Assembly (NCBI RefSeq): GCF_003732545.1
Contig: NZ_AYKF01000121.1
Location: 1 to 64,000, forward strand
Length of the DNA stretch: 64,000 bases
Source: Salinisphaera orenii subsp. halophila YIM 95161
GTDB lineage: Bacteria; Pseudomonadota; Gammaproteobacteria; Nevskiales; Salinisphaeraceae
Reading direction: 5' to 3'
Part shown: in pieces, positions 1 to 64,000 of the stretch
Layout of the letters: the number at the start of each line of letters is the position of its first letter
How positions within the stretch are numbered: the first letter of the stretch is position 1
Notes under the pieces: model-generated
Told to the model about the DNA's origin: nothing
What the model saw: the letters and a program-made list of their open reading frames with translations, nothing else
The model's database searches: none
Program-made: the position numbers and the translations under genes

Positions 1-70
1 TGGCCGCAAAAGCGGCAATCTAAACCCAAGGGCTCTGGATCAAAACGCTACTAAAACCGGGGCATGGTCG

Positions 71-151
71 TAAGCTCAGTTGCCGCCGGAGCAGGCGAAG
101 CCTGCGGAGGGAACCCGAAGCGCGGCAGCGCTTCGGGTGGTCAACTGCAGT
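71..151 (-). other. Left part of integron attC site 1, split by the IS
   Basis: This stretch is close to base-for-base the same as 2992-3068 of the intact attC at 2982-3080, sharing the arms AGCTCAGTTGCCGCCGGAGC and GGTCAACTGCAG and similar inner hairpins. The remaining piece, with the GTTAGGT core, is at 1544-1557 on the other side of the IS. The expected outer core near 60-68 is degenerate (GCATGGTC where the intact site has GCCCAAC), so the site may be dead for integrase even without the IS. Confidence 0.75.
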
Positions 152-157
152 GATGGA

Positions 158-172
158 ATGGACGCCTCCCGC
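158..172 (+). repeat. Left subterminal inverted repeat of the IS
   Basis: The 15 bases ATGGACGCCTCCCGC are the exact reverse complement of 1527-1541. Confidence 0.9.
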
Positions 173-238
173 CCTTTTGATCGGCATCTGCATGCCATGC
201 TGAGGGTGTGGATCACAGCAGAAGAACCGGAGACGTCC

Positions 239-1288
239 ATGACTTCGAGTATGACCATTGCCGTCGATCTGGCCAAGACCGTGTTTGAGATCGCCATCGC
301 CGATGCAGAGTGGCGGATTGTCGAACGGCATCGGCTGAGCCGTGCGCAGTTCCAGACGTTCTTCTTCAATCGCGAATCGGCCACGATCGTGATGGAGGCC
401 TGCGGCACGGCACACTTCTGGGGCCGTTGGCTGACTGATCTTGGGTTTTCCGTGCGGCTGATTCCAGCGCACTACGCGCGCCCCTATCGACGACGCAATA
501 AGAACGACGCGGCCGATGCCGCCGCCCTGGTCGAAGCCGCACGCAATGCCGAGATCATCGATGTGCCGGTGAAGTCGGCCGACCAGCAGGCGATTCAAGG
601 GCTGCATCGCATCCGGTCGCAGTGGATGGCGACACGCACGGCGCGGATCAATAACCTGCGTGGGTTGTTGCGAGAACAGGGCATCAATATACCGGTGGGT
701 GCCGCCACTGCGGTCTCGGCAGCGCCCGCGCTGATCGACAGCGATGCCGTGCCGGCGGCCTTGCGTGCCGCTTTACAGGACATCATCTCGGAGATTCACG
801 AGCTGGAAGCACGGATGAAAACCGTCGAACGTCAGCTCAAGCAGTACGCCGCCACGTCGCGTGATGTGCAAAGCATCCAGCAAGTACCCGGCGTCGGCCT
901 GCTCACAGCGACAGCGTTGGTCGCCGCTGTGGGCTCGCCGGACAACTTCCGAGATGGGCGCCACTTGGCGGCCTGGATGGGGCTGACGCCTCGGCATGTC
1001 GGCAGTGGCCACCGCATGCATCGGGGCGGCATCTCCAAACGCGGCGATCGGTATCTGCGGATGTTGTTGATCCACGGGGCACGATCGGTCTTGATTCGCG
1101 CACAGCTCAATGCGAAGTCCGGTCAGCCACTCAACCGATTACAGCAATGGGCACTGGATCTGAGACAGCGATCCAACCACAACAAGACGACGTGCGCCTT
1201 GGCTAACAAGCTGGCACGGATCGCTTGGGCCGTCTGGGCACATGACCGAAATTTCGACGGCAACCATAGCCTGGTCCAAGCGGCATGA
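239..1288 (+). CDS. IS110-family (IS1111 subgroup) DEDD transposase
   Basis: A 349-residue recombinase that moves the element through a circular intermediate. The N-terminal RuvC-like DEDD domain shows AVDLAK near residue 10, VMEACG near residue 58 and the KNDAADAAAL signature near residue 95. A central helical segment leads into the C-terminal transposase domain with QVPGVGLLTA and a GGISKRGDRYLR stretch, preceded by HVGSG, which supplies the candidate catalytic serine. The start at 239 has a GGAG ribosome site about 8 bases upstream; an open frame extends back to 80, but that part runs through the attC arm and is not plausible protein. The length is normal for the family and no frameshift is seen, so it may be active. 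Confidence 0.93.
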   Translation: MTSSMTIAVDLAKTVFEIAIADAEWRIVERHRLSRAQFQTFFFNRESATIVMEACGTAHFWGRWLTDLGFSVRLIPAHYARPYRRRNKNDAADAAALVEAARNAEIIDVPVKSADQQAIQGLHRIRSQWMATRTARINNLRGLLREQGINIPVGAATAVSAAPALIDSDAVPAALRAALQDIISEIHELEARMKTVERQLKQYAATSRDVQSIQQVPGVGLLTATALVAAVGSPDNFRDGRHLAAWMGLTPRHVGSGHRMHRGGISKRGDRYLRMLLIHGARSVLIRAQLNAKSGQPLNRLQQWALDLRQRSNHNKTTCALANKLARIAWAVWAHDRNFDGNHSLVQAA

Positions 1289-1526
1289 GCTTGACGATTA
1301 GATTCCCAACCCCGGTTGCGTAGAGACGACAGCAGTTATGGCAGACGAGGTCGGACCCGCGTCGAGCCAGGCCGATAACGAGTTCGGCTAGCAAAGCCGT
1401 TGCAGCGATAGGCCCTCGGCGTGCGGATTCCATAAAGGCTCGGGCTCCAATGTCCAATCAGAAGCCGGATATACGACCGCAACCGTTCTTCGGACTGCCG
1501 AACATCAAATGTCGGATCTACTACTT
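1289..1526 (+). ncRNA. Noncoding 3' tail of the IS, candidate seekRNA/bridge-RNA locus
   Basis: About 240 bp between the transposase stop and the right inverted repeat hold no plausible gene. In IS1111-type elements this region is known to encode the guide RNA that selects the target. Two short stretches could pair with the target: GCAGTT at 1332-1337 is complementary to AACTGC in the left flank (143-148), and TAACGAG at 1376-1382 is complementary to CTCGTTA in the right flank (1549-1555). The matches are short and found by eye, so the guide assignment is tentative; that the region is the guide locus rests on family knowledge. Confidence 0.4.
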
Positions 1527-1541
1527 GCGGGAGGCGTCCAT
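1527..1541 (-). repeat. Right subterminal inverted repeat of the IS
   Basis: The bases GCGGGAGGCGTCCAT are the exact reverse complement of the left repeat at 158-172. They lie about 240 bp beyond the transposase stop, leaving a long noncoding tail typical of IS1111 elements. Confidence 0.9.
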
Positions 1542-1543
1542 AT

Positions 1544-1557
1544 ACGCCTCGTTAGGT
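1544..1557 (-). other. Right part of attC site 1 with core site
   Basis: The bases following the IS end in GTTAGGT (1551-1557), a perfect GTTRRRY-type core. The stop codon of the minus-strand cassette gene (1552-1554) lies inside this core, an arrangement common in gene cassettes. Confidence 0.75.
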
Positions 1558-2022
1558 TCCGAATGCATCGACAATAGTCTGCCAGCAGCTTCGAAATGGT
1601 TGTGCCTGCTTATATAACAACCTCGCAACACTCGGTCTGTCTCCGTACTCGTAGCCGTGCTTTATCCTGTAGCGTTCGCGATATGCGGTTTCCTCAGCAG
1701 CCAGCGTTTTATGGAGTTGCGACTGCGTAAGGACGAAGAACTCAGCATGAGTATCGATATCTTCGCCTAAGCTTACGAACACCCAGATTTTTTTGCTCGG
1801 CGCTGGCACGCGGCTACCTATCGGCCATCTACCCTTCGAGCTGGTCTTTACCTCAATAACAAGCGCTTTTTCCGATTCCGGGTCGAGCGCGATTATATCG
1901 GCGCTTTTCGCGTTGCCATAAGTAACCGACGAAGATAGACAAAGACGCTGTAACTGAGCAGCAACCAAGTACTCCCCAGCCATAGCGAGATGATATTTAC
2001 GCTGCTGTTTCGAAATTGCCAA
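1552..2022 (-). CDS. Cassette-borne protein with PD-(D/E)XK-like nuclease motif
   Basis: A 156-residue soluble protein I cannot name. It has the layout of the restriction-endonuclease-like fold: an early GEYLVAAQL helix, SADIIALD about 25 residues later, and IEVKTS, giving a D-x(n)-E-x-K pattern. Aromatic segments follow (KKIWVFVSLG, AEFFVLTQSQL), then a basic tail. Known families with this pattern are nucleases; activity here is inference. The start is uncertain: the TTG at 2022 lies 8 bases from the attC core and has a weak GG-rich site, while an ATG at 1983 would begin MAGEYL and keep the motif. No methyltransferase partner is adjacent. Base composition is clearly lower in G+C than the core genes. 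Confidence 0.6.
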   Translation of the reverse strand: MAISKQQRKYHLAMAGEYLVAAQLQRLCLSSSVTYGNAKSADIIALDPESEKALVIEVKTSSKGRWPIGSRVPAPSKKIWVFVSLGEDIDTHAEFFVLTQSQLHKTLAAEETAYRERYRIKHGYEYGDRPSVARLLYKQAQPFRSCWQTIVDAFGT

Positions 2023-2029
2023 TTTTTAT

Positions 2030-2108
2030 ACCTAACGCCGACCATCAGGGGCCGTCGCAAGCAAGCGCAGCGCCGCTTTCGACGGTCCCCTGCATGGCCT
2101 TGTTGGGC
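2030..2108 (-). other. Integron attC site 2
   Basis: Read on the minus strand, the site opens with GCCCAAC (2102-2108 complement) and closes with GTTAGGT (2030-2036 complement), both fitting the RYYYAAC/GTTRRRY core consensus. Between them lies a long imperfect palindrome (CAGGGGACCGTC pairing with GACGGCCCCTG). It follows the hydrolase gene directly and precedes the nuclease-like gene, as expected for a cassette boundary. Its arms differ from those of attC 1 and 3. Confidence 0.85.
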
Positions 2109-2120
2109 GTCTAATCTGGA

Positions 2121-2936
2121 TCACGCAGAACCGGCGTCAAGGAACTCACGAATGATCGGATTGACCAGATCTGAATGAGTGAGTGGCGCCATATGTCCGC
2201 CCTCGGCAACGGAACGGAAAGACCAGTGAGGACAGGCCTTGACAAAGATATCGACGATCTCCCGGATGGGAAGTCGGGTCGCCTGATCGCTGACCACTAA
2301 CGTTCTCGCAGTTAGGCCTTTACATTCCTCAACGGTGGTCTCCTCGTCCATCACGGCATCCCATTCGTAGAAATTAGGCGGCAAGGCTTCGGAGAATGCG
2401 ACTCGCCGCTTGTCGGGCATTGCACTCCACGAACCGTCACCTAACCAGTAGTCGGCAAAGCGTTCCGCCACTCTTGACCAATCTCCCAATGAGCCAAAGC
2501 ATTTCACATGATCGCGCAGATCACGTGATTCCGCGAATGCTCGCGTTCGACCGTCCTGTTTGAGCAAGTAAAACGGATTCGGTTCGAGAAGAACAAGGCG
2601 CCCAGCTCGTGGCCCAAGCAGCATCGCGGCCTTCAACGCCACCGAGCCGCCGAAGGAGTGCCCGACCAAGTGGATGGGACTCGCTACTTTCTCGCTCAAG
2701 GCCATAACTAGTTGGGCCTGTGCATACAGGGATTGCGGAGAGGTTCCCGGCCAGGGGGTCGTATCTCCGTAACCGAATAGATTGATCGCCAGGACCCGGT
2801 AGCGATCCTTCAGCAACTCAGTGAGCGCACGCCATTGCCGATTGGCGCTGACGGAGCTATGCACCAAGACGATGGTCGGACCCTGTCCATCGTCCGTGTA
2901 ATCGATCTTGAGGCTCCCTTTTGAGAGGATTGGCAT
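2121..2936 (-). CDS. Alpha/beta-fold hydrolase (cassette gene)
   Basis: A 271-residue cytosolic hydrolase of the MenH/epoxide-hydrolase-like type. It shows the oxyanion HSSVS region near residue 26, a nucleophile elbow VGHSFGG with Ser94, an acid in VVSDQAT and the catalytic histidine in AEGGHMAPL near residue 247. The substrate cannot be read from sequence. A strong AGGAGG site sits 6 bases before the ATG, and the start lies about 45 bases inside the cassette from the attC 3 core. It is followed within about 15 bases by attC 2. Such hydrolases are frequent cassette cargo. Confidence 0.85.
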   Translation of the reverse strand: MPILSKGSLKIDYTDDGQGPTIVLVHSSVSANRQWRALTELLKDRYRVLAINLFGYGDTTPWPGTSPQSLYAQAQLVMALSEKVASPIHLVGHSFGGSVALKAAMLLGPRAGRLVLLEPNPFYLLKQDGRTRAFAESRDLRDHVKCFGSLGDWSRVAERFADYWLGDGSWSAMPDKRRVAFSEALPPNFYEWDAVMDEETTVEECKGLTARTLVVSDQATRLPIREIVDIFVKACPHWSFRSVAEGGHMAPLTHSDLVNPIIREFLDAGSA

Positions 2937-2981
2937 ATCTTACCTCCTATCAGCGCGCCTTCACGCCCAAGGGTTTAGGAT

Positions 2982-3080
2982 GCCCAACGCCGAAGCTCAG
3001 TTGCCGCCGGAGCGCGAAGCGCGGAGGGAACCCAAAGCGCGCCAGCGCTTTGGGCGGTCAACTGCAGCTTTTCGTTAGAG
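2982..3080 (-). other. Integron attC site 3 (intact)
   Basis: The cores are CTCTAAC (complement of 3074-3080) and GTTGGGC (complement of 2982-2988). The arms GCTGCAGTTGACCGCC and GGCGGCAACTGAGC pair with a few unpaired bases, and two inner hairpins lie between them. It is nearly identical to the IS-split attC 1, so the two belong to one attC lineage. Confidence 0.88.
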
Positions 3081-3092
3081 AATCTTACTTAA

Positions 3093-3497
3093 TCATTGAT
3101 TGAAGATATTTGAAGAACGAAACCAAATTTTCCCTCTATTTAGTGCTCTAATTGAGAACAAAACCGGAATAAGCATCACTATTAAAATGAAAAGGCCAAA
3201 ATATGGGTGAATTAGGGACCCAAACAACGAGAGGACTACCCCTAGAATGATTGGAACCGCGATCCCCCACCAAATAGTCCGCTTCTTTCCATAGACGTTG
3301 CCTGATGCTTGTACATAACCTTTTTGTGCACCACACTCCTTACATACTTCGGCACCTTCAGAAATTGACGTCTTGCAAAACGGGCAGCTCGGGCCAGTTT
3401 GCGTTGGTATGCTTTTGACTGGCGCTCCACACTTCGGACACGAGACGGCCGAGTCAGATACTTCATTAGTGCATTCCGCACATTTTATGAGAGCCAT
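3093..3497 (-). CDS. Zinc-ribbon membrane protein (cassette gene)
   Basis: A 134-residue protein of unknown function. Residues 1-65 hold two CxxC...CxxC zinc ribbons (CAEC/CPKC, then CPFC/CKEC). A basic linker leads to two hydrophobic segments near residues 72-95 and 98-118, which should anchor it in the inner membrane. I chose the ATG at 3497 because AAGGAGG lies 6 bases before it; the reading frame extends 5 codons further to a GTG with no ribosome site. It is low in G+C relative to the core genes and sits between attC 4 and attC 3 as a single-gene cassette. Confidence 0.8.
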   Translation of the reverse strand: MALIKCAECTNEVSDSAVSCPKCGAPVKSIPTQTGPSCPFCKTSISEGAEVCKECGAQKGYVQASGNVYGKKRTIWWGIAVPIILGVVLSLFGSLIHPYFGLFILIVMLIPVLFSIRALNRGKIWFRSSNIFNQ

Positions 3498-3531
3498 TTT
3501 TGCCTCCTTCACTCGCAGTTTATCTGTATAT

Positions 3532-3620
3532 CTCTAACGCATAGCTAACCGGCGCCAGAGCGAAGCGGTGGGGACCAAAAGCGCAGCGCTTTTGGCGTCC
3601 GGTTGAGCGGCATGTTAGAA
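3532..3620 (-). other. Integron attC site 4
   Basis: On the minus strand it runs from TTCTAAC (3614-3620 complement) to GTTAGAG (3532-3538 complement). The arms GCTCAACCGGACGCC and GGCGCCGGTTAGC are complementary, and an inner CAAAAGCGCTGCGCTTTTG hairpin is present. The arms are of a different lineage from attC 1/3 and attC 2, showing that the cassettes were drawn from diverse sources. Confidence 0.85.
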
Positions 3621-3733
3621 GTCGGCTCACCCGATGGTTTCCAGCCCCCACCACAACTCGCATGCGAACTCCAAAGAAGCTTCACCACGACCTTAATGAA
3701 ACATGAAAGACCTGACCCGATTTCAGGCCCGGC

Positions 3734-4261
3734 TCAGTTGCGTTTGATGCCGCACTCCGCGTCCAGGGCTGCGTTTCTTTCCTCATCAACCGGAATGGTC
3801 AGCGCACCCTCAGCGGGCGCACCGAGTAGTAAGGCAACTACCACGGTTTCCTCGGTGCGACTCGGGTTGAGTGCCGTGTGGACGGTGTTGCCCGGATCGA
3901 CCAGGGCGTCCCCGGGGCCGTATTCGCGGTTCACGCAGTCTTCCGCGAAGATGAACTCGAACTCTCCCTCCGTGACGGTGATCAGAACCGTGCCCGGGTG
4001 GGTGTGCCAGGGAAAAACAGCGCCCGGCTGAATGGTAAACCGCACCACCGTGATATGCGATGCATCGTCAAACGAGATTGCCTGTTCCGGCAACCCCTCC
4101 AGTTTCTGAGTTATTCTGACCGAGACCTCACCGTCAAAGGCGTGCCTCTGGGTTAGTGGCTCCGCCGCGATGGGCTTTGGTTCATCTGCCTCGGCGGCGG
4201 TACTCATAATCAATGCCATGAAAATGCTGGCGATTCCGGCTAATTTGCGACTATGGATCAT
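3734..4261 (-). CDS. Secreted cupin-domain protein
   Basis: A 175-residue single-domain cupin. The N-terminus (MIHSRKLAGIASIFMALIM...AEA) is a signal peptide, so the protein should be periplasmic. The cupin core shows FPWHTHPGTVLI with two metal-type histidines, a glutamate in TEGEFEF, and a second motif around GNTVHTALNP. Many such cupins are metal-dependent dioxygenases or isomerases, but the substrate is not readable. I prefer the ATG at 4261, which has GGGAGAG upstream; the open frame extends to 4300 without a good site and would bury the signal peptide. It lies 54 bp after the osmC-like gene and is probably co-transcribed with it. Confidence 0.8.
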   Translation of the reverse strand: MIHSRKLAGIASIFMALIMSTAAEADEPKPIAAEPLTQRHAFDGEVSVRITQKLEGLPEQAISFDDASHITVVRFTIQPGAVFPWHTHPGTVLITVTEGEFEFIFAEDCVNREYGPGDALVDPGNTVHTALNPSRTEETVVVALLLGAPAEGALTIPVDEERNAALDAECGIKRN

Positions 4262-4315
4262 AATAATCTCTCCCATTCGCTCTTGTTGAAACGCTGTCAC
4301 GCGCCGTTGCTGGCT

Positions 4316-4867
4316 TCAGGACACCTGATCAACGCGCCAGTCTGTGGTTACTTTGGTGCCACCTTGCAGCGTCTGGAATACAACGCAGCAGTGCTCGGCA
4401 CCGGCCATCAGGGTTTTGAGAGTTCGCTCGCCGGTATCGGCGGGCACCTCCAGGTTTACATCGCAATGCAGGCGCTGGAATCCCACCGGCACACTTGAAT
4501 CCACCATCAGGGCACCGCGCACATCCACCTGCGCCGTGGCGGTGACGTCGCTGTTCAGGATGGTCACGCCCAGGCGCTCGGCTACCATGCGCAGCGTTGA
4601 GTGCAGGCAGGTCGACAGCGCGGCGCAAAGGTAGTCTCCGGGGTTCGGAGCGTCGTGGTCGCCACCGACAGCTCTGTGAATGCCATGCTGATGGCGAACG
4701 CCTCCGCTGTTGGCCAGCTCGACGGCACCGTGGACCGGGTCTTTCTTTTCGCCTGGCATTGCCCTCGCATGATCCGTGATCCAGGCGTCCTCAGGCACCT
4801 CCAGATAGTGCCGGCTCAAGCTGTCCTGGCGTTCTATGAACGATGATATTTTCTCTGCTACCGACAT
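4316..4867 (-). CDS. OsmC/Ohr-family peroxide reductase-like protein
   Basis: A 183-residue OsmC-family protein, expected to act on organic peroxides in the cytoplasm with a reactive cysteine pair. The family pattern is visible: GDYLCAALSTCLHSTL near residue 80, with the first cysteine, and AGAEHCCVVF near residue 157, with the second. The start at 4867 follows AGGAGG by 6 bases; a longer frame begins at 4894. It is preceded by the phased repeats at 4942-4988 and followed by the cupin gene, suggesting a stress-responsive two-gene unit under the divergently defined regulator upstream. Confidence 0.82.
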   Translation of the reverse strand: MSVAEKISSFIERQDSLSRHYLEVPEDAWITDHARAMPGEKKDPVHGAVELANSGGVRHQHGIHRAVGGDHDAPNPGDYLCAALSTCLHSTLRMVAERLGVTILNSDVTATAQVDVRGALMVDSSVPVGFQRLHCDVNLEVPADTGERTLKTLMAGAEHCCVVFQTLQGGTKVTTDWRVDQVS

Positions 4868-4941
4868 GATTTCGCCTCCTGTGATGAGTGGCATGTCGTA
4901 GCTTTAGCCTAAACAGCAGAACCACACGGCACATGAGGCAG

Positions 4942-4988
4942 ATGTCCCGGGGTAAAATACGAATGTCAGGAAAACCGGGACGAATGTC
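4942..4988. promoter_or_regulatory. Three 21-bp-phased ATGTC direct repeats, candidate regulator operator
   Basis: ATGTC occurs at 4942-4946, 4963-4967 and 4984-4988, exactly 21 bp apart, i.e. two helical turns each. The outer two copies extend to ATGTCCCGGG. They lie between the regulator gene end (5012) and the osmC-like start (4867), so they are well placed to control the osmC-cupin pair. Binding by the hydrolase-LuxR protein is inference. Confidence 0.5.
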
Positions 4989-5011
4989 CCGGGAATGGAG
5001 CGGTCAGCTAC

Positions 5012-6082
5012 TCAGTTGTCGCCAAAACCTGCATTGAGGGCTTCGACCACCAATTCGGAGCGGGTTGAGATCGCCAGCTTGCCGCAAATATTGCTTACAT
5101 GATTGCGCACGGTCTTCGGTGCCAGTGACAGGGTGCCGGCGATGTGGGTGTTCGAGCGCCCGCGGGCAATCTGCTCCAGCACTTCACATTCTCGGCGAGT
5201 GAGCTCATGGAATAGGGAAGGTTGGCTCACGTCGCGTTGTGGGTTGTCATCGAGAAAATGTCGGATTTCCTTGATGAACGGTCGCCAGCCCGGATCGTTT
5301 GGTTGCAGGATGTGATTGCGACCCTCGAGCGGCAAGAATCGACAGTCCGGGATCCGGCTGGCCAGATCCCGCCCGGCTTCGAACGGCACCATGTTGTCAG
5401 CTTTGACATGTGCCGCCAGGGTGGGTGCCTTCAAGTTGGACAACTGGCTGCGAATATCAATTTCATGGAAGCCGCGCCAAAGCCCGGCGGCGGTGGGCCG
5501 GTCCGCCGTCAGCCGCTGAAGATCGTCCCACCAGGTGATCTGATCGGGGGCATCGGAGGGTGACAGCAGGCGCGCAAACACTTCCCGGAAGGCGCCGGTC
5601 TTTCGGCCCCAGCCGATCTCAATCATGCGGGCCAGGGTTTCGGCTTCCTCGACGCGGTATTTTGACATGCCTTCGGAAAAGGCGCCGCAGGCGTAAGCAT
5701 TGTACAGAATTAGGTGACTGACCCGCTCCGGGTGACGCAGTGCATAGGTCACGGCAATCGCCGCTCCCTGGCAGACCCCCAGAATCGGGAAGCGTCGCCA
5801 GCCAAGGCTATCCGCCACCGCTTCCACATCTCGCACCCAAGCTTCGAGCGAGTGGCCGCTCACGTCCCGATCCGACAGGCCCGATCCGCGAATGTCAAAG
5901 CGCGCCAGTGTATGATCCCGGGTTAATTCCCGCAACCAATGGCGCCAGACCGGGCTGTCCCAATCGTGCTCGATGTGCGTCATCCAGCCGCCGATACGCA
6001 AAAGCGGCTTGCCTTGCCCAGCCGTGGCGTAGGCAATGCGCACATCGTCACTTGTGGTGCAGAACCCTATTCGCTGTCTCAT
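5012..6082 (-). CDS. Alpha/beta-hydrolase-LuxR fusion transcriptional regulator
   Basis: A 356-residue two-domain regulator. Residues 1-275 form an alpha/beta-hydrolase domain; residues 290-352 are a LuxR/GerE helix-turn-helix (LTRRECEVLEQIARGRSN...KTVRNHVSNICGKL). The hydrolase elbow reads GVCQG, with Cys104 where serine is usual, while a histidine (GRNHIL) and an acid (HVKADN) remain. It may therefore sense or slowly turn over a ligand rather than act as an ordinary esterase. No DNA-binding target is known from sequence, but phased repeats lie just downstream before the osmC and cupin genes. It starts 64 bases from the attI-like core, so it would be the first gene of the cassette block. Confidence 0.82.
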   Translation of the reverse strand: MRQRIGFCTTSDDVRIAYATAGQGKPLLRIGGWMTHIEHDWDSPVWRHWLRELTRDHTLARFDIRGSGLSDRDVSGHSLEAWVRDVEAVADSLGWRRFPILGVCQGAAIAVTYALRHPERVSHLILYNAYACGAFSEGMSKYRVEEAETLARMIEIGWGRKTGAFREVFARLLSPSDAPDQITWWDDLQRLTADRPTAAGLWRGFHEIDIRSQLSNLKAPTLAAHVKADNMVPFEAGRDLASRIPDCRFLPLEGRNHILQPNDPGWRPFIKEIRHFLDDNPQRDVSQPSLFHELTRRECEVLEQIARGRSNTHIAGTLSLAPKTVRNHVSNICGKLAISTRSELVVEALNAGFGDN

Positions 6083-6145
6083 ACCATTCTGCTATCGAAG
6101 CTTGTTGATGTGTGGACACCCACCATAACCGCTTCTGATTTTTGA

Positions 6146-6215
6146 ATCTAACGCCAAGTATACGGACGAAGCTAGGTATAGCGATTACACCTGTTTTCGT
6201 ATAGCAATACTTGGC
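6146..6215 (-). other. attI-like core and inverted repeat at the proximal end of the cassette block
   Basis: On the minus strand GTTAGAT (complement of 6146-6152) fits the GTTRRRY core that marks the insertion point before the first cassette. Next to it is a 9-bp inverted repeat, GCCAAGTAT (6153-6161) and ATACTTGGC (6207-6215). The position, between the 3' end of ilvD and the first cassette gene, is where a chromosomal integron attI would be expected. No integrase gene fits in the roughly 190 bp between here and the ilvD terminator, so attI is a tentative label. Confidence 0.4.
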
Positions 6216-6343
6216 TATCTATTATTCAAGTACTTACAGCCTGTAGTTATCGGAACGCGGAATACCGATTTTTTGATTAGGTTTTAATGCGTACGATCCG
6301 GTTCCCCCGCTGTCCCTTAAAGCATCTCAGAATCTATGAACAT

Positions 6344-6369
6344 AAAAAAGCCCGCACGACGCGGGCTTT
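6344..6369 (-). terminator. Rho-independent terminator of ilvD
   Basis: The 7-bp arms AGCCCGC/GCGGGCT with a 5-base loop are followed, in the minus-strand direction, by a run of six T residues. Confidence 0.85.
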
Positions 6370-6396
6370 CAATAGACGGCTAATCAACGACCTCGA

Positions 6397-8100
6397 TCAA
6401 TCGCTGCCCTGATCCGTAACCGCCCCCTTGGACGCCGTGCCCACCAAGCGCGCGTACTTGGCCAGCACGCCGCGCGTGGCGTTCGGCGGCTTGGGCTGCC
6501 AGGCCTTGCGGCGCTCGGCGAGCTCTTGGTCGCTGATCTCCAGATGCAGCTTCCGCTCGCGGGCGTCGATGGTGATGCTGTCGCCTTCCTGCACCAGGGC
6601 GATGTTGCCGCCCACGGCCGCTTCCGGCGCGACGTGGCCGACGACCATGCCGTAGGTGCCGCCGGAGAAGCGCCCGTCGGTGATCAGGCCGACCTTCTCG
6701 CCCAGGCCACGGCCGACAATCGCCGAGGTGGGCGAGAGCATTTCGCGCATGCCAGGGCCGCCCTTCGGGCCTTCGTAGCGGATGACCACGACGTCGCCGG
6801 CGACGACCTTTTCGTCGACGATCGCCTGCATGGCCTCCTCTTCGGAGTCGAACACGCGGGCGGGGCCGGTGATGGCCGGGTTCTTGAGGCCGGTGATCTT
6901 GGCGACACCGCCCTCCTCGGCCAGATTGCCCTTGAGGATGGCCAGATGGCCGGTCTCGTAGAGCGGCTGGTCGATCGGGTAGATGACGGTCTGCCCGGCC
7001 GGCGGCGCGTCGGGCACGTCCGCCAGCACTTCGGCCAGCGTCTGGCCGGTGATGGTGCCGCAGTCGCCGTGCAGCAGGCCGGCGTTGAGCAGCATCTTGA
7101 GCACCTGCGGGATGCCGCCGGCGGCGTGCAGTTCGGTGACGACGTGGCGCCCGGAGGGCTTGAGGTCGCAGAACACGGGCACCTTGCCGCGGATGCGCTC
7201 GAAGTCGTCGATGGTGAGGTTCACGTCCGCGGCCTGGGCGATCGCCAGCAGGTGCAGCACGGCGTTGGTGGAACCGCCCACGGCCATGATGAGCGCGATG
7301 GCGTTCTCGAAGGCCTCGAAGGTGAGCAGGTCGCGCGGCTTGATGTCCTGCGCGATGGCGTTGATGAGCGCCTCGGCGGAGGCGGCGGTGTTCTCGGCCT
7401 TTTCCGCGTCCTCGGCGGCCATGGTCGAGGAATACGGCAGGCTCATGCCCATGGCCTCGAAGGCGGAGGACATGGTGTTGGCGGTGAACATGCCACCGCA
7501 GGAGCCCGCGCCCGGGCAGGCGTTGCACTCGACGCGGCGGACCTGTTCGTCGTCGATGGTGCCGGCCACGCGCTGGCCCACCGCCTCGAACACCGAGACG
7601 ACGGTGAGATCCTCGTCGCTGCCCGGCACGCGGCCCGGCTTGATGGTGCCGCCGTAGACGAAGATCGCCGGGACGTTCATGCGGGCGATGCCGATCATCG
7701 CGCCCGGCATGTTCTTGTCGCAGCCGCCGATGGCGATGACGCCGTCCATGGACTCGCCCTGCACCGCGGTCTCGATGGCGTCGGCGATGACCTCGCGCGA
7801 GACCAGCGAGTACTTCATGCCCGGCGTGCCCATGGAGATGCCGTCGGACACGGTCACGGTGCCGAACATCTGAGACTTGGCGCCGCCGGCTTCCAGCGCG
7901 CCCTCCGCGCGTACGGCCAGCTTGTTCAGGCCCATGTTGCAGGGCGTGATGGTCGAGTAGCCGTTGGCGATACCGACGATCGGCTTGTCGAAGTCCGCAT
8001 CGACATAGCCCATGGCGCGCAGCATGGCGCGGTTGGGCGCACGCGCGGTGCCCTGGGTGGCGACGCGACTGCGACGGTTGAGCGGCTTGTCCTCGGCCAT
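6397..8100 (-). CDS. ilvD: Dihydroxy-acid dehydratase
   Basis: IlvD dehydrates 2,3-dihydroxy-3-methylbutanoate and its C6 analogue in valine, isoleucine and leucine synthesis, using an iron-sulfur cluster in the cytosol. The 567-residue protein has the family cysteines in [21 protein letters not shown] and [16 protein letters not shown], and near the C-terminus [14 protein letters not shown]. Length is normal for the shorter IlvD subclass. The start [11 protein letters not shown] at 8100 has an AGGGG site upstream; an in-frame extension to 8193 lacks family similarity. It is transcribed alone towards the cassette block and ends at a strong terminator. Chromosomal integrons of Xanthomonas are known to lie beside ilvD, which makes this location notable. 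Confidence 0.95.
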
Positions 8101-8482
8101 GGCACGACCCCTGCGGTTTGGAAGGCCGGCTATTATGCCGATTCGCGTGCATGACGCACAAAAACCGTTGCGCGCGGTTCGATATACGGCCAACGCGCGC
8201 CGCCGGACGGTTGCAGCAGACGTTTTTGATGCGGATGGCGGCCGGGTTCGATGCCCGGCGCGTGTCCCGAGCGCTCGGCCCGTGCCGGCGGACCGCGACC
8301 GCCAGAGTCGACACGCTACGCTCGGGCCGCGCTTCGGCGTGCCGTCAGCAAATTACACCGGGCAAGCGGCGGCCGGTTGGACACGCCCGCAGGCCCACGT
8401 CTTCGGCCGGCGATACGCCACGCTCCCGTCGCCGTTTCGGCCCGGCCGCGACGGCGAGCCCGGCGACCCGCACCGCGCCGAT

Positions 8483-8608
8483 GCGACCTGCGACCTGCGA
8501 CCTGCGACCTGCGACCGGCGACCGGCGACCGGCGACCGGCGACCGGCGACCGGCATCCGGCATCCGGCATCCGGCATCCGGCATCCGGCATCCGGCATCC
8601 GGCATCCG
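8483..8608. repeat. Heptamer tandem repeat, 18 units in three homogeneous blocks
   Basis: Four units of GCGACCT (8483-8510) are followed by six of GCGACCG (8511-8552) and eight of GCATCCG (8553-8608), all in perfect register. Each block differs from its neighbour by one or two fixed substitutions, as if single variants spread by slippage. The rest of 8101-8845 holds no gene that I can support apart from the peroxiredoxin terminator. Confidence 0.95.
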
Positions 8609-8791
8609 ATGATCGGCTAGGCCGAACGTCGTATGACAAGCGGCCTCGGGTGTTTCCGGCACGTCGGGCACCGCGTGGCGGTTCCTTCCACGCGCGCGGC
8701 CGGAGCCGGCCAAGATCCGCCCGGGCTACGCCAGCCGCGATCGGGACCAGCGCCGTGCGACGGGCCCGCCGAATCCGTTTCGCCCGGGCAC

Positions 8792-8821
8792 AAAAAAGGC
8801 GCGACCCGAGCGGGCCGCGCC
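8792..8821 (-). terminator. Rho-independent terminator of the peroxiredoxin gene
   Basis: A GC-rich hairpin with GGCGCG/CGCGCC outer arms and inner CCCG/CGGG pairing is followed on the minus strand by six T residues, 25 bases after the stop codon. Confidence 0.85.
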
Positions 8822-8845
8822 TCATGCGCCGATTGCAGCGGCCGA

Positions 8846-9481
8846 CTATTTGTTCGGCTGCTTGGTCATGCGCAGGTAGGGCTTGAGCTCGTTCCAACCG
8901 GCCGGGAAGAGTTTCTCGGCTTCCTCGTTGGACAGTGCCGGCGAAACGATGACGTCGTCGCCGTCCTCCCAGTTCGCCGGCGTGGTTACCTTGTAGTTGT
9001 CGGTGAGCTGCAGCGAATCGATCACGCGCAGGATCTCGTTGAAGTTGCGCCCGGCGCTCTTCGGGTAGGTGAGCGTCATGCGGATCTTCTTGTTCGGGTC
9101 GATCACGAAGACGCTGCGCACCGTGGAGGTGTCGCCGGCGTTCGGGTGGATCATGTCGTAGAGCTCGGAGACCTTGCGATCGGTGTCGCCGATCAGCGGC
9201 AGGTTCAGGCCGCAGCCCTGTGTTTCCTCGATGTCCCTGGCCCAGGCCTTGTGGTCCTCGACCGAGTCCACCGAGACGACGATCGCCTTGGCGTTGCGCT
9301 TGTCGAACTCGTCCTTGAGCTTGGAGGTCGCGCCGATCTCGGTGGTGCACACCGGCGTGAAGTCCGCCGGGTGGGACATCAGCACGCCCCACTGGTCGCC
9401 CAGCCAGTCGTGAAAGTTGATCGTGCCTTCGGTTGTCTCGGCCGTGAAATCCGGCGCGGTATCGCCCAGTCGCAGACTCAT
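8846..9481 (-). CDS. 1-Cys (Prx6-type) peroxiredoxin
   Basis: A cytosolic thiol peroxidase that reduces hydrogen peroxide and organic peroxides. The peroxidatic Cys45 is in SHPADFTPVCTTE, preceded by the usual N-terminal GDTAPDF. Length (211 residues) and the long C-terminal region with YPKSAGRNFNEILRVIDSLQ and a tail ending near TPANW match the Prx6 subfamily rather than typical AhpC. A second cysteine in TQGCGLNLP is not in the resolving position of 2-Cys enzymes. It is monocistronic, with its own terminator, and lies between ilvD and the divergently placed cutA-dsbD operon. Confidence 0.93.
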   Translation of the reverse strand: MSLRLGDTAPDFTAETTEGTINFHDWLGDQWGVLMSHPADFTPVCTTEIGATSKLKDEFDKRNAKAIVVSVDSVEDHKAWARDIEETQGCGLNLPLIGDTDRKVSELYDMIHPNAGDTSTVRSVFVIDPNKKIRMTLTYPKSAGRNFNEILRVIDSLQLTDNYKVTTPANWEDGDDVIVSPALSNEEAEKLFPAGWNELKPYLRMTKQPNK

Positions 9482-9645
9482 GTTCGTTTCTCCATCCGTG
9501 GTTTCGCGCGACTATAGCAGCCGCGCTTTGCGGTACTAAATAATCATCCGTTCGATGCTTAGATGTGGGGCGTGCCGCGGCGTGAGACAAGCCCCGGGGC
9601 CGGCCTTGTTAAGCTGTGGCGCCACTCGAGCCCAAGCCATCGACG

Positions 9646-9987
9646 ATGCCCATGACCGCGGATTACGACGACGCCCGCATGGTCTACGTGACCTGCCCCG
9701 ACCAGGCCACCGCCCGCACGATCGCGCAGGCGCTGGTCGCCCATCGCGAGGCGGCCTGCGTGAACATCGTGCCGGGGCTGGAATCGGTCTATCGCTGGCA
9801 GGGCTCGGTGGAAACCGATCCGGAAGTGCTGCTGCTGATCAAGACGCGCGCCGCGCGCCTGGCCGAGGTCGAAGCGCGAGTGGGCGCCCTGCATCCGGAT
9901 GAACTTCCGGAGGTCGTGGCAGTCCATCTGAGCGACGGTTCGCAGGGCTATCTGGATTGGCTGACGCAGGAAACGACGCCCAAATGA
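9646..9987 (+). CDS. cutA: Divalent-cation tolerance protein CutA
   Basis: A 113-residue CutA1-type trimeric protein, linked to copper/divalent metal tolerance. Family features are visible: VYVTCPDQATARTIAQALV, REAACVNIVPGLESVYRWQG, EVLLLIKTRAARLAEVEARV and the LPEVVAVHLSDGSQGYLDWL ending. I chose the ATG at 9646 (MPMTADYDD); the frame extends to 9616 without a clear site, and the ATG at 9652 is also possible. The stop overlaps the dsbD start (ATGA), a cutA-dsbD pairing common in gammaproteobacteria. Confidence 0.92.
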   Translation: MPMTADYDDARMVYVTCPDQATARTIAQALVAHREAACVNIVPGLESVYRWQGSVETDPEVLLLIKTRAARLAEVEARVGALHPDELPEVVAVHLSDGSQGYLDWLTQETTPK

Positions 9988-11855
9988 GCGCCGCCCGCCG
10001 GCCGCTGCGCCGCTGTGCCTGGCTGCTGGTCGGCCTGTGGCTGGCCGTGGCCGCCTGCGCGGCGTCGGCGGCCGACGATTTCCTGCCCGTGGACGAGGCC
10101 TTCGCGCCGACGGCCAGCCGCGCGGACGACGGCGCCGTGGCGGTGACCTGGGCCATCGCCGACACCTATTATCTGTACCGCCACGCCTTCGAGTTCACCT
10201 TCGTCGACGCGGAGGGCGCCCGCGCGGGCGAGCCGCGCATTCCCGACGGCGAAACCGAAAGCGACGACTTCTTCGGCGAGGTCGAGACCTATCGCGACCG
10301 CATGCGCATCGAAGTGCCCACGGCCGACGACGAACCGCTGCCGGAGGACGCCCGCATCGAGGTCAGCTATCAGGGCTGCGCCGACGCCGGCCTGTGCTAT
10401 CCGCCGCAGACGCGCACGCTGGCGATTGCCGACGCGCCGGCCGAGCCGCCGACCAACGCATCGGCGGAAGCCTCTCGCGCCGACGCGACCGGCGGAGCGG
10501 CAGCGGACGAATCGAGCGGGGCCGCGGCCCGCGGTGCCGACGACGGCTTCGTCGCGCAGCAGGACGCGCTCGCGCGCCGGCTGGCCGGCCCGGCCGAGGC
10601 CTCGACCCTGGCGCTGTTCCTCGGGCTCGGGCTGTTGCTGGCGTTCACCCCCTGCATCCTGCCGATGATTCCGATCCTGTCCGGCATCGTCGTCGGCAGC
10701 GGCGCCGGGCCGGCGCGGGCCTTCGCCCTGTCGCTGGCCTATGTGCTGGCCATGGCCGCGGCCTACACCGTCTTCGGCGTGGTGGCCGGCTATTTCGGCG
10801 CCAATCTGCAGGCCGCGCTGCAGATGCCGGCGGTGCTGCTGCCGTTCGCGGCGGTGTTCGTGCTGCTGGCCGCGGCCAGCTTCGGCGCCTTCGACCTGCA
10901 GATGCCGGGCGCCTGGCGCCAGCGGCTGGGCGCGATCGGCAGCCGCCGCGGCGGGCTCGTCGGCGCGGCGGGCATGGGGTTCTTCTCCGCTTTGATCGCC
11001 GGGCCCTGCCTGGCGCCGCCGCTGGCCGGCGCCCTGCTCTACATCTCCAGCAGCGGCGACATGTGGCTGGGCGGCGCGGCGCTGTTCATGCTGGGCCTGG
11101 GCATGGGCCTGCCGCTGATCGTGATCGGCACCTTCGGCGCCCGCTTCGTGCCCCGCGCCGGCCCGTGGATGACCCAGGTGCGGGTGTTCTTCGGCGTGCT
11201 GCTGCTGGGCGTGGCGCTGTGGCTGGCCTCGCGCCTGGTCGAGCCGGTCACTGCGCTGGCCGGCTGGGGGCTGCTCGCACTCGGCTACGGCGCCTGGCTG
11301 TCGACGGCGGCCGCGGATTCGCGGGCCGGGCTCGCGCTCAGGCGCGCGGTGGTCTTCCTGCTGTTCGTCTATGCCGGCGCGGCCGCCGTGGGCGTGCTCG
11401 CCGGCCAGGGCCGCGTCGACCGGCCGCTGGCGGGCCTGACGCTGGCTGCGGACGGAACAGCGGACCGGCAGCAGGCGCACGAATCGCCGTTCACCCGCGT
11501 GGATGATCTGGCCGCCCTGCGGGCCGCGCTGGATCGGGCCGCGGAGGCCGGCCGCCCCGCGGTGGTGGACTTCTACGCCGACTGGTGCGTGGAATGCGTG
11601 CGCATGGAGCGCACCACCTTCGCCGATGCGCGCGTGCACGAAGCACTTGCGGACGTTGCCGCCCTGCAGGTCGACGTCACCGACTACGACGCCGGCGACC
11701 GTCGCCTGCTGCGGGCGATGGACGTGTTCGGCCCGCCCACGCTGCTGTTCTTCCGTGCCGACGGCCGCGAGGCCGCCGAGCGGCGCGTGATCGGCGAGAT
11801 CGACGCCGCAGAGTTCGTACGCCATCTGCAGCGCGCCACCGGGAGCGCGCCATGA
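9984..11855 (+). CDS. dsbD: Thiol:disulfide interchange protein DsbD
   Basis: DsbD passes electrons from cytosolic thioredoxin across the inner membrane to periplasmic thiol proteins. The 623-residue protein has all three modules: a signal peptide and periplasmic N-domain with Cys132/Cys138 (GCADAGLC), an eight-helix membrane domain with the cysteines of FTPCILP and AGPCLAP, and a C-terminal thioredoxin domain with Cys535-x-x-Cys538 (DWCVEC). The ATG overlaps the cutA stop, and its stop overlaps the following thioredoxin-like gene, so the three are translationally coupled. The TlpA-like product is a natural electron acceptor. Confidence 0.95.
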   Translation: MSAARRPLRRCAWLLVGLWLAVAACAASAADDFLPVDEAFAPTASRADDGAVAVTWAIADTYYLYRHAFEFTFVDAEGARAGEPRIPDGETESDDFFGEVETYRDRMRIEVPTADDEPLPEDARIEVSYQGCADAGLCYPPQTRTLAIADAPAEPPTNASAEASRADATGGAAADESSGAAARGADDGFVAQQDALARRLAGPAEASTLALFLGLGLLLAFTPCILPMIPILSGIVVGSGAGPARAFALSLAYVLAMAAAYTVFGVVAGYFGANLQAALQMPAVLLPFAAVFVLLAAASFGAFDLQMPGAWRQRLGAIGSRRGGLVGAAGMGFFSALIAGPCLAPPLAGALLYISSSGDMWLGGAALFMLGLGMGLPLIVIGTFGARFVPRAGPWMTQVRVFFGVLLLGVALWLASRLVEPVTALAGWGLLALGYGAWLSTAAADSRAGLALRRAVVFLLFVYAGAAAVGVLAGQGRVDRPLAGLTLAADGTADRQQAHESPFTRVDDLAALRAALDRAAEAGRPAVVDFYADWCVECVRMERTTFADARVHEALADVAALQVDVTDYDAGDRRLLRAMDVFGPPTLLFFRADGREAAERRVIGEIDAAEFVRHLQRATGSAP

Positions 11856-12397
11856 GCCGGGGCGCGCGCATCGTCGCGGGGCTGCTCGTGCTCGCCGCGG
11901 TGCTCGGCGGCGGCGTGCTCGCCTATCGCTGGGCGGCCCCGGCGCAGCCGCCGCGCCCCGACTTCACGCTGCCCGGTCTCGACGGCGAACCGCGGTCGGT
12001 CTCGGAATTCGACGGCGACGTGCTGGTGCTCAATTTCTGGGCGACCTGGTGTGCACCATGCCGGCGCGAGATCCCCATGCTGGTCGAGGCCCAGGACGAC
12101 TACGGCGACGACGGGCTGACCATCGTCGGCATCGCCGTGGACACCCGCGGCGCGGTCGCCGACTTCGCCCGCGAGTACGAAATCGACTATCCCGTGCTGG
12201 TCGACCCGACCGAGGCCGCCCGCGTGCAGGACCGCTACACCGGCGCCGACACGCCCGCCGGGGTGCTGCCCTACACGGTCGTCGTGAACCGTTCGGGCCG
12301 GATCGTCGCCCGGGTCGCCGGCGAGCTGACGCGGGCGCATCTGGACCGGCTGGTGCAGGGCCCGCTCAAAGCGACGCCGCCGGCCGAGACGCGGTAA
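11852..12397 (+). CDS. TlpA/ResA-like membrane-anchored thioredoxin
   Basis: A 181-residue periplasmic thiol-disulfide oxidoreductase. Residues 8-26 form an uncleaved anchor or signal, followed by a thioredoxin fold with [10 protein letters not shown] (Cys67, Cys70) and the cis-proline region [11 protein letters not shown]. The TlpA/ResA class reduces cytochrome c apoproteins or other periplasmic disulfides. The start overlaps the dsbD stop as ATGA, and DsbD is the likely reductant. The specific client cannot be read from the window; no cytochrome maturation gene is nearby. Confidence 0.9.
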
Positions 12398-12545
12398 CGG
12401 CGCGTATCGCGGCGCCTGCGGTGATCTGATCGTCGGCGATTCCTCCACAATACGGCAGCGAACGGCACCGAAGTGCTGCAGTGCACGGTTGTATCGCGCG
12501 CAACGCTGGTGCAGACTTCGCCGAACGACACTCAAGGACGGCGGC

Positions 12546-13001
12546 GTGGCGCATTTTCTGCTGCTCAACGGACCCAACCTGAACCTGCTCGGCACGCGCG
12601 AGCCCGGGGTCTACGGGCAGGACAGCCTCGCCGTCATCGAATCGCGCCTGGCCGACACGGCCTGCGCCGCCGGCCACACGCTGGCCTGCTTCCAGTCCAA
12701 CAGCGAAGCCGAACTCATCGAGCGCATCCACGCCGCGCGCGATGAGAACGTCGCCTGTGCGCTGTTCAATCCGGCGGCGTTCACGCATACGAGCGTGGCG
12801 CTGCGCGACGCCCTGCTGGCCGCGGAGCTGGCCTTCATCGAGGTTCATCTGTCGAACACCGCGAAGCGCGAGCCGTTTCGCCATCATTCGTACTTCGCCG
12901 ACATCGCCGTCGGCACCATCACCGGTTTCGGCGCACGGGGGTACGCCATGGCGCTGGACGCCGCCATGGCGGGCTTTGCGGAAACCGCGCGGGAGCACTG
13001 A
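12546..13001 (+). CDS. aroQ: 3-dehydroquinate dehydratase, type II
   Basis: AroQ catalyses the third step of the shikimate pathway as a cytosolic dodecamer. The 151-residue protein shows [20 protein letters not shown] with the catalytic tyrosine, [30 protein letters not shown] and the [16 protein letters not shown] loop. I set a GTG start at 12546, with AAGGA 8 bases upstream, because the N-terminus [10 protein letters not shown] then matches the family; the frame runs on upstream to 12489 without homology. It lies 5 bp before accB in the usual aroQ-accB-accC order. Confidence 0.95.
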
Positions 13002-13006
13002 TCATC

Positions 13007-13474
13007 ATGGACATTCGCAAGCTCAAGAAACTCATCGAACTGGTCGAGGACTCGGGCATCGCCGAGCTCGAGATCACCGAAGGCGAGGAGTCGGTGCGCA
13101 TCGGCCGCTATCCGGCGCCGGGCAGCGTGCCGGCGGCCCCGCAGCAGGCGTATGCGGCCGCGCCGCCGCCGGCCGAGGCACCGGCCCAGAACGCCGGCGG
13201 CAGCGCCCCGGCCGCCGAGCCGGCCGACAACACCCCCGAGGGGCATGTGGTGCGCTCGCCCATGGTGGGCACCTTCTATCGCGCGCCGGCGCCGGACGCC
13301 AAGGCGTTCGTCGACATCGGCGACACCGTCGGCCCCAACGACACGCTGTGCATCATCGAGGCCATGAAGATGCTCAACCAGATCGAGGCCGAGGTCTCCG
13401 GCGAGATCGCCGACATCCTGGTCGAGGACGGGCAGCCGGTCGAATTCGACCAGCCCCTGTTCGTGGTCAAGTAG
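13007..13474 (+). CDS. accB: Biotin carboxyl carrier protein of acetyl-CoA carboxylase
   Basis: AccB carries the carboxybiotin between AccC and the carboxyltransferase in fatty acid synthesis. The 155-residue protein begins [17 protein letters not shown], has a proline/alanine-rich linker (about residues 40-80) and ends in the biotinyl domain with the EAMKMLN motif; Lys121 is the biotinylation site. It follows aroQ by 5 bp and is followed by accC within 11 bp, forming the usual operon. Confidence 0.97.
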
Positions 13475-13485
13475 AGGCCACTCCT

Positions 13486-14827
<1,342 letters not shown>

Positions 14828-14841
<14 letters not shown>

Positions 14842-15724
14842 GGCGCCAGCCTGGCTGCAGATCACCGTCACCACACCGCGGGCCGCACTGGCCGAGGCCG
14901 TGTTCGAGGAACACGGCGCCGATGCGGTGACCGTGCTCGACGCCGGCGACGATCTGGTGGCCGAGGAGGCCCCGCACGCGCAGCCGGACTTCGACGCCGC
15001 GCGCGTGGTCGGCCTGTTCACCCACGGCACGCCGGCCGAGCCGATCCTGGCGGTGCTACGCGACGTCCTCGGCGACGACGTCTCGGCGGCCACCGAGACG
15101 CTGGCGAACCAGGACTGGGCCGGCGCCTGGCTGTCGCAGCATCCGCCGCTGCGCTTCGGCGAACGGCTCTGGATCGCCCCGCACAGCGCGCCGGTGGACG
15201 CCGACGAGGACGCCGTGGTGGTCCGCCTGGATCCGGGCCTGGCCTTCGGCACCGGCACCCATGCCACCACCGCCCTGTGTCTGGAGTGGCTGGCCCGGAC
15301 CGATCTGGCCGGCCGGCGGGTGCTGGACTACGGCTGCGGTTCGGGCATTCTCGCCATCGCCGCGGCGCGCCTGGGCGCGGCCTCGGTGACCGCGGTCGAC
15401 ATCGACGACCAGGCGGTGCGCGCCACCCGCGACAACGCCGCGCGCAACGGTGTGGCCGACGCCGTCGCCACGCCGCCGATGGACGCCATCGAGCACGGCC
15501 CCTTCGACATCGTGCTGGCCAATATCCTGGCCCAGCCGCTGATCGATCTCGCGCCCACGCTGCACGCCCTCACCGCGCCCGGCGGCGATCTGCTGCTCTC
15601 GGGCCTGCTGACCCGCCAGCGCGAGGCCGTGTCCGCCGCCTACATCGCCACCGGCTTCACGCTGGCCGGCGACGCGCACCGCGACGACTGGGTCCGCCTC
15701 GACGCCCGCCGCCCGGCGGGCTGA
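14828..15724 (+). CDS. prmA: Ribosomal protein L11 methyltransferase
   Basis: PrmA trimethylates ribosomal protein L11 using S-adenosylmethionine. The 298-residue protein has the N-terminal L11-binding domain ([20 protein letters not shown]) and the C-terminal Rossmann fold with [35 protein letters not shown] and the NPPY-like [10 protein letters not shown]. The GTG start at 14828 lies inside the end of accC, giving a 14-base overlap and probable coupling. The accC-prmA order is common in gammaproteobacteria; dusB, which often follows, is absent. Confidence 0.95.
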
Positions 15725-16039
15725 CCCCGGCGAGCGCGCTCGGGCGCGGCCGGCGCTCGATCCCGCTCGATGTCCCGGACTCGGTGCCGGCAGGGGCGCC
15801 GACCATCGCCGGCCACGTCGTTCCGGGACGGCGCCGCTTGGCCGTGTCCGAGCCGGCTGTCGCGGCGCTCCGACGCGCGTCGGCACCGCGCCCGTCCGAG
15901 TATCGCCGGCAGCCCGCTTCGCGGCCTGTCGCGCGGCGAGGGACGGCGCGGGGCGGCATCGCCGAAAGTCGCCTTTCTATCGCCCGGCTTTGCCGTTATA
16001 GTTTCGAGTCCTTAACCCGCCCGCGCGCCTCGAGAACGG
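15725..16039. other. Intergenic region between prmA and fis
   Basis: No gene is supported in these 315 bp. In enterics dusB lies here; only fis remains. The last 60 bases are less GC-rich and contain TATAGT near 16000, which could be part of a fis promoter, but I cannot identify a convincing -35 box. Confidence 0.4.
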
Positions 16040-16300
16040 ATGACGCAGACCGACCCGGACGCCGATGCCCTGCCGCTCAGCCACTACGTGAGCACGAGCA
16101 TCGATCGCTATTTCGAGTCGCTGAACGGCTCCGCGCCGCCCTGCGATCTCTATCACATGGTGCTCGAGCAGGTGGAGAAGCCGCTGCTCGAGCGCGTGCT
16201 CGAGTACAGCCGCGGCAATCAGTCGCGCGCCGCCGAGATGCTCGGCATCAACCGCGGCACGCTGCGCAAGAAACTGCGCGCCTACGACATCGCCCAGTAG
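16040..16300 (+). CDS. fis: Nucleoid-associated regulator Fis
   Basis: Fis is a small homodimeric DNA-bending protein that activates rRNA promoters and aids recombination. The 86-residue product has the family C-terminal helix-turn-helix NQSRAAEMLGINRGTLRKKL and the preceding VLEQVEKPLLERVLEYSRGN helices. The N-terminal beta-hairpin region is divergent and slightly shorter than in E. coli (98 residues). It stands between prmA and purH and is followed by a terminator, so it forms its own unit. Confidence 0.95.
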   Translation: MTQTDPDADALPLSHYVSTSIDRYFESLNGSAPPCDLYHMVLEQVEKPLLERVLEYSRGNQSRAAEMLGINRGTLRKKLRAYDIAQ

Positions 16301-16320
16301 CCGGGCGCCCCGAAGCCATC

Positions 16321-16346
16321 CGCCCGCCTCGCGGGCTTTTTCTTTT
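16321..16346 (+). terminator. Rho-independent terminator after fis
   Basis: A GCCCGC/GCGGGC hairpin with a short CTC loop is followed by TTTTTCTTTTT, about 20 bases after the fis stop and just before purH. Confidence 0.85.
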
Positions 16347-16366
16347 TCGAGAGGACTTCCACCGAC

Positions 16367-17947
16367 GTGAGCGAGCCGACCCCGATCCGCCGTGCCCTGA
16401 TCAGCGTCTCCGACAAGACCGGCGTGGCCGATTTCGCCCGCCGCCTGGCCGAGGACCACGGCGTCGAGATCCTGTCCACCGGGGGCACGGCGCGCACCCT
16501 GCGTGAGGCCGGCGTCTCCGTGACCGACGTGGCCGAGCACACCGGCGCGCCCGAGATCATGGACGGCCGCGTGAAGACGCTGCACCCCAAGATCCACGGC
16601 GGCATTCTCGGCCGGCGCGGGACCGACGACGCGGTGATGGCCGAACACGCGATCGCGCCCATCGACCTGGTGGTGGTCAACCTCTATCCGTTCGAGCAGA
16701 CCGTCGCCCGGCCGGACTGCAGCCGCGACGAGGCCATCGAGACGATCGACATCGGCGGCCCGGCCATGCTGCGGGCCGCGGCCAAGAACCACGCCCACGT
16801 CACGCTGGTGGTCGACGCCGCGGACTATGACGCCGTCCTGACCGACCTGGCCGCCAGCGGCGGCACCACCGACGCCACCCGCGCCCGGCTGGCGGCCAAG
16901 GGCTTCAACCACACCGCCGCCTACGACCACGCGATCGCCAGCTACCTGAACGGCAGCGACGCCCCGGCCGCGACCGACGACGCGCTGCCGGATCGCTTCG
17001 CACCGGCCTGGCACAAGCGGCAGTCGCTGCGCTACGGCGAGAACCCGCACCAGCGGGCCGCGCTCTACGCCGGCGACACGCCGGTCGCCGGCAGCCTCGT
17101 CGACGCCCGCGTCTGCCAGGGCAAGGCGCTGTCCTACAATAACCTCGCCGACGCCGACGCCGCGCTGGCGGCCGTGCGTGCCTTCGACCAGGCCCCGGCC
17201 TGCGTGATCGTCAAGCACGCCAACCCCTGCGGCGTCGCCGTGGCTCCGGATCTGACCACCGCCTACGAGCGCGCCTTCGCCACCGACCCGGTCTCGGCCT
17301 TCGGCGGCATCCTCGCCTTCAACGAGACGCTGGACGCAGCCACCGCGGAGCGCATCGTCGCCAACCAGTTCGCGGAGGTCATCCTCGCCCCGCACATCGC
17401 CGACGCGGCCCTGGCGGTGTTCGCGAAGAAGAAGAACCTGCGCGTGCTCGCCACCGGCGACTTCAAGCCCGCGGCCACGCCCGGCTATGCGCTCAAGCCG
17501 ATCGCGGGCGGGCTGCTGGTCCAGGACGCCGACAGCCTGCTGTTCGAGCGCGACAAGCTGCAGGTCGTCACCGAGACCCAGCCCGACGGCACCCAGCTGC
17601 AGGATCTGCTGTTCGCCTGGCGGGTGGCCAAGTACGTCAAGTCCAACGCCATCGTCTACGCCCGCGACGGCCGCACCATCGGCGTCGGCGCAGGCCAGAT
17701 GAGCCGCGTGGATTCGGCCCGGCTGGCCGGCCAGAAGGCCGCCGACGCCGGCCTAGAAGTCGCAGGCTCGGTGATGGCCTCGGACGCGTTCTTCCCCTTC
17801 CGCGACGGGCTCGACTCCGCCGCGAAGGTGGGCATCCGGGCGGTGATCCAGCCCGGCGGTTCCATCCGCGACGACGAGGTCATCGCCGCCGCCGACGAGG
17901 CCGGCATCGCCATGGTCTTCACGGGTATCCGCCACTTCCTGCACTAG
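16367..17947 (+). CDS. purH: Bifunctional AICAR formyltransferase/IMP cyclohydrolase
   Basis: PurH carries out the last two steps of IMP synthesis, using 10-formyl-THF. The 526-residue protein has the MGS-like cyclohydrolase domain ([39 protein letters not shown]) and the AICARFT domain ([51 protein letters not shown]). The GTG start at 16367 follows GAGAGGA. It is normal in length. purD, which often follows, is absent; a strong hairpin lies 24 bases after the stop. Confidence 0.97.
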
Positions 17948-17971
17948 GGCCACGCCGAAACGCCCGCCACG

Positions 17972-17994
17972 GGGGCGCCGGCCGACGGCGCCCC
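17972..17994 (+). terminator. Strong GC hairpin after purH, possible terminator
   Basis: GGGGCGCCG and CGGCGCCCC form a perfect 9-bp stem with a 5-base loop. There is only TTC, not a T-run, after it, so it may terminate weakly or act as a 3' mRNA stabiliser. The rest of 17948-18327 holds no gene that I can support. Confidence 0.5.
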
Positions 17995-18327
17995 TTCGGC
18001 GATGCACGGGCCACGGCCCGGCTGGGTCGCGGCCGACCGCACGCGCGGTGCGCCGCCGCGGCTCGATCTCGCGCCCGGTCGCCGCGAGCGGGCCGATCTT
18101 CGGACAGGCGCCCGCCGGCCGACGACATGCGGCGCAGCTTCCAACTCTCACATCGCTTTCATGGGGTTGAACCACTCGCTGTGGCGAGCCGAGGGCCGGG
18201 GTTTACCGCGGCAGCACACCGACCGCCTGAAGTCTCGGATCTGCTACCCCGCGATCCCGGGCGACACGGGCCTGGACGACGCCGCGGTGGCGACCCTGCG
18301 CGCGGATCGCGCTTCTGCCGGGCGCGC

Positions 18328-18867
18328 CTACTCGATCACCCCGCAGTACATGCGCACGCCGCCCTTGCCGTGCTCGTGATCGCCGTGGCCGTCATAGTGA
18401 TCGGCCGCGCCGTGGACCATGACGGCACGCCCGTCCAGGTCGGCGACCGTCGGCCGCGGTGCCAGCACCGAAATCGTGGCAGCGCCGTCGGCGGCCACGA
18501 TCAGATTGGGCAGATCGCCGAGATGGCCTTCCCCGTAGGGGCCTTCGTGGCGCTGCGTATCGTCCGGGTCGTAGTGGCCGCCCGCGGCCCCGCCGGCCAT
18601 CGCATGGCCGTGCGAGCCCTCCCGCGGGCCGCAATCGCCCCTGGCATGAATATGCATGCCATGCGCGCCCCCGCTTGCCAGGCCCTGCATATCCGGGGTG
18701 ACGAGCAGGCCATGCGCCGTGTCGGTGAACGTGATCGTGCCGACCGCGCCCGCTTCGCCCTGGGCGGTGATCTCGTGCAGCGTCGCCGTACGTTCGGCCG
18801 CGGGCGCGCCGCACGAGACCAGCAGGGCGAGCGCGATCGCGGCCACCCGGCGTCGGGGAATTCGCAT
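18328..18867 (-). CDS. sodC: Periplasmic Cu,Zn superoxide dismutase
   Basis: SodC dismutates superoxide in the periplasm. The 179-residue precursor has a signal peptide ending in a possible lipobox-like VSCGAP near residue 19, so a lipid-anchored form is conceivable. Metal ligands are visible in [31 protein letters not shown] and the MVHGAADHY region; the disulfide cysteines are in GDCG and YCGVIE. Histidine-rich stretches ([17 protein letters not shown]) may help metal loading. AAGGAG precedes the start by 7 bases. It is monocistronic, in an AT-richer upstream region. Confidence 0.93.
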
Positions 18868-18997
18868 GAGGCTACTCCTTGTCTATCTTATTATTTATTT
18901 TCGGATAATACGCAGCACACGACCGAACGGCGGCGCGCCTCGCTTCCCTTGGTGGCGTCGGGGAGTCGACGAATGCCCGCCGCGCCGCGAGAGGCCG

Positions 18998-19414
18998 CTA
19001 CCCCGCGGCGGGCATAAGCGTGACCACCACGTCGCGGCGATGCGGCGCGCTTCGGTGTTCGTAAAGATAGATCCCCTGCCAGGTGCCCAGATTGAGCGCG
19101 CCGTCCGTGATCGGCACCGTGAGATCCATGCCAGTGAGGATGCTGCGGATATGACCGGGCATATCGTCGGGGCCTTCCATGTCGTGCTCGAACATGGGGT
19201 CGCCGTCGACCACGGCCTTCGCCATCCAGCGCTCGACGTCCTCGCGCACGCTCGGGTCGGCGTTCTCGCAGATCATCAGCGAGGCCGAGGTGTGGCGGAT
19301 GAAGACGTGGCACACGCCGACGGCCACGCCGGCCGCACGCACCACCGCGTTCACGTCGGCGGTGATGTCCCGGGTGGAGCGCCCCGGGGTCTCGAACGAC
19401 AGTGTCTGCTGCAT
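18998..19414 (-). CDS. YjbQ/UPF0047 family protein
   Basis: A 138-residue protein of the YjbQ family, known as a trimeric beta-structured enzyme-like fold with reported low thiamin phosphate synthase activity; its physiological role is not settled. Family motifs are [43 protein letters not shown] and [15 protein letters not shown] with conserved histidines. It appears to be a single-gene unit, with 130 bp to sodC on one side and 281 bp without a supported gene to gatB on the other. Confidence 0.92.
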
Positions 19415-19695
19415 GCCCTGCTACCGAGTCGAAAAACCTCTGCGCGACAGGCTAACGCGTCGAACCCGCGGCGTCTGCGGCCAGGGCCGTGCGACCGAAG
19501 GGGCCAGCTCGGCGCTGCCGGCCACGCCCACCGTCGCGGATCGGCCGGCAAGCCCGCACGGCGGCCAAGCCCGGACCGGTGGAACCCGGCGTCCACCGAG
19601 CCCTGTCGGCAATCCGTGTGCAATCGGGCCCGTCTCGCGTACCCACTGTCATCGCGCACCGTCCTCCGGCGCCGGGGAATACGCCTCGACGGAGG

Positions 19696-21147
19696 CTAGA
19701 GCGCGTCGAGCTTGGCGACGAGCATCCGATTGACGTCTTTGGGGTTGGCCTTGCCCTGCGAGGCCTTCATGACCTGGCCGACGAGATAGCCCACGATCTT
19801 GGTCTTGCCGTCGAGATACTGCTGGACCTGGTCCGGGTTGTCGGCGATGACCTGGTCCACATAGCCCTCGATGGCGCCGGTGTCGGTGATCTGCCGCAGG
19901 CCACGGGCCTCGATGATCGCGTCCGCGGACTCGCCCTCACCGGCGAACAGCGCCTCGAAGACCTCCTTGCCGATCTTGCCCGAGATGGTGCCGTCGGCGA
20001 CGCGCGCGATCAGGCCGCCGAGCTGGGACGGGCTCACCGGCGAGGCGTCCACGCCGCGACCCTCGCGGTTCAGCGCACCGGAGAGATCGCCCATGATCCA
20101 GTTGGCCGCGGGCTTGCCCTGGCTCGCCGCGTCACCGCCGGCGGCGGCCACGGTGGCCTCGAAATAGTCGGCGAGCACGCGCGACTGTGTCAGCGACGCG
20201 GCGTCGTCGTCGCCCAGGCCGTAGTCGGCGACGAAACGCGCGCGCTTGGCGTCGGGCAGCTCGGGCAGGTCCGCGCGCTCGGCCTCGATGAAGTCGGCGT
20301 CGATCGCCACCGGCAGCAGATCCGGATCGGGGAAGTAGCGGTAGTCGTGCGCTTCCTCCTTGCTGCGCATGCTGCGGGTCTCGTCGGCCTCGGGATCGTA
20401 GAGCCGGGTCTCCTGGACGACGGTGCCACCGGATTCGAGTACGTCGATCTGGCGTTCGATCTCGAAGTGGATCGCCTTTTCCAGAAAACGGAAGGAGTTG
20501 ACGTTCTTGGTCTCGGTCCGGGTGCCGAACTCGGCGCTGCCCGCCGGCCGCACCGAGACGTTGGCGTCGATCCGGAACGAGCCCTCGGCCATGTTGCCGT
20601 CGCAGATGCCCAGATAGGTCACCAGCGAGTGCAGCTTGCGGGCGTAGGCCGCGGCCTCAGCCGCGCTCGTCATGTCGGGTTCGGAGACGCACTCCACCAG
20701 CGGCGTACCCGCGCGGTTGAGGTCGATGCCGGTCTCGCGGTCATACGCCTCGTGCAGCGACTTGCCGGCGTCTTCCTCCAGATGCGCGCGGGTGATGCCC
20801 ACGCGCTTGTCGCGGCCGGCCACGGTGATGTCCAGATGCCCGCCGGCGACGATCGGCAGTTCGTACTGGCTGATCTGATAGCCCTTGGGCAGGTCCGGAT
20901 AGAAATAATGCTTGCGCGCGAATACCGACCGCGGCGCGATCGTGGCGTCGATGGCCAGACCGAAGCGCGTGGCCATGCGGATCACGCCGGCATTGATCAC
21001 CGGCAGCACGCCCGGCAGCGCGATATCGACCGCGCTGGCCTGGGCGTTGGGCGCCGCGCCGTAGGCGGTCGGCGCCGTGGAGAAGATCTTGCTCTGTGTG
21101 GCGAGCTGGATATGGACTTCCAGCCCGATCACCGCTTCCCAGTTCAT
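19696..21147 (-). CDS. gatB: Aspartyl/glutamyl-tRNA amidotransferase subunit B
   Basis: GatB recognises misacylated Asp-tRNA(Asn) or Glu-tRNA(Gln) and activates the side chain for amidation within GatCAB. The 483-residue protein opens [15 protein letters not shown] and shows [28 protein letters not shown] and the C-terminal YqeY-like tail domain (ILVAKLDAL at the end). The start overlaps the gatA stop by 4 bases. Its presence suggests that the organism makes Gln-tRNA and/or Asn-tRNA indirectly. Confidence 0.97.
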
Positions 21148-22610
21148 GGCGTTTCCTGCGACTCGTAGCCCGGCGGACGGCGCGTGTGCCAGTCGGTGGC
21201 CTGCTGGAAGGCATGGGCGGCGTTGAGCAGACGCCCCTCCTCGAACCACGGCGCGAGCAGCTGCAGACCCACGGGCAGCCCCTCGACAAAGCCGGCCGGC
21301 ACCGACATGCCGGGCAGCCCGGCCAGACTGGCGGGCAGCGTGTAGACGTCGTTGAGATACATCGACACCGGATCGTCGAGCTTCTCGCCCAGCCGGAAGG
21401 CCGGCGCCTGGGTGACCGGCCCGGCGATCAGGTCGACGTCGGCGAAGGCGCGCGTGAAATCGTCGGCGATCAGCCGTCGCGTCTGCTGCGCCTTGACGTA
21501 GTAGGCGTCGTAGTAGCCGGCCGAGAGCACATAGGCGCCGATCATGATGCGGCGCTGGACCTCGCGGCCGAAGCCCTCGGCCCGCGAGCGGCTGTAGAGA
21601 TCGTCCAGATCGACCGGATCGGCGCAGCGGTGGCCGTAGCGCACGCCGTCGTAGCGGGCCAGATTCGACGAGGCCTCGGCCGGCGCGATCACGTAATAGG
21701 TCGATACCGCGAGATCGGTGTGCGGCAGATCGATCTCGACGAGCTCGGCGCCGAGGCCCTCGAGTTCCGCGATCGCCCTGTCGATGGCCGCGCGGCTGCC
21801 CGCCTCCAGGCCGTCGGCGAAGTACTGCTTCGGCAGCCCGATGCGCAGGCCGCGGATGTCGCCGTCCAGGGCCGCGGCATAATCGGGCACGTCCCGCTCC
21901 ACGCAGGTGGAGTCGCGCGCGTCGAAGCCGGCCATGGCGCCGAGCACGTGGGCGCAGTCCTCGGCCGAGCGCGCGAAGCAGCCGCCCTGGTCGAGGCTCG
22001 AGGCGAAGGCAATCATGCCGTAGCGCGACACCCGGCCGTAGGTCGGCTTGATGCCGGTCACGCCGCACAGGGCCGCGGGCTGACGGATGGAACCGCCGGT
22101 GTCGGTGCCGGTGGCCGCGGGCGCGAGCCCGGCGGCCACCGCAGCCGCCGAACCGCCGGAGGAGCCGCCGGGCACGTAGTCGCGGTTCCACGGGTTGCGC
22201 ACCGGGCCGTAGTAGCTGGTCTCGTTCGACGAGCCCATGGCGAACTCGTCCATGTTGGCCTTGCCGAGCGTGACCGCGCCGGCCGCGGCCAGACGCGCCA
22301 CGGCGGTCGCGTCGTAGGGCGCGATGAAGTTATCGAGCATGCGCGAACCGCAACTCGTATTCACGCCCTCGGTGCAGAAGATGTCCTTGTGGATCAGCGG
22401 CAGGCCGGCCAGCGGCCCGTCCGCGGCGGTGCCGGCGTCGACCGCCTCGGCCTGGGCGCGGGCGCGTTCGGCACAGACGCTGATGAGGGTGTTGAGGTCG
22501 CCGTCGTGGCGCTCGATGCGCTCGAGATAGTGCGCGGCGATCTCGGCGGCCGATATCTCGCCTGCGGCGCGGCGCGCGACCAGCGACCGGATGCCGTCTT
22601 CGGCCGTCAT
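21144..22610 (-). CDS. gatA: Aspartyl/glutamyl-tRNA amidotransferase subunit A
   Basis: GatA is the glutaminase of GatCAB, releasing ammonia for tRNA-bound amidation. The 488-residue amidase has the Ser-cisSer-Lys triad: the lysine in IHKDIF near residue 78, the GSSNETS region and [15 protein letters not shown] with the serines, and [11 protein letters not shown]. The start overlaps the gatC stop by 4 bases, completing the tightly coupled gatC-gatA-gatB operon. Confidence 0.97.
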
Positions 22611-22894
22611 TCGATCACCTTCGGCACGAGGTAGACGCCGTCGGCCACGGCCGGCGCGATCGCCTGGAAGGCGTCTCGCGTGGTCACCGGCACGGCCTCG
22701 TCGGGGCGCAGCCGGGCGGTCAGATCCAGCGGATGCGCCATCGGCTCGACGCCGTCGGTATCGACCTGCGCCAGCGACTCGAACACGTCGATGATGTTCG
22801 ACAGTTCGCCGGCATGCTCGGCGACGCGCGCATCGTCGAGGCCCAGGCGCGCCAGCCGCGCCACGTTGCGTACCTGATCGTCGGTCAGACTCAC
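22607..22894 (-). CDS. gatC: Aspartyl/glutamyl-tRNA amidotransferase subunit C
   Basis: GatC is the small belt subunit that stabilises the GatA-GatB complex. The 95-residue protein starts [17 protein letters not shown] at a GTG and has the typical [20 protein letters not shown] and the C-terminal YLVPKVIE. The open frame runs upstream to 22963, but the extra residues lack similarity. It is the first gene of the gat operon and is divergent from mreB; the 213 bp between them must hold both promoters. Confidence 0.95.
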
Positions 22895-23029
22895 GAGTGC
22901 TTGCCTGTCTTGGGTCTGTCGGTGAATGCCCGCGCACCGCAGCGCGGCGCATAAAACTAGCATAATTGACCGCTTGCCGAACCGCGGCGTTGCCGTGGCC
23001 CACCCCCGTTGCTAGCATTGCGCCCTTGA

Positions 23030-24148
<1,119 letters not shown>

Positions 24149-24388
24149 GCCGGCCCGCGAGTTGCGCGGCGCCGCCGCGCGCCCCTATTCTTCACCGTCA
24201 ATATTGTCGCCACCGTACGGCGGGGTACGCATGACGAGTACGCCGACGGCCCGCAGCCGTGCTGCCAGGACACAGACCCGGACGCCCGTCCCCGCCGCCC
24301 GGCCAGGCGCATGACGGGCGGTGCGCGATGCGCCGCGCCGGGGCGTCCGGCGACGAGCGGCGACGGTTTCCAACGACACGGGCTTTAA

Positions 24389-25351
24389 GTGCGCGGATTC
24401 GCCGACGACGAGGACAACAAGGGCCCCCTGCTCGGTCGCCGTGTCTCGCCGGGGATCAAGATCGTCGCGATCGCGATCGTCTCGGTCGTGCTGATGATGG
24501 TCGACAACGCGCACGATGCGCTCGCCCCGGTGCGCGGCACGCTCGCGATCGCGCTGCAGCCGGTCCAGATCGCCGCGGAGATGCCCGGCGACGTGGCCGA
24601 CTACCTCGGCCGCTACTTCAACCGCGGCGAACTGATCGAGGACAACGAGGCCCTCAACCGCCGGGTGCTGCTGCTGCGGGCGCGGCTGCAGCGGCTGGCC
24701 GCACTCGAGGCCGAGAACGAACGCATCCGCGCCTTGCTCGCCTCGGCGAGTTCTCTGGATCAGAACGTGCTGATCGCTCGCGTGCTGTCGGTCACGCCCG
24801 ATCCGTACCGCCATCGCATCAAGCTCAACAAGGGCAGCTCGGACGGGGTCTTCAAGGGCCAGGCGCTGATCGACGCCAACGGCATCATGGGCCAGGTGAC
24901 CGACGTCACCCCGCTCGACTCGCGCGCGATCCTGATCACGGACGCCAATCACGGCATTCCGGTGGAGATCAATCGCACCGGACTGCAGACGATCGCCCAG
25001 GGCACCGGCCGGTCGGACGAGCTGCGGCTGCCGTTCCTGGCCAACAACGCGGATGTCCAGAGCGGCGATCTGCTGGTCTCCTCGGGGCTCGGCGGCCGCT
25101 ATCCGGCGGGCTATCCGGTCGGCCGCGTCGAGCACGTGGATCACAAGCCGGGCGACGAATTCCTGGACGTGGTCGCAGAACCCACGGCCCATCTCAACCG
25201 AGGTCGGGAAGTGCTGCTGGTATGGACCAGCGACACCGCGAGGAAAGCCGACCAGCCACCGGCCGACGAATCCGCCGCGGGCGATGCCGATGACGCTGGG
25301 GCCACCGAGAACCGCGCGAACGGGGCCGACGCCGGAAGCGACGCACGATGA
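24389..25351 (+). CDS. mreC: Rod-shape-determining protein MreC
   Basis: MreC is the periplasmic scaffold that activates PBP2-RodA. The 320-residue protein has a short cytosolic N-terminus, one membrane segment near residues 22-40 (IKIVAIAIVSVVLMMV), a coiled coil around NRRVLLLRARLQRLAALEAENERI-type heptads (about residues 80-115), and the beta-domain with LNKGSSDGVFKGQALIDANGIMGQV. The C-terminal tail is acidic and low-complexity. The start is a GTG at 24389. Its stop overlaps mreD by 4 bases. The 240 bp before it hold no gene. Confidence 0.95.
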   Translation: MRGFADDEDNKGPLLGRRVSPGIKIVAIAIVSVVLMMVDNAHDALAPVRGTLAIALQPVQIAAEMPGDVADYLGRYFNRGELIEDNEALNRRVLLLRARLQRLAALEAENERIRALLASASSLDQNVLIARVLSVTPDPYRHRIKLNKGSSDGVFKGQALIDANGIMGQVTDVTPLDSRAILITDANHGIPVEINRTGLQTIAQGTGRSDELRLPFLANNADVQSGDLLVSSGLGGRYPAGYPVGRVEHVDHKPGDEFLDVVAEPTAHLNRGREVLLVWTSDTARKADQPPADESAAGDADDAGATENRANGADAGSDAR

Positions 25352-25833
25352 TTATCAATCATCACGTGAGCGGGTTGATGCTCCTGTTCACGTTGGGAAT
25401 GGGGCTACTGCTTACGCTGCTGCCGCTGCCGGAGGCCCTGGCCGCGGCCCGGCCGGCCTTCTATCCGGCCACGGTGCTGTTCTGGGTGCTCATGCAGCCG
25501 CTGCGCTTCGGCCTGATCGCGGCCTGGGTCTGCGGCATCCTGATCGACGTCCTCTACGGCACGCCGTTCGCCGAACACGGCCTGGCGCTCGCGGTCGCGG
25601 CGTATCTGGTGGTACAGATGCGCGAGCTGCTCTGGAGCTTTCCGCTGTGGCAGCAGAGTCTGCTGATGACGCCGGCCATCGTGGCCTACGAGTTCGTGCT
25701 GTTCTGGATCGACGGCGTCGCCGGTGCGGAGGTCAATCAGTGGTGGCGCTGGCTGCCGGTGCTGACGACGCTGCTGATCTGGCCTTTCTGGGCCTTCCTT
25801 CTGGAACGGATCGCCGAATTCGAGGTCGGATGA
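25348..25833 (+). CDS. mreD: Rod-shape-determining protein MreD
   Basis: MreD is a small integral membrane partner of MreC. The 161-residue protein has five or six hydrophobic helices, with the family segment FYPATVLFWVLMQPLRFGLIAAW followed by GILIDVLYGTPFAEHGLAL. The start overlaps mreC (ATGA). It is followed by mrdA after about 110 bp, in the conserved mreBCD-mrdA-rodA order. Confidence 0.95.
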   Translation: MIINHHVSGLMLLFTLGMGLLLTLLPLPEALAAARPAFYPATVLFWVLMQPLRFGLIAAWVCGILIDVLYGTPFAEHGLALAVAAYLVVQMRELLWSFPLWQQSLLMTPAIVAYEFVLFWIDGVAGAEVNQWWRWLPVLTTLLIWPFWAFLLERIAEFEVG

Positions 25834-25941
25834 TGAAGACGTTGAAGTTTCGGCTCTAAACAACTGAGCCGGCGGATAAACGCCGCATTCATGAATGCCT
25901 GCCCGGACAGGGCGCGAGGGGACGGGAGCACATACACGAGC

Positions 25942-27825
25942 ATGGCCGCAGACGACGCGATCAAGGACCACGCCGCGGAACGACGTCTGTTTGTCGTGCG
26001 CACGCTCGTCGTCGGCACGGTGCTGGGCGTCATGGTCGCGACCCTCGTGGCCCGCGTGGCCTATCTGCAGGTCTACCGACACGCCTACTACGAGACCCGC
26101 TCGCAGGACAACCGCATGCGGGTCCAGGTGATCCCGCCGGTACGCGGGCTCATCTATGACCGCAACGGGGTGGTGCTGGCCGACAACCTGCCGGCCTATC
26201 GGCTCGAGATCGTGGCCGAGCAGGTCGAGGACCTCGATGCCACGCTGGATCGTCTGGACGAGGTCGTCGAGATCCGCGAGGCCGATCGCCAGCGCTTTCG
26301 CGACCGGCTGTCCAAGACGCCGCATTTTCGCGGCGTGCCCATCCGCCTGAATCTCAGCCAGCGCGAGGTGGCACGATTCGAGGTCAACCGGGGGGCGTTC
26401 CCGGGCGTCGAGATCCGTGCCGGCCTGACGCGCCACTACCCGCTGGGCCGCGTGGCCGCGCATCTGGTCGGGTATGTCGGCGGCATCACCGCCCAGGATC
26501 TCGGCCACGTCGACAACACGCGCTATCGCGGCTCCAACCACATCGGCAAAGCCGGCGCCGAATACAGCTTCGAGTCCCGGCTGCACGGCTATCCCGGTTC
26601 GCGCGTGGTCGAGACCAACGCCGGCGGCCGGGCGCTGCGGGAACTGGAAATGAACCGCCCGACGGCCGGCGAGAACCTCTATCTGACCGTCGACGCCCGC
26701 CTGCAGAGCGCGGCCTACGAGGCGCTGGGCGACAACGACGGCGCCGTGGTGGCGATGAACCCGGAGACCGGGGGCGTGCTTGCCATGGTCTCCAAGCCGA
26801 GCTACGAACCGGACCTGTTCGTCGACGGCATCAGCGGCGACAAGTACCGGCAGCTCACCGCCGACCCCCACATGCCGCTCTACAACCGCGCCATGCAGGG
26901 CCGCTATCCGCCCGGCTCCACGATCAAGCCGGTCATGGCCCTGGCCGGGCTGGAGACCGACGCGATTCCCGCGACGAAGAAGGTCTGGTGCCCAGGCTAC
27001 ATCACCCTGCCGGGCAGCGAACGCCGCTACCGCGACTGGAAGCGTACGGGCCACGGCTGGGTGGACATGCGCGAAGCGATCTATCGTTCCTCCGACGTCT
27101 ATTTCTACAAGCTCGCGCTCAAGCTCGGCATCGACAACCTGCACCGCTACGGCGCAATGTTCGGCCTGGGCAGCCCGACCGGCATCGACCTGCCGCGGGA
27201 ATCCAGCGGCATCATGCCCTCCCGCGACTGGAAACGCGGCGCGCGCGATCTGCCGTGGTACCCGGGCGAAACGCTGAACACGGTCATCGGGCAGGGCTTC
27301 ATGACCGCCACGCCGCTGCAGCTCGCCCAGATGACGAGCCTGATCGCCGAGCGCGGAGCCGGCTACCAGCCGCATGTGCTGAACGGCTGGAAGGCGCCGT
27401 CCGACGAGAACTTTCAGAGTGCGCCGGCGCGACCGCTCGCGCCGATCGATCTCGAGGACCGCGATCACTGGCAGGTGGTCATCGACGGCATGGTCGATGT
27501 CGTCTCAGCGCCGCGCGGCACCGCGCACCACTATGTCGGCCAGAATCTCGACTACTCGATCGCCGGCAAGTCCGGCACTTCGCAGGTGGCGGGCCTGGCC
27601 CAGAACCAGGCGGCACCCGACATCGAGGACGTGGAACGGCGCTTTCGCGACCATGCCCTGTTCGTGGCCTTTGCGCCGGTGGAGAGCCCGGAGATCGCGG
27701 TGGCCGTGGTCGTCGAGCACGGCGGCGGCGGCTCGAGCGTGGCCGGGCCCATCGCGCGCCGGGTCATCGACGCCTACCGCGCCGATCAGCCGATGCTTCA
27801 GGCCAACAGGGAGACGCCGCAATGA
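25942..27825 (+). CDS. mrdA: Penicillin-binding protein 2, elongasome transpeptidase
   Basis: PBP2 cross-links new peptidoglycan during cell elongation and works with RodA. The 627-residue class B PBP has a single N-terminal membrane anchor (about residues 20-42), a pedestal domain starting at PPVRGLIYDRNGVVLADN, and the transpeptidase domain with Ser326-Thr-Ile-Lys329, the SSD triad at 383-385 and Lys543-Ser-Gly-Thr546. I chose MAADDAIKDH at 25942 by comparison with the length of known PBP2 N-termini; an ATG at 25891 is the alternative. Its stop overlaps rodA. Confidence 0.95.
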   Translation: MAADDAIKDHAAERRLFVVRTLVVGTVLGVMVATLVARVAYLQVYRHAYYETRSQDNRMRVQVIPPVRGLIYDRNGVVLADNLPAYRLEIVAEQVEDLDATLDRLDEVVEIREADRQRFRDRLSKTPHFRGVPIRLNLSQREVARFEVNRGAFPGVEIRAGLTRHYPLGRVAAHLVGYVGGITAQDLGHVDNTRYRGSNHIGKAGAEYSFESRLHGYPGSRVVETNAGGRALRELEMNRPTAGENLYLTVDARLQSAAYEALGDNDGAVVAMNPETGGVLAMVSKPSYEPDLFVDGISGDKYRQLTADPHMPLYNRAMQGRYPPGSTIKPVMALAGLETDAIPATKKVWCPGYITLPGSERRYRDWKRTGHGWVDMREAIYRSSDVYFYKLALKLGIDNLHRYGAMFGLGSPTGIDLPRESSGIMPSRDWKRGARDLPWYPGETLNTVIGQGFMTATPLQLAQMTSLIAERGAGYQPHVLNGWKAPSDENFQSAPARPLAPIDLEDRDHWQVVIDGMVDVVSAPRGTAHHYVGQNLDYSIAGKSGTSQVAGLAQNQAAPDIEDVERRFRDHALFVAFAPVESPEIAVAVVVEHGGGGSSVAGPIARRVIDAYRADQPMLQANRETPQ

Positions 27826-28943
27826 CCACGCAGACCGCGGCCAACGCCCCGTCCACGCTTTCGGAGTGGCTGGTCTACTGGCGCATCGACCTGCAGCTGC
27901 TGGTCGCCCTGCTGTGCTGCGGCGCGGTCGGCCTGTTCGTGCTCTACAGCGCGTCAGGCCAGTCGACGACGCTGGTCCTCAACCAGGCGATCCGCTTCGG
28001 GATCGGCATCCTCGGCATGCTCATGGTCGCCCAGATCCCACCCGAATGGTTCCGCGTCGGTGCGCCCTGGCTGTTCACCCTCGGTGTGGCGCTGCTGACG
28101 CTCGTGATCCTGGTCGGCGATACCGCGATGGGCGCGCAGCGCTGGCTGGACTTCGGCTTCATGCGGTTCCAGCCGTCGGAGATCATGAAACTGGCCGCGC
28201 CGCTGGCGATCGCGGCCTATTTCCACGACAAGAGCCTGCCGCCGACGCTCGGCCGGGTCGCCGTCGCCGCGGCCATGATCGCCGTCCCCGCGGCGCTGAT
28301 CGCGGACCAGCCCGATCTGGGCACCGCGCTGCTGGTCGCGACCGCCGGGGCTTTCGCCATCTATTTCGCCGGCCTGCGCTGGCGCGTCATTCTCGTGCTC
28401 GCATTGCTGGCCGCGGCCGCCGCACCGCTGCTGTGGTTCAACATGCACGAGTACCAGCAGGCACGGGTGCTGACGTTCCTCAACCCCGCCAGCGACCCGA
28501 CCGGCGCCGGCTACCATATCTCCCAGTCCAAGATCGCGATCGGCTCGGGCGGGCTGTTCGGCAAGGGCTGGCTCAACGGCAGCCAGGCGCATCTGAACTT
28601 CCTGCCGGAGTCGGACACGGACTTCGTGTTCGCCGTCTTCGCCGAGGAGACCGGCCTGTTCGGCGTGATCGCCCTGCTCGCGCTCTACTGCTTCATCGTG
28701 GCCCGCGGGCTGTACATCGCCGCCAAGAGCCAGGACACCTTCCAGCGGCTGGCCGCCGGCAGCCTGAGCCTGACCTTCTTCATCTACGTGTTCGTCAACA
28801 TCGGCATGGTCGCCGGGCTGATGCCCGTGGTCGGCGTGCCCCTGCCGCTGATCAGCTACGGCGGCACCTCGATGGTGATCCTGCTCGCCTCCTTCGGCAT
28901 CCTCATGTCCATCCACACCCACCGGAAGCTGCTCGCCACATGA
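27822..28943 (+). CDS. rodA: Peptidoglycan glycosyltransferase RodA
   Basis: RodA is the SEDS-family polymerase of the elongasome in the inner membrane. The 373-residue protein has about ten membrane helices, and the family signatures GAQRWLDFGFMRFQPSEIMKL, PDLGTALL, SQSKIAIGSGGLFGKGW and LPESDTDFVFAVFAEETG, the last with the conserved aspartate. The C-terminal VPLPLISYGGTS is also typical. Both ends overlap neighbours by 4 bases (mrdA and mltB), so translation is coupled across the operon. Confidence 0.97.
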   Translation: MTTQTAANAPSTLSEWLVYWRIDLQLLVALLCCGAVGLFVLYSASGQSTTLVLNQAIRFGIGILGMLMVAQIPPEWFRVGAPWLFTLGVALLTLVILVGDTAMGAQRWLDFGFMRFQPSEIMKLAAPLAIAAYFHDKSLPPTLGRVAVAAAMIAVPAALIADQPDLGTALLVATAGAFAIYFAGLRWRVILVLALLAAAAAPLLWFNMHEYQQARVLTFLNPASDPTGAGYHISQSKIAIGSGGLFGKGWLNGSQAHLNFLPESDTDFVFAVFAEETGLFGVIALLALYCFIVARGLYIAAKSQDTFQRLAAGSLSLTFFIYVFVNIGMVAGLMPVVGVPLPLISYGGTSMVILLASFGILMSIHTHRKLLAT

Positions 28944-29938
28944 TTCGATCCCTCGCCCTGATCACGCTGGCGCTGGCCGCCGCGCCCCTGTTCGCCGCGC
29001 CGGGCGGCAATTACGCCGAGCGCGAGGCCGGACGGGCCCTGCTAGAGCGGCTGGAGCGCGTCGACGGCGTCGACATCGACGCCGCCCGCGCGCTGCTCGT
29101 CGAGGCCGAGTACCAGCCGGAAATCGTCGAGAAGATGCGCACGCCCGCCGAACGCACGCTGACCTGGGGCGATTATCGGCCGATCTTCCTGCAGGCCGAG
29201 CGGGCCGCGCTCGGCGCCGACTATATCGCCGAGCATCGCGAGATCTTCGACCGCGTCGCCGACGAGACCGGCGTGCCGCCCCATATCGTCGCCGCGATCA
29301 TCGGCGTGGAGACGAAATACGGCCGCGTGCTGGGCAACGACCGCGTGCTCGACGCGCTGGCCACGCTGGCCTTCGATTATCCGGAGCGCAGCGACTACTT
29401 CACCCGCGAGCTCGAGGGTTTCATCCAGCTCTGCGTTGAGGAGTCGCTCGAATGCGACCGCGAGGTCGGCTCCTACGCGGGGGCCATGGGCCTGCCGCAG
29501 TTCATGCCCTCCAGCTATCGCGCCTACGCGGTGGACGGCAACGACAACGGCCGGCGCGATCTCTGGGAGGAACCGGCCGACATCATCGCCTCCGTGGCCA
29601 ACTATCTCGCCGAGCACGGCTGGCAGGACAAGGCCCGCGTCGCCCTGCCCGCCTGGGTGGGCGACGCCGATCAGATCGACGACATCGAGCGCAGCGAACG
29701 CGAACCGGCCTACCGCTGGGACGCGCTGCGCCGGCTCGGCATCCGGGTGGACGCGCCGCCGGCCGATGACGCCCGCGTGGGGCTGCTGGAGTTCGACGGC
29801 GCCCACGGCACCGAGTACTGGGTCGCGCTGAACAACTTCTTCGTGATCACGACCTACAACCACAGTCCGCTCTACGCCATGGCCGTCTACCAGCTCGGCC
29901 AGGAGATCGCGGCGGCCCGCCAGGACGCCGCGGGCTGA
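28940..29938 (+). CDS. mltB: Lytic murein transglycosylase B
   Basis: MltB cleaves the glycan strand with formation of 1,6-anhydro-muropeptides. The 332-residue protein has a signal peptide (MIRSLALITLALAAAPLFA) without a lipobox cysteine, so it is probably a soluble periplasmic form rather than the lipoprotein of E. coli. The SLT fold shows IIGVETKYGR with catalytic Glu124, ASVANYLAEHGW and the C-terminal FFVITTYNHSPLYAMAVYQLG. It overlaps rodA by 4 bases and rlpA by 1 base. Confidence 0.94.
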   Translation: MIRSLALITLALAAAPLFAAPGGNYAEREAGRALLERLERVDGVDIDAARALLVEAEYQPEIVEKMRTPAERTLTWGDYRPIFLQAERAALGADYIAEHREIFDRVADETGVPPHIVAAIIGVETKYGRVLGNDRVLDALATLAFDYPERSDYFTRELEGFIQLCVEESLECDREVGSYAGAMGLPQFMPSSYRAYAVDGNDNGRRDLWEEPADIIASVANYLAEHGWQDKARVALPAWVGDADQIDDIERSEREPAYRWDALRRLGIRVDAPPADDARVGLLEFDGAHGTEYWVALNNFFVITTYNHSPLYAMAVYQLGQEIAAARQDAAG

Positions 29939-30906
29939 TGCGTGGTGCCTGGATCCCGGCGACCGCGACGCTCGCGGCGCTGATGCTGGCCGGCTGCGCA
30001 AGCACTTCGGGCTCGGGTGCCGGCGGTTCAGGCGGCGGTGGTGGTGGTGGCTACTATCAGAACGACGGCCCGCCCGATGACGAGCGCATCGACCTCGACT
30101 CGATCGAGGACGCCGTGCCGCGCGACGAGCCGAAATCGAAATACGGCAATCCGGCGAGTTACGAAGCGCTCGGCAAGACGTACTACGTGCTCGAAAGCGC
30201 GGCCGGATTTTCCCAGACCGGCCGTGCGAGCTGGTACGGACGTCAGTTCCACGGCCGACGCACCTCGAGCGGCGAGGACTACAACATGTTCAAGATGACG
30301 GCGGCGCACAAGCGCCTGCCCATCCCGAGCTATGTCCGCGTCACCAATCTCGACAACGGCAAGCGCGCGATCGTACGCGTCAACGATCGCGGGCCGTTCC
30401 ACGATGACCGCATCATCGATCTGTCCTACGTCGCCGCACGGCGCCTGGGCGTGGTCAAGCGCGGCAGCGCCCCCGTGCGCATCGAGACCGTCACGCCGGC
30501 GAGCCTGGGCGCCGAGCGCGAGGAAGCCGCGCCACCCGAACGCGCCACCCGGCGCACCGCAACCTCGTCGGCGCCCGCAACGGAAAACAGGCGCCGCGAG
30601 GCCCCATCCGGGAGCGCCTCCAGCTCCGCCGGCCGCGCGATTCCGGTCGCCGACGGCCCGCCGTCACGCCGCCGGAGCCCGCGCCTGTATCTCCAGGCCG
30701 GCGCCTTCGGCGAAGCCGCCAACGCGGACCGGTTGCGCACACGCCTCGAAGCCGCCGGTTTCGAACGCGTGTCGATCATCGAGCCGAGCGCGGCCACGCC
30801 CCTGTACCGGGTGCGCGTCGGGCCCTTCGACGATCCGCGCAGCCGAAGATCGTCCCAGCAGATCCTGACCGACCGCGGCTTCGCCGTGCGCGCGGTCGAA
30901 CGTTAG
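29938..30906 (+). CDS. rlpA: Septal ring lipoprotein RlpA (SPOR and DPBB domains)
   Basis: RlpA is an outer-membrane lipoprotein; in Pseudomonas it is a lytic transglycosylase acting on denuded glycan. The 322-residue protein has a signal with lipobox LAGC (Cys near residue 20), a glycine-rich linker, a double-psi beta-barrel (GRASWYGRQFHGRRTSSGE, with NDRGPFHDDRIIDLS), a proline/arginine-rich linker, and a C-terminal SPOR domain (RLYLQAGAFGEAANADRLR). Start and mltB stop share one base. Confidence 0.94.
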   Translation: MRGAWIPATATLAALMLAGCASTSGSGAGGSGGGGGGGYYQNDGPPDDERIDLDSIEDAVPRDEPKSKYGNPASYEALGKTYYVLESAAGFSQTGRASWYGRQFHGRRTSSGEDYNMFKMTAAHKRLPIPSYVRVTNLDNGKRAIVRVNDRGPFHDDRIIDLSYVAARRLGVVKRGSAPVRIETVTPASLGAEREEAAPPERATRRTATSSAPATENRRREAPSGSASSSAGRAIPVADGPPSRRRSPRLYLQAGAFGEAANADRLRTRLEAAGFERVSIIEPSAATPLYRVRVGPFDDPRSRRSSQQILTDRGFAVRAVER

Positions 30907-30978
30907 CCCGCAGCCGAGCTGCACGATAAACTCCCGGGTCGCCGGCCCAGTCACCTCCACGCCACCGAGTCGAAGTCG

Positions 30979-32124
30979 ATGCACCACGCCACTCGCCTTT
31001 TCCATGCCGTTGTTCTGCTTTTCGTCGCCACGCCGGTGCTCGCTGCCTCGCTGCCGATCCCGGAACCGCCGAATCTGGAGGCGCGCAGCTACATTCTGGT
31101 GGACTTCGATTCCGGCCAGGTGCTGGCCGCCAAGAATGCGGAAAAGGCGATCGAGCCGGCCAGCATCACGAAGCTGATGACGACCTACATCCTGTTCGAC
31201 GAGATCGACCAGGGCAACATCGCCCTCGACGACAAGGTCACGATCAGCGAGAAGGCCTGGCAGATGGGCGGCTCGAAGATGTTCATCGAGGTCGGCGAGC
31301 AGGTCAGCGTGGACGATCTGCTGCACGGCATGATCACCTCCTCGGGCAACGACGCGACCGTGGCGCTGGCCGAGCACGTGGGCGGCACGGAATCCTCCTT
31401 CGCGGACTACATGAACCAGTACGCGCGGGATCTCGGGCTCACCGACAGCCACTTCGTGGACGCCAGCGGCTGGCCGCACGAGGACCACGTGATGAGCGCA
31501 CACGACATCGCACGCCTGCTGGGCGCGATCGTGCGCGACTTTCCCGACCTCTACGACCAATATTTTCACCAGAAGAAGTTCACCTACGCCGGCATCGAGC
31601 AGTACAACCGCAATTCGCTGCTGTGGTCCGACGACAGCGTGGACGGCGGCAAGACGGGCCATACCGAATCCGCCGGCTACTGCCTTGCGGCGACCGCCAA
31701 GCGCGACGACATGCGGCTGGTCTCGGTGGTCACCGGCACGGATTCGAACAACGCCCGCAAATCGCAGAGCCAGGCACTGCTGAACTACGGCTTTCGTTTC
31801 TACGAGAGCAGCCAGCTGTTCGACGCCGACAAGCAGATCTCCGAAATCCGTGTCTGGAAGGGCGACGAGACCATGCTGCCGGTGGTCGCCGACGGCGCCG
31901 TCCACGTGGCCTATCCGCGCGGCAAGCGCGACGAGCTGTCCACCAGCGCCGAACTGCCGTCCAACCTGAGCGCGCCGGTCAAGGACGGCGAGCGCCTGGG
32001 CACCCTGCACGTCAAGTACGGCGACAAGACGCTGGCCGAAGTGCCGCTCTACGCCGGCCAGGCCATTGCCGAGGGCGGCATCATCCGCCGCCTGACCGAC
32101 GAAGTCATGATGATGTTCGAGTAG
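30979..32124 (+). CDS. dacA: D-alanyl-D-alanine carboxypeptidase (PBP5/6 type)
   Basis: DacA trims the terminal D-alanine from pentapeptide stems. The 381-residue precursor has a signal peptide, the Ser62-Ile-Thr-Lys65 tetrad, Ser122-Gly-Asn124, and Lys225-Thr-Gly227, all in the order expected. The C-terminal beta-domain ends in an amphipathic helix (AEGGIIRRLTDEVMMMF) that should attach to the periplasmic face of the inner membrane. It is followed by dat within 6 bp, in the dacA-dat-ybeD-lipB order seen in several gammaproteobacteria. Confidence 0.95.
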   Translation: MHHATRLFHAVVLLFVATPVLAASLPIPEPPNLEARSYILVDFDSGQVLAAKNAEKAIEPASITKLMTTYILFDEIDQGNIALDDKVTISEKAWQMGGSKMFIEVGEQVSVDDLLHGMITSSGNDATVALAEHVGGTESSFADYMNQYARDLGLTDSHFVDASGWPHEDHVMSAHDIARLLGAIVRDFPDLYDQYFHQKKFTYAGIEQYNRNSLLWSDDSVDGGKTGHTESAGYCLAATAKRDDMRLVSVVTGTDSNNARKSQSQALLNYGFRFYESSQLFDADKQISEIRVWKGDETMLPVVADGAVHVAYPRGKRDELSTSAELPSNLSAPVKDGERLGTLHVKYGDKTLAEVPLYAGQAIAEGGIIRRLTDEVMMMFE

Positions 32125-32130
32125 GCCGCC

Positions 32131-32994
32131 ATGCGCACCGACACCGCCCCCGACACCGCCTGGGTCAACGGCCGCTTCCTGCCGCTCGCGGATGCGAGCG
32201 TGTCCGTGCTGGATCGCGGCTTCCTGTTCTCGGACAGCGTCTACGAGGTGATCCCGGTCTATGCCGGGACCCCCTTTCGCATGGACGACCACCTGCAGCG
32301 GCTGGCCCGCAGTCTCGACGCCCTTGGGATCGCCGACCCGCACGGCATTGACGGCTGGCGGGCACTGCTTGCCGAACTCGTCGAGGTCAACGGCGGCGGT
32401 GATCTGGCGATCTATCTGCAGGTGACGCGCGGCGCGCCATCGCGCCGCGATCACCGCATCCCGCACGACGTCGAGCCCACGGTCGTCGCCTTCTGCCAGA
32501 CCCGCGCCGCGCCCGACCCCGAGGCCCTGGCCGCGGGCCTGGCGGCGATCACCACCGACGACACGCGCTGGCGCGACTGTCACATCAAGTCGACCTCGCT
32601 GCTGGCCAACGTGCTGGCCGCGGACGCCGCCCGGGCCGAGGGCGCGACCGAGGCGATCCTGGTGCGCGACGGCGCCGTACTGGAGGGCACCTCCTCAAAC
32701 GTGTTCGCCGTGATCGACGGCCGCCTGGTCACGCCGGCGCTGCGGCCCACCATCCTGCCGGGCATCACCCGCGGGGTGGTGCTCGGGATCGCGCGCGCCC
32801 AGGCACTGGACCACGCCGAGGTGGATACACTCACCCCCGAGGCGCTGCGCGCCGCCGAGGAGGTCTGGATCACGTCGTCGACGCGCGAGATATTCCCCGT
32901 GACCCGGCTGGACGGCGCCACCGTGGGCGACGGTGTGCCCGGGCCGCTCTGGACGCGGGTCCGCGGCTGGCTGCAGGCTGGACTCCATGAGTGA
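32131..32994 (+). CDS. dat: D-alanine aminotransferase-like class IV PLP enzyme
   Basis: A 287-residue fold-type IV aminotransferase. It shows LDRGFLFSDSVYEVIPVYAG and RMDDHLQRLARSL at the N-terminus, the PLP lysine in HIKSTSLLANVLA, EGTSSNVFAV, and LPGITRGVVL. D-alanine aminotransferase is favoured by the neighbouring dacA, since it would recycle D-amino acids, but branched-chain or aminodeoxychorismate enzymes share this fold. The stop overlaps the ybeD start by 8 bases. Confidence 0.85.
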   Translation: MRTDTAPDTAWVNGRFLPLADASVSVLDRGFLFSDSVYEVIPVYAGTPFRMDDHLQRLARSLDALGIADPHGIDGWRALLAELVEVNGGGDLAIYLQVTRGAPSRRDHRIPHDVEPTVVAFCQTRAAPDPEALAAGLAAITTDDTRWRDCHIKSTSLLANVLAADAARAEGATEAILVRDGAVLEGTSSNVFAVIDGRLVTPALRPTILPGITRGVVLGIARAQALDHAEVDTLTPEALRAAEEVWITSSTREIFPVTRLDGATVGDGVPGPLWTRVRGWLQAGLHE

Positions 32995-33256
32995 CGACCG
33001 CGAGACGCTACTCGAATTCCCCTGCCGGTTCCCCGTCAAGGCCTTCGGCCGGCAGGGCGAGGGCTTCGAGACCATCGTCCACGACCTGCTCAAGCCCCAT
33101 GTGCCCGAACTCACCCACGCCGATCTGTCGCGGCGCGAGAGCAGCGGCGGCCGTTTCGTGTCCGTGACCGCACACATCACCGCCCAGAGCCAGGCGCAGC
33201 TGGACGCGATCTATGCGGCGCTGACCGCGAGCGACGACATCGTCATGGCGCTGTGA
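32987..33256 (+). CDS. ybeD: DUF493/YbeD family protein
   Basis: An 89-residue ACT-like fold protein thought to have a regulatory role, often found between dacA and lipB. Family motifs LLEFPCRFPVKAFG, SSGGRFVSVTAHITAQSQAQLDAIY and the final VMAL are present. I chose the ATG at 32987 inside the end of dat; the frame runs upstream to 32933 without similarity. lipB follows after 7 bp. Confidence 0.92.
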   Translation: MSDDRETLLEFPCRFPVKAFGRQGEGFETIVHDLLKPHVPELTHADLSRRESSGGRFVSVTAHITAQSQAQLDAIYAALTASDDIVMAL

Positions 33257-33263
33257 GTCGTTC

Positions 33264-33920
33264 GTGAGCGCGCCACCGCTGGCCATTCGCCGCCACGGCT
33301 GGGCGCCGCTGGCCTATCGCCCCGTATGGCACCGGATGCAGGCCTACACCGACGAGCGCGGGCCCGGAACGCCGGACGCGCTGTGGCTGCTCAACCACGC
33401 GCCGGTGTTCACCCAGGGCAAGAACGGCCGCCCGGAGCACGTGCTGGCACCGGGCGACATCGAGGTCGTGCCCATCGATCGCGGCGGCCAGGTGACCTAT
33501 CACGGGCCCGGCCAGATCATGGCCTATCTGATGCTGGATCTGCGCCGGCACGGCATCGGCATCCGCAGCCTCGTCAGCGCGCTGGAGAACGCCGTGATCG
33601 CCACGCTGGCCGGCTACGGCATCGCCGCCCGCGCCGAACCCGACGCCCCCGGCGTCTATGTGGACGGCGCCAAGATCTGTTCGGTGGGCCTGCGCGTGCG
33701 CCGCGGCGCGAGCTATCACGGCCTGGCGCTGAACGTGAACATGGACCTGGAGCCCTTCTCACGCATCGATCCCTGCGGCTATCACGGCCTGACCATGACC
33801 CAGATCGCCGATTTCGGCGGGCCCGGCGATCTGGACCGGGTGGCCGACGATCTCGGCGCCCAGCTCTGCATCGCCCTCGGGATCAACGACGTAGAGCACG
33901 GATCCGGCGTTCCCATCTGA
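33264..33920 (+). CDS. lipB: Octanoyl-[ACP]:protein N-octanoyltransferase
   Basis: LipB transfers octanoyl groups from ACP to lipoyl domains. The 218-residue protein shows HAPVFTQGKNG, PIDRGGQVTYHGPGQIMAYLMLDL, the lysine in AKICSVGLRVRRG (Lys137) and the catalytic cysteine in DPCGYHGLTM (Cys171), matching the E. coli Lys135/Cys169 pair. The start is GTG at 33264. lipA, the usual next gene, is missing here; the mla operon follows after 34 bp. Confidence 0.95.
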   Translation: MSAPPLAIRRHGWAPLAYRPVWHRMQAYTDERGPGTPDALWLLNHAPVFTQGKNGRPEHVLAPGDIEVVPIDRGGQVTYHGPGQIMAYLMLDLRRHGIGIRSLVSALENAVIATLAGYGIAARAEPDAPGVYVDGAKICSVGLRVRRGASYHGLALNVNMDLEPFSRIDPCGYHGLTMTQIADFGGPGDLDRVADDLGAQLCIALGINDVEHGSGVPI

Positions 33921-33954
33921 TAGGCTTGCGCGCAAGTTCCGCGCGTGACGGCTC

Positions 33955-34800
33955 ATGACTCCAGAGACTCCCGGGCCTGCGCGGCCCCGTGACAACAGCG
34001 ATCTCCTCGTCGAGGTGCGCGATCTGCACTTCGCGATCGGCGCGCACGTGATCTACGACGGCGTCGACGTGGACATCGCGCGCGGGCGGATCACCGCGAT
34101 CATGGGGCCCAGCGGCACCGGCAAGACCACGCTGCTGCGGCTGATCAGCGGCCAGTGGCGCGCAGCGCGCGGCTCGGTGCGCTTCGACGGCGCCGAGGTC
34201 GCCCGCATGTCGCAGCGCGAGCTGTTCGAACAGCGCAAGCGCATGGGCATGCTGTTCCAGTCCGGGGCGCTGCTCACCGACCTGTCGGTCTACGACAATG
34301 TCGCCTTTCCGCTGCGCGAGCACACGCGGCTGCCCGAACGCCTGATCCGCGACATCGTGCTCATGAAGCTCGAGGCCGTGGGTCTGCGCGGCGCGCGCGG
34401 GCTGTATCCCGCCCAGCTGTCGGGCGGCATGGCCCGGCGCGTGGCGCTGGCGCGGGCGATCGCCCTCGACCCCGAGATGATCATGTACGACGAGCCGTTC
34501 GCCGGCCAGGATCCGATCTCGATGGGCGTGCTGCTGCGGCTGATACGGCGTCTGAACGACGTGCTCGGCCTGACCGCGATCGTGGTCAGCCACGACGTCA
34601 AGGAGACGCTGGGCATCGCCGACTACGTCTACGTGATCTCGGACGCCACGGTCATCGACCACGGCACGCCCGACGACATCCGCAACTCGCGCTCCGACTG
34701 GGTGCAGCAATTCATCCACGCGGAGGCCGACGGGCCGGTGCCCTTCCATTATCACGGCGCGCCCTACGCCGACGAGCTGCTCACGGGAGAGCGCGGATGA
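33955..34800 (+). CDS. mlaF: Mla phospholipid transport ATPase MlaF
   Basis: MlaF is the ATPase of the MlaFEDB complex that moves phospholipids between inner and outer membrane. The 281-residue protein has Walker A GPSGTGKTTLLR, Q-loop LFQSGALLTDL, signature LSGGMARRVALARAI, Walker B MIMYDEPFAGQDP and the H-loop VVSHD. The C-terminal tail (HYHGAPYADELL) is like that which contacts MlaB in the family. Its stop overlaps mlaE. Confidence 0.96.
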   Translation: MTPETPGPARPRDNSDLLVEVRDLHFAIGAHVIYDGVDVDIARGRITAIMGPSGTGKTTLLRLISGQWRAARGSVRFDGAEVARMSQRELFEQRKRMGMLFQSGALLTDLSVYDNVAFPLREHTRLPERLIRDIVLMKLEAVGLRGARGLYPAQLSGGMARRVALARAIALDPEMIMYDEPFAGQDPISMGVLLRLIRRLNDVLGLTAIVVSHDVKETLGIADYVYVISDATVIDHGTPDDIRNSRSDWVQQFIHAEADGPVPFHYHGAPYADELLTGERG

Positions 34801-35582
34801 GCGACGTCCGGGCCATCGTCCACACCGCCACCGACTGGATCGCCGAACTCGGCCGGGCGGCGCTCTTTCTCGTGCGCATCCTGCGCAATCTGCCCTCGCT
34901 GGTGACCAAGCCGCGGCTGCTGGTCGAGCAGATCTATTCGGTGGGCGTGCTCTCGCTGGTCATCGTGGTCGTGGCGGGCGTGTTCGTCGGCATGGTGCTG
35001 GCCCTGTCCGGCTATCGGCTGCTCGTGGATTTCGGCGCGGAAGAGGCCCTCGGCACCTCGGTCGCGCTGGTCGTGGTACGCGAACTCGGCCCCGTGGTCA
35101 CCGGCCTGCTGTTCGCCGGCCGTGCCGGCAGCGCGCTGGCCGCCGAGATCGGCCTGATGAAGGCCACCGACCAGCTGTCCGGCATGGAGATGATGGCGGT
35201 GGACCCGGTGCGCCGGATCGTGGCGCCGCGCTTCGCCGCAGGCGTGATCGCCCTGCCCCTGCTCACCGCCATCTTCTGCGTCATGGCGATCGGCGCGGGC
35301 GGCGGCTACTTCGTCGGCGTCGACATGCTGGGCGTGGACGCCGGCTCCTACTGGAGCGGCATTCAGTCCAACGTCGATTTCGGCGGCGACATCATCAACG
35401 TGTTCCTCAAAAGCGGCGTGTTCGGCGCCATCGTGACCTGGGTCGCGGTCTATCAGGGTTATCATGCGCCCCCCACCTCGGAGGGCGTCTCGCGGGCGAC
35501 GACCAATACGGTCGTGATCGCCTCGCTCGCCATCCTCGGCGCCAATCTCATGCTGACCGCCGTGCTGTTCGGCGGCAACTAG
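34797..35582 (+). CDS. mlaE: Mla phospholipid transport permease MlaE
   Basis: MlaE is the membrane permease of the Mla complex. The 261-residue protein has an N-terminal interfacial helix and five membrane segments with the family stretches FVGMVLALSGYRLLVDFG, ELGPVVTGLLFAGRAGSALAAEIGLMKATDQLSGMEMM and the C-terminal GVSRATTNTVV. It overlaps mlaF by 4 bases and is followed by mlaD after 28 bp. Confidence 0.96.
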   Translation: MSDVRAIVHTATDWIAELGRAALFLVRILRNLPSLVTKPRLLVEQIYSVGVLSLVIVVVAGVFVGMVLALSGYRLLVDFGAEEALGTSVALVVVRELGPVVTGLLFAGRAGSALAAEIGLMKATDQLSGMEMMAVDPVRRIVAPRFAAGVIALPLLTAIFCVMAIGAGGGYFVGVDMLGVDAGSYWSGIQSNVDFGGDIINVFLKSGVFGAIVTWVAVYQGYHAPPTSEGVSRATTNTVVIASLAILGANLMLTAVLFGGN

Positions 35583-35610
35583 CCTGCTCGGCGGAAATCA
35601 GGATCAGTCT

Positions 35611-36111
35611 ATGCAGTCTCGTGCAGTGGAAATACTCGTCGGCTTCTTCGTGTGCCTCGGGATCGCGGCGATCTTCATCCTCACCATGCGCGTCAGCAAC
35701 CTGACCGATACCAGCGGCATCGACGGCTATACCGTCACCGCGGCCTTCAACGACATCGGCGGCCTCAACGAGGGATCGCCGGTCAATATGGCCGGGGTGC
35801 GCATCGGTCGCGTGGCCGACATCACGCTGGACCAGCAGTCCTATCAGGCGGTGGCCACGCTGCGCATCGACGGCCGCTACAAGATCCCGCGCGACTCCGA
35901 CGCCCAGATTCTGACCTCGGGCCTGCTCGGCGAACAGTACATCGGCGTCGGTCCGGGCGGCGCCATGGAGAACATGGAGGACGGCGACCGCTTCATCATC
36001 ACCCAGAGCGCCGTCGTGCTGGAACAGCTCATCGGCCAGTTCATGACCAGCATGGGGGCCGGCGACGCCGGTTCGCGCGGCGCGTCCTCCGAGGACGAGG
36101 CGCTTCCCTGA
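35611..36111 (+). CDS. mlaD: Mla MCE-domain substrate-binding protein MlaD
   Basis: MlaD forms a membrane-anchored hexameric ring that channels phospholipids. The 166-residue protein has one membrane helix (residues 6-26) and an MCE domain with FNDIGGLNEGSPVNMAGVRIGRV and LTSGLLGEQYIGVGPG. A short low-complexity tail ends it. Order mlaF-E-D-C-B is complete here. Confidence 0.96.
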   Translation: MQSRAVEILVGFFVCLGIAAIFILTMRVSNLTDTSGIDGYTVTAAFNDIGGLNEGSPVNMAGVRIGRVADITLDQQSYQAVATLRIDGRYKIPRDSDAQILTSGLLGEQYIGVGPGGAMENMEDGDRFIITQSAVVLEQLIGQFMTSMGAGDAGSRGASSEDEALP

Positions 36112-36184
36112 GCCGGTCGATTCAGGCCGGATTAATGCCGCCCGGCCGAGACTTATCCAATATTACCTGCAGAGTAAATCCGCC

Positions 36185-36817
36185 ATGACGCGCAACACCC
36201 GCTCCCCTTTCGTGAAGCGCCTGCTCCAGGCGCTCGCGCTGTCGCTTCTGCTGCCGGCGATTGCGCTCGCCGCACCGAAACCGCCGGAAGAGCTCGCGCG
36301 CGAGACCGTGCAGACGATCCTCGACAGCATGGAGGGCCGCCGCGACGAGCTGCGCCAGAACCCGCAGGAACTCTACACGCTGATCGAGCAGGAGCTGGTG
36401 CCGCTGGTCGACATGCAATACATGTCGCAGCTGGTGCTCGGCCGCGCCTGGCGCACCGCCTCGCCGGAGCAGCGCGAACGCTTCCAGGAGGCGTTCCAGA
36501 ACATGCTGATCCGGACCTACGGCAACGGCCTGCTCAGCTTCAAGGATCAGCAGCGCATCGAGTATCTGCCGGTCCGCGGCGATGACGACGCCGAGGACAT
36601 CACCTTCCGCGCGCAGATCACCGACGATGAAGGCGACAAGTTCCCGGTGAGCCTGCAGATGCACGTGGTCGACGATGAATGGAAGATCTACGACGGCAGC
36701 GTCGGCAATCTCTCGTTCGTGACCAACTACCGCGGCCAGTTCAACTCGCAGATCCGCAACGGCGGTCTGGAGTCGCTCATCGAGCGCATGGAATCCCGCT
36801 ACAACTCGGACGGCTGA
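36185..36817 (+). CDS. mlaC: Mla periplasmic phospholipid-binding protein MlaC
   Basis: MlaC ferries phospholipids through the periplasm between the outer-membrane MlaA complex and MlaFEDB. The 210-residue precursor has a signal peptide ending near ALA and the NTF2-like fold with LVPLVDMQYMSQLVLGRAWRTASPEQ and VSLQMHVVDDEWKIYD-type strands. It starts 73 bp after mlaD and precedes mlaB by 2 bp. Confidence 0.95.
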   Translation: MTRNTRSPFVKRLLQALALSLLLPAIALAAPKPPEELARETVQTILDSMEGRRDELRQNPQELYTLIEQELVPLVDMQYMSQLVLGRAWRTASPEQRERFQEAFQNMLIRTYGNGLLSFKDQQRIEYLPVRGDDDAEDITFRAQITDDEGDKFPVSLQMHVVDDEWKIYDGSVGNLSFVTNYRGQFNSQIRNGGLESLIERMESRYNSDG

Positions 36818-36819
36818 AC

Positions 36820-37134
36820 GTGGGCGAGCCGGGCGAAGCCACCGCCGCGGTCTCCGGCGAGCTCGACGCCGAGACCGCGCCGCAGCGCCTGCGCGAGTCC
36901 GAACACTGGTTCGAGCACGGCGCGGAGACGGTCATCGACCTGTCCGGCGTGACCCGGGTCGACAGCGCGGGCGTCGCCCTGCTGCTGGCCTGGGTGCGCG
37001 ATGCACGCGCGGCCGGCGCGAGCCTGCGCTTCGTCAACGCGCCGGCACAGATGCGCGCCATCATCGATTTCTGCGCCCTCAACGACGTCATCCCCGTGGG
37101 CGAGCCGCTCGCGGCGACGCAGCCGCGCGGTTGA
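36820..37134 (+). CDS. mlaB: Mla STAS-domain protein MlaB
   Basis: MlaB is the cytosolic STAS-fold subunit that stabilises MlaF. The 104-residue product starts at a GTG right after the mlaC stop (VGEPGEATAAVSGELDAET) and carries VIDLSGVTRVDSAGVALLLAW, in which the DSAG loop is typical of the family. The frame opens further upstream inside mlaC but without similarity. It is the last gene of the operon and converges on aacS only 4 bp away. Confidence 0.92.
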   Translation: MGEPGEATAAVSGELDAETAPQRLRESEHWFEHGAETVIDLSGVTRVDSAGVALLLAWVRDARAAGASLRFVNAPAQMRAIIDFCALNDVIPVGEPLAATQPRG

Positions 37135-37138
37135 CGAC

Positions 37139-39139
<2,001 letters not shown>

Positions 39140-39175
39140 GGCGCTCCGCCTGTTAGTGCCGTTGCCGTTGGCGCC

Positions 39176-40378
39176 TCAGGTTACACCGACAAAGCGATTG
39201 CGCATGCGGTGCCGGGTCGCGTCCTTGATCCCGAGCGCGTCCTCGCCGATGAGGATGCGCTGGACGTTCTCGGAACCCTCGCCCACGGTGAGCATGTCGA
39301 TATAGGCGTTCAATCGCTGGACGGGATACTCCGCGGCCAGGGCGTTGCCGCCGAAGGTCTCGCGCGCCACGTCGCCGGCCAGCCGCGCGGCCTGGGTGGC
39401 GAAGTACTTGGCCCGCGAGGCCACCCGCGTGGAGACCCGGCCCTGATCCATCGTCCAGCCGATGCGATAGGCCATCAGCCGCGCGGCCTCGACCGCGACG
39501 GTGGCGTCGGCGATACGCTCCTGGACGAGCTGGTGGCGCGCGATCGGCCCGCCGCCGACCACACGCTCGTTGGCGTAGGCGACGCTGGCATCGAGCGCGG
39601 CCTGGGCGATGCCGGTCAAACGCGCCGACACCGTCAGTCGGCCGTACTCCAGGGCGTTCATCGCGATCTTGAAGCCCTCGCCCTCGTCGCCCAGCCGGTT
39701 GTCCACCGGCACCTTGAAGTCGTCGAGAAATATCTCGCAGGAGCGCAGACTCTTCGACAGCCCCGGCAGATCGATCGGCTGGGCGGTATAGCCGTCGAAG
39801 CGCTTCGGCTCGACGATGAAGGCGCTGATGCCGCGATGCGCGGGTTCGGCCTTCGGGTCGGTCCGCGCGAACAGCACGCCGACATCGGCCGCATGCGAGA
39901 AGGTGATCCACATCTTCGAGCCGTTGAGCACGTAGTGATCGCCCTCGCGCCGGGCGGTCGTGCGCATCGCCCCCGCCGGATCCGAGCCGCCCCCGGCCTC
40001 CGAGAGCGCGAACATGCCGATCGACTCGCCCGCGATCAGCCCCGGCACGAAGCGCTCGACCTGCGCGGGGCTGCCCCAGTTGTAGATCGTGTAGGGGCAG
40101 GTCGCGCACTGCATGTTCATCGCGTAGCCGTAGGCGGGGGCGATGCGCGAGACCTCCTCGGCGATCACCGACACCGCCAGAAAGCCGGCCGCGCTGCCGC
40201 CCAGATCCTCCGGGAACGGCGCGCCGAACAGGCCCGTCTCGCCCATCGCGCGGATCAGATCGTAGGCGAACTCGCCGCTGCGCTCGAACGCCTCGGCCTC
40301 CTCGGTGAGCCGCCGTGTGGCGAAGTCGGCGGTCGCCTCCTTGAGCGCGGCCATATCCGCCGGCAGGTCGAAATTCAT
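39176..40378 (-). CDS. Acyl-CoA dehydrogenase
   Basis: A 400-residue FAD-dependent dehydrogenase that introduces a 2,3-double bond into an acyl-CoA and hands electrons to ETF. It has FALSEAGGGSDPAGAM, MWITFSHAADVGVLFART, a FAD-binding RHQLVQERIADATV region, and near the C-terminus TVGEGSENVQRILIG with the candidate catalytic glutamate. The chain length cannot be told. The AGGAG site lies before the ATG at 40378. Its place between the TRAP transporter and aacS suggests a short or branched-chain acid substrate. It is shorter than methylsuccinyl-CoA dehydrogenases (about 550 residues). Confidence 0.9.
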   Translation of the reverse strand: MNFDLPADMAALKEATADFATRRLTEEAEAFERSGEFAYDLIRAMGETGLFGAPFPEDLGGSAAGFLAVSVIAEEVSRIAPAYGYAMNMQCATCPYTIYNWGSPAQVERFVPGLIAGESIGMFALSEAGGGSDPAGAMRTTARREGDHYVLNGSKMWITFSHAADVGVLFARTDPKAEPAHRGISAFIVEPKRFDGYTAQPIDLPGLSKSLRSCEIFLDDFKVPVDNRLGDEGEGFKIAMNALEYGRLTVSARLTGIAQAALDASVAYANERVVGGGPIARHQLVQERIADATVAVEAARLMAYRIGWTMDQGRVSTRVASRAKYFATQAARLAGDVARETFGGNALAAEYPVQRLNAYIDMLTVGEGSENVQRILIGEDALGIKDATRHRMRNRFVGVT

Positions 40379-40395
40379 AGGTGGTGCTCCTAGGT

Positions 40396-41682
40396 CTAAG
40401 ACATCAGATTGGGAAGAAACAGGGAGATCTCGGGGAAGGCCAGCAGCAGGCCGAGCACGATGAACTCGACGATCAGAAACGGGGCCACGCCGCGGAAGCA
40501 GTCGGCGACCGACACTCCGGTAATGCCCGAGGTGACGAAGACGTTGAGCCCGAGCGGCGGTGTGACGAGACCGATCTCGACGGTCTTGGTGATGACGATC
40601 CCGTACCAGATGCCGTCGTAGCCGAGCTGGCTGATCAGCGCGTAGGTCACCGGCACGGTCAGCACGAGGATCGCGATCTGGTCCATGAACATGCCGAGCA
40701 CCAGATAGATGAGCACGAGCACGGCGATGACCATCCACGGGGCGAGGCCGGCGTCCTGGATCGCGGCGAACAGCGACTGCGTGGCCTGGGTGAGCGTGAG
40801 GAAATAGCCGAACATCATCGCGCCGATGACGATGGTCACGATCATCACCGTGGTCGACAGCGTGTCGGCCACGGCGTCGGCAAACGCATGCACGCCGAGC
40901 CGGCGCATGAGCACGGTGATCGCCAGCGCCCCGGCCGCGCCCACCGCGCCGATCTCCGTCGGCGTGGCGATGCCGCCGTAGAGCCCACCCACCACGAGCA
41001 CCATCAGCAGCAGCACGGGCCAGACCGGCCTCAGCGCACGGACCGCGGCGCCGGCATCGAAATGCGGCTGCGCCGGCATGGCCTCCGGCCGCCGCCAGCC
41101 GATCAACAGGATGGCGATGATGTATCCGAGCGCCGTCAGCAGCCCCGGAACCAGTCCCGCCACGAGCAGCTTGCCCACCGAGAGTTCGGTGAGAATGCCG
41201 TAGATGATCAGCACGATGCTCGGCGGGATCATGATCGCCAGCGTCCCCGAGATGGCGATCACGCCGACCGACACCCGGGCGTCGTAGCCCACCTCGCGCA
41301 TGCTCGGATAGGCGGCGGCCGACATCGTCGCCGCACTCGCGGTGCTCGAGCCGATGATCGCGGCCATGAAGGCACTGGCCATCACGCAGGCCACCCCCAG
41401 GCCGCCGCGCAGCCGTCCCAGCCACAGATCGCTGGCGCGGATGACGTCGCGCGCCATGCCCGACTGCGCCATGTACTGGGCCATGAGCACGTACATCGGG
41501 ATCGTGAGAAAGACATAGGACGCCGACACGCTGTGATACACGTCGGCCAGATAGCTGGCCACGAACGGCAGCCCGCCGGTCAGATACAGACCCGTCGTCG
41601 CCGCGATCATCATCGCGAAGGCGATCGGGACCTCCAGTATCAGCAGGCCGAGCAGCACCCCCACTCCAACCGCCACGCTCAC
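40396..41682 (-). CDS. dctM: TRAP transporter large permease, DctM family
   Basis: DctM is the ion-coupled membrane channel of a TRAP importer. The 428-residue protein has about twelve hydrophobic segments and the family stretches LEVPIAFAMMIAATTGLYL, SGTLAIMIPPSIVLIIYGILT, GMFMDQIAILVLTVPV and TPPLGLNVFVTSGI. I chose the GTG at 41682, overlapping the dctQ stop by 4 bases; the frame extends further upstream through dctQ. The acyl-CoA dehydrogenase gene begins 17 bp downstream. Confidence 0.94.
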   Translation of the reverse strand: MSVAVGVGVLLGLLILEVPIAFAMMIAATTGLYLTGGLPFVASYLADVYHSVSASYVFLTIPMYVLMAQYMAQSGMARDVIRASDLWLGRLRGGLGVACVMASAFMAAIIGSSTASAATMSAAAYPSMREVGYDARVSVGVIAISGTLAIMIPPSIVLIIYGILTELSVGKLLVAGLVPGLLTALGYIIAILLIGWRRPEAMPAQPHFDAGAAVRALRPVWPVLLLMVLVVGGLYGGIATPTEIGAVGAAGALAITVLMRRLGVHAFADAVADTLSTTVMIVTIVIGAMMFGYFLTLTQATQSLFAAIQDAGLAPWMVIAVLVLIYLVLGMFMDQIAILVLTVPVTYALISQLGYDGIWYGIVITKTVEIGLVTPPLGLNVFVTSGITGVSVADCFRGVAPFLIVEFIVLGLLLAFPEISLFLPNLMS

Positions 41683-42215
41683 GAGTGCACCTCCGACGAG
41701 GCGCGGCCCCCGGCTTCGGGTTCGCCCGATTCCGGCGCGACGATATCGGTGGCCGCACGCACGAGCAGCCGCAGCGCGAGCATGCCGCAGCCGATCGGCA
41801 CCCAGACGAGCGAGGCCCACACCGGCCAGTCGATCACGCCGAAGATGGCGTCGCCGGACTGGTATTTATCGACCGTGCGCCAGCCCGAATACCAAGCGAT
41901 GGCCGCCATGATCGCGGCCGCGGCCAGCGCCCCCGCAGCGTGCAGCACACGCCGGCCGCGCGGGCCCAGCAGGCGGCCGGCGACCGACAGCCGGATGAAC
42001 GCGCCCCGCCGCTCGCACCAGGGCAGCGCGATCGTCGCCACCATGACCATGAGGTAATTCGTGGTCAGCTCGAACTGAAACGACAGCGGCGCGTTGAACA
42101 CGTAGCGCGCGACGACGTCGGCCGAGACCAGCGCCATCATGACCACGAGCGTGGCGGCGGCCAGCATGAACAGCGCGCGTTCCGCGCCCGCGTGGATACG
42201 GATGAGCAGCTTCAT
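41679..42215 (-). CDS. dctQ: TRAP transporter small permease, DctQ family
   Basis: DctQ is the four-helix companion of DctM. The 178-residue protein begins MKLLIRIHAGAERALFMLAAATLVV, and hydrophobic segments follow near residues 17-37, 52-70, 92-112 and 134-155, with FELTTNYLMVMVATIALPWCERRGAFIRL typical of the family in short form (FELTTNYLMVMV, CERRGAFIRL). The ATG at 42215 lies only 16 bp after the palindromic element at 42231-42501, so its ribosome site is close to that element. Confidence 0.9.
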   Translation of the reverse strand: MKLLIRIHAGAERALFMLAAATLVVMMALVSADVVARYVFNAPLSFQFELTTNYLMVMVATIALPWCERRGAFIRLSVAGRLLGPRGRRVLHAAGALAAAAIMAAIAWYSGWRTVDKYQSGDAIFGVIDWPVWASLVWVPIGCGMLALRLLVRAATDIVAPESGEPEAGGRASSEVHS

Positions 42216-42230
42216 GGCTGGCCGTGCCCC

Positions 42231-42501
42231 AGGGCCTGTTGATGTTTCGTACGCGCGCCGCGTTGGAGACCGCAAATCGTTGTCCGGCAAGGCGCGAGCC
42301 GCCGCGTCGTGGCGTGCCACGACCCAGGCTTGCAACGTCGCCGGGCGCGATGTGCGGCCCAACCCTTCGGGACAAGCGCTGTTGTGCGGCAATCCAGCGT
42401 TCTAGCGCGCTTGTGCAGAGTGACTGCACGGCGCGCACTACGCCTCGTCTTGCCGCACAACAGCGCTTGGCGCGGACGCGTACGAAACATCAACAGGCCC
42501 T
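42231..42501. repeat. Nested palindromic intergenic element (MITE-like) inside the TRAP operon
   Basis: The element has perfect 25-bp terminal inverted repeats (42231-42255 and 42477-42501, starting AGGGCCTGTTGATGTTTCG). Inside lie a second perfect 20-bp pair (CAAGCGCTGTTGTGCGGCAA at 42373-42392 and its complement at 42450-42469) and a hairpin GTCGTGGC/GCCACGAC at 42306-42323. It contains no credible gene. The right end overlaps the dctP stop codon at 42500-42502. It separates dctP from dctQ, unlike most TRAP operons where they are close together. Confidence 0.85.
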
Positions 42502-43528
42502 AGGCGCCGTCGCCGAGCCGCGACTCGAACGCCTCGAGCGCGGCCCGGCCGTCGAGGCCGCGATCGTCCATGCGCTCGATCCAGCGCTGCTGCGCGGCGC
42601 GGTACTTGGGCGCCAGCGCCTTCTGCATGGCCTCGGGCAGGTCGTAGATCGTCACGCCCGCCGCCTCGAACTCGGCGAGATCGTCCGCGACATCGTCGGC
42701 GAGCGTCTTCGACAGATGCGCCACCGTCTCGTCGCCGGCCTTGGCGATCGCCTGTTTCTGCGCCTCGCTCAGGTCCTCGTAGACGTCCCGGTCCATGGCC
42801 ACGGTGATGCCGAAACTGCCGAAGGCGGCGTTGCGAGACAGACTCTTGCTGACCTCCTGGAGCTTGTACGGGGCGATACTGGTCACCGGGAACAGCGCGC
42901 CGTCGAGGGTGCCGCGCTGGAGGCCGAGGTAGGTATCGGGCGCGGCCATGGAGACCGGATTGGCCCCGACCGTCTCGACGACCATATTGAGGCTGCCCGA
43001 AGAGCGCAGCTTCAGGCCCTCGAGGCCGGCCATGTCCTCGACCGGCGGCCGGTTGAGCAGCAGCTGATAGGGCGGCAGCATCACCGCGTAGACCGGCACC
43101 ACGCCGTTGTCGAGAAATTCCTGACGCAGCGGCGTATCCGCCTTCAAGGCGCTCCAGTAGGCCTGACTGGCCTCGACCACGTCGTCCACCTCGCCCGGGA
43201 GCATGGTCGCGCCGTTGAGCGGCATCTCGTCGCTGACATAGCCGATGCCGATGTAGCCCGCCTGCACCACGCCGTCATTGATCTTCTGCAGGATCTCGCC
43301 CGCCTTGGCGAGCTGCTCGTTCGGGAAATAGCGGAAATCGACCCCGCCGTCGGTATGCGCCTCGACCCGGTCCATCCAGTAGACCGTGCCCTCGCTGGAC
43401 AGAGTGTTGGACGGCGGGAACGAGTCCGCGAACATCAGCGAGGCGGCCAGCGGTGCGCTGCTGGCCAGCAGAGTCGCCATGCCCGCCGCGGCCAGGACGA
43501 GCGGCTTGAATACATGCGTCTTCTTCAT
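42500..43528 (-). CDS. dctP: TRAP transporter solute-binding protein, DctP family
   Basis: DctP captures the substrate in the periplasm and delivers it to DctQM. The 342-residue precursor has a signal peptide (KKTHVFKPLVLAAAGMATLLASSAPLAAS) seen as basic then hydrophobic residues, a first-lobe region GTVYWMDRVEAHTDGGVDFRYFPNEQL in the usual place, and LKLRSSGSLNMVVETVGANPVSM with the arginine that usually binds the substrate carboxylate. The ATG at 43528 follows GGAGGA. Organic acids are the usual ligands; neighbours point to a C4-C5 dicarboxylate, by inference. Confidence 0.92.
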   Translation of the reverse strand: MKKTHVFKPLVLAAAGMATLLASSAPLAASLMFADSFPPSNTLSSEGTVYWMDRVEAHTDGGVDFRYFPNEQLAKAGEILQKINDGVVQAGYIGIGYVSDEMPLNGATMLPGEVDDVVEASQAYWSALKADTPLRQEFLDNGVVPVYAVMLPPYQLLLNRPPVEDMAGLEGLKLRSSGSLNMVVETVGANPVSMAAPDTYLGLQRGTLDGALFPVTSIAPYKLQEVSKSLSRNAAFGSFGITVAMDRDVYEDLSEAQKQAIAKAGDETVAHLSKTLADDVADDLAEFEAAGVTIYDLPEAMQKALAPKYRAAQQRWIERMDDRGLDGRAALEAFESRLGDGA

Positions 43529-43600
43529 GATCTCCTCCGGTCTGTATCGGTCATCGATGCGCCGGCCGACGTTCTGTGCGTCGATCCGGGCGCGGTTCAC

Positions 43601-44371
43601 TCAGCCATCGCCGGCCTCCGAAAGCGCGGCCTCGATGCGGGCGCGCGCCTCCTTGAGCATGGGGATGTAGGTGTCTTCGAACGTGGCCAGCGGTACGGCC
43701 TGGGCCAGCGCGATCAGGTTGAACGCGCAGAGCACGCGTCCGTGGTGCATCACCGGCACGGCGGCGGCGCGGATGGTGGGCACGAACTCGCGGTCGCTCA
43801 CGGCATAGCCGCGTTCGCGCGTGCGCTCGACGAGTGCCGCCACGCGCGCCGCGTCGCCGGCCTCGCGCTCGTCGGCGTCGCCGCCGGCGACCAGGTCCTC
43901 GAGGATGGCCGCACGCTGGGCTTCGGTGGAGAACGCCAGATAGGCGCGCCCGATGGCGGTGCGCATCACCGACACGCGCGACCCCACCGTCCGGTTGACC
44001 GAAAAGGTCCCCGGCTGACGGTTGGTGTCGGCGATCGCCATCTTGCCGGCCTGGTAGATCGCCAGATCGGAGGGCCAGCCGCTGGCCTCGCGCAGCCGCT
44101 GCATCACCGGCCGGCCGGCGGCCAGCAGGGCCGCGTCGGCGCGGTAGTTGTTCGACAGCGCAAGCGATCGCGCGGCGACCAGATAGCGCCGGGACTCGCC
44201 GTCCTGGGCGACATAACCGCCGTGGCAGAGCGTCTCCAGAGCGCGCAGCGCCGAGGCCTTGGGCAGGCCGGTGGCCTCGCGCACCTCGGTCAGTGTCGCC
44301 GGGCCGATGCGGTTGACTGCTTCCAGCACCTTCAGCCCGCGCAGCAGTGCCGTAACCGGCGTATAGGCCAT
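43601..44371 (-). CDS. IclR-family transcriptional regulator
   Basis: A 256-residue IclR-type regulator with an N-terminal winged helix-turn-helix (LKVLEAVNRIGPATLTEVREATGLPKASALRALETL) in the family layout and a C-terminal GAF-like effector domain (residues 80-250, with SVMRTAIGRAYLAF and RAAAVPVMHHGRVLCAFNL). It is divergent from the CoA-transferase gene and upstream of the TRAP operon, so it probably controls both. A perfect palindrome starts 16 bases before its start codon. The ligand is unknown; a pathway acid or CoA ester is likely. Confidence 0.92.
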   Translation of the reverse strand: MAYTPVTALLRGLKVLEAVNRIGPATLTEVREATGLPKASALRALETLCHGGYVAQDGESRRYLVAARSLALSNNYRADAALLAAGRPVMQRLREASGWPSDLAIYQAGKMAIADTNRQPGTFSVNRTVGSRVSVMRTAIGRAYLAFSTEAQRAAILEDLVAGGDADEREAGDAARVAALVERTRERGYAVSDREFVPTIRAAAVPVMHHGRVLCAFNLIALAQAVPLATFEDTYIPMLKEARARIEAALSEAGDG

Positions 44372-44386
44372 AAAAGTTTCACTAGA

Positions 44387-44401
44387 TGAACCATCGGTTC
44401 A
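44387..44401. promoter_or_regulatory. Palindromic operator, probably for the IclR regulator
   Basis: TGAACC-ATC-GGTTCA is a perfect 6-bp inverted repeat with a 3-base centre, resembling IclR-family operators. It lies between the iclR start (44371) and the divergent CoA-transferase start (44538), which suits autoregulation and joint control. Confidence 0.6.
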
Positions 44402-44537
44402 AAAATTGATTGCAGCGTCAGCATGCCCGTGCAAGACTCGGCGCGCAAATCATTTCGAGCCGCTGCCCGAACCACAGCCGCGCGACGCGGTGACGAGGCC
44501 CGGGCCGGTGATCTGGCTCAACGGGCAGGAGAGGTGC

Positions 44538-45752
44538 ATGTTCGAACTGCTGAAGGGGGTGACCGTGCTGGATCTGAGCACGGTGGTCTTCGGCCCTTTC
44601 GCATCGCAGATGCTGGCGGACTTCGGCGCCGACGTGATCAAGGTGGAATCGCCGGACGGCGACATCTTCCGGGCGGCGGCGCCGGCCCGGCACCGCGGCA
44701 TGGGCGCGGGCTATCTCAACCTCAACCGCAACAAGCGCTCGATCTCGCTCGATCTGAAGCGCCCCGAGGGCCGCGCCGCGCTTGACGACCTCGTGCGTGA
44801 GGCCGATGTCTTCCTGCACAACATGCGCCCGCGGGCGATCGAGCGCCTCGACCTCGGCTACGAACGCCTGGCCGCGCTCAACCCGCGTCTGATCTACTGC
44901 GGCGCGGTGGGTTTCGGCAGTGACGGGCCGTATGCGAACGACCCGGCCTACGACGACGTGATCCAGTCCATGACCGGCTTCGCGGCGATGGACACCGATC
45001 CCGAGGCCGAACCGGCGCTCATCCCGACCGTGCTCACCGACAAGATCGCCGGGCTGTATTCGGTCGCCGGCATGCTCGGCGCGCTGATGTCGCGCGAGCG
45101 CACCGGCCGGGGCATGGCGGTGGAGGCCGCGATGTTCGAAAGCCTGGCCTCGTTCATGCTCGCCGAGCACCTCAGCGGCCACGTCTTCGACCCGCCGCTG
45201 GGCACGCTGCGCTACGACCGCGTCACCTCGCCGCACCGCCGGCCGTACCGCACCGCCGACGGCTATATCGCAACGCTGCCCTATTCCGGCAAACACTGGC
45301 AGAAGGTGCTGCAGGTGATCGGCCGCGAGGATCTCGCCGAAGCGGGCTGGGTGCGCGACGACGCCGCCCGCAGCGAGCGCATCGGCGAGCTGTATGCCGT
45401 GCTCGCCGAGGCGATGCCGCAGCGCTCGACCGCCGAGTGGCTCGCCGAGCTCAAGCGGCTGGACATCCCCTGCGGCCCCGTGAACCGGCTGGAGGATCTC
45501 GTGGCCGATGAACACCTGCAGGCGATCGGCTTCTTCCAGTCGGCCGAGCACCCCAGCGAAGGCGCGATCACGACGCTGCGCCAGCCGCTGCGCTTCATCG
45601 ACGCGCCGACGCGACCGGACCGACCGGCGCCTAATCTCGGCGGCGACGGCCGGGCCGTGCTTCACGAATACGGCATGGACGACGCCACCATCGATGCCCT
45701 GATCGCCGCGGGTGCGATGACCCTGCCCGGCGACGACCCCGATCCGGCCTGA
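44538..45752 (+). CDS. Class III (CaiB/BaiF family) CoA-transferase
   Basis: A 404-residue family III CoA-transferase that swaps CoA between carboxylic acids. Motifs: LDLSTVVFGPFASQMLADFGADVIKVESPDGD with the start of the Rossmann fold, NRNKRSISLDLKRPEGRAAL, GFGSDGPYANDPAYDDVIQSMTG with the catalytic aspartate of the family, and LDIPCGPVNRLEDL. The ATG at 44538 has AGGAGAG upstream. With the following MaoC and CitE genes it suggests activation of a C5 dicarboxylic acid such as mesaconate, itaconate or citramalate, as in the mesaconyl-CoA/citramalyl-CoA branch. The exact acid is inference. Confidence 0.9.
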   Translation: MFELLKGVTVLDLSTVVFGPFASQMLADFGADVIKVESPDGDIFRAAAPARHRGMGAGYLNLNRNKRSISLDLKRPEGRAALDDLVREADVFLHNMRPRAIERLDLGYERLAALNPRLIYCGAVGFGSDGPYANDPAYDDVIQSMTGFAAMDTDPEAEPALIPTVLTDKIAGLYSVAGMLGALMSRERTGRGMAVEAAMFESLASFMLAEHLSGHVFDPPLGTLRYDRVTSPHRRPYRTADGYIATLPYSGKHWQKVLQVIGREDLAEAGWVRDDAARSERIGELYAVLAEAMPQRSTAEWLAELKRLDIPCGPVNRLEDLVADEHLQAIGFFQSAEHPSEGAITTLRQPLRFIDAPTRPDRPAPNLGGDGRAVLHEYGMDDATIDALIAAGAMTLPGDDPDPA

Positions 45753-45777
45753 GCGCCGGCACCCACCAGGAGGCCCC

Positions 45778-46239
45778 ATGTCCGGTCTGTATTTCGAGGA
45801 TTTCAGCGAAGGCCAGCGTTTCGAACACCCGATCACGCGGACCGTGACCGAGTCCGACAACACGCTGTTCTGCGGCATGACGATGAACCCGCAGCCGCTG
45901 CACATCGATCACGACTTCGCCGCTCGGTCGCCGTTCGGCAAGCCGCTGGTCAACAGCCTCTACACGCTCGGGCTGATGATCGGCATCTCCGTGCACGACA
46001 CCACGCACGGCACCACGGTCGCCAACCTGGGCATGAGCGAAACCGCCTTTCCGGCGCCGGTCTTCCATGGCGACACGCTCTCGGTGGTGACCACGGTGGA
46101 AAGCCTGCGCCGAAGCCGCTCGCGCGAACACGTCGGCATCGTCGGATTCCTGCACCAGGCCCACAACCAGCACGGCACCGAGGTCGCCCGCTGCCGGCGT
46201 CAGGCCATGATGCACTGTCGCTCGGGCCAAACGGCATGA
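45778..46239 (+). CDS. MaoC-like hot-dog dehydratase/hydratase
   Basis: A 153-residue single hot-dog domain protein with the R-specific hydratase layout: ITRTVTESDNTLFCGMTMNPQPLHIDHDFA, in which the aspartate and histidine (TESDN, PLHID) are the likely catalytic pair, and FHGDTLSVVTTVESLR. Family members include mesaconyl-C4-CoA hydratase and itaconyl-CoA hydratase, which form citramalyl-CoA. The CitE-type lyase overlaps its 3' end by 4 bases, supporting that assignment. General enoyl-CoA hydratase activity is the alternative. Confidence 0.85.
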   Translation: MSGLYFEDFSEGQRFEHPITRTVTESDNTLFCGMTMNPQPLHIDHDFAARSPFGKPLVNSLYTLGLMIGISVHDTTHGTTVANLGMSETAFPAPVFHGDTLSVVTTVESLRRSRSREHVGIVGFLHQAHNQHGTEVARCRRQAMMHCRSGQTA

Positions 46240-47129
46240 GCACGCCGCGCGCCTATCTGTTCGTACCCGGCGACGCCCCGCGCAAGATGGACAAGGCGCT
46301 GACCGCCGGCGCGGACGCCATCATCCTCGATCTCGAGGACTCGGTCGCCCCGGCCCGCAAGGCCGACGCGCTGACCGCGGTGGCCGCATTTCTCGACGCG
46401 CGGCCCGCGGACGCCACGCCGGAGTTCTGGGTACGCGTCAACGCCGCCGAGCCGACCGCCGCCCTGGAGGAACTCGCCGCCCTGCCGCTGGCGCGGATCG
46501 CCGGCATCGTCCACCCCAAGCTCGAGCGCCACGACCAGCTCGAACGCATGGGCGCCTGGCTCGACGCGCTGGAGGCGCGCGACGGCCTGCCCGCCGGAGG
46601 TACGCGCATCCTCGGCATCGTCACCGAAACCGCCGACGCGCTGGTCGGCGAGCACGGCTCGAGCCTGGCCCGCGGCCACCCGCGACTGCGCGGCTATAGC
46701 TGGGGGACCGAGGATCTCTCCGCCGTACTCGGCCGACCGCCATTGGCCGGCAATACCGACGCGCACGCCGACCTTGCGCGCATGGTCCAGCGCCACTGCC
46801 TGCTGCTGGCCGCAGCCGCGGGGGTCGACGCCATCGACGGCATCAGCGCCGATTTCCGCGACCAGGCGGCCCTGGCGCGCAGCTGCGACTATGCCCGCGA
46901 GCTCGGATTCGTGGCCAAGCTCGCCATCCATCCGGCCCAGATCGAAGCGCTCGACGCCGGGCTGGCCCCGCACCCCGACGCGCTGGCCTGGGCGCGGCGC
47001 GTTCGCGCGGCGGTGGTCGACGCCCCCGATGCGGCCGCGCTGACCGTGGACGGCCGCATGGTCGACCGCCCGCACATCGACGTGGCCGAACGGCTGCTCA
47101 CCCGTGCCGGCGAGCCGGGCGCGACGTAA
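46236..47129 (+). CDS. HpcH/CitE-type lyase, probable (S)-citramalyl-CoA or malyl-CoA lyase
   Basis: A 297-residue TIM-barrel lyase of the CitE-like group. It has RAYLFVPGDAPRKMDKALTAGADAIILDLEDSVAP, the WVRVNA strand arginine, the metal glutamate in GIVTETADAL, the aspartate in WGTEDLSAVLG, and FVAKLAIHPAQIEA. It would split citramalyl-CoA to acetyl-CoA and pyruvate, or malyl-CoA to acetyl-CoA and glyoxylate. It is not the citrate lyase beta subunit, as no citrate lyase partner genes are present. It overlaps the MaoC gene, so the CoA-transferase, hydratase and lyase form one operon. Confidence 0.88.
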   Translation: MSTPRAYLFVPGDAPRKMDKALTAGADAIILDLEDSVAPARKADALTAVAAFLDARPADATPEFWVRVNAAEPTAALEELAALPLARIAGIVHPKLERHDQLERMGAWLDALEARDGLPAGGTRILGIVTETADALVGEHGSSLARGHPRLRGYSWGTEDLSAVLGRPPLAGNTDAHADLARMVQRHCLLLAAAAGVDAIDGISADFRDQAALARSCDYARELGFVAKLAIHPAQIEALDAGLAPHPDALAWARRVRAAVVDAPDAAALTVDGRMVDRPHIDVAERLLTRAGEPGAT

Positions 47130-47241
47130 CGCCACGACCGGGCCGGTGGCCGGCGCACCGAGGCCGTGGCTCATGCCGCGATCGCCGCGGCATCCACGCA
47201 CTCCGGGCTGTCCACGGGGCAGACGAACCCGTACCCCGGAT

Positions 47242-47308
47242 TGTTCGGCGGCAAGGCTGGGCGCAGTGCGCGCCGCATCGCCACTTTAGCGCGCGAGTGC
47301 GACAACGC
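47242..47308 (+). repeat. Diverged copy of part of the palindromic element at 42231-42501
   Basis: Read on the plus strand, 47242-47275 matches the minus strand of 42429-42462 at about 28 of 34 bases by eye (shared GGCAAG, AGTGCGCGCCG), with weaker similarity beyond (AGCGCGC, AACGC). It lies in the 348-bp gap 47130-47477, which holds no supported gene. The same gap also contains a perfect 10-bp hairpin GGGCGCCCAT/ATGGGCGCCC (47335-47359) and an 8-bp pair CGATCGCG/CGCGATCG (47377-47398). Confidence 0.45.
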
Positions 47309-47477
47309 CGGGGGCTGCAATCGTTCGTTTTTCGGGGCGCCCATCCGCCATGGGCGCCCTGCCGCGTTGCACCTCTCGATCGCGACTCGCCGCGATCGGC
47401 GACACGCGTCTTTGCGCGATACATTGCGCGGTCTCCAGCGTGGCACCCGTATGGCCGGTCGACCGGCCCTGATTGTC

Positions 47478-47792
47478 TTAGTTCGGTGCCAGCGTCACGC
47501 GCAGGCCGTCGAGCGCCTCGCTGAAGGCGATGCGACAGGTCAGCCGTGATTGCGCGGCGTCCACGTCGAAGGCCATGTCCAGCATGTCGACCTCCTCCTC
47601 GTCGGCCGGCGCGAGTGCGGTCAACCAGGCGCGATCGACATAGCAGTGACAGGTCGCGCAGGCGCAGCAGCCGCCGCAGGAGGCCTCCAGCGGCAGGCCC
47701 GCGTCACGGATGATCTCCATCACCTTGCGGCCCGGCTGCGCCTCGAGGCGGTGTTCGCCACCCGTCCGGTCGATCACGAATATCTGCGCCAT
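47478..47792 (-). CDS. [2Fe-2S] ferredoxin, adrenodoxin-like
   Basis: A 104-residue plant/adrenodoxin-type ferredoxin. The cluster ligands fit Cys39, Cys45, Cys48 and Cys86 (CGGCCACATC, LTCRI); additional cysteines at 42, 43 and 50 crowd the loop unusually. I chose MAQIFVIDRTGG at 47792 because GGAGG is 6 bases upstream; the frame extends 4 codons more. It is the last gene after the reductase and the Rieske oxygenase, so it should shuttle electrons from the reductase to the oxygenase. Confidence 0.92.
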   Translation of the reverse strand: MAQIFVIDRTGGEHRLEAQPGRKVMEIIRDAGLPLEASCGGCCACATCHCYVDRAWLTALAPADEEEVDMLDMAFDVDAAQSRLTCRIAFSEALDGLRVTLAPN

Positions 47793-47843
47793 GCCAACCT
47801 CCATTGTCGAATCGGGAACTTCAAATCCGTGCGCGCCGCCGCC

Positions 47844-49022
47844 TCAGGCCAGCAGCGGCGGAAGCTGACGGCCGAGTTCGGCGCGTTCGGCGGTGCTGTC
47901 GCCGGCCAGCGCGAAGCCCAGCGGGGCATCGTCGTCGCCGCGGAATACGGCGCGCAGATGCCGCCCGTGGCCGTCGATCTCCCAGCGCCCGGCGCTGCCC
48001 GCGGCCGGCGGGCAGACCGTCAGCGGCAGGCTGGTCGTCTTGACCACCACCGGCATGGCCTTCATCGCCAGACGGGCGTCGCCACCGGCCAGCACCTGCG
48101 CGAGCACCCTGGCCTGGGCCATGAGCGGCAGGATGTAGGGCTGCACCCCGGCGGGCGTCTGGGCGCAGTCGCCGATCGCGTGGATGTGCGGGTCCGAGGT
48201 GCGCAGGCGATGATCGACGCGCACGCCCTGATCCACGACCAGGCCCGCGGAGCGCGCCAGTGCGGTCTCGGGCACCAGTCCGGCGGCCGAGAGCACCAGA
48301 TCGGCGTGGACGCGGCTGCCGTCGTCGAGCGTCGCGGTGAAGCCGCGACCGTGGCGCACCAGCTGCGCGACGTGACGGCCCGTGCGCACGTCCGCACCGT
48401 TGTCGGCCAGCGCGCTCGCCAGCGTGCGCCCGAGCGCGGCCGGCAGCAGGCGCGCGAGCGGCCAGTCGGCGGGATCGACCAGCGTCACACGCAGGCCGCG
48501 GTGCATGAGATCGTCCGCGAACTCGCAGCCGATCAGGCCGGCGCCGATGAGCAGCACGTGCGACACCCCGGACTCGAGCTTGGCGTACCAGCGGCGGTAG
48601 TCGTCGAGATTGTTCACGCTGTCGATCCACCGGGCATCGGCCTCGGCGGGCACGATGACCCGCTGGCGCGCGCCGGTGGCCAGCACCAGATCGCCGTAGG
48701 GGATCTCACCGGCACTGGTGTCCAGACACCGCGCGTCAGGGTCGACGGCGTGCACGTGACAGTGGTTGATCAGACGCACGTCCAGTTCCGCGGCCTTGGC
48801 CTCGGCGGACTTCTGCACCATCGATTCCGGCGTCTGGTGCTTGGCCAGCGCGTTCGACAGCAGCGGTTTGGAATAGACCTCGCCCCCGTCAGCCGTCACC
48901 AGCACCACCGGCCGCGCCGGGTCGTGCTGGCGCAGCTGGCGTATCAGGGTGTAGCCGCCGAGGCCGCTGCCCACGACCACGATGGGCCCGGCGGATGATG
49001 TCATGCCTGTCATCTCGGTCAT
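47844..49022 (-). CDS. Rubredoxin/ferredoxin-NAD(P) reductase-like flavoprotein
   Basis: A 392-residue FAD-dependent pyridine-nucleotide oxidoreductase. It has the FAD site VVVGSGLGGYTLIRQL, a second Rossmann motif LLIGAGLIGCEFADDL for NAD(P)H, and IHAIGDCAQTPAGVQPYI near residue 283. This resembles rubredoxin-NAD reductases more than the flavodoxin-reductase-like GbcB. It follows the Rieske gene by 3 bp and precedes the ferredoxin gene, so it probably reduces that ferredoxin. The start may be at 49022, or at 49004 (MTSSAGP). Confidence 0.88.
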   Translation of the reverse strand: MTEMTGMTSSAGPIVVVGSGLGGYTLIRQLRQHDPARPVVLVTADGGEVYSKPLLSNALAKHQTPESMVQKSAEAKAAELDVRLINHCHVHAVDPDARCLDTSAGEIPYGDLVLATGARQRVIVPAEADARWIDSVNNLDDYRRWYAKLESGVSHVLLIGAGLIGCEFADDLMHRGLRVTLVDPADWPLARLLPAALGRTLASALADNGADVRTGRHVAQLVRHGRGFTATLDDGSRVHADLVLSAAGLVPETALARSAGLVVDQGVRVDHRLRTSDPHIHAIGDCAQTPAGVQPYILPLMAQARVLAQVLAGGDARLAMKAMPVVVKTTSLPLTVCPPAAGSAGRWEIDGHGRHLRAVFRGDDDAPLGFALAGDSTAERAELGRQLPPLLA

Positions 49023-49025
49023 CCT

Positions 49026-50198
49026 CTATTCGCTGGCCACGCGGGCGGCCGCGGTATCACGGCCGAGCTGATTGGCGATTCGACGCTGGAACTCGTGTGT
49101 GGTCGCCTCGTGGTAGGGCGAGAAGCGGCCGCCCGCGTATCCCGGCGAATGACGTCCGCGCTGCATGCCCTCGATCATCTCGATGTCTTCGGCGTTGATG
49201 CCCGTCCAGGCCTCGATCGGGCGCTGACGCTGGGCCGCCAGGTCGTCGCCCATGGCCGCGTCGCCCACGAAATAGAAATGAAAGATCTCGCGGGTGCGCC
49301 CGGGCGACAACGGCTGAATGGCGAACACGAACAGATAGCTCGGGTGCATGCCCAGCATCAGATTGGGCATGACGTAGGGATACTCCGCGGTCGAACGGCG
49401 GGCTTCCGGCAGATCCGGGAAGGTCGGCAGGTCGGGGTGCCCCGCGGCCACCGAGTCGTACCCCTGGCTGCCCTGGCCCATATAGGTCGGTTCGAGCATG
49501 TTGAAGTGGGCCTGCATCCGCGAATAGTCGTTGAGCGAGGGATGCGTCCACGGCAGGTGATAGCTCTCGACGAAGTTCTCGACCGCGAGTTTCCAGTTGG
49601 CCTCGACCTCGAACGTCGCGCTCCCGCCGTGGCGAAGCCGGGACAGATCGTAGTCGGCCCAGCGACTCTCCAGCGGGCCCATGCAATCGGCCAGCGGGGG
49701 CGCGTCACCCGAAAGATTCACGAAGATCAGGTCGTACCACGTCTCGCAGCGGATCTCGGCGAGGCCGTATTCCCGGCGGTCCAGCGCTGGCGAGTCGTCG
49801 CAGTCGTGGCCGCCGAAATGCGGGGTCTTCTTGAGCTCGCCATCGAGCGAATAGGCCCAGGAGTGATAGGGGCAGACCAGCGTGGCGCAGCCGCGGCGGG
49901 CCTTGCCCACCAGCTGCAAGCCACGATGTCGGCAGACGTTGTGGAACGCCCGGACCGCACCGGCGCGATTGCGCGTGAGCACCACCGGCCGTCCGGCGAT
50001 CTCGACCGGTACCACGTCCCCGCGCCGGGGCAGTTCGGCGCCGACGCCCGCAATCACCCATTGCCGATCGAAGATCTCGTCGCGCTCGCGGTCGAGAATC
50101 TCCGGCGAGGTATAGGCGGCGTTCGGCAGACAGACCGCATCGCCGGTTGGCCTGTTGAGCTGTTCGATCACGCGTGGCGTCAAGACGGTTTCGGTCAT
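49026..50198 (-). CDS. Rieske non-heme iron oxygenase, glycine-betaine/choline monooxygenase-like
   Basis: A 390-residue terminal oxygenase alpha subunit. Rieske ligands are Cys89-x-His91 and Cys109-x2-His112 (NVCRHRG, CPYHSW). The catalytic iron site has NWKLAVENFVESYHLPWTHP with His214 and His219. The overall form resembles GbcA, Stc2 and choline monooxygenase, which act on N-methyl groups. With a GbdR-like regulator, dimethylglycine dehydrogenase-like and sarcosine oxidase genes nearby, demethylation of glycine betaine (or a related betaine) is the best guess. Unlike Pseudomonas gbcAB, the reductase and ferredoxin here are separate proteins. Confidence 0.88.
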   Translation of the reverse strand: MTETVLTPRVIEQLNRPTGDAVCLPNAAYTSPEILDRERDEIFDRQWVIAGVGAELPRRGDVVPVEIAGRPVVLTRNRAGAVRAFHNVCRHRGLQLVGKARRGCATLVCPYHSWAYSLDGELKKTPHFGGHDCDDSPALDRREYGLAEIRCETWYDLIFVNLSGDAPPLADCMGPLESRWADYDLSRLRHGGSATFEVEANWKLAVENFVESYHLPWTHPSLNDYSRMQAHFNMLEPTYMGQGSQGYDSVAAGHPDLPTFPDLPEARRSTAEYPYVMPNLMLGMHPSYLFVFAIQPLSPGRTREIFHFYFVGDAAMGDDLAAQRQRPIEAWTGINAEDIEMIEGMQRGRHSPGYAGGRFSPYHEATTHEFQRRIANQLGRDTAAARVASE

Positions 50199-50520
50199 GT
50201 CGAGGTCCTCGGCGGGGCCCTTGTTCGAATGGCGTGATCGGCGGCGGGACCAGCGCGGGCACGCTGCCGATGCAGGATTCGAAAACGAGATTAGCGCCGG
50301 CCGGCACGCTCGATTGTCTTCGGGGCGACATGAAGATGCACCGACACGACAGCGCGCAAATCACTGCGGGAAAAGCGCTTGCGCCGTTGCCCGCGATGAT
50401 CCATAAATCGGATAACGAGGCGGGACCCGACCACGAGTGAATCAACCGTGAACGACAGTCTCCATATCTCCCGCGCCCGATCGTCGGCGCCCCTGACAGC
50501 CAGCGACGGGAGGCGAGGTC
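50199..50520. promoter_or_regulatory. Divergent promoter region between the Rieske operon and the GbdR-like gene
   Basis: These 322 bp separate two divergent starts, and no gene is supported. It must hold both promoters and probably regulator sites, but I could not pick a clear operator. A GGGAGG-type ribosome site lies before the regulator ATG at 50521. Confidence 0.5.
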
Positions 50521-51579
50521 ATGCGGTCCACAGCCGGTGAGGCCACCGCGCAGCGGCCGACGCACATCGGTTTCCTGCAGGTGCCCAATTATTCGGCGAT
50601 CGCCTTCTCGACCGCCATCGAGCCGCTGCGGATGGCCAATCAGCTCGCCGGGGTGGCCCTCTACGACTGGTCGGTCATCACCCTGGACGGCGGCCCCGTG
50701 GCCGCCAGCAACGGCCTGGCGGTCACCCCCGACGCCGACATCCGCTCGGCGGGCGCGCTGGACATGCTCTTCGTCTGCGGCGGCACCGGCATACGCGATT
50801 GCTGCGACCGCCGCCTGCTGGCCTGGCTGCGCTCGCTGGCCGAGCGTCACGTCGAACTCGGCGCGATCTGCACCGGCACCTATCTGCTGGCGCATGCGAA
50901 TCTGCTGAAGGGGTATCGCTGCACGATCCACTGGGAGAACATCTCGAGCATCGACGAGGAGCACCGCTTTCCGGACACGGTCTTCACCTCGGAGCTGTTC
51001 GTGATCGACCGCGACCGCTACACCTGCGCCGGGGGCATCGCCCCGCTGGACCTGATGCTCAACGTGATCGGCCGGCAGAAGAGCCCGTCGATCGCCGAGG
51101 CGATCTGCGAGGAATTCATCCACGAGCGCATTCGCAACGTCAGCGACATCCAGCGCGTGCCGCTGCGGGTGCATCTGGGCACCAGCCAGCCGAAGCTGGT
51201 GGAGGCGGTCTCGCTGATGGAGGCCAACATGGAGGAGCCGCTGTCGCTGCACGATCTGGCGCGGCTGGTGAACGTCTCGCGGCGGCAGCTCGAGCGCCTG
51301 TTCAAGAAACACCTGAACTGCGTGCCGACACGCTATTACCTGGAACTGCGGCTGAGCCGGGCACGTCAGTTCCTTCTGCAGACGCAACTGTCGATCATCG
51401 ACGTGTCACTGGCCTGCGGTTTCTCCTCGCCGCCGCATTTCAGCAAGTGCTATCACGACTTCTTCGGCTACCCGCCAAGCCGGGAACGCCGCAGCCGGGC
51501 CGGCGGCGAGTCAAGCGCCGCCGCGACGGCCACGCCGGCGCGGGTGCGCAATCAGCGCCGGAAAGCGAGCACGCCGTAG
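50521..51579 (+). CDS. gbdR: GbdR/GlxA-like AraC-family regulator with DJ-1/PfpI domain
   Basis: A 352-residue regulator with an N-terminal class I glutamine amidotransferase-like domain (residues 15-200, with GFLQVPNYSAIAFSTAIEPLRMAN, FVCGGTG and the GAICTGTYLLA elbow) and a C-terminal AraC-type double helix-turn-helix (SLHDLARLVNVSRRQLERLFKKH, then SIIDVSLACGFSSPPHFSKCYHDFFG). GbdR of Pseudomonas has this layout and activates betaine, dimethylglycine and sarcosine catabolism; the neighbours here fit that. It lies between the Rieske and sox operons and converges on soxG 30 bp away. Confidence 0.88.
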   Translation: MRSTAGEATAQRPTHIGFLQVPNYSAIAFSTAIEPLRMANQLAGVALYDWSVITLDGGPVAASNGLAVTPDADIRSAGALDMLFVCGGTGIRDCCDRRLLAWLRSLAERHVELGAICTGTYLLAHANLLKGYRCTIHWENISSIDEEHRFPDTVFTSELFVIDRDRYTCAGGIAPLDLMLNVIGRQKSPSIAEAICEEFIHERIRNVSDIQRVPLRVHLGTSQPKLVEAVSLMEANMEEPLSLHDLARLVNVSRRQLERLFKKHLNCVPTRYYLELRLSRARQFLLQTQLSIIDVSLACGFSSPPHFSKCYHDFFGYPPSRERRSRAGGESSAAATATPARVRNQRRKASTP

Positions 51580-51609
51580 GCGGCTGCGGCGTGGCCCAGC
51601 AGCCGCGGC

Positions 51610-52200
51610 TCAACGAAGCGATGCGCCGTTGCCCACGTCGCGGGCGGCGTCGTCCAGCCAGGACCAGATATAGTCCGCCATGCTGCGACGCACGATGACA
51701 TGGAAGCGCGGCGATGCATCGCGCTGGGCCAGGATCACGTCGGCCTTGGCCAGCAGTGTCTGGGCGCTGTCGCCGGGGCCGAAGACGCGCGGATGCAGGT
51801 CCACCGAGCAACCGCGGGCGAGCAGCGCCCGCGCCTGCGACCCGGCGATCTCCAGCGTGGCGTAGCCGCTGCTGACATCCGTCGCGGTGGCGAACAGATT
51901 GCCGAAGGCCGCACGCAGCCGCGCCTGGAGCGAGACGGCGTCGTCCGGCGGTGTGACCAGCAGCCATTCGTTGGGCGCAAGCCATATCGCCGACAGCGAC
52001 TCGCCCATCGTCATCGTGTTGGGCGTCAGCGGCAGGTCGAGGCCGGTGACCGTGCGCACGGCCTCCACGAAGGCCGCCTGCTCCGGCTGTCCGCGCAGAT
52101 TGAGATACCCGCGCGCCGGGCGTTCACGCATCGACAGCGCCGGCCGGTGGGCGCTCGGGACGGCGGTCAGGGCGCTCTGCGTTTCGGTCTGTTCGGTCAT
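51610..52200 (-). CDS. soxG: Sarcosine oxidase gamma subunit
   Basis: SoxG is the small structural subunit of heterotetrameric sarcosine oxidase. The 196-residue protein has GYLNLRGQPEQAAFVEAVRTVTGLDLPLTPNTMT and WLAPNEWLLVTPP in the family order, and a C-terminal FHVIVRRSMADYIWSWLDDAA. AGGGAGG lies 7 bases before the ATG at 52200, so I keep that start although it overlaps soxA by 77 bases. A later ATG at 52131 would shorten the overlap to 8 but has no ribosome site. Confidence 0.9.
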   Translation of the reverse strand: MTEQTETQSALTAVPSAHRPALSMRERPARGYLNLRGQPEQAAFVEAVRTVTGLDLPLTPNTMTMGESLSAIWLAPNEWLLVTPPDDAVSLQARLRAAFGNLFATATDVSSGYATLEIAGSQARALLARGCSVDLHPRVFGPGDSAQTLLAKADVILAQRDASPRFHVIVRRSMADYIWSWLDDAARDVGNGASLR

Positions 52201-55195
52201 GCGGACGCCTCCCTGGGGCATCGAGAAAAACAGGTTCGGTGATGCGTGCGGCCAGCACGCGGCCATCGGCCAGCGGCGCGAACACGCGCTGCCCGATCCG
52301 GTCGCGGCCGCCGTCCACGAGCGCGAGCGCGATCGAGCGCCCCACCCGCGCGCTGGCGTAGCTGGACGTCACCCAGCCGACCATGGGCAGCGGCAACGGT
52401 CCATCCGGAACATCCACGAGCTGGGCGCCCTCGGGCAGCACGGCCGCCGGCTCATCGGTCAGCAGCCCGACCAGTTGACGACGATCCCCGCGCTGGAGGT
52501 GCGGCCGCGCCAGCGAGCGCCGGCCGATGAAATCCTTCTTGGTGCTGACCAGGCCGGCCATGCCCAGATCATCGGGGGTCACCGAGCCGTCGGTATCCTG
52601 CCCGACGATGACGAAGCCCTTCTCCGCCCGCAGGACGTGCATGGCCTCGGTGCCGTAGGGCGTCGCACCGTAGCGCTCGCCGGCGGCCATCACGGCCTCC
52701 CAGAGGCGCTGGCCGTGCGCGGCCGGCACGCTGATCTCGAACGAGAGTTCACCGGTGAAGCTCACGCGTGCCACGCGGGCCGCCACGCCGACGGCGGTGC
52801 ACTCGCGGATCGACATGAACGGCATGGCTTCGGCCGACAGGTCGACGTCCGCACACAGCTCGCCGACGAGGTCACGGCTGTAGGGGCCGGCGACCGAGAC
52901 GGTGGCCCAGTGGTCCGTGACCGAAGTCAGATGGACTTCGAGATCGGTCCACTCGGTCTGCAGCCAGCGCTCGAGCCGCGCCATGACGTTCGCGGCGCCG
53001 CCGGTGGTCGTGGTCATCAGATAGTGGTGCTCGGCCAGCCGCGCGGTCACGCCGTCGTCCATGACCATGCCGTCCTCGTCGAGCATCAGGCCGTAGCGAC
53101 AGCGGCCGACGGCCAGTTTCCGCCAGTTGTTGGTGTAGACCCGTTCCAGCAGGGTCACCGCATCGGGTCCGTGGATATCGATCTTGCCGAGCGTTGAATA
53201 ATCCAGCACGCCCACGGCGTGATGGGTGGCCAGGCATTCGCGATCGACGGCCTGCTGCATCGTCTCGCCGGGCCGGGGGTAGTAGCGCGCCCGCTTCCAC
53301 TGGCCGACGTTCTCGAACACCGCACCGCGCGCGACGTGCCACGCGTGCATCGGCGTATGGCGGGTGGCGTCCAGCAGCGCGCCGACATCGCGTCCGGCGA
53401 TCGCGCCGAAGGTCACGGGCGTGTAGGCCGGCCGGAAGGTCGTGGTGCCCACCTCGGCCAGCGGCCGGCCGAGCTTTTCGGCCACGATGCCCATGCCGTT
53501 GATGTTGCCGAGCTTGCCCTGGTCGGTGCCGAAACCCAGCGCGGTGTAACGCTTGACGTGCTCGATCGCGGTGTAGTTCTCGCGGATCGCCAGATGCAGA
53601 TCGGCGGCGGTGGTGTCGTTCTGATAGTCCACGAATTGCTTGGGCCCGCGCGAGACCGGCTTGAATCCGGGCACGAGCCAGCACGGCAGCAGCGGTTGTT
53701 CGTCGGCCGCGGCCGCGCTCGGCAAGACGGTGGCCGGGGCCTCGAAGCCGCAGGCGGACGCGGCGGCGACCCCCGCCTCGTTGCCCTCGAGCAGGCAGCC
53801 GGCCGTATCCCAGGTGCCCCGCGCCGCGCCGGCCGAGCGCTCGGCCTGGACCGGATCGCCCGGCACGAAGCAGGCACGATCCGTATCGAATCGCGGCCGT
53901 GCACCGGACTGCGACTGCAGATGCACCACCGGGCTCCAGCCGCCGGAGACGGCCAGCAGGTCGCAGTCCAGTCGCGGGCCCTCGTCTTCGATCCGGCCGG
54001 CGTCGGCCGACAGGCGCGCGGTGCGTACCGAGGCGAGCCGACGCCGACCGCGGGCATCCGGCACGACGTGGCCGGCGAACACGCGCAGGCCGGCCGCACG
54101 CGCGGCCTCGTGCCACGCACCCGAGGGATCCGTGCGGACGTCGACCACGCCGGCGACGTCGATGCCGGCGCGCTGCATGTCCAGCGCACTGCGATAGCCG
54201 TTGTCGTTGTTGGCGAACACCACGGCACGTCGCCCCGGCGCGACGCCGTAACGGTTGACGTAGCTGGATACCGCCGAGGCCAGCATCACGCCCGGCCGGT
54301 CGTTGTTGCCGAAGACCAGCGGCCGTTCTATGGCGCCGGTGGCGATCACGACCTGCTTCGCGCGCAGCCGCCACAGCCGCTCCCGCGGCCCGATGGCATC
54401 GGTGGCCGGCAGATGATCGGTCAGACGCTCGACCAGCGTCAGGAAGTTGTGGTCGTAATAGCCGAACACGGTCGCACGCGGCAGCAGGGTGACCTCGGGC
54501 ATGGCCGCGAGCTCGGCCCGGACACGTGCGATCCAGTGCGTCGACGGCGCGCCGTCGATGTGTTCGGCGGCGGACAGCAGGCTGCCGCCGAACTCACTGC
54601 CCTCATCGGCGAGGATGACCCGTGCGCCGCTGTACCCGGCGGCCAGCGCCGCGGACAGTCCCGCGGGGCCGGCGCCGACGACCAGCACGTCGCAGTGGGC
54701 GTTGATCCGGTCGTAGCGGTCCGCGTCGGCATCGTCGGGGGCGTACCCCAGGCCGGCGCCCGCGCGGATGACGTGCTCGTAGTGCTTCCAGCCGGAAGCC
54801 GGCCATTTGAACGTCTTGTAGTAGAAGCCGGCCGGCAGCAGCCGCGAGGCACGGTCGAGCACCGCCGTCAGATCGGTTTCCGCGCTCGGCCAGCCGTTGA
54901 CCGTGCGCGCGCTCAGGCCGTAGTGGAGCTCGGTCTGGGTCGCCCGCTGTACCGGCCGGGTGCGCGCACCGCAGCCCAGCTGCAGGATCGCGTTGGGCTC
55001 CTCGGCGCCGGCGGCCACGATCCCGCGCGGCCGGCGATACTTGAAGCTTCGGGCCACGATGTCCACGCCGTTGGCGATCAGGGCCGAGGCCAGGGTATCG
55101 CCGGCGTATCCGGCCATCGGCCGGCCATTGAAGGTGAATTCGAGGCGCCGGTCGCGATCAATGCGCCCGCCCGATGCCAGTCGATAGCCGCTCAT
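52124..55195 (-). CDS. soxA: Sarcosine oxidase alpha subunit
   Basis: SoxA is the largest subunit of heterotetrameric sarcosine oxidase, which oxidises sarcosine to glycine, forming 5,10-methylene-THF. The 1023-residue protein has an N-terminal 2Fe-2S-like fold remnant (EFTFNGRPMAGYAGDTLASALIANG), a NAD/FAD region VVGAGPAGLSAALAAGYSG, a central SNN-type domain, and a C-terminal GcvT domain (VYTNNWRKLAVGRCRYGLMLDEDG; YGTEAMHVLRAEKGFVIVGQDTDG in the later part). An arginine-rich tail (PHDRTDRNAERPDRRPERPP) extends beyond the usual end and overlaps soxG. Start overlaps soxD by 4 bases. Confidence 0.94.
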   Translation of the reverse strand: MSGYRLASGGRIDRDRRLEFTFNGRPMAGYAGDTLASALIANGVDIVARSFKYRRPRGIVAAGAEEPNAILQLGCGARTRPVQRATQTELHYGLSARTVNGWPSAETDLTAVLDRASRLLPAGFYYKTFKWPASGWKHYEHVIRAGAGLGYAPDDADADRYDRINAHCDVLVVGAGPAGLSAALAAGYSGARVILADEGSEFGGSLLSAAEHIDGAPSTHWIARVRAELAAMPEVTLLPRATVFGYYDHNFLTLVERLTDHLPATDAIGPRERLWRLRAKQVVIATGAIERPLVFGNNDRPGVMLASAVSSYVNRYGVAPGRRAVVFANNDNGYRSALDMQRAGIDVAGVVDVRTDPSGAWHEAARAAGLRVFAGHVVPDARGRRRLASVRTARLSADAGRIEDEGPRLDCDLLAVSGGWSPVVHLQSQSGARPRFDTDRACFVPGDPVQAERSAGAARGTWDTAGCLLEGNEAGVAAASACGFEAPATVLPSAAAADEQPLLPCWLVPGFKPVSRGPKQFVDYQNDTTAADLHLAIRENYTAIEHVKRYTALGFGTDQGKLGNINGMGIVAEKLGRPLAEVGTTTFRPAYTPVTFGAIAGRDVGALLDATRHTPMHAWHVARGAVFENVGQWKRARYYPRPGETMQQAVDRECLATHHAVGVLDYSTLGKIDIHGPDAVTLLERVYTNNWRKLAVGRCRYGLMLDEDGMVMDDGVTARLAEHHYLMTTTTGGAANVMARLERWLQTEWTDLEVHLTSVTDHWATVSVAGPYSRDLVGELCADVDLSAEAMPFMSIRECTAVGVAARVARVSFTGELSFEISVPAAHGQRLWEAVMAAGERYGATPYGTEAMHVLRAEKGFVIVGQDTDGSVTPDDLGMAGLVSTKKDFIGRRSLARPHLQRGDRRQLVGLLTDEPAAVLPEGAQLVDVPDGPLPLPMVGWVTSSYASARVGRSIALALVDGGRDRIGQRVFAPLADGRVLAARITEPVFLDAPGRRPHDRTDRNAERPDRRPERPPAGAVDA

Positions 55196-55473
55196 GCGTC
55201 GAACCCCGGCCGCGGTTCACCCATGCGATACACGCGGTGGATGCGGTAGGTCACGGTGTCGCGCGCGACGTTGAACCAGCGCCGACAGCCGTGGCTGTGA
55301 CACCACTGCTCGGACTGCAGACCCCGGGTGTTGGTGTGAAAGAACAGATAGTCGCCCCAGGCCGCGTCACTGACGGCGTCGGGTTCGGGCGGACGCGTGA
55401 TGTGCGCCTCGCCGCCGTAGGTGAATTCCTCCTCGTCGCGCGGTCCGCACCAGGGGCATTCGAGCTGCAGCAT
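55192..55473 (-). CDS. soxD: Sarcosine oxidase delta subunit
   Basis: SoxD is the small zinc-binding subunit. The product of about 93 residues has the cysteines CPWCGPRDEEEF near the start and WCHSHGCRRWFNVARDTVTY, the zinc site of the family. Two ATGs lie two codons apart; GGAGG is spaced 8 bases from the second (55473) and only 2 from the first (55479), so I use 55473. It sits between soxB and soxA. Confidence 0.93.
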   Translation of the reverse strand: MLQLECPWCGPRDEEEFTYGGEAHITRPPEPDAVSDAAWGDYLFFHTNTRGLQSEQWCHSHGCRRWFNVARDTVTYRIHRVYRMGEPRPGFDA

Positions 55474-55491
55474 GGCCATGTCCTCCGGGGG

Positions 55492-56742
55492 TCAGTGGGC
55501 GACGCCGGCGGCGCCGTGCTCGTCGATCAGATGGCCGGTCACGAACCGGTCGAGCGAAAAGGGCGCGTTGAGCTCATGCGGGGCGTCATGCGCGATGGTG
55601 TGGGCGAACGCCCAGCCGGAGCCCGGGGTGGCCTTGAAACCGCCGGTCCCCCAGCCGCAGTTGAAATACAGCCCGTCCACCGGTGTCTTGCCAAGAATCG
55701 GACAGGCGTCCGGGGTGACGTCCACGATCCCGCCCCACTGGCGCAGCATGCGCATGCGCGAAAAGATCGGGAACAGCTCCTTGATCGCCGCCAGCGTGTG
55801 TTCCACCACCGGAAAGCTGCCGCGCTGACCGTAGCCCTGATAGGCGTCGATGCCGGCGCCGATGACCAGTTCGCCCTTGTCCGACTGGCTGACATAGCCG
55901 TGGACCTGGTTGGACATGATCACCGAGTCCAGCACCGGCTTGACCGGCTCGGACACCAGCGCCTGCAGCGGATGCGAGGTCACCGGCAGCCGGAAGCCGG
56001 CCATGTCGGCGAGCACGCTGGCGTGGCCGGCGACGACCACCCCCACTTTCGGCGCCGCGATGAAGCCGCGGCTGGTCTCGACGCCGGTCACCCGGCCGTC
56101 CTCGCGGCGAATGCCCGTGACCTCGCAGTTCTGGATGATGTCGACGCCGCGGGCATCCGCAGCCCGCGCCAGGCCCCAGGCCACGCCGTCGTGGCGGGCG
56201 ACGCCCGCGCGGCGCTGCAGCGAGGCGCCCAGGATCGGATAGCGCGCGTCCGGCGAGGTATTGATCGCCGGCACCATGGCCTTGATCTGCTCCGGCGTGA
56301 CGAACTCGGCGTCGATGCCGTTGAGACGGTTCGCGTTGACCCGCCGCCAGGTATCGCGCACGTCCTGGAGCGTATGCGCGAGGTTGAACACGCCGCGCTG
56401 CGAAAACATCACGTTGTAGTTGATGTCCCGGGTCAGCCCCTCCCACAGCCGGAGCGACTTGTCGTACAGCCAGGCGGCCTCGTCCCAGAGATAATTGGAG
56501 CGCACGATCGTCGTGTTGCGGCCGGTGTTGCCGCCGCCGAGCCAGCCCTTCTCCAGCACGGCGACGTTGGTGAGGCCGTGGTTCTTCGCCAGGTAATAGG
56601 CCGTGGCCAGACCGTGCCCGCCGCCGCCGACCACGATGGCGTCATAACGCGGTTTCGGCTCCGGCGATCGCCAGGCCTGCTGCCAGTTCTCGTGGTGCGA
56701 GAGCGCGTTGCGCACGAGACTGAGGATGGAATAGCGGTTCAT
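55492..56742 (-). CDS. soxB: Sarcosine oxidase beta subunit
   Basis: SoxB carries the covalent flavin and the sarcosine site. The 416-residue DAO-type flavoprotein shows [24 protein letters not shown] near residue 33, [20 protein letters not shown] with the family FMN/FAD surroundings, and at the C-terminus [26 protein letters not shown] in segments ([16 protein letters not shown]). I chose MNRYSILSL at 56742, the usual family start, over an upstream in-frame ATG at 56760. It is the first of soxBDAG and follows sdaA by 111 bp. Confidence 0.95.
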
Positions 56743-56853
56743 GACGTTCTCCGTCTGCAACTGCGGGCCCGCGCGAGCCGACGCCGCGGCGTCTCGGCCG
56801 AACGCGCCCGAATCGCCGCTACAGTCGATGCGGTGGTGTGACGGCGGCGCATC

Positions 56854-58227
<1,374 letters not shown>

Positions 58228-58380
58228 GATCGGTGATTCCTTGAACGACCGGTGGCCCGACGGCACCCGAGCCGAACCCTGTGAATAGAGGCTAACGGCC
58301 CTGGCGGCCGCGACTTGTGCTGTAACGACACGGGCTTGCCCATGAACGACCCAGCCCCGGGCGCAGCCGCGAACAGCGGC

Positions 58381-59328
58381 CTACACCGCCAGCCCGGCCA
58401 CCAGCGCGGCAGCCGGTGAGGACGGCGCGAGCGGGGCCCTGGCGGTCGGCCTCTCGGCCTGTCCCCGTGCCAGCGCGAACGCCGCCTCGAGAACGCGGAC
58501 GTGGGCCAGCGGCGCGATGTCGCCGACAAGACTCGCCATGGCACCGGCACGGCGCGCGGCCGCGGGCTGCACGTCGCCGACGACACGCAGCCGCCCCGAC
58601 AGGCCGTCGCCGCCGCGCGTCTGTCCCAGATCGATCACCACCGCCCCGCTCCGGATCCAGCGCTCGGGCACCATCTTCGGGCGATCGAGAGCGGCGATCA
58701 CGATATCCGCGGCGCGACACAGCGCCGGCAGGCCACGCGTCAGCGGGTGCGCCAGGGTCGCGGTGCAGCCGTCGCGCAGCAGCGGCTCGGCGATGGCCGG
58801 CCCCGGCCCGTGCGTGGCACCGATCACTACAGCGCGCCTGCCGAAGGCGCCCGCGGGCAGAACCGCCCCGAGCCAGACCCGACAAGCCGCCGCCGCTCCG
58901 GGCGGCAGGCGGCTGTCGCCGTCGGCGGCGTACGCCGGCCCGTCGCCCGCGGCCCGGGCCAGATCCTTGTCCGGCGGCAACGCCGCGCGTACCGCCGCCG
59001 GGTCAATGTGATCGGGCAGCGCGGTGCCAATCAGAATGGCGTGCACATCGGCGTTCGCGCCCAGGGCCGCGATCCGCTCCAGCAGTTCGGGCTCGCCGAT
59101 CTCGCCCGGCAGATCATCGACGCTGACCCGCAGGCCAACGCGCTGCGCCCGGTGCTGCAGCGCGGCGGTCCGCGCCCGATCGGCGGCGGTGCTGCCGATA
59201 TCGAGTACGGCCAGACACGGCGTCTCCCCGGGATGATCGGCGAGCGCCCGCTGCAGACGGGCCGCGCGAGCTGCGGCCAGCACCCGACTCTCCTGGGGAT
59301 GGGGCCGGCAATCGTTGACGAAGGACAT
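58381..59328 (-). CDS. FolD-like protein lacking the classical catalytic residues
   Basis: A 315-residue protein that aligns by eye along most of FolD (methylenetetrahydrofolate dehydrogenase/cyclohydrolase): CLAVLDIGSTAADRARTA, LLERIAALGANADVHAILIG, PPDKDL, AVVIGATHGPGP and AIVIDLG-like GAVVIDLGQTR. Yet the E. coli Tyr50, Lys54, Gln98 and Asp121 positions hold Arg, Leu, Gly and Ala, and the PGGVGPMT signature reads VGDIAPLA. It should not do standard FolD chemistry. It sits 11 bp after the dehydrogenase and before sdaA. It may bind folate, channel C1 units or be decaying, though the frame is intact. Confidence 0.75.
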   Translation of the reverse strand: MSFVNDCRPHPQESRVLAAARAARLQRALADHPGETPCLAVLDIGSTAADRARTAALQHRAQRVGLRVSVDDLPGEIGEPELLERIAALGANADVHAILIGTALPDHIDPAAVRAALPPDKDLARAAGDGPAYAADGDSRLPPGAAAACRVWLGAVLPAGAFGRRAVVIGATHGPGPAIAEPLLRDGCTATLAHPLTRGLPALCRAADIVIAALDRPKMVPERWIRSGAVVIDLGQTRGGDGLSGRLRVVGDVQPAAARRAGAMASLVGDIAPLAHVRVLEAAFALARGQAERPTARAPLAPSSPAAALVAGLAV

Positions 59329-59339
59329 GGCGATTCTCC

Positions 59340-61955
59340 TCAGGCGCTTTCCAGGGCGGGTTCCGCCGGCGCGGGATGCGCCGGCGCGGACGGGGATTTC
59401 AGGCGTTCGTTGTGCGGGTCGTAGAGCGCGCGGCAGCCGACCGCATCGACCCGGATCGGATACTGTTCGCCGAAGTACTCGAGCCGCAGCTCCTGGCCGA
59501 TGCAGGCGTAGGCGGCGGGCAGATAGGCGAGCGCGATGTTGGCGCCGACCGAGGGCCCGTAGGCCAGACTGGCGGCATAGGAGCGCCGCCCCAGCGTATC
59601 CACCGGCACCTCGCCGCTCTCCGGATCGATGAGCGGCCACTGGCCGACCGGGTAACGGGCCACGCCCTCGGCGTCGACGTTGTCCAGCAGCGTCAGCGTG
59701 CACAGATAGGCGGGCTGGCACTCGCGCCCGCGCTGTTCCAGATAGGCGGCCCGGCCGTGGAAGTCCGCGCTCTTGACCTTCGGCCGGGCGAGACCGGCCT
59801 CGCACAGGTTGTAGTCGGTCAGCAGATCCACGTTCTGCAGCCGCAGGCTCTTCTCGAGCCGTCGCGAGTTGGCGTAGGTCTCGATGCCGACCGGGGTCAC
59901 ACCGGCCTCGAACAGCAGATCCCAGACCGCCAGCCCGTAGGAGAACGGCATGTACAGCTCCCAGCCGTACTCGCCGACATAGGAGATTCGAAACGCCCAT
60001 ACCGGCATGCCGCGCAGGCGGATCTCGCGCGCGCTCGCGAACGGCAGGCGGTCGTCGTCCAGCAGCCGCGGGTCGTCGACGAGCGCGGCGAGCGTGGCAT
60101 GGGCGTTCGGCCCCCAGAGGCCGAGCGTGGCGAGCGTGTCGGTGCGGTCGTCGATGGCCACACGCGCCCCGCGATCCTCGCGCATCCGCTGTATCCAGAC
60201 CCGGTCGCGATGGCCGGTGTCGCCGCCGCAGATCACGCGGTAGGCCTCAGTCGCCAATCGCACGACGGTGAGATCGGACCGCACGCCGCCGTGGGCGTCG
60301 AGAAAATGCGTATACACGCCCTTGCCGATCGGCGTGGAGCCGCCCACCCGGGCGACCGACAGATACTCGAGCAAGGCCTCCGCATCCGGCCCGGAGACAT
60401 CGAAGATGGCGAAATGGGACAGGTTGATCATGCCCACGTCGTCGGCGAGCTTGAGGTGCTCGGCGTTGGACACGCGCCAGAAATGCCGGGCATCCCACTC
60501 GGCGGCGCGTTCGGGCACGCGATCGCCGTAGGTCTCGAGCAGATGCGCGTTGGCGGCATAGCCGTGCGCGCGCTCCCAGCCGGCGGCCTCCATGAAGTGT
60601 CCGCCGAGTTCGCGCTCGCGCGGCCAGAACGGACTGCGGCGCAGGTCGCGCCCGCTGGCGTAGGGCTCGCGCGGATGAACGGCCGGATCGTAGACTTTGC
60701 GGGCGGTCTCGCGGGCGCGGCCGAAGACATGGGCCGGCGTCTTCTGCACCGGATAGAAGCGGGCGATATCGATGCCGCAGGGATCGACCGCCGGCCGGCC
60801 GTGGGTCATCCAGTCCGCCAGGACCTTGCCCATGCCGGGCCCGTCCTTGACCCAGACGGCCTCTCCGAACCAGAGCCCGCGCGTCTCCGGCGACTCGCCC
60901 AGCAGCGAGCCGCCGTCGGCCGAGATCGACATGAGCCCGTTGAACGAGGCCTTCTCGTCCCAGCCGAGCTCGCCCAGGATCGGCGTCATCTCGATCGCGC
61001 GCTCGTAGCCGCTCATCACCTGTTCGATATCGAGATCGCGCATCGAGGGCGACATCCGCGCGGCATCCGGCTCGGCGATGTCGGCGGGCTGCACCAGCCG
61101 CGGCTCGGTGGGTTCGTAGTAGCCCCATTCCAGCTTGCCGCCCTCGGCGGTGGCCGGGTCGCCGGTATCGCGCATATAGGACGAGTTGCCCTGATCGCGG
61201 AACAGCGGATACCCGATCTCGCGGCCGGTCCCGGCGAAGGTGTCGAAGGGCCCGAAGAACATCAGCGGATGCTCGAACGGCATCAGCGGCAGCGCGGCAC
61301 CGGCCATGGCGGCCAGCGGCGGCCCCCAGATGCCCGCCGACAGCACCACGACGTCGGTGCGGATATAGCCCCGGCGGGTCTCGACGCCGCAGACCCGGCC
61401 GTTGCGGACGTCGATATCCAGCGCCGGCGTGTGGCCGAAGGTCTGCAGCCGGCCGCTGGCCACGGCACGCTCGATCAGCACGCCGGCGACGCGCTGGGAG
61501 CGCGGCACCACCAGCCCCGCGTCCGGGTCCCACATCGCGCCCTGGATCAGGTCCTGCTCCAGCAGCGGGAACCGTCGCTTGGCTTCCGCCGGGCCGATCA
61601 GCGAGACGTTGGTACCGAAGGCCTTGCCCGAGCCGACCTTGCGCTCGAGCTCGGCCATCCGCGCGTCGTCGCCCACACGGGCGACCTCCAGGCCGCCGAC
61701 CCGGCTGTAATGGCCGAGCGACTCGTAGAACTGCCGGCTGTAGACCGTGGTGTAGCACGACATGCGGTCGTGCGAGGTCATGTAGCAGAAGTCGGAGGCG
61801 TGCGAGGTGGAGCTGATGTCCGACGGCACCGCCGACTTGTCCAGCCCGACGATGTTCGACCAGCCCTGTTCGATCAGGTGATGGGCGACCGAGGCGCCGA
61901 CGATGCCGCCCTGGCCGACGATCACCACATCCGCTTGTTCGGGTAACTTAGACAT
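59340..61955 (-). CDS. Dimethylglycine/sarcosine dehydrogenase-like, FAD and GcvT domains
   Basis: An 871-residue fusion: an N-terminal DAO-type FAD domain (ADVVIVGQGGIVGASVAHHLIEQG; the covalent-flavin type SHASDFCYM region near residue 52), a FAO_M linker (about 385-440), and a C-terminal GcvT-like THF domain with INLSHFAIFDVSGPDAEALLEYL and SYVGEYGWELYMP, ending in the aminomethyltransferase C-domain. It would demethylate an N-methyl compound and pass the C1 unit to THF. Dimethylglycine is the likely substrate from context, sarcosine the alternative. The second half is longer than minimal GcvT. It follows metF-like by 47 bp. Confidence 0.88.
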   Translation of the reverse strand: MSKLPEQADVVIVGQGGIVGASVAHHLIEQGWSNIVGLDKSAVPSDISSTSHASDFCYMTSHDRMSCYTTVYSRQFYESLGHYSRVGGLEVARVGDDARMAELERKVGSGKAFGTNVSLIGPAEAKRRFPLLEQDLIQGAMWDPDAGLVVPRSQRVAGVLIERAVASGRLQTFGHTPALDIDVRNGRVCGVETRRGYIRTDVVVLSAGIWGPPLAAMAGAALPLMPFEHPLMFFGPFDTFAGTGREIGYPLFRDQGNSSYMRDTGDPATAEGGKLEWGYYEPTEPRLVQPADIAEPDAARMSPSMRDLDIEQVMSGYERAIEMTPILGELGWDEKASFNGLMSISADGGSLLGESPETRGLWFGEAVWVKDGPGMGKVLADWMTHGRPAVDPCGIDIARFYPVQKTPAHVFGRARETARKVYDPAVHPREPYASGRDLRRSPFWPRERELGGHFMEAAGWERAHGYAANAHLLETYGDRVPERAAEWDARHFWRVSNAEHLKLADDVGMINLSHFAIFDVSGPDAEALLEYLSVARVGGSTPIGKGVYTHFLDAHGGVRSDLTVVRLATEAYRVICGGDTGHRDRVWIQRMREDRGARVAIDDRTDTLATLGLWGPNAHATLAALVDDPRLLDDDRLPFASAREIRLRGMPVWAFRISYVGEYGWELYMPFSYGLAVWDLLFEAGVTPVGIETYANSRRLEKSLRLQNVDLLTDYNLCEAGLARPKVKSADFHGRAAYLEQRGRECQPAYLCTLTLLDNVDAEGVARYPVGQWPLIDPESGEVPVDTLGRRSYAASLAYGPSVGANIALAYLPAAYACIGQELRLEYFGEQYPIRVDAVGCRALYDPHNERLKSPSAPAHPAPAEPALESA

Positions 61956-62002
61956 GCTCGATCTCCTGAGCCTGAAGATGCGGTCCGAATGATTCCGGCG
62001 CG

Positions 62003-62983
62003 CTAGGCGCGACCGTCGGGCGCGGCCGATGACGGCGAACCCGAGACACCGACGTCGCCGGCGGTGGAGGCGAGCGTCGACAGGCGCTTTCGGCGCCAGG
62101 CTTCGGTGCTGTCGACCTGATTGAACGTGTTGATATGCAAGCCGGCGACGTTCAGCTCCGGCGCCGCCAGCAGGGGCGCCAGGTCATCCAGCAGCGCGTC
62201 CGGCGTGAATTGCGAGGGGCCCGTCAACCGTCCCCACATGCGCTTGTTGCCGCGCAGAAAGCGTGTCGAGTCGCCCAGACCGATGCGCAGCGCGATGCCC
62301 AGCAGCCGGCGCCGCTCGATCACCCCGGGAATGCCGACATGCATCGGCAGACCGACCCCGCGGCCACGCGCGCCCTGCAGCCAGTCGCGGATCCGTGCCG
62401 CATCGAAACACAGCTGCGTGACCATGTGACCGGCGAGGAAGCACTTGGCGTCCAGCGCCTCGTCCAGCGTCTCGGCCGCGATGAGGGCGTGCCCCTCCGG
62501 ATAGCAGGGCACCCCGACGCTGCGCAGGCCGGGCGCGATCTCGGCCAGTGCCTCGATCAGCCGGCATCCGTGATCGAACGGCCCGGCGACATGATCGCCG
62601 TCGCCGCCGACGACGAAGACGTCCCGTACCCCCGCCTCGGTCAGCCGGCTCATGCCGGTCTCGAGATGGCTGCGGCTGGAAAAACGCCGGGCCGCGAGAT
62701 GCGGCACGGCCACATGCCCGAGGGCCGCGACCTGCGCCGCCAGTTCGACGGTCGCATCGATCCCGCGGGTCGGCGAGCAGGTCACGGTCACGACCGCATG
62801 GGCCGGCAGCGCCCGCGCGGCCTCGAGCGCGCCGCGCATGGGAATGATCTCGTATCGCGGTCGCCGTAGCGCCCGGCTCAGGGCCTGCTCGGCCGTCATG
62901 ACCCGGCGCGCTTCGTCGGCGGTGCCACCGGGGGCTGACGCCCCCGCCGGTTCGCGGCGCTTTTCGTTGCAGAACGGTGTCAC
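62003..62983 (-). CDS. Methylenetetrahydrofolate reductase-like protein (MetF family)
   Basis: A 326-residue TIM-barrel flavoprotein of the MTHFR superfamily: YEIIPMRGALEAARALPAHAVVTVTCSPTRG with the early glutamate, LAARRFSSRSHLETGMSRLTEAGVRDVFVVGGDGDHVAGPF with the FAD-type loop, GVPCYPEGH, and FLAGHMVTQLCFDAARIRDWL. It is more divergent than housekeeping MetF and lies in a demethylation cluster, so it may interconvert methyl-THF and methylene-THF for the neighbouring demethylases. The GTG at 62983 has GGAGG upstream; an ATG at 62899 (MTAEQALSRAL) is the alternative. It heads the minus-strand operon. Confidence 0.82.
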   Translation of the reverse strand: MTPFCNEKRREPAGASAPGGTADEARRVMTAEQALSRALRRPRYEIIPMRGALEAARALPAHAVVTVTCSPTRGIDATVELAAQVAALGHVAVPHLAARRFSSRSHLETGMSRLTEAGVRDVFVVGGDGDHVAGPFDHGCRLIEALAEIAPGLRSVGVPCYPEGHALIAAETLDEALDAKCFLAGHMVTQLCFDAARIRDWLQGARGRGVGLPMHVGIPGVIERRRLLGIALRIGLGDSTRFLRGNKRMWGRLTGPSQFTPDALLDDLAPLLAAPELNVAGLHINTFNQVDSTEAWRRKRLSTLASTAGDVGVSGSPSSAAPDGRA

Positions 62984-63440
62984 GGCGACGCGCCTCCTCG
63001 AGCGATTCCAAGCCGCCGCGAGCGGGCCCCGGATCGGGCTCGCTCACGGTTCGTACGCCAGCCAAATTACGCGGGCCTCGGGCGCGGCAAAGGCCTGATC
63101 GCGACCACCACGATCGAAAATGCGTCATCGCCGGATCGCGTCGACGGCGCCTCGCCCCCTTGCGGACGACGCTCGACGGCGGCCATGTCGGCCGCGCGGC
63201 GCCGCCGCCCGGAATCGGCCCGCATGTCGCGGTGAACTAATCCGATGTCGTGCCTGCAACGCTCGCGCCGGGCGGCCCCGGGTAGCTTGGATTCGCAATG
63301 GCATCGGCGAGGTCGTCTCGTCGGCCCGCTGTGGTCGGTGCGCCCGATCGATTCGCGCTAACGCGGCGATCCCGCCATGTCGCCCCGGTCCGCTTGCAAG
63401 AACGGCGGCCTGCGTCTCAGACCTTTCAGGAGAAAAATCC
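62984..63440. promoter_or_regulatory. Divergent promoter region between metF-like and dmdA-like genes
   Basis: No gene is supported in these 457 bp between two divergent starts. It should contain promoters for the large minus-strand C1 operon and the dmdA-like gene. I see no clear palindromic operator; the only firm signal is a CAGGAG ribosome site at about 63428-63433, before the ATG at 63441. Confidence 0.5.
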
Positions 63441-64000
63441 ATGCACTCCGCGAACAACATGAATCATCAGCAGAACATCGATCAGCGTGACCGCCATGTG
63501 CCGGTCAACCTGCGTCAGAGCGGCGACCCGGGCATCCAGATGCTCATGTCGACGCGGGTGCGCAAGTCGCCCTACTGGCATCTGTCGGTCGAGGCCGGCT
63601 GCTGGCGCGCGACCGTCTACAACCGCATGTATCACCCGCGCGGCTATGTGCGCCCCGAGGACGGCGGCGCCATGATCGAGTACCGCGCGCTGATCAACGA
63701 CGTCACCCTGTGGAACGTCGCGGTCGAGCGTCCGATCCGGGTCAAGGGGCCGGACGCCGAGGCGTTCTGTGACTACGTTTGCACACGCGACGTGACGCGC
63801 GTCGCCCCGATGCGCGGCCGCTACGTCGTGCTCTGCGACGCCGAGGGCCACGTGCTCAACGATCCGGTGATGCTGCGCCTGTCCTACGACGAATTCTGGT
63901 TCACGATCAGTGACTCCGATCTCGCCTACTGGTTCAAGGGTGTGAACATCGCCCGGGATTTCGACGTGACGATCGACGAGATCGACGTCTCGCCGCTGCA
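63441..64000 (+). CDS. DmdA-like THF-dependent demethylase/aminomethyltransferase (3' end outside window)
   Basis: The first 186 residues of a GcvT-superfamily protein are visible. The stretch STRVRKSPYWHLSVEAGC, VYNRMYHPRGYV, LWNVAVERPIRVKGPDAEAF, TRDVTRVAPMRGRY, HVLNDPVMLRL and WFTISDSDLAYWFKG, followed by DVTIDEIDVSPL, is very close in pattern to DMSP demethylase DmdA, which moves a methyl group from dimethylsulfoniopropionate to THF. Paralogues acting on other methylated compounds exist, and the betaine-rich context makes such a role possible. The start follows CAGGAG by 7 bases. The gene is truncated only by the window edge. Confidence 0.8.
   Translation, partial: MHSANNMNHQQNIDQRDRHVPVNLRQSGDPGIQMLMSTRVRKSPYWHLSVEAGCWRATVYNRMYHPRGYVRPEDGGAMIEYRALINDVTLWNVAVERPIRVKGPDAEAFCDYVCTRDVTRVAPMRGRYVVLCDAEGHVLNDPVMLRLSYDEFWFTISDSDLAYWFKGVNIARDFDVTIDEIDVSPL

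Follow-up and report, generated by a model that had tools for sequence, protein, structure and literature searches.

What gives rise to a run of 18 perfect heptamers between two genes of Salinisphaera orenii subsp. halophila YIM 95161, and does it serve either of them? Within the analyzed stretch of 64,000 nucleotides (the window), the array occupies positions 8483-8608 (126 bp) and falls into three pure blocks without assigned strand: four units of GCGACCT (8483..8510), six of GCGACCG (8511..8552) and eight of GCATCCG (8553..8608). The original prediction was exact in coordinates, units and block sizes. Tandem Repeats Finder covered the array with period-7 rows at 8483-8554 and 8550-8608, besides rows of period 14 and 21. 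Compared with itself at an offset of seven, the array is equal at 116 of 119 positions, with a longest unbroken run of 52; when the 64-kb window was shuffled 20 times by mononucleotide, period-7 runs reached at most 10. A random order of the 18 units would yield three pure blocks with a probability of 6.5e-7, about once per 1.5 million orders. At least three exact heptamer units in succession were found in the window at this site only, where they appear as the three blocks. Being a perfect head-to-tail iteration of a short unit, the array belongs to the bacterial simple sequence repeats (unit of up to 9 nt). We consider it very probable that the array is a noncoding repeat of this kind which grew by slippage and most likely has no dedicated function; within this explanation, slippage as the mechanism, the sequence in which the blocks arose and the absence of a function are inferred.

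The array lies between two tandem genes on the minus strand, first prx, encoding a peroxiredoxin (8846..9481; NF009668, 214.6 bits at a cut-off of 211), and second ilvD, encoding dihydroxy-acid dehydratase (6397..8103; TIGR00110, 773.6 bits at a cut-off of 618.15). Its predicted location upstream of ilvD was therefore right, while the accompanying statement that it is divergent from nothing else is ambiguous, since both genes run in the same direction. The array is separated from the start codon of ilvD by 380 bp and from the prx stop by 238 bp. A terminator-like hairpin follows prx (8796..8823, minus strand), and the array begins 188 bp beyond its stem. As the terminator scan expects 0.8 such sites in shuffles, support for this hairpin comes from similar hairpins seen by eye in congeners. 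On the other side, 322 bp separate the array from the -35-like hexamer of a promoter-like pair, TTGTGC-N18-CATAAT (8132..8161, minus strand), which begins 58 bp before the ilvD start. This pair was found via congener comparison and is proposed from sequence match and conservation; a sigma-70 scan reported no site, including this pair, in 8000-9000. A loose form of the pattern, composed after viewing the sequences, occurs upstream of ilvD in all 12 genomes of the genus sample in which ilvD was found, as TTGTGY-N18 in eight, TTGTAT-N17 in three and TTGGTG-N18 in one. Distances from the match to the first aligned ilvD codon range from 53 to 152 bp, and there is a second match in one genome.

The claim that the array is noncoding held up: it lies in the prx-ilvD gap, a six-frame Pfam search of this gap was negative at E 0.1, and all 11 other congener gaps are without a period-7 array. 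The absence of a Pfam match and of the array in these gaps ruled out a coding repeat. A known RNA was likewise rejected, as the window contains nothing that reaches an Rfam gathering score.

The history of the gap was approached through 14 genomes of the genus including our own. At the threshold applied, ilvD was found in 12 of them, and the gap was sized in those 12. It measures 748 bp here, 954 bp in G012, 116-238 bp in eight genomes, 359 bp in G011 and 1357 bp in G013, all lengths being uncertain by up to about 25 bp because they are set by alignment ends. None of the 11 other congeners carries an exact period-7 array of at least 17 bp in the orthologous gap. A four-unit pattern of the array class matched nowhere in 12 congeners, partly draft genomes; in the thirteenth, G012, it matches at another locus only. 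G012 is the nearest of the congeners examined for the gap, with 97.6% DNA identity around ilvD (43 mismatches in 1774 bp). The ends of the region align between the two genomes, at 93.5% over 217 bp including the prx end and the terminator, and at 100% over 179 bp including the ilvD start; the middle of the G012 gap is non-homologous to the middle here. Consequently, gain in our strain and loss or replacement in G012 are not separable: either the array is young here, or it was lost or replaced there. The G012 gap also has a 30-bp, partly palindromic motif in two copies (G012:C15:60682-60711 and 60868-60897); the exact pattern is confined to these two sites in G012 and absent from the genome of the window.

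The edges of the enlarged gap suggest how the extra DNA may have arrived. The array sits in a 623-bp stretch without strand (8165..8787) between two direct copies of TTTTTGTGC on the minus strand, one by ilvD (8156..8164), whose last six bases are the -35-like TTGTGC, and one at the tail of the prx terminator (8788..8796). By eye, terminator tail and -35-like hexamer form one stretch, TTTTTTGTG, in six congeners (G009, G005, G003, G004, G008 and G006), the genome of the window and G012 have two copies, one on each side of the extra stretch, and tail and hexamer are likewise separate in G010, G011 and G013. An insertion with short duplication probably took place before the split from G012, and the inside would have been replaced since. 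As a lead, the 623-bp stretch might be a transposon remnant, its flanking TTTTTGTGC copies resembling a target-site duplication. No Pfam match in the gap accompanies this lead. A repeat search listed no inverted repeats there either, but it also missed the hairpin of the prx terminator, which makes this result weak.

Inside the enlarged gap, a GCGACC-type unit would have duplicated and then expanded by replication slippage. Substituted units, GCGACCT and GCGACCG and then GCATCCG, would have expanded in turn without mixing, leaving three pure blocks. Lying beyond the prx terminator and far upstream of the promoter-like pair of ilvD, the array would be tolerated without a dedicated function. One step of this series is missing: two neighboring bases separate block 2 from block 3, and none of the 18 units represents either of the possible single-step intermediates.

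Indirect support for slippage comes from a second locus. The proposed genome search for related heptamers turned up one further array of this class (G000:C73:1593-1628, L002), whose counterpart in G012 lies at G012:C19:36657-36704 (L004). The sister array has 5 units here and 7 in G012, a difference of 14 bp, although both counts come from draft assemblies and a miscount in either is possible. Neither flank (877 bp upstream, 649 bp downstream) shows a substitution, and a change by whole units beside unchanged flanks is what slippage predicts. Farther out, the whole 3-kb match contains 55 mismatches, mostly near one end. The sister array lies near a frame read as a putative small subunit of a TRAP transporter. 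Slippage, as originally proposed from the unmixed blocks, is thus supported indirectly by this two-unit difference; block purity is compatible with it and no proof.

How unusual pure blocks are was assessed among the matches listed of a wider scan for the unit class (at least 119 arrays). Unit types present once were dropped first, and 33 arrays then had at least two unit types, each present at least twice; the other 86 were left out. Among the matches listed, 13 of these 33 were block-pure, comprising 11 of the 22 arrays with fewer than 13 units and 2 of the 11 that have at least 13. Short arrays thus often have pure blocks and long ones more rarely do; the focal array, with 18 units of three pure types, is among the cleaner ones. 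With only 2 of 11 long arrays block-pure, simple slippage usually leaves more mixing than seen here, which counts against our preferred explanation. Such limited mixing would fit an array of recent origin, or repeated growth confined to one place at a time. In two other arrays (L154 and L080), the order of the heptamer unit types repeats about every three units, as though growth had gone by 21-bp steps.

A different emphasis, which we regard as unlikely, is that arrays of the GCRWCCB type arise repeatedly in unrelated phyla because the replication machinery preferentially expands units of this length, perhaps also of this kind of sequence, the focal array being a recent and unusually cleanly staged case. 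A scan for four units of GCRWCCB in one genome per species returned at least 119 stretches, and the matches listed (80 by name) include Streptomyces, Lewinella, Vibrio, Chloroflexi, Planctomycetota and Luteimonas; the pattern was composed after seeing the focal array and the scan had no reversed control. At the level of the order, 5 of 85 genomes match the class pattern and 2 match its reversed control. In a phylum sample of 299 genomes, four units of the core GCRWCC occur at period 7 in 6 genomes (5 besides our own) and at period 8 in 2, a difference too small to show a preference for period. The reversed control gave 2 genomes at period 7 and 1 at period 8 in the same sample; its period-7 match in our own genome reads the focal array itself, at 8487.

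Exact tandem arrays were also counted by period in the listed loci (at least 119), over 849,096 bp outside the selected arrays. With at least four units, 8 arrays have period 7, 2 have period 6, and periods 4 and 9 have 1 each, while periods 5, 8, 10, 11 and 12 gave none. With at least three units, the same loci contain 20 arrays at period 7, 19 at period 4, 8 at period 6, 3 at period 5, and 2 each at periods 8 and 9. This count is no fair test of period, because the genomes were chosen for a heptamer array and some arrays share a locus. The abundance of heptanucleotides has been surveyed before, reportedly by Mrazek et al. in 2007. According to PMC4679880, this earlier survey found that heptanucleotides outnumber the other classes in most genomes, and proposed that 7 nt is the length that contacts the polymerase. 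In our data, the class is widespread and infrequent, and no privilege of its sequence or period is demonstrable. Two further arrays come from genomes of the order. In another family, L003 (G046:C13, 1500-2120) carries 17 units of GCATCCG as an exact run at 1501-1619, followed by some 500 bp that resemble decayed heptamers by eye. L005 (G057:C7, 1497-1541) holds a block-wise array of GACTTGC units followed by TGCGACC units.

An assembly artefact, in the array as such or in its exact length, appears very unlikely. The genome is a draft of 153 contigs and may be a metagenome bin, and long heptamer repeats were not resolved by short reads in the work reported in PMC8262952. However, the array is internal to a contig of 109,986 bp, three distinguishable ordered blocks are hard to produce by misassembly, and similar arrays occur in other assemblies. 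The genome is rated 98.66% complete, yet a 16S search of it was empty, as in a metagenome bin; this sign is weak, since the same search succeeded in only 9 of 14 control genomes.

That the array is a variable regulator of ilvD we judge highly improbable. In this reading, a long 5' leader or the region before the promoter would change in spacing or structure with copy number, comparable to the (ATCTTTC)n repeat of Haemophilus hmw1A, where 7-bp repeats in the promoter region tune expression (PMC8262952, PMC2424069). The two share a 7-bp tandem repeat upstream of a gene with similar copy number, and the sister array does differ by whole units between species. In these accounts, however, the phase-variation repeat of hmw1A lies across boxes of two promoters and adjusts expression of an adhesin, and regulatory heptamers overlap a promoter, as in hmw1A, or the start of a coding sequence, as in neuO (PMC13001214). 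The focal array does not overlap the predicted promoter boxes, from which it lies 322 bp upstream, with 380 bp to the start codon, and ilvD encodes a biosynthetic enzyme and is no surface gene. Since the conserved pair lies that much closer to ilvD and G012 has the identical pair without the array, control of ilvD by the array is unlikely, contrary to the suggested effect on its expression. The array is also missing from all 11 other congener gaps.

The GGGNATC and GGGGA(T/C)T heptamers of Xanthomonas and Nostoc described by Rehm et al. 2015 (PMC4692102) resemble our case in their 7-bp unit, in perfect or mixed arrays, in a mostly intergenic position, often between genes of the same direction, and in a comparable copy number of 2 to 26. 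The focal array, also an intergenic 7-bp tandem repeat, differs in having no GGG tract, so that the basis for a quadruplex is missing. The Xanthomonas-type repeats are also far more dispersed, with 186 and 183 arrays (at least two units) in two Xanthomonas genomes according to that source, against two (at least three units) here, counting this unit class only. That the array acts through DNA or RNA structure (quadruplex, hairpin or extra terminator), as has been discussed for these GGGNATC repeats, is extremely unlikely: its minus strand does have GG every seven bases with 15 overlapping four-GG matches, and units of blocks 2 and 3 join at the self-pairing CCGG, but neither strand contains GGG or a G3 quadruplex motif, and RNA folding of 8440-8680 was no better than shuffles on both strands (z -0.44 and 0.29). 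The quadruplex class and strong structure were accordingly rejected.

Bacterial heptamer repeats are already in print (PMC4692102, PMC4679880, PMC6749651). The TAACTGA heptamers described by MacGregor 2015 (PMC4679880) in Beggiatoaceae, cyanobacteria and some Bacteroidetes are likewise head-to-tail, mostly intergenic and spread over scattered lineages, and related strains differ mostly in 7-nt steps. In contrast to the focal unit, as described there, TAACTGA forms 169 sets in a Maribeggiatoa genome, mainly just upstream of start codons, while the focal array is 380 bp away from one. The survey of heptamer-derived bacterial satellites in PMC6749651 likewise describes short heptamer-built satellites with families common to unrelated species; the heptamer named there, GATAGRA, differs from the focal units. 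Against this background, the array is an ordinary noncoding heptamer repeat, probably born by slippage and most likely neutral, and one more case of a described class; it opens no new biological system. What it does indicate for these bacteria is that heptamer repeats can change fast, by two whole units at the sister locus versus no substitution in about 1.5 kb of adjoining DNA, and such arrays could serve as strain markers.

Follow-up and report, generated by a model that had tools for sequence, protein, structure and literature searches.

The closest known kind of element to the one studied here is the Correia element (CREE / NEMIS) of Neisseria, which is non-autonomous, duplicates TA, reaches a high copy number and gives rise to folding transcripts, and which has terminal inverted repeats (TIRs) of 24-26 bp; its mobilisation by an IS5-family (IS1106) transposase has been proposed (PMC3898611, PMC2229807). 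RUP of Streptococcus pneumoniae is a MITE that shows TA duplication and has ends matching those of a full-length IS (PMC2229807). The ERIC / IRU sequences of enterobacteria are palindromic intergenic repeats with 5'TA that are co-transcribed, and an effect on the stability of the upstream mRNA has been reported for them (PMC2229807). The CIR sequences of Caulobacter and Brucella have two folded arms (PMC2229807).

We analyzed a window of 64,000 nucleotides from Salinisphaera (window genome labelled G000) and found a 269-bp element between dctP and dctQ, two genes of a TRAP transporter operon. The element represents a new family of the Correia kind and is not a Correia element itself. It is very probably, judging from its sequence, a non-autonomous MITE that an IS5-family transposase moves in trans. 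Like the Correia elements, the family is present in many copies, shows TA duplication and is predicted to fold when transcribed, and the TIRs of the window element are likewise 24 bp long. However, Correia elements are 100-155 bp long, whereas the Salinisphaera copies measure 257-315 bp, and the sequence, the TIR and the host differ. The Salinisphaera element also has a three-way fold with two inner palindromes, and no promoter motif was seen at the window copy. RUP is 107 bp long, has another TIR and is partnered with IS630-Spn1. ERIC / IRU are 127 bp long and of other sequence. While CIR lack terminal repeats, the arms of the Salinisphaera element are closed by a long terminal stem.

A preliminary description of this locus had proposed nested palindromes at 42231-42501. 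Both sets of arms were confirmed as perfect inverted repeats, the outer ones (42231-42255 and 42477-42501) over 25 bp and the inner ones (42373-42392 and 42450-42469) over 20 bp, and its naming of the flanking genes was borne out by protein-family matches (Table 1). The outermost A/T of the 25-bp arms is the flanking base, and the element's own share is 24 bp. The start of dctQ lies at 42215, leaving 284 nt between dctP and dctQ. With as many as 3 mismatches allowed, an 18-bp TIR pattern has two matches in the window, where 0.02 are expected. The element is overlapped by chance ORFs, none of which encodes a transposase.

Table 1 Features of the element and its neighbouring genes in the window.
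Feature	Coordinates	Strand	Remarks
Predicted MITE copy without a gene of its own	42232..42500		269 bp; based on relatives in its own genome and across the genus
dctQ-side terminal inverted repeat	42232..42255		24 bp, perfect; outer 17 bp as in the right end of the IS5-family IS of G001
dctP-side terminal inverted repeat	42477..42500		24 bp, perfect
Arm A of the three-way fold, an inner palindrome	42373..42469		Includes the 20-bp repeats of the preliminary description; helices 2-4
Small hairpin CCC GAA GGG (dctP strand)	42363..42371		Loop reads TTC (inverted) elsewhere among the copies
Second inner palindrome, arm B	42263..42362		Absent from the preliminary description; helices 6-9
TA of the CTAG target, dctP side	42501..42502	-	Bases 1-2 of the dctP stop codon
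TG on the far side (TA in most copies)	42230..42231	-	Presumably a decayed TA duplicate
dctP, TRAP transporter solute-binding protein	42500..43528	-	Stop TAG 42500-42502; PF03480
dctQ, TRAP transporter small permease subunit	41679..42215	-	PF04290

We then searched for further copies. The window genome contained about 40 full or partial relatives (68-93% identity), among 73 matching pieces in which self-matches of the palindrome arms are counted. All 14 Salinisphaera genomes searched had matches, while outside the genus only weak matches were obtained, in a few genomes. There were 101 TIR matches in the complete genome G008 (with up to 3 mismatches of its pattern) and 205 in G006 (with up to 2 mismatches of its pattern), and the exact 24-mer was located in S. 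orenii MK-B5 (NZ_AYKH01000015.1). No plasmid copies were found in PLSDB, and no Rfam family reached its gathering score for the window element. The suspicion that this is a mobile repeat with further copies was therefore upheld; the opposing picture in the preliminary description, an element present once and conserved at the same place in distant relatives, does not agree with the many copies or with the empty dctP-dctQ sites of G004, G005 and G002.

Some other arrangements of the ends were also observed. A pair of opposed ends in G008 (870678-872901, 2.2 kb) was considered as a full-length transposon and rejected, as it contains host genes and no transposase. Elsewhere in G008 (L104, C1:2098477-2098560), opposed ends 84 bp apart may be an even smaller derivative. 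A diverged copy in the window genome (L033, C121:73603, from 1501) has only one recognisable end and begins where a dinB-like gene stops with TAG. An unrelated insert, bounded by the inverted repeat TTGATTATGT / ACATAATCA, interrupts the inner palindrome of this copy.

To characterize the fold, we compared the copies with each other. On the dctP strand the predicted fold reaches -197 kcal/mol (z = -12.6), and none of 200 shuffles was as good. The whole element forms a three-way cruciform with compensatory changes among copies. In a structure alignment of 43 copies of the 266-269 bp class, the terminal stem occupies columns 1-30/240-270, arm A columns 32-129, the small hairpin columns 131-139 and arm B columns 140-239. 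The loop of the small hairpin, flanked by fixed CCC and GGG, read either GAA or the reverse complement of this, TTC, as a local inversion would give. Across the 43 copies, 97.9% of the 102 pairs were kept. For 28 pairs, at least one copy had both partners changed; 17 of these pairs lie outside the TIR stem. The changes in the terminal stem track the IS variants. None of 500 shuffles reached the cell or covariation values, although this significance is overstated because the copies are related. These findings would suit selection on the interior fold itself, in the form of RNA or of folded single-stranded DNA, that goes further than the need of the transposase for the ends. We consider such selection unlikely, given that the structure was derived from the same alignment used to score it, that hairpin-templated correction or founder changes of subfamilies also yield paired changes, and that orthologous copies drift. 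The interior changes are compatible with any of these three: selection, hairpin-templated correction or subfamily founder changes.

Selection could also be imagined at the dctP locus alone, with the element serving as an RNA structure that regulates the dctPQM operon locally and sets the ratio of binding protein to permease. The very stable fold lies directly after dctP, and the dctP copy differs from its G012 orthologue at only 1 of 269 positions, compared to 126 of 3000 (4.2%) in the flanks. However, dozens of unrelated sites hold the same element, three relatives lack it between dctP and dctQ, and neither an intrinsic terminator nor a sigma-70 promoter motif was found at the window copy. 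In nine orthologous pairs between the window genome and G012, some elements were well below their flanks in divergence and others well above (at most 14.9% vs 4.0%). Since the divergence of orthologous elements can be either lower or higher than that of the flanks, no uniform constraint was seen; low divergence is not general among orthologous copies, the dctP copy is an outlier, and we rejected its low divergence as a sign of selection on this copy. A regulatory structure of this operon is thus quite improbable as the origin of the element.

The reading as a MITE mobilised in trans is supported by the target sites. The copies run from GGGCCTGTTG to CAACAGGCCC within a CTA/TAG context. CTA precedes the element in 49 of 92 full copies and TAG follows it in 51, and TA is present on both sides in 48; the window copy itself reads TA/TG. 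Four copies of the window genome were missing from the sister genome G012. At these empty sites G012 is contiguous with the joined flanks minus one TA, barring point changes and a 1-nt gap at one site, the clearest empty site reading GGCTA/GA... This pattern is in keeping with a YTAR target, in most cases CTAG, in which TA is duplicated on insertion.

The ends of the element are shared with an autonomous-type IS in related genomes. IS5-family ISs of about 860 bp in G006, G007, G003 and G001 encode one 249-aa transposase and are bounded by the MITE's ends, namely CTAGGGCGTGTTGAGGTTTC in G006 and GGGCGTGTTGCCGTTTC in both G003 and G007; in G001 the right end reads GGGCCTGTTGATGTTTC. The partner transposases matched NF033580 (IS5 family transposase) at 267 and 258 bits (cut-off 110), and the G007 transposase matched PF13340 and DDE_Tnp_1. 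The terminus variants correspond as well: GGGCGTGTTGAGG is found in the G006 IS and in most G006 MITEs, with identity over 18/18 bp, and GGGCCTGTTGATG is common to the window element and the G001 IS (right end), with copies of this variant matching over 17/17 bp. The agreement between IS and MITE ends after these 17-18 bp, and the interiors are without convincing similarity. IS630-family transposases were tested first because of the TA duplication, but although the IS630-family ISs of the genus also show TA duplication and a CTAG context, their TIR (CTAGTGTCCTGT..) is unlike the MITE ends while the IS5-family ends match, variants included, so that IS630 was rejected as the partner and an origin from IS630/Tc1-mariner, as for RUP, is scarcely credible.

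The IS5-family ISs of the relatives are the likely source of the transposase. A full-length partner IS was detected neither in the window genome nor in G012, and the complete genome G008, with its dozens of copies, yielded none at all; draft assemblies can also drop repeats such as this IS. Many MITE copies alongside no detected full-length partner transposase were likewise observed in G013. In G006, two of the three IS copies have an in-frame stop. In the window genome, G012 and G008 the family may accordingly be a relic or rely on a transposase that our search did not find. The full-length transposon with the same ends that the preliminary description envisaged was thus recovered in relatives, as far as the outer 17-18 bp are concerned, and not in the window genome. 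In relatives the transposase was recognised through the matching ends, and in the window genome it was not caught; shared ends are suggestive of mobilisation rather than proof of it.

We next compared the end of dctP between occupied and empty sites. Only the window genome and its close relative G012 / S. orenii MK-B5 carry the element at the dctP-dctQ site. In the genomes with an empty site, the dctP orthologues stop at or near the same codon (TAG in G004 and G002, TGA in G005), which indicates that the dctP stop is older than the insertion, and in G004 the gene ends in GAC TAG C, i.e. within a CTAG. The right end of the element does overlap the dctP stop codon, as had been described. The accompanying suggestion that dctP may owe its end, or the shape of it, to the insertion finds no support in these orthologues or in the target CTAG, which already has the TAG; the codon is rebuilt because the element inserts after TA and starts with G. 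Insertion on the existing stop left the predicted protein unchanged. A frame of at least 150 codons ends at the boundary TAG in 40 of the 92 copies, compared to 8 of the 18 CTAG sites in the window, a small baseline in GC-rich DNA where long frames are frequent. No excess was seen, and a special preference for stop codons was rejected. Elements are found on stop codons because CTAG targets are scarce in these GC-rich genomes and frequently contain a TAG stop, which the first G restores.

In the proposed mechanism, the transposase would bind the shared ends and paste the element between the TA and the G of CTAG. The target in dctP would have been the pre-existing stop codon, CC TAG G, with the leading G of the element rebuilding TAG and keeping the protein end. 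The dctP-dctQ message would gain a long, very stable hairpin right after dctP, and the two genes would lie 284 nt apart in place of about 15 nt, which would separate the translation of dctP from that of dctQ. By analogy with Correia and ERIC repeats, the hairpin could change mRNA decay (PMC2229807). The insertion may have altered mRNA decay and weakened translational coupling to dctQ; for the dctP mRNA, the preliminary description proposed that the structure may terminate or stabilise it, and no intrinsic terminator was seen.

The MITE termini were also found to adjoin other mobile elements. IS110-family elements (NF033542) abut them exactly and with the same end, GGCAAGACACAA/GGG, at five loci in G008 (L234, L240, L244, L246 and L247), three in G006 (L235, L241 and L245), two in the window genome (L238 and L242), and one each in G012 (L236) and G013 (L239). 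These insertions adjoin GGGNNTGT termini of the MITE, apart from L239 and L247, where another GGGNNTGTCG sequence takes this place. Comparison of G012 with the window genome showed one filled and one empty IS110 site. IS1111/IS110 elements pick their targets via RNA from an upstream non-coding region, and Tn21 termini and REP sequences are among the targets of relatives (PMC11187229). The upstream non-coding region of the IS110 elements seen here contains an 8-nt motif, TCAGGGNNTGTGGATG, which carries the terminus variant of the adjacent site and which we regard as a putative target guide. The motif was GGGTCTGT at four of the five sites in G008 and GGGCCTGT at the fifth, GGGCGTGT at all three sites in G006 and at one in G013, and GGGCCTGT at one in G012; IS110 copies are near-identical within a genome, so these sites are not independent.

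Based on a literature search, this appears to be an undescribed, genus-wide MITE family with a likely IS5-family partner. If its interior were selected, as a DNA substrate of transposition or as an RNA that shapes operons, the stretch between the two transposase sites would have a function of its own and would not be mere filler. RNA-guided IS110 elements also appear to use the family as a landing site; their putative guide tracks the terminus variant of the species and would offer a natural case for the study of guide change.
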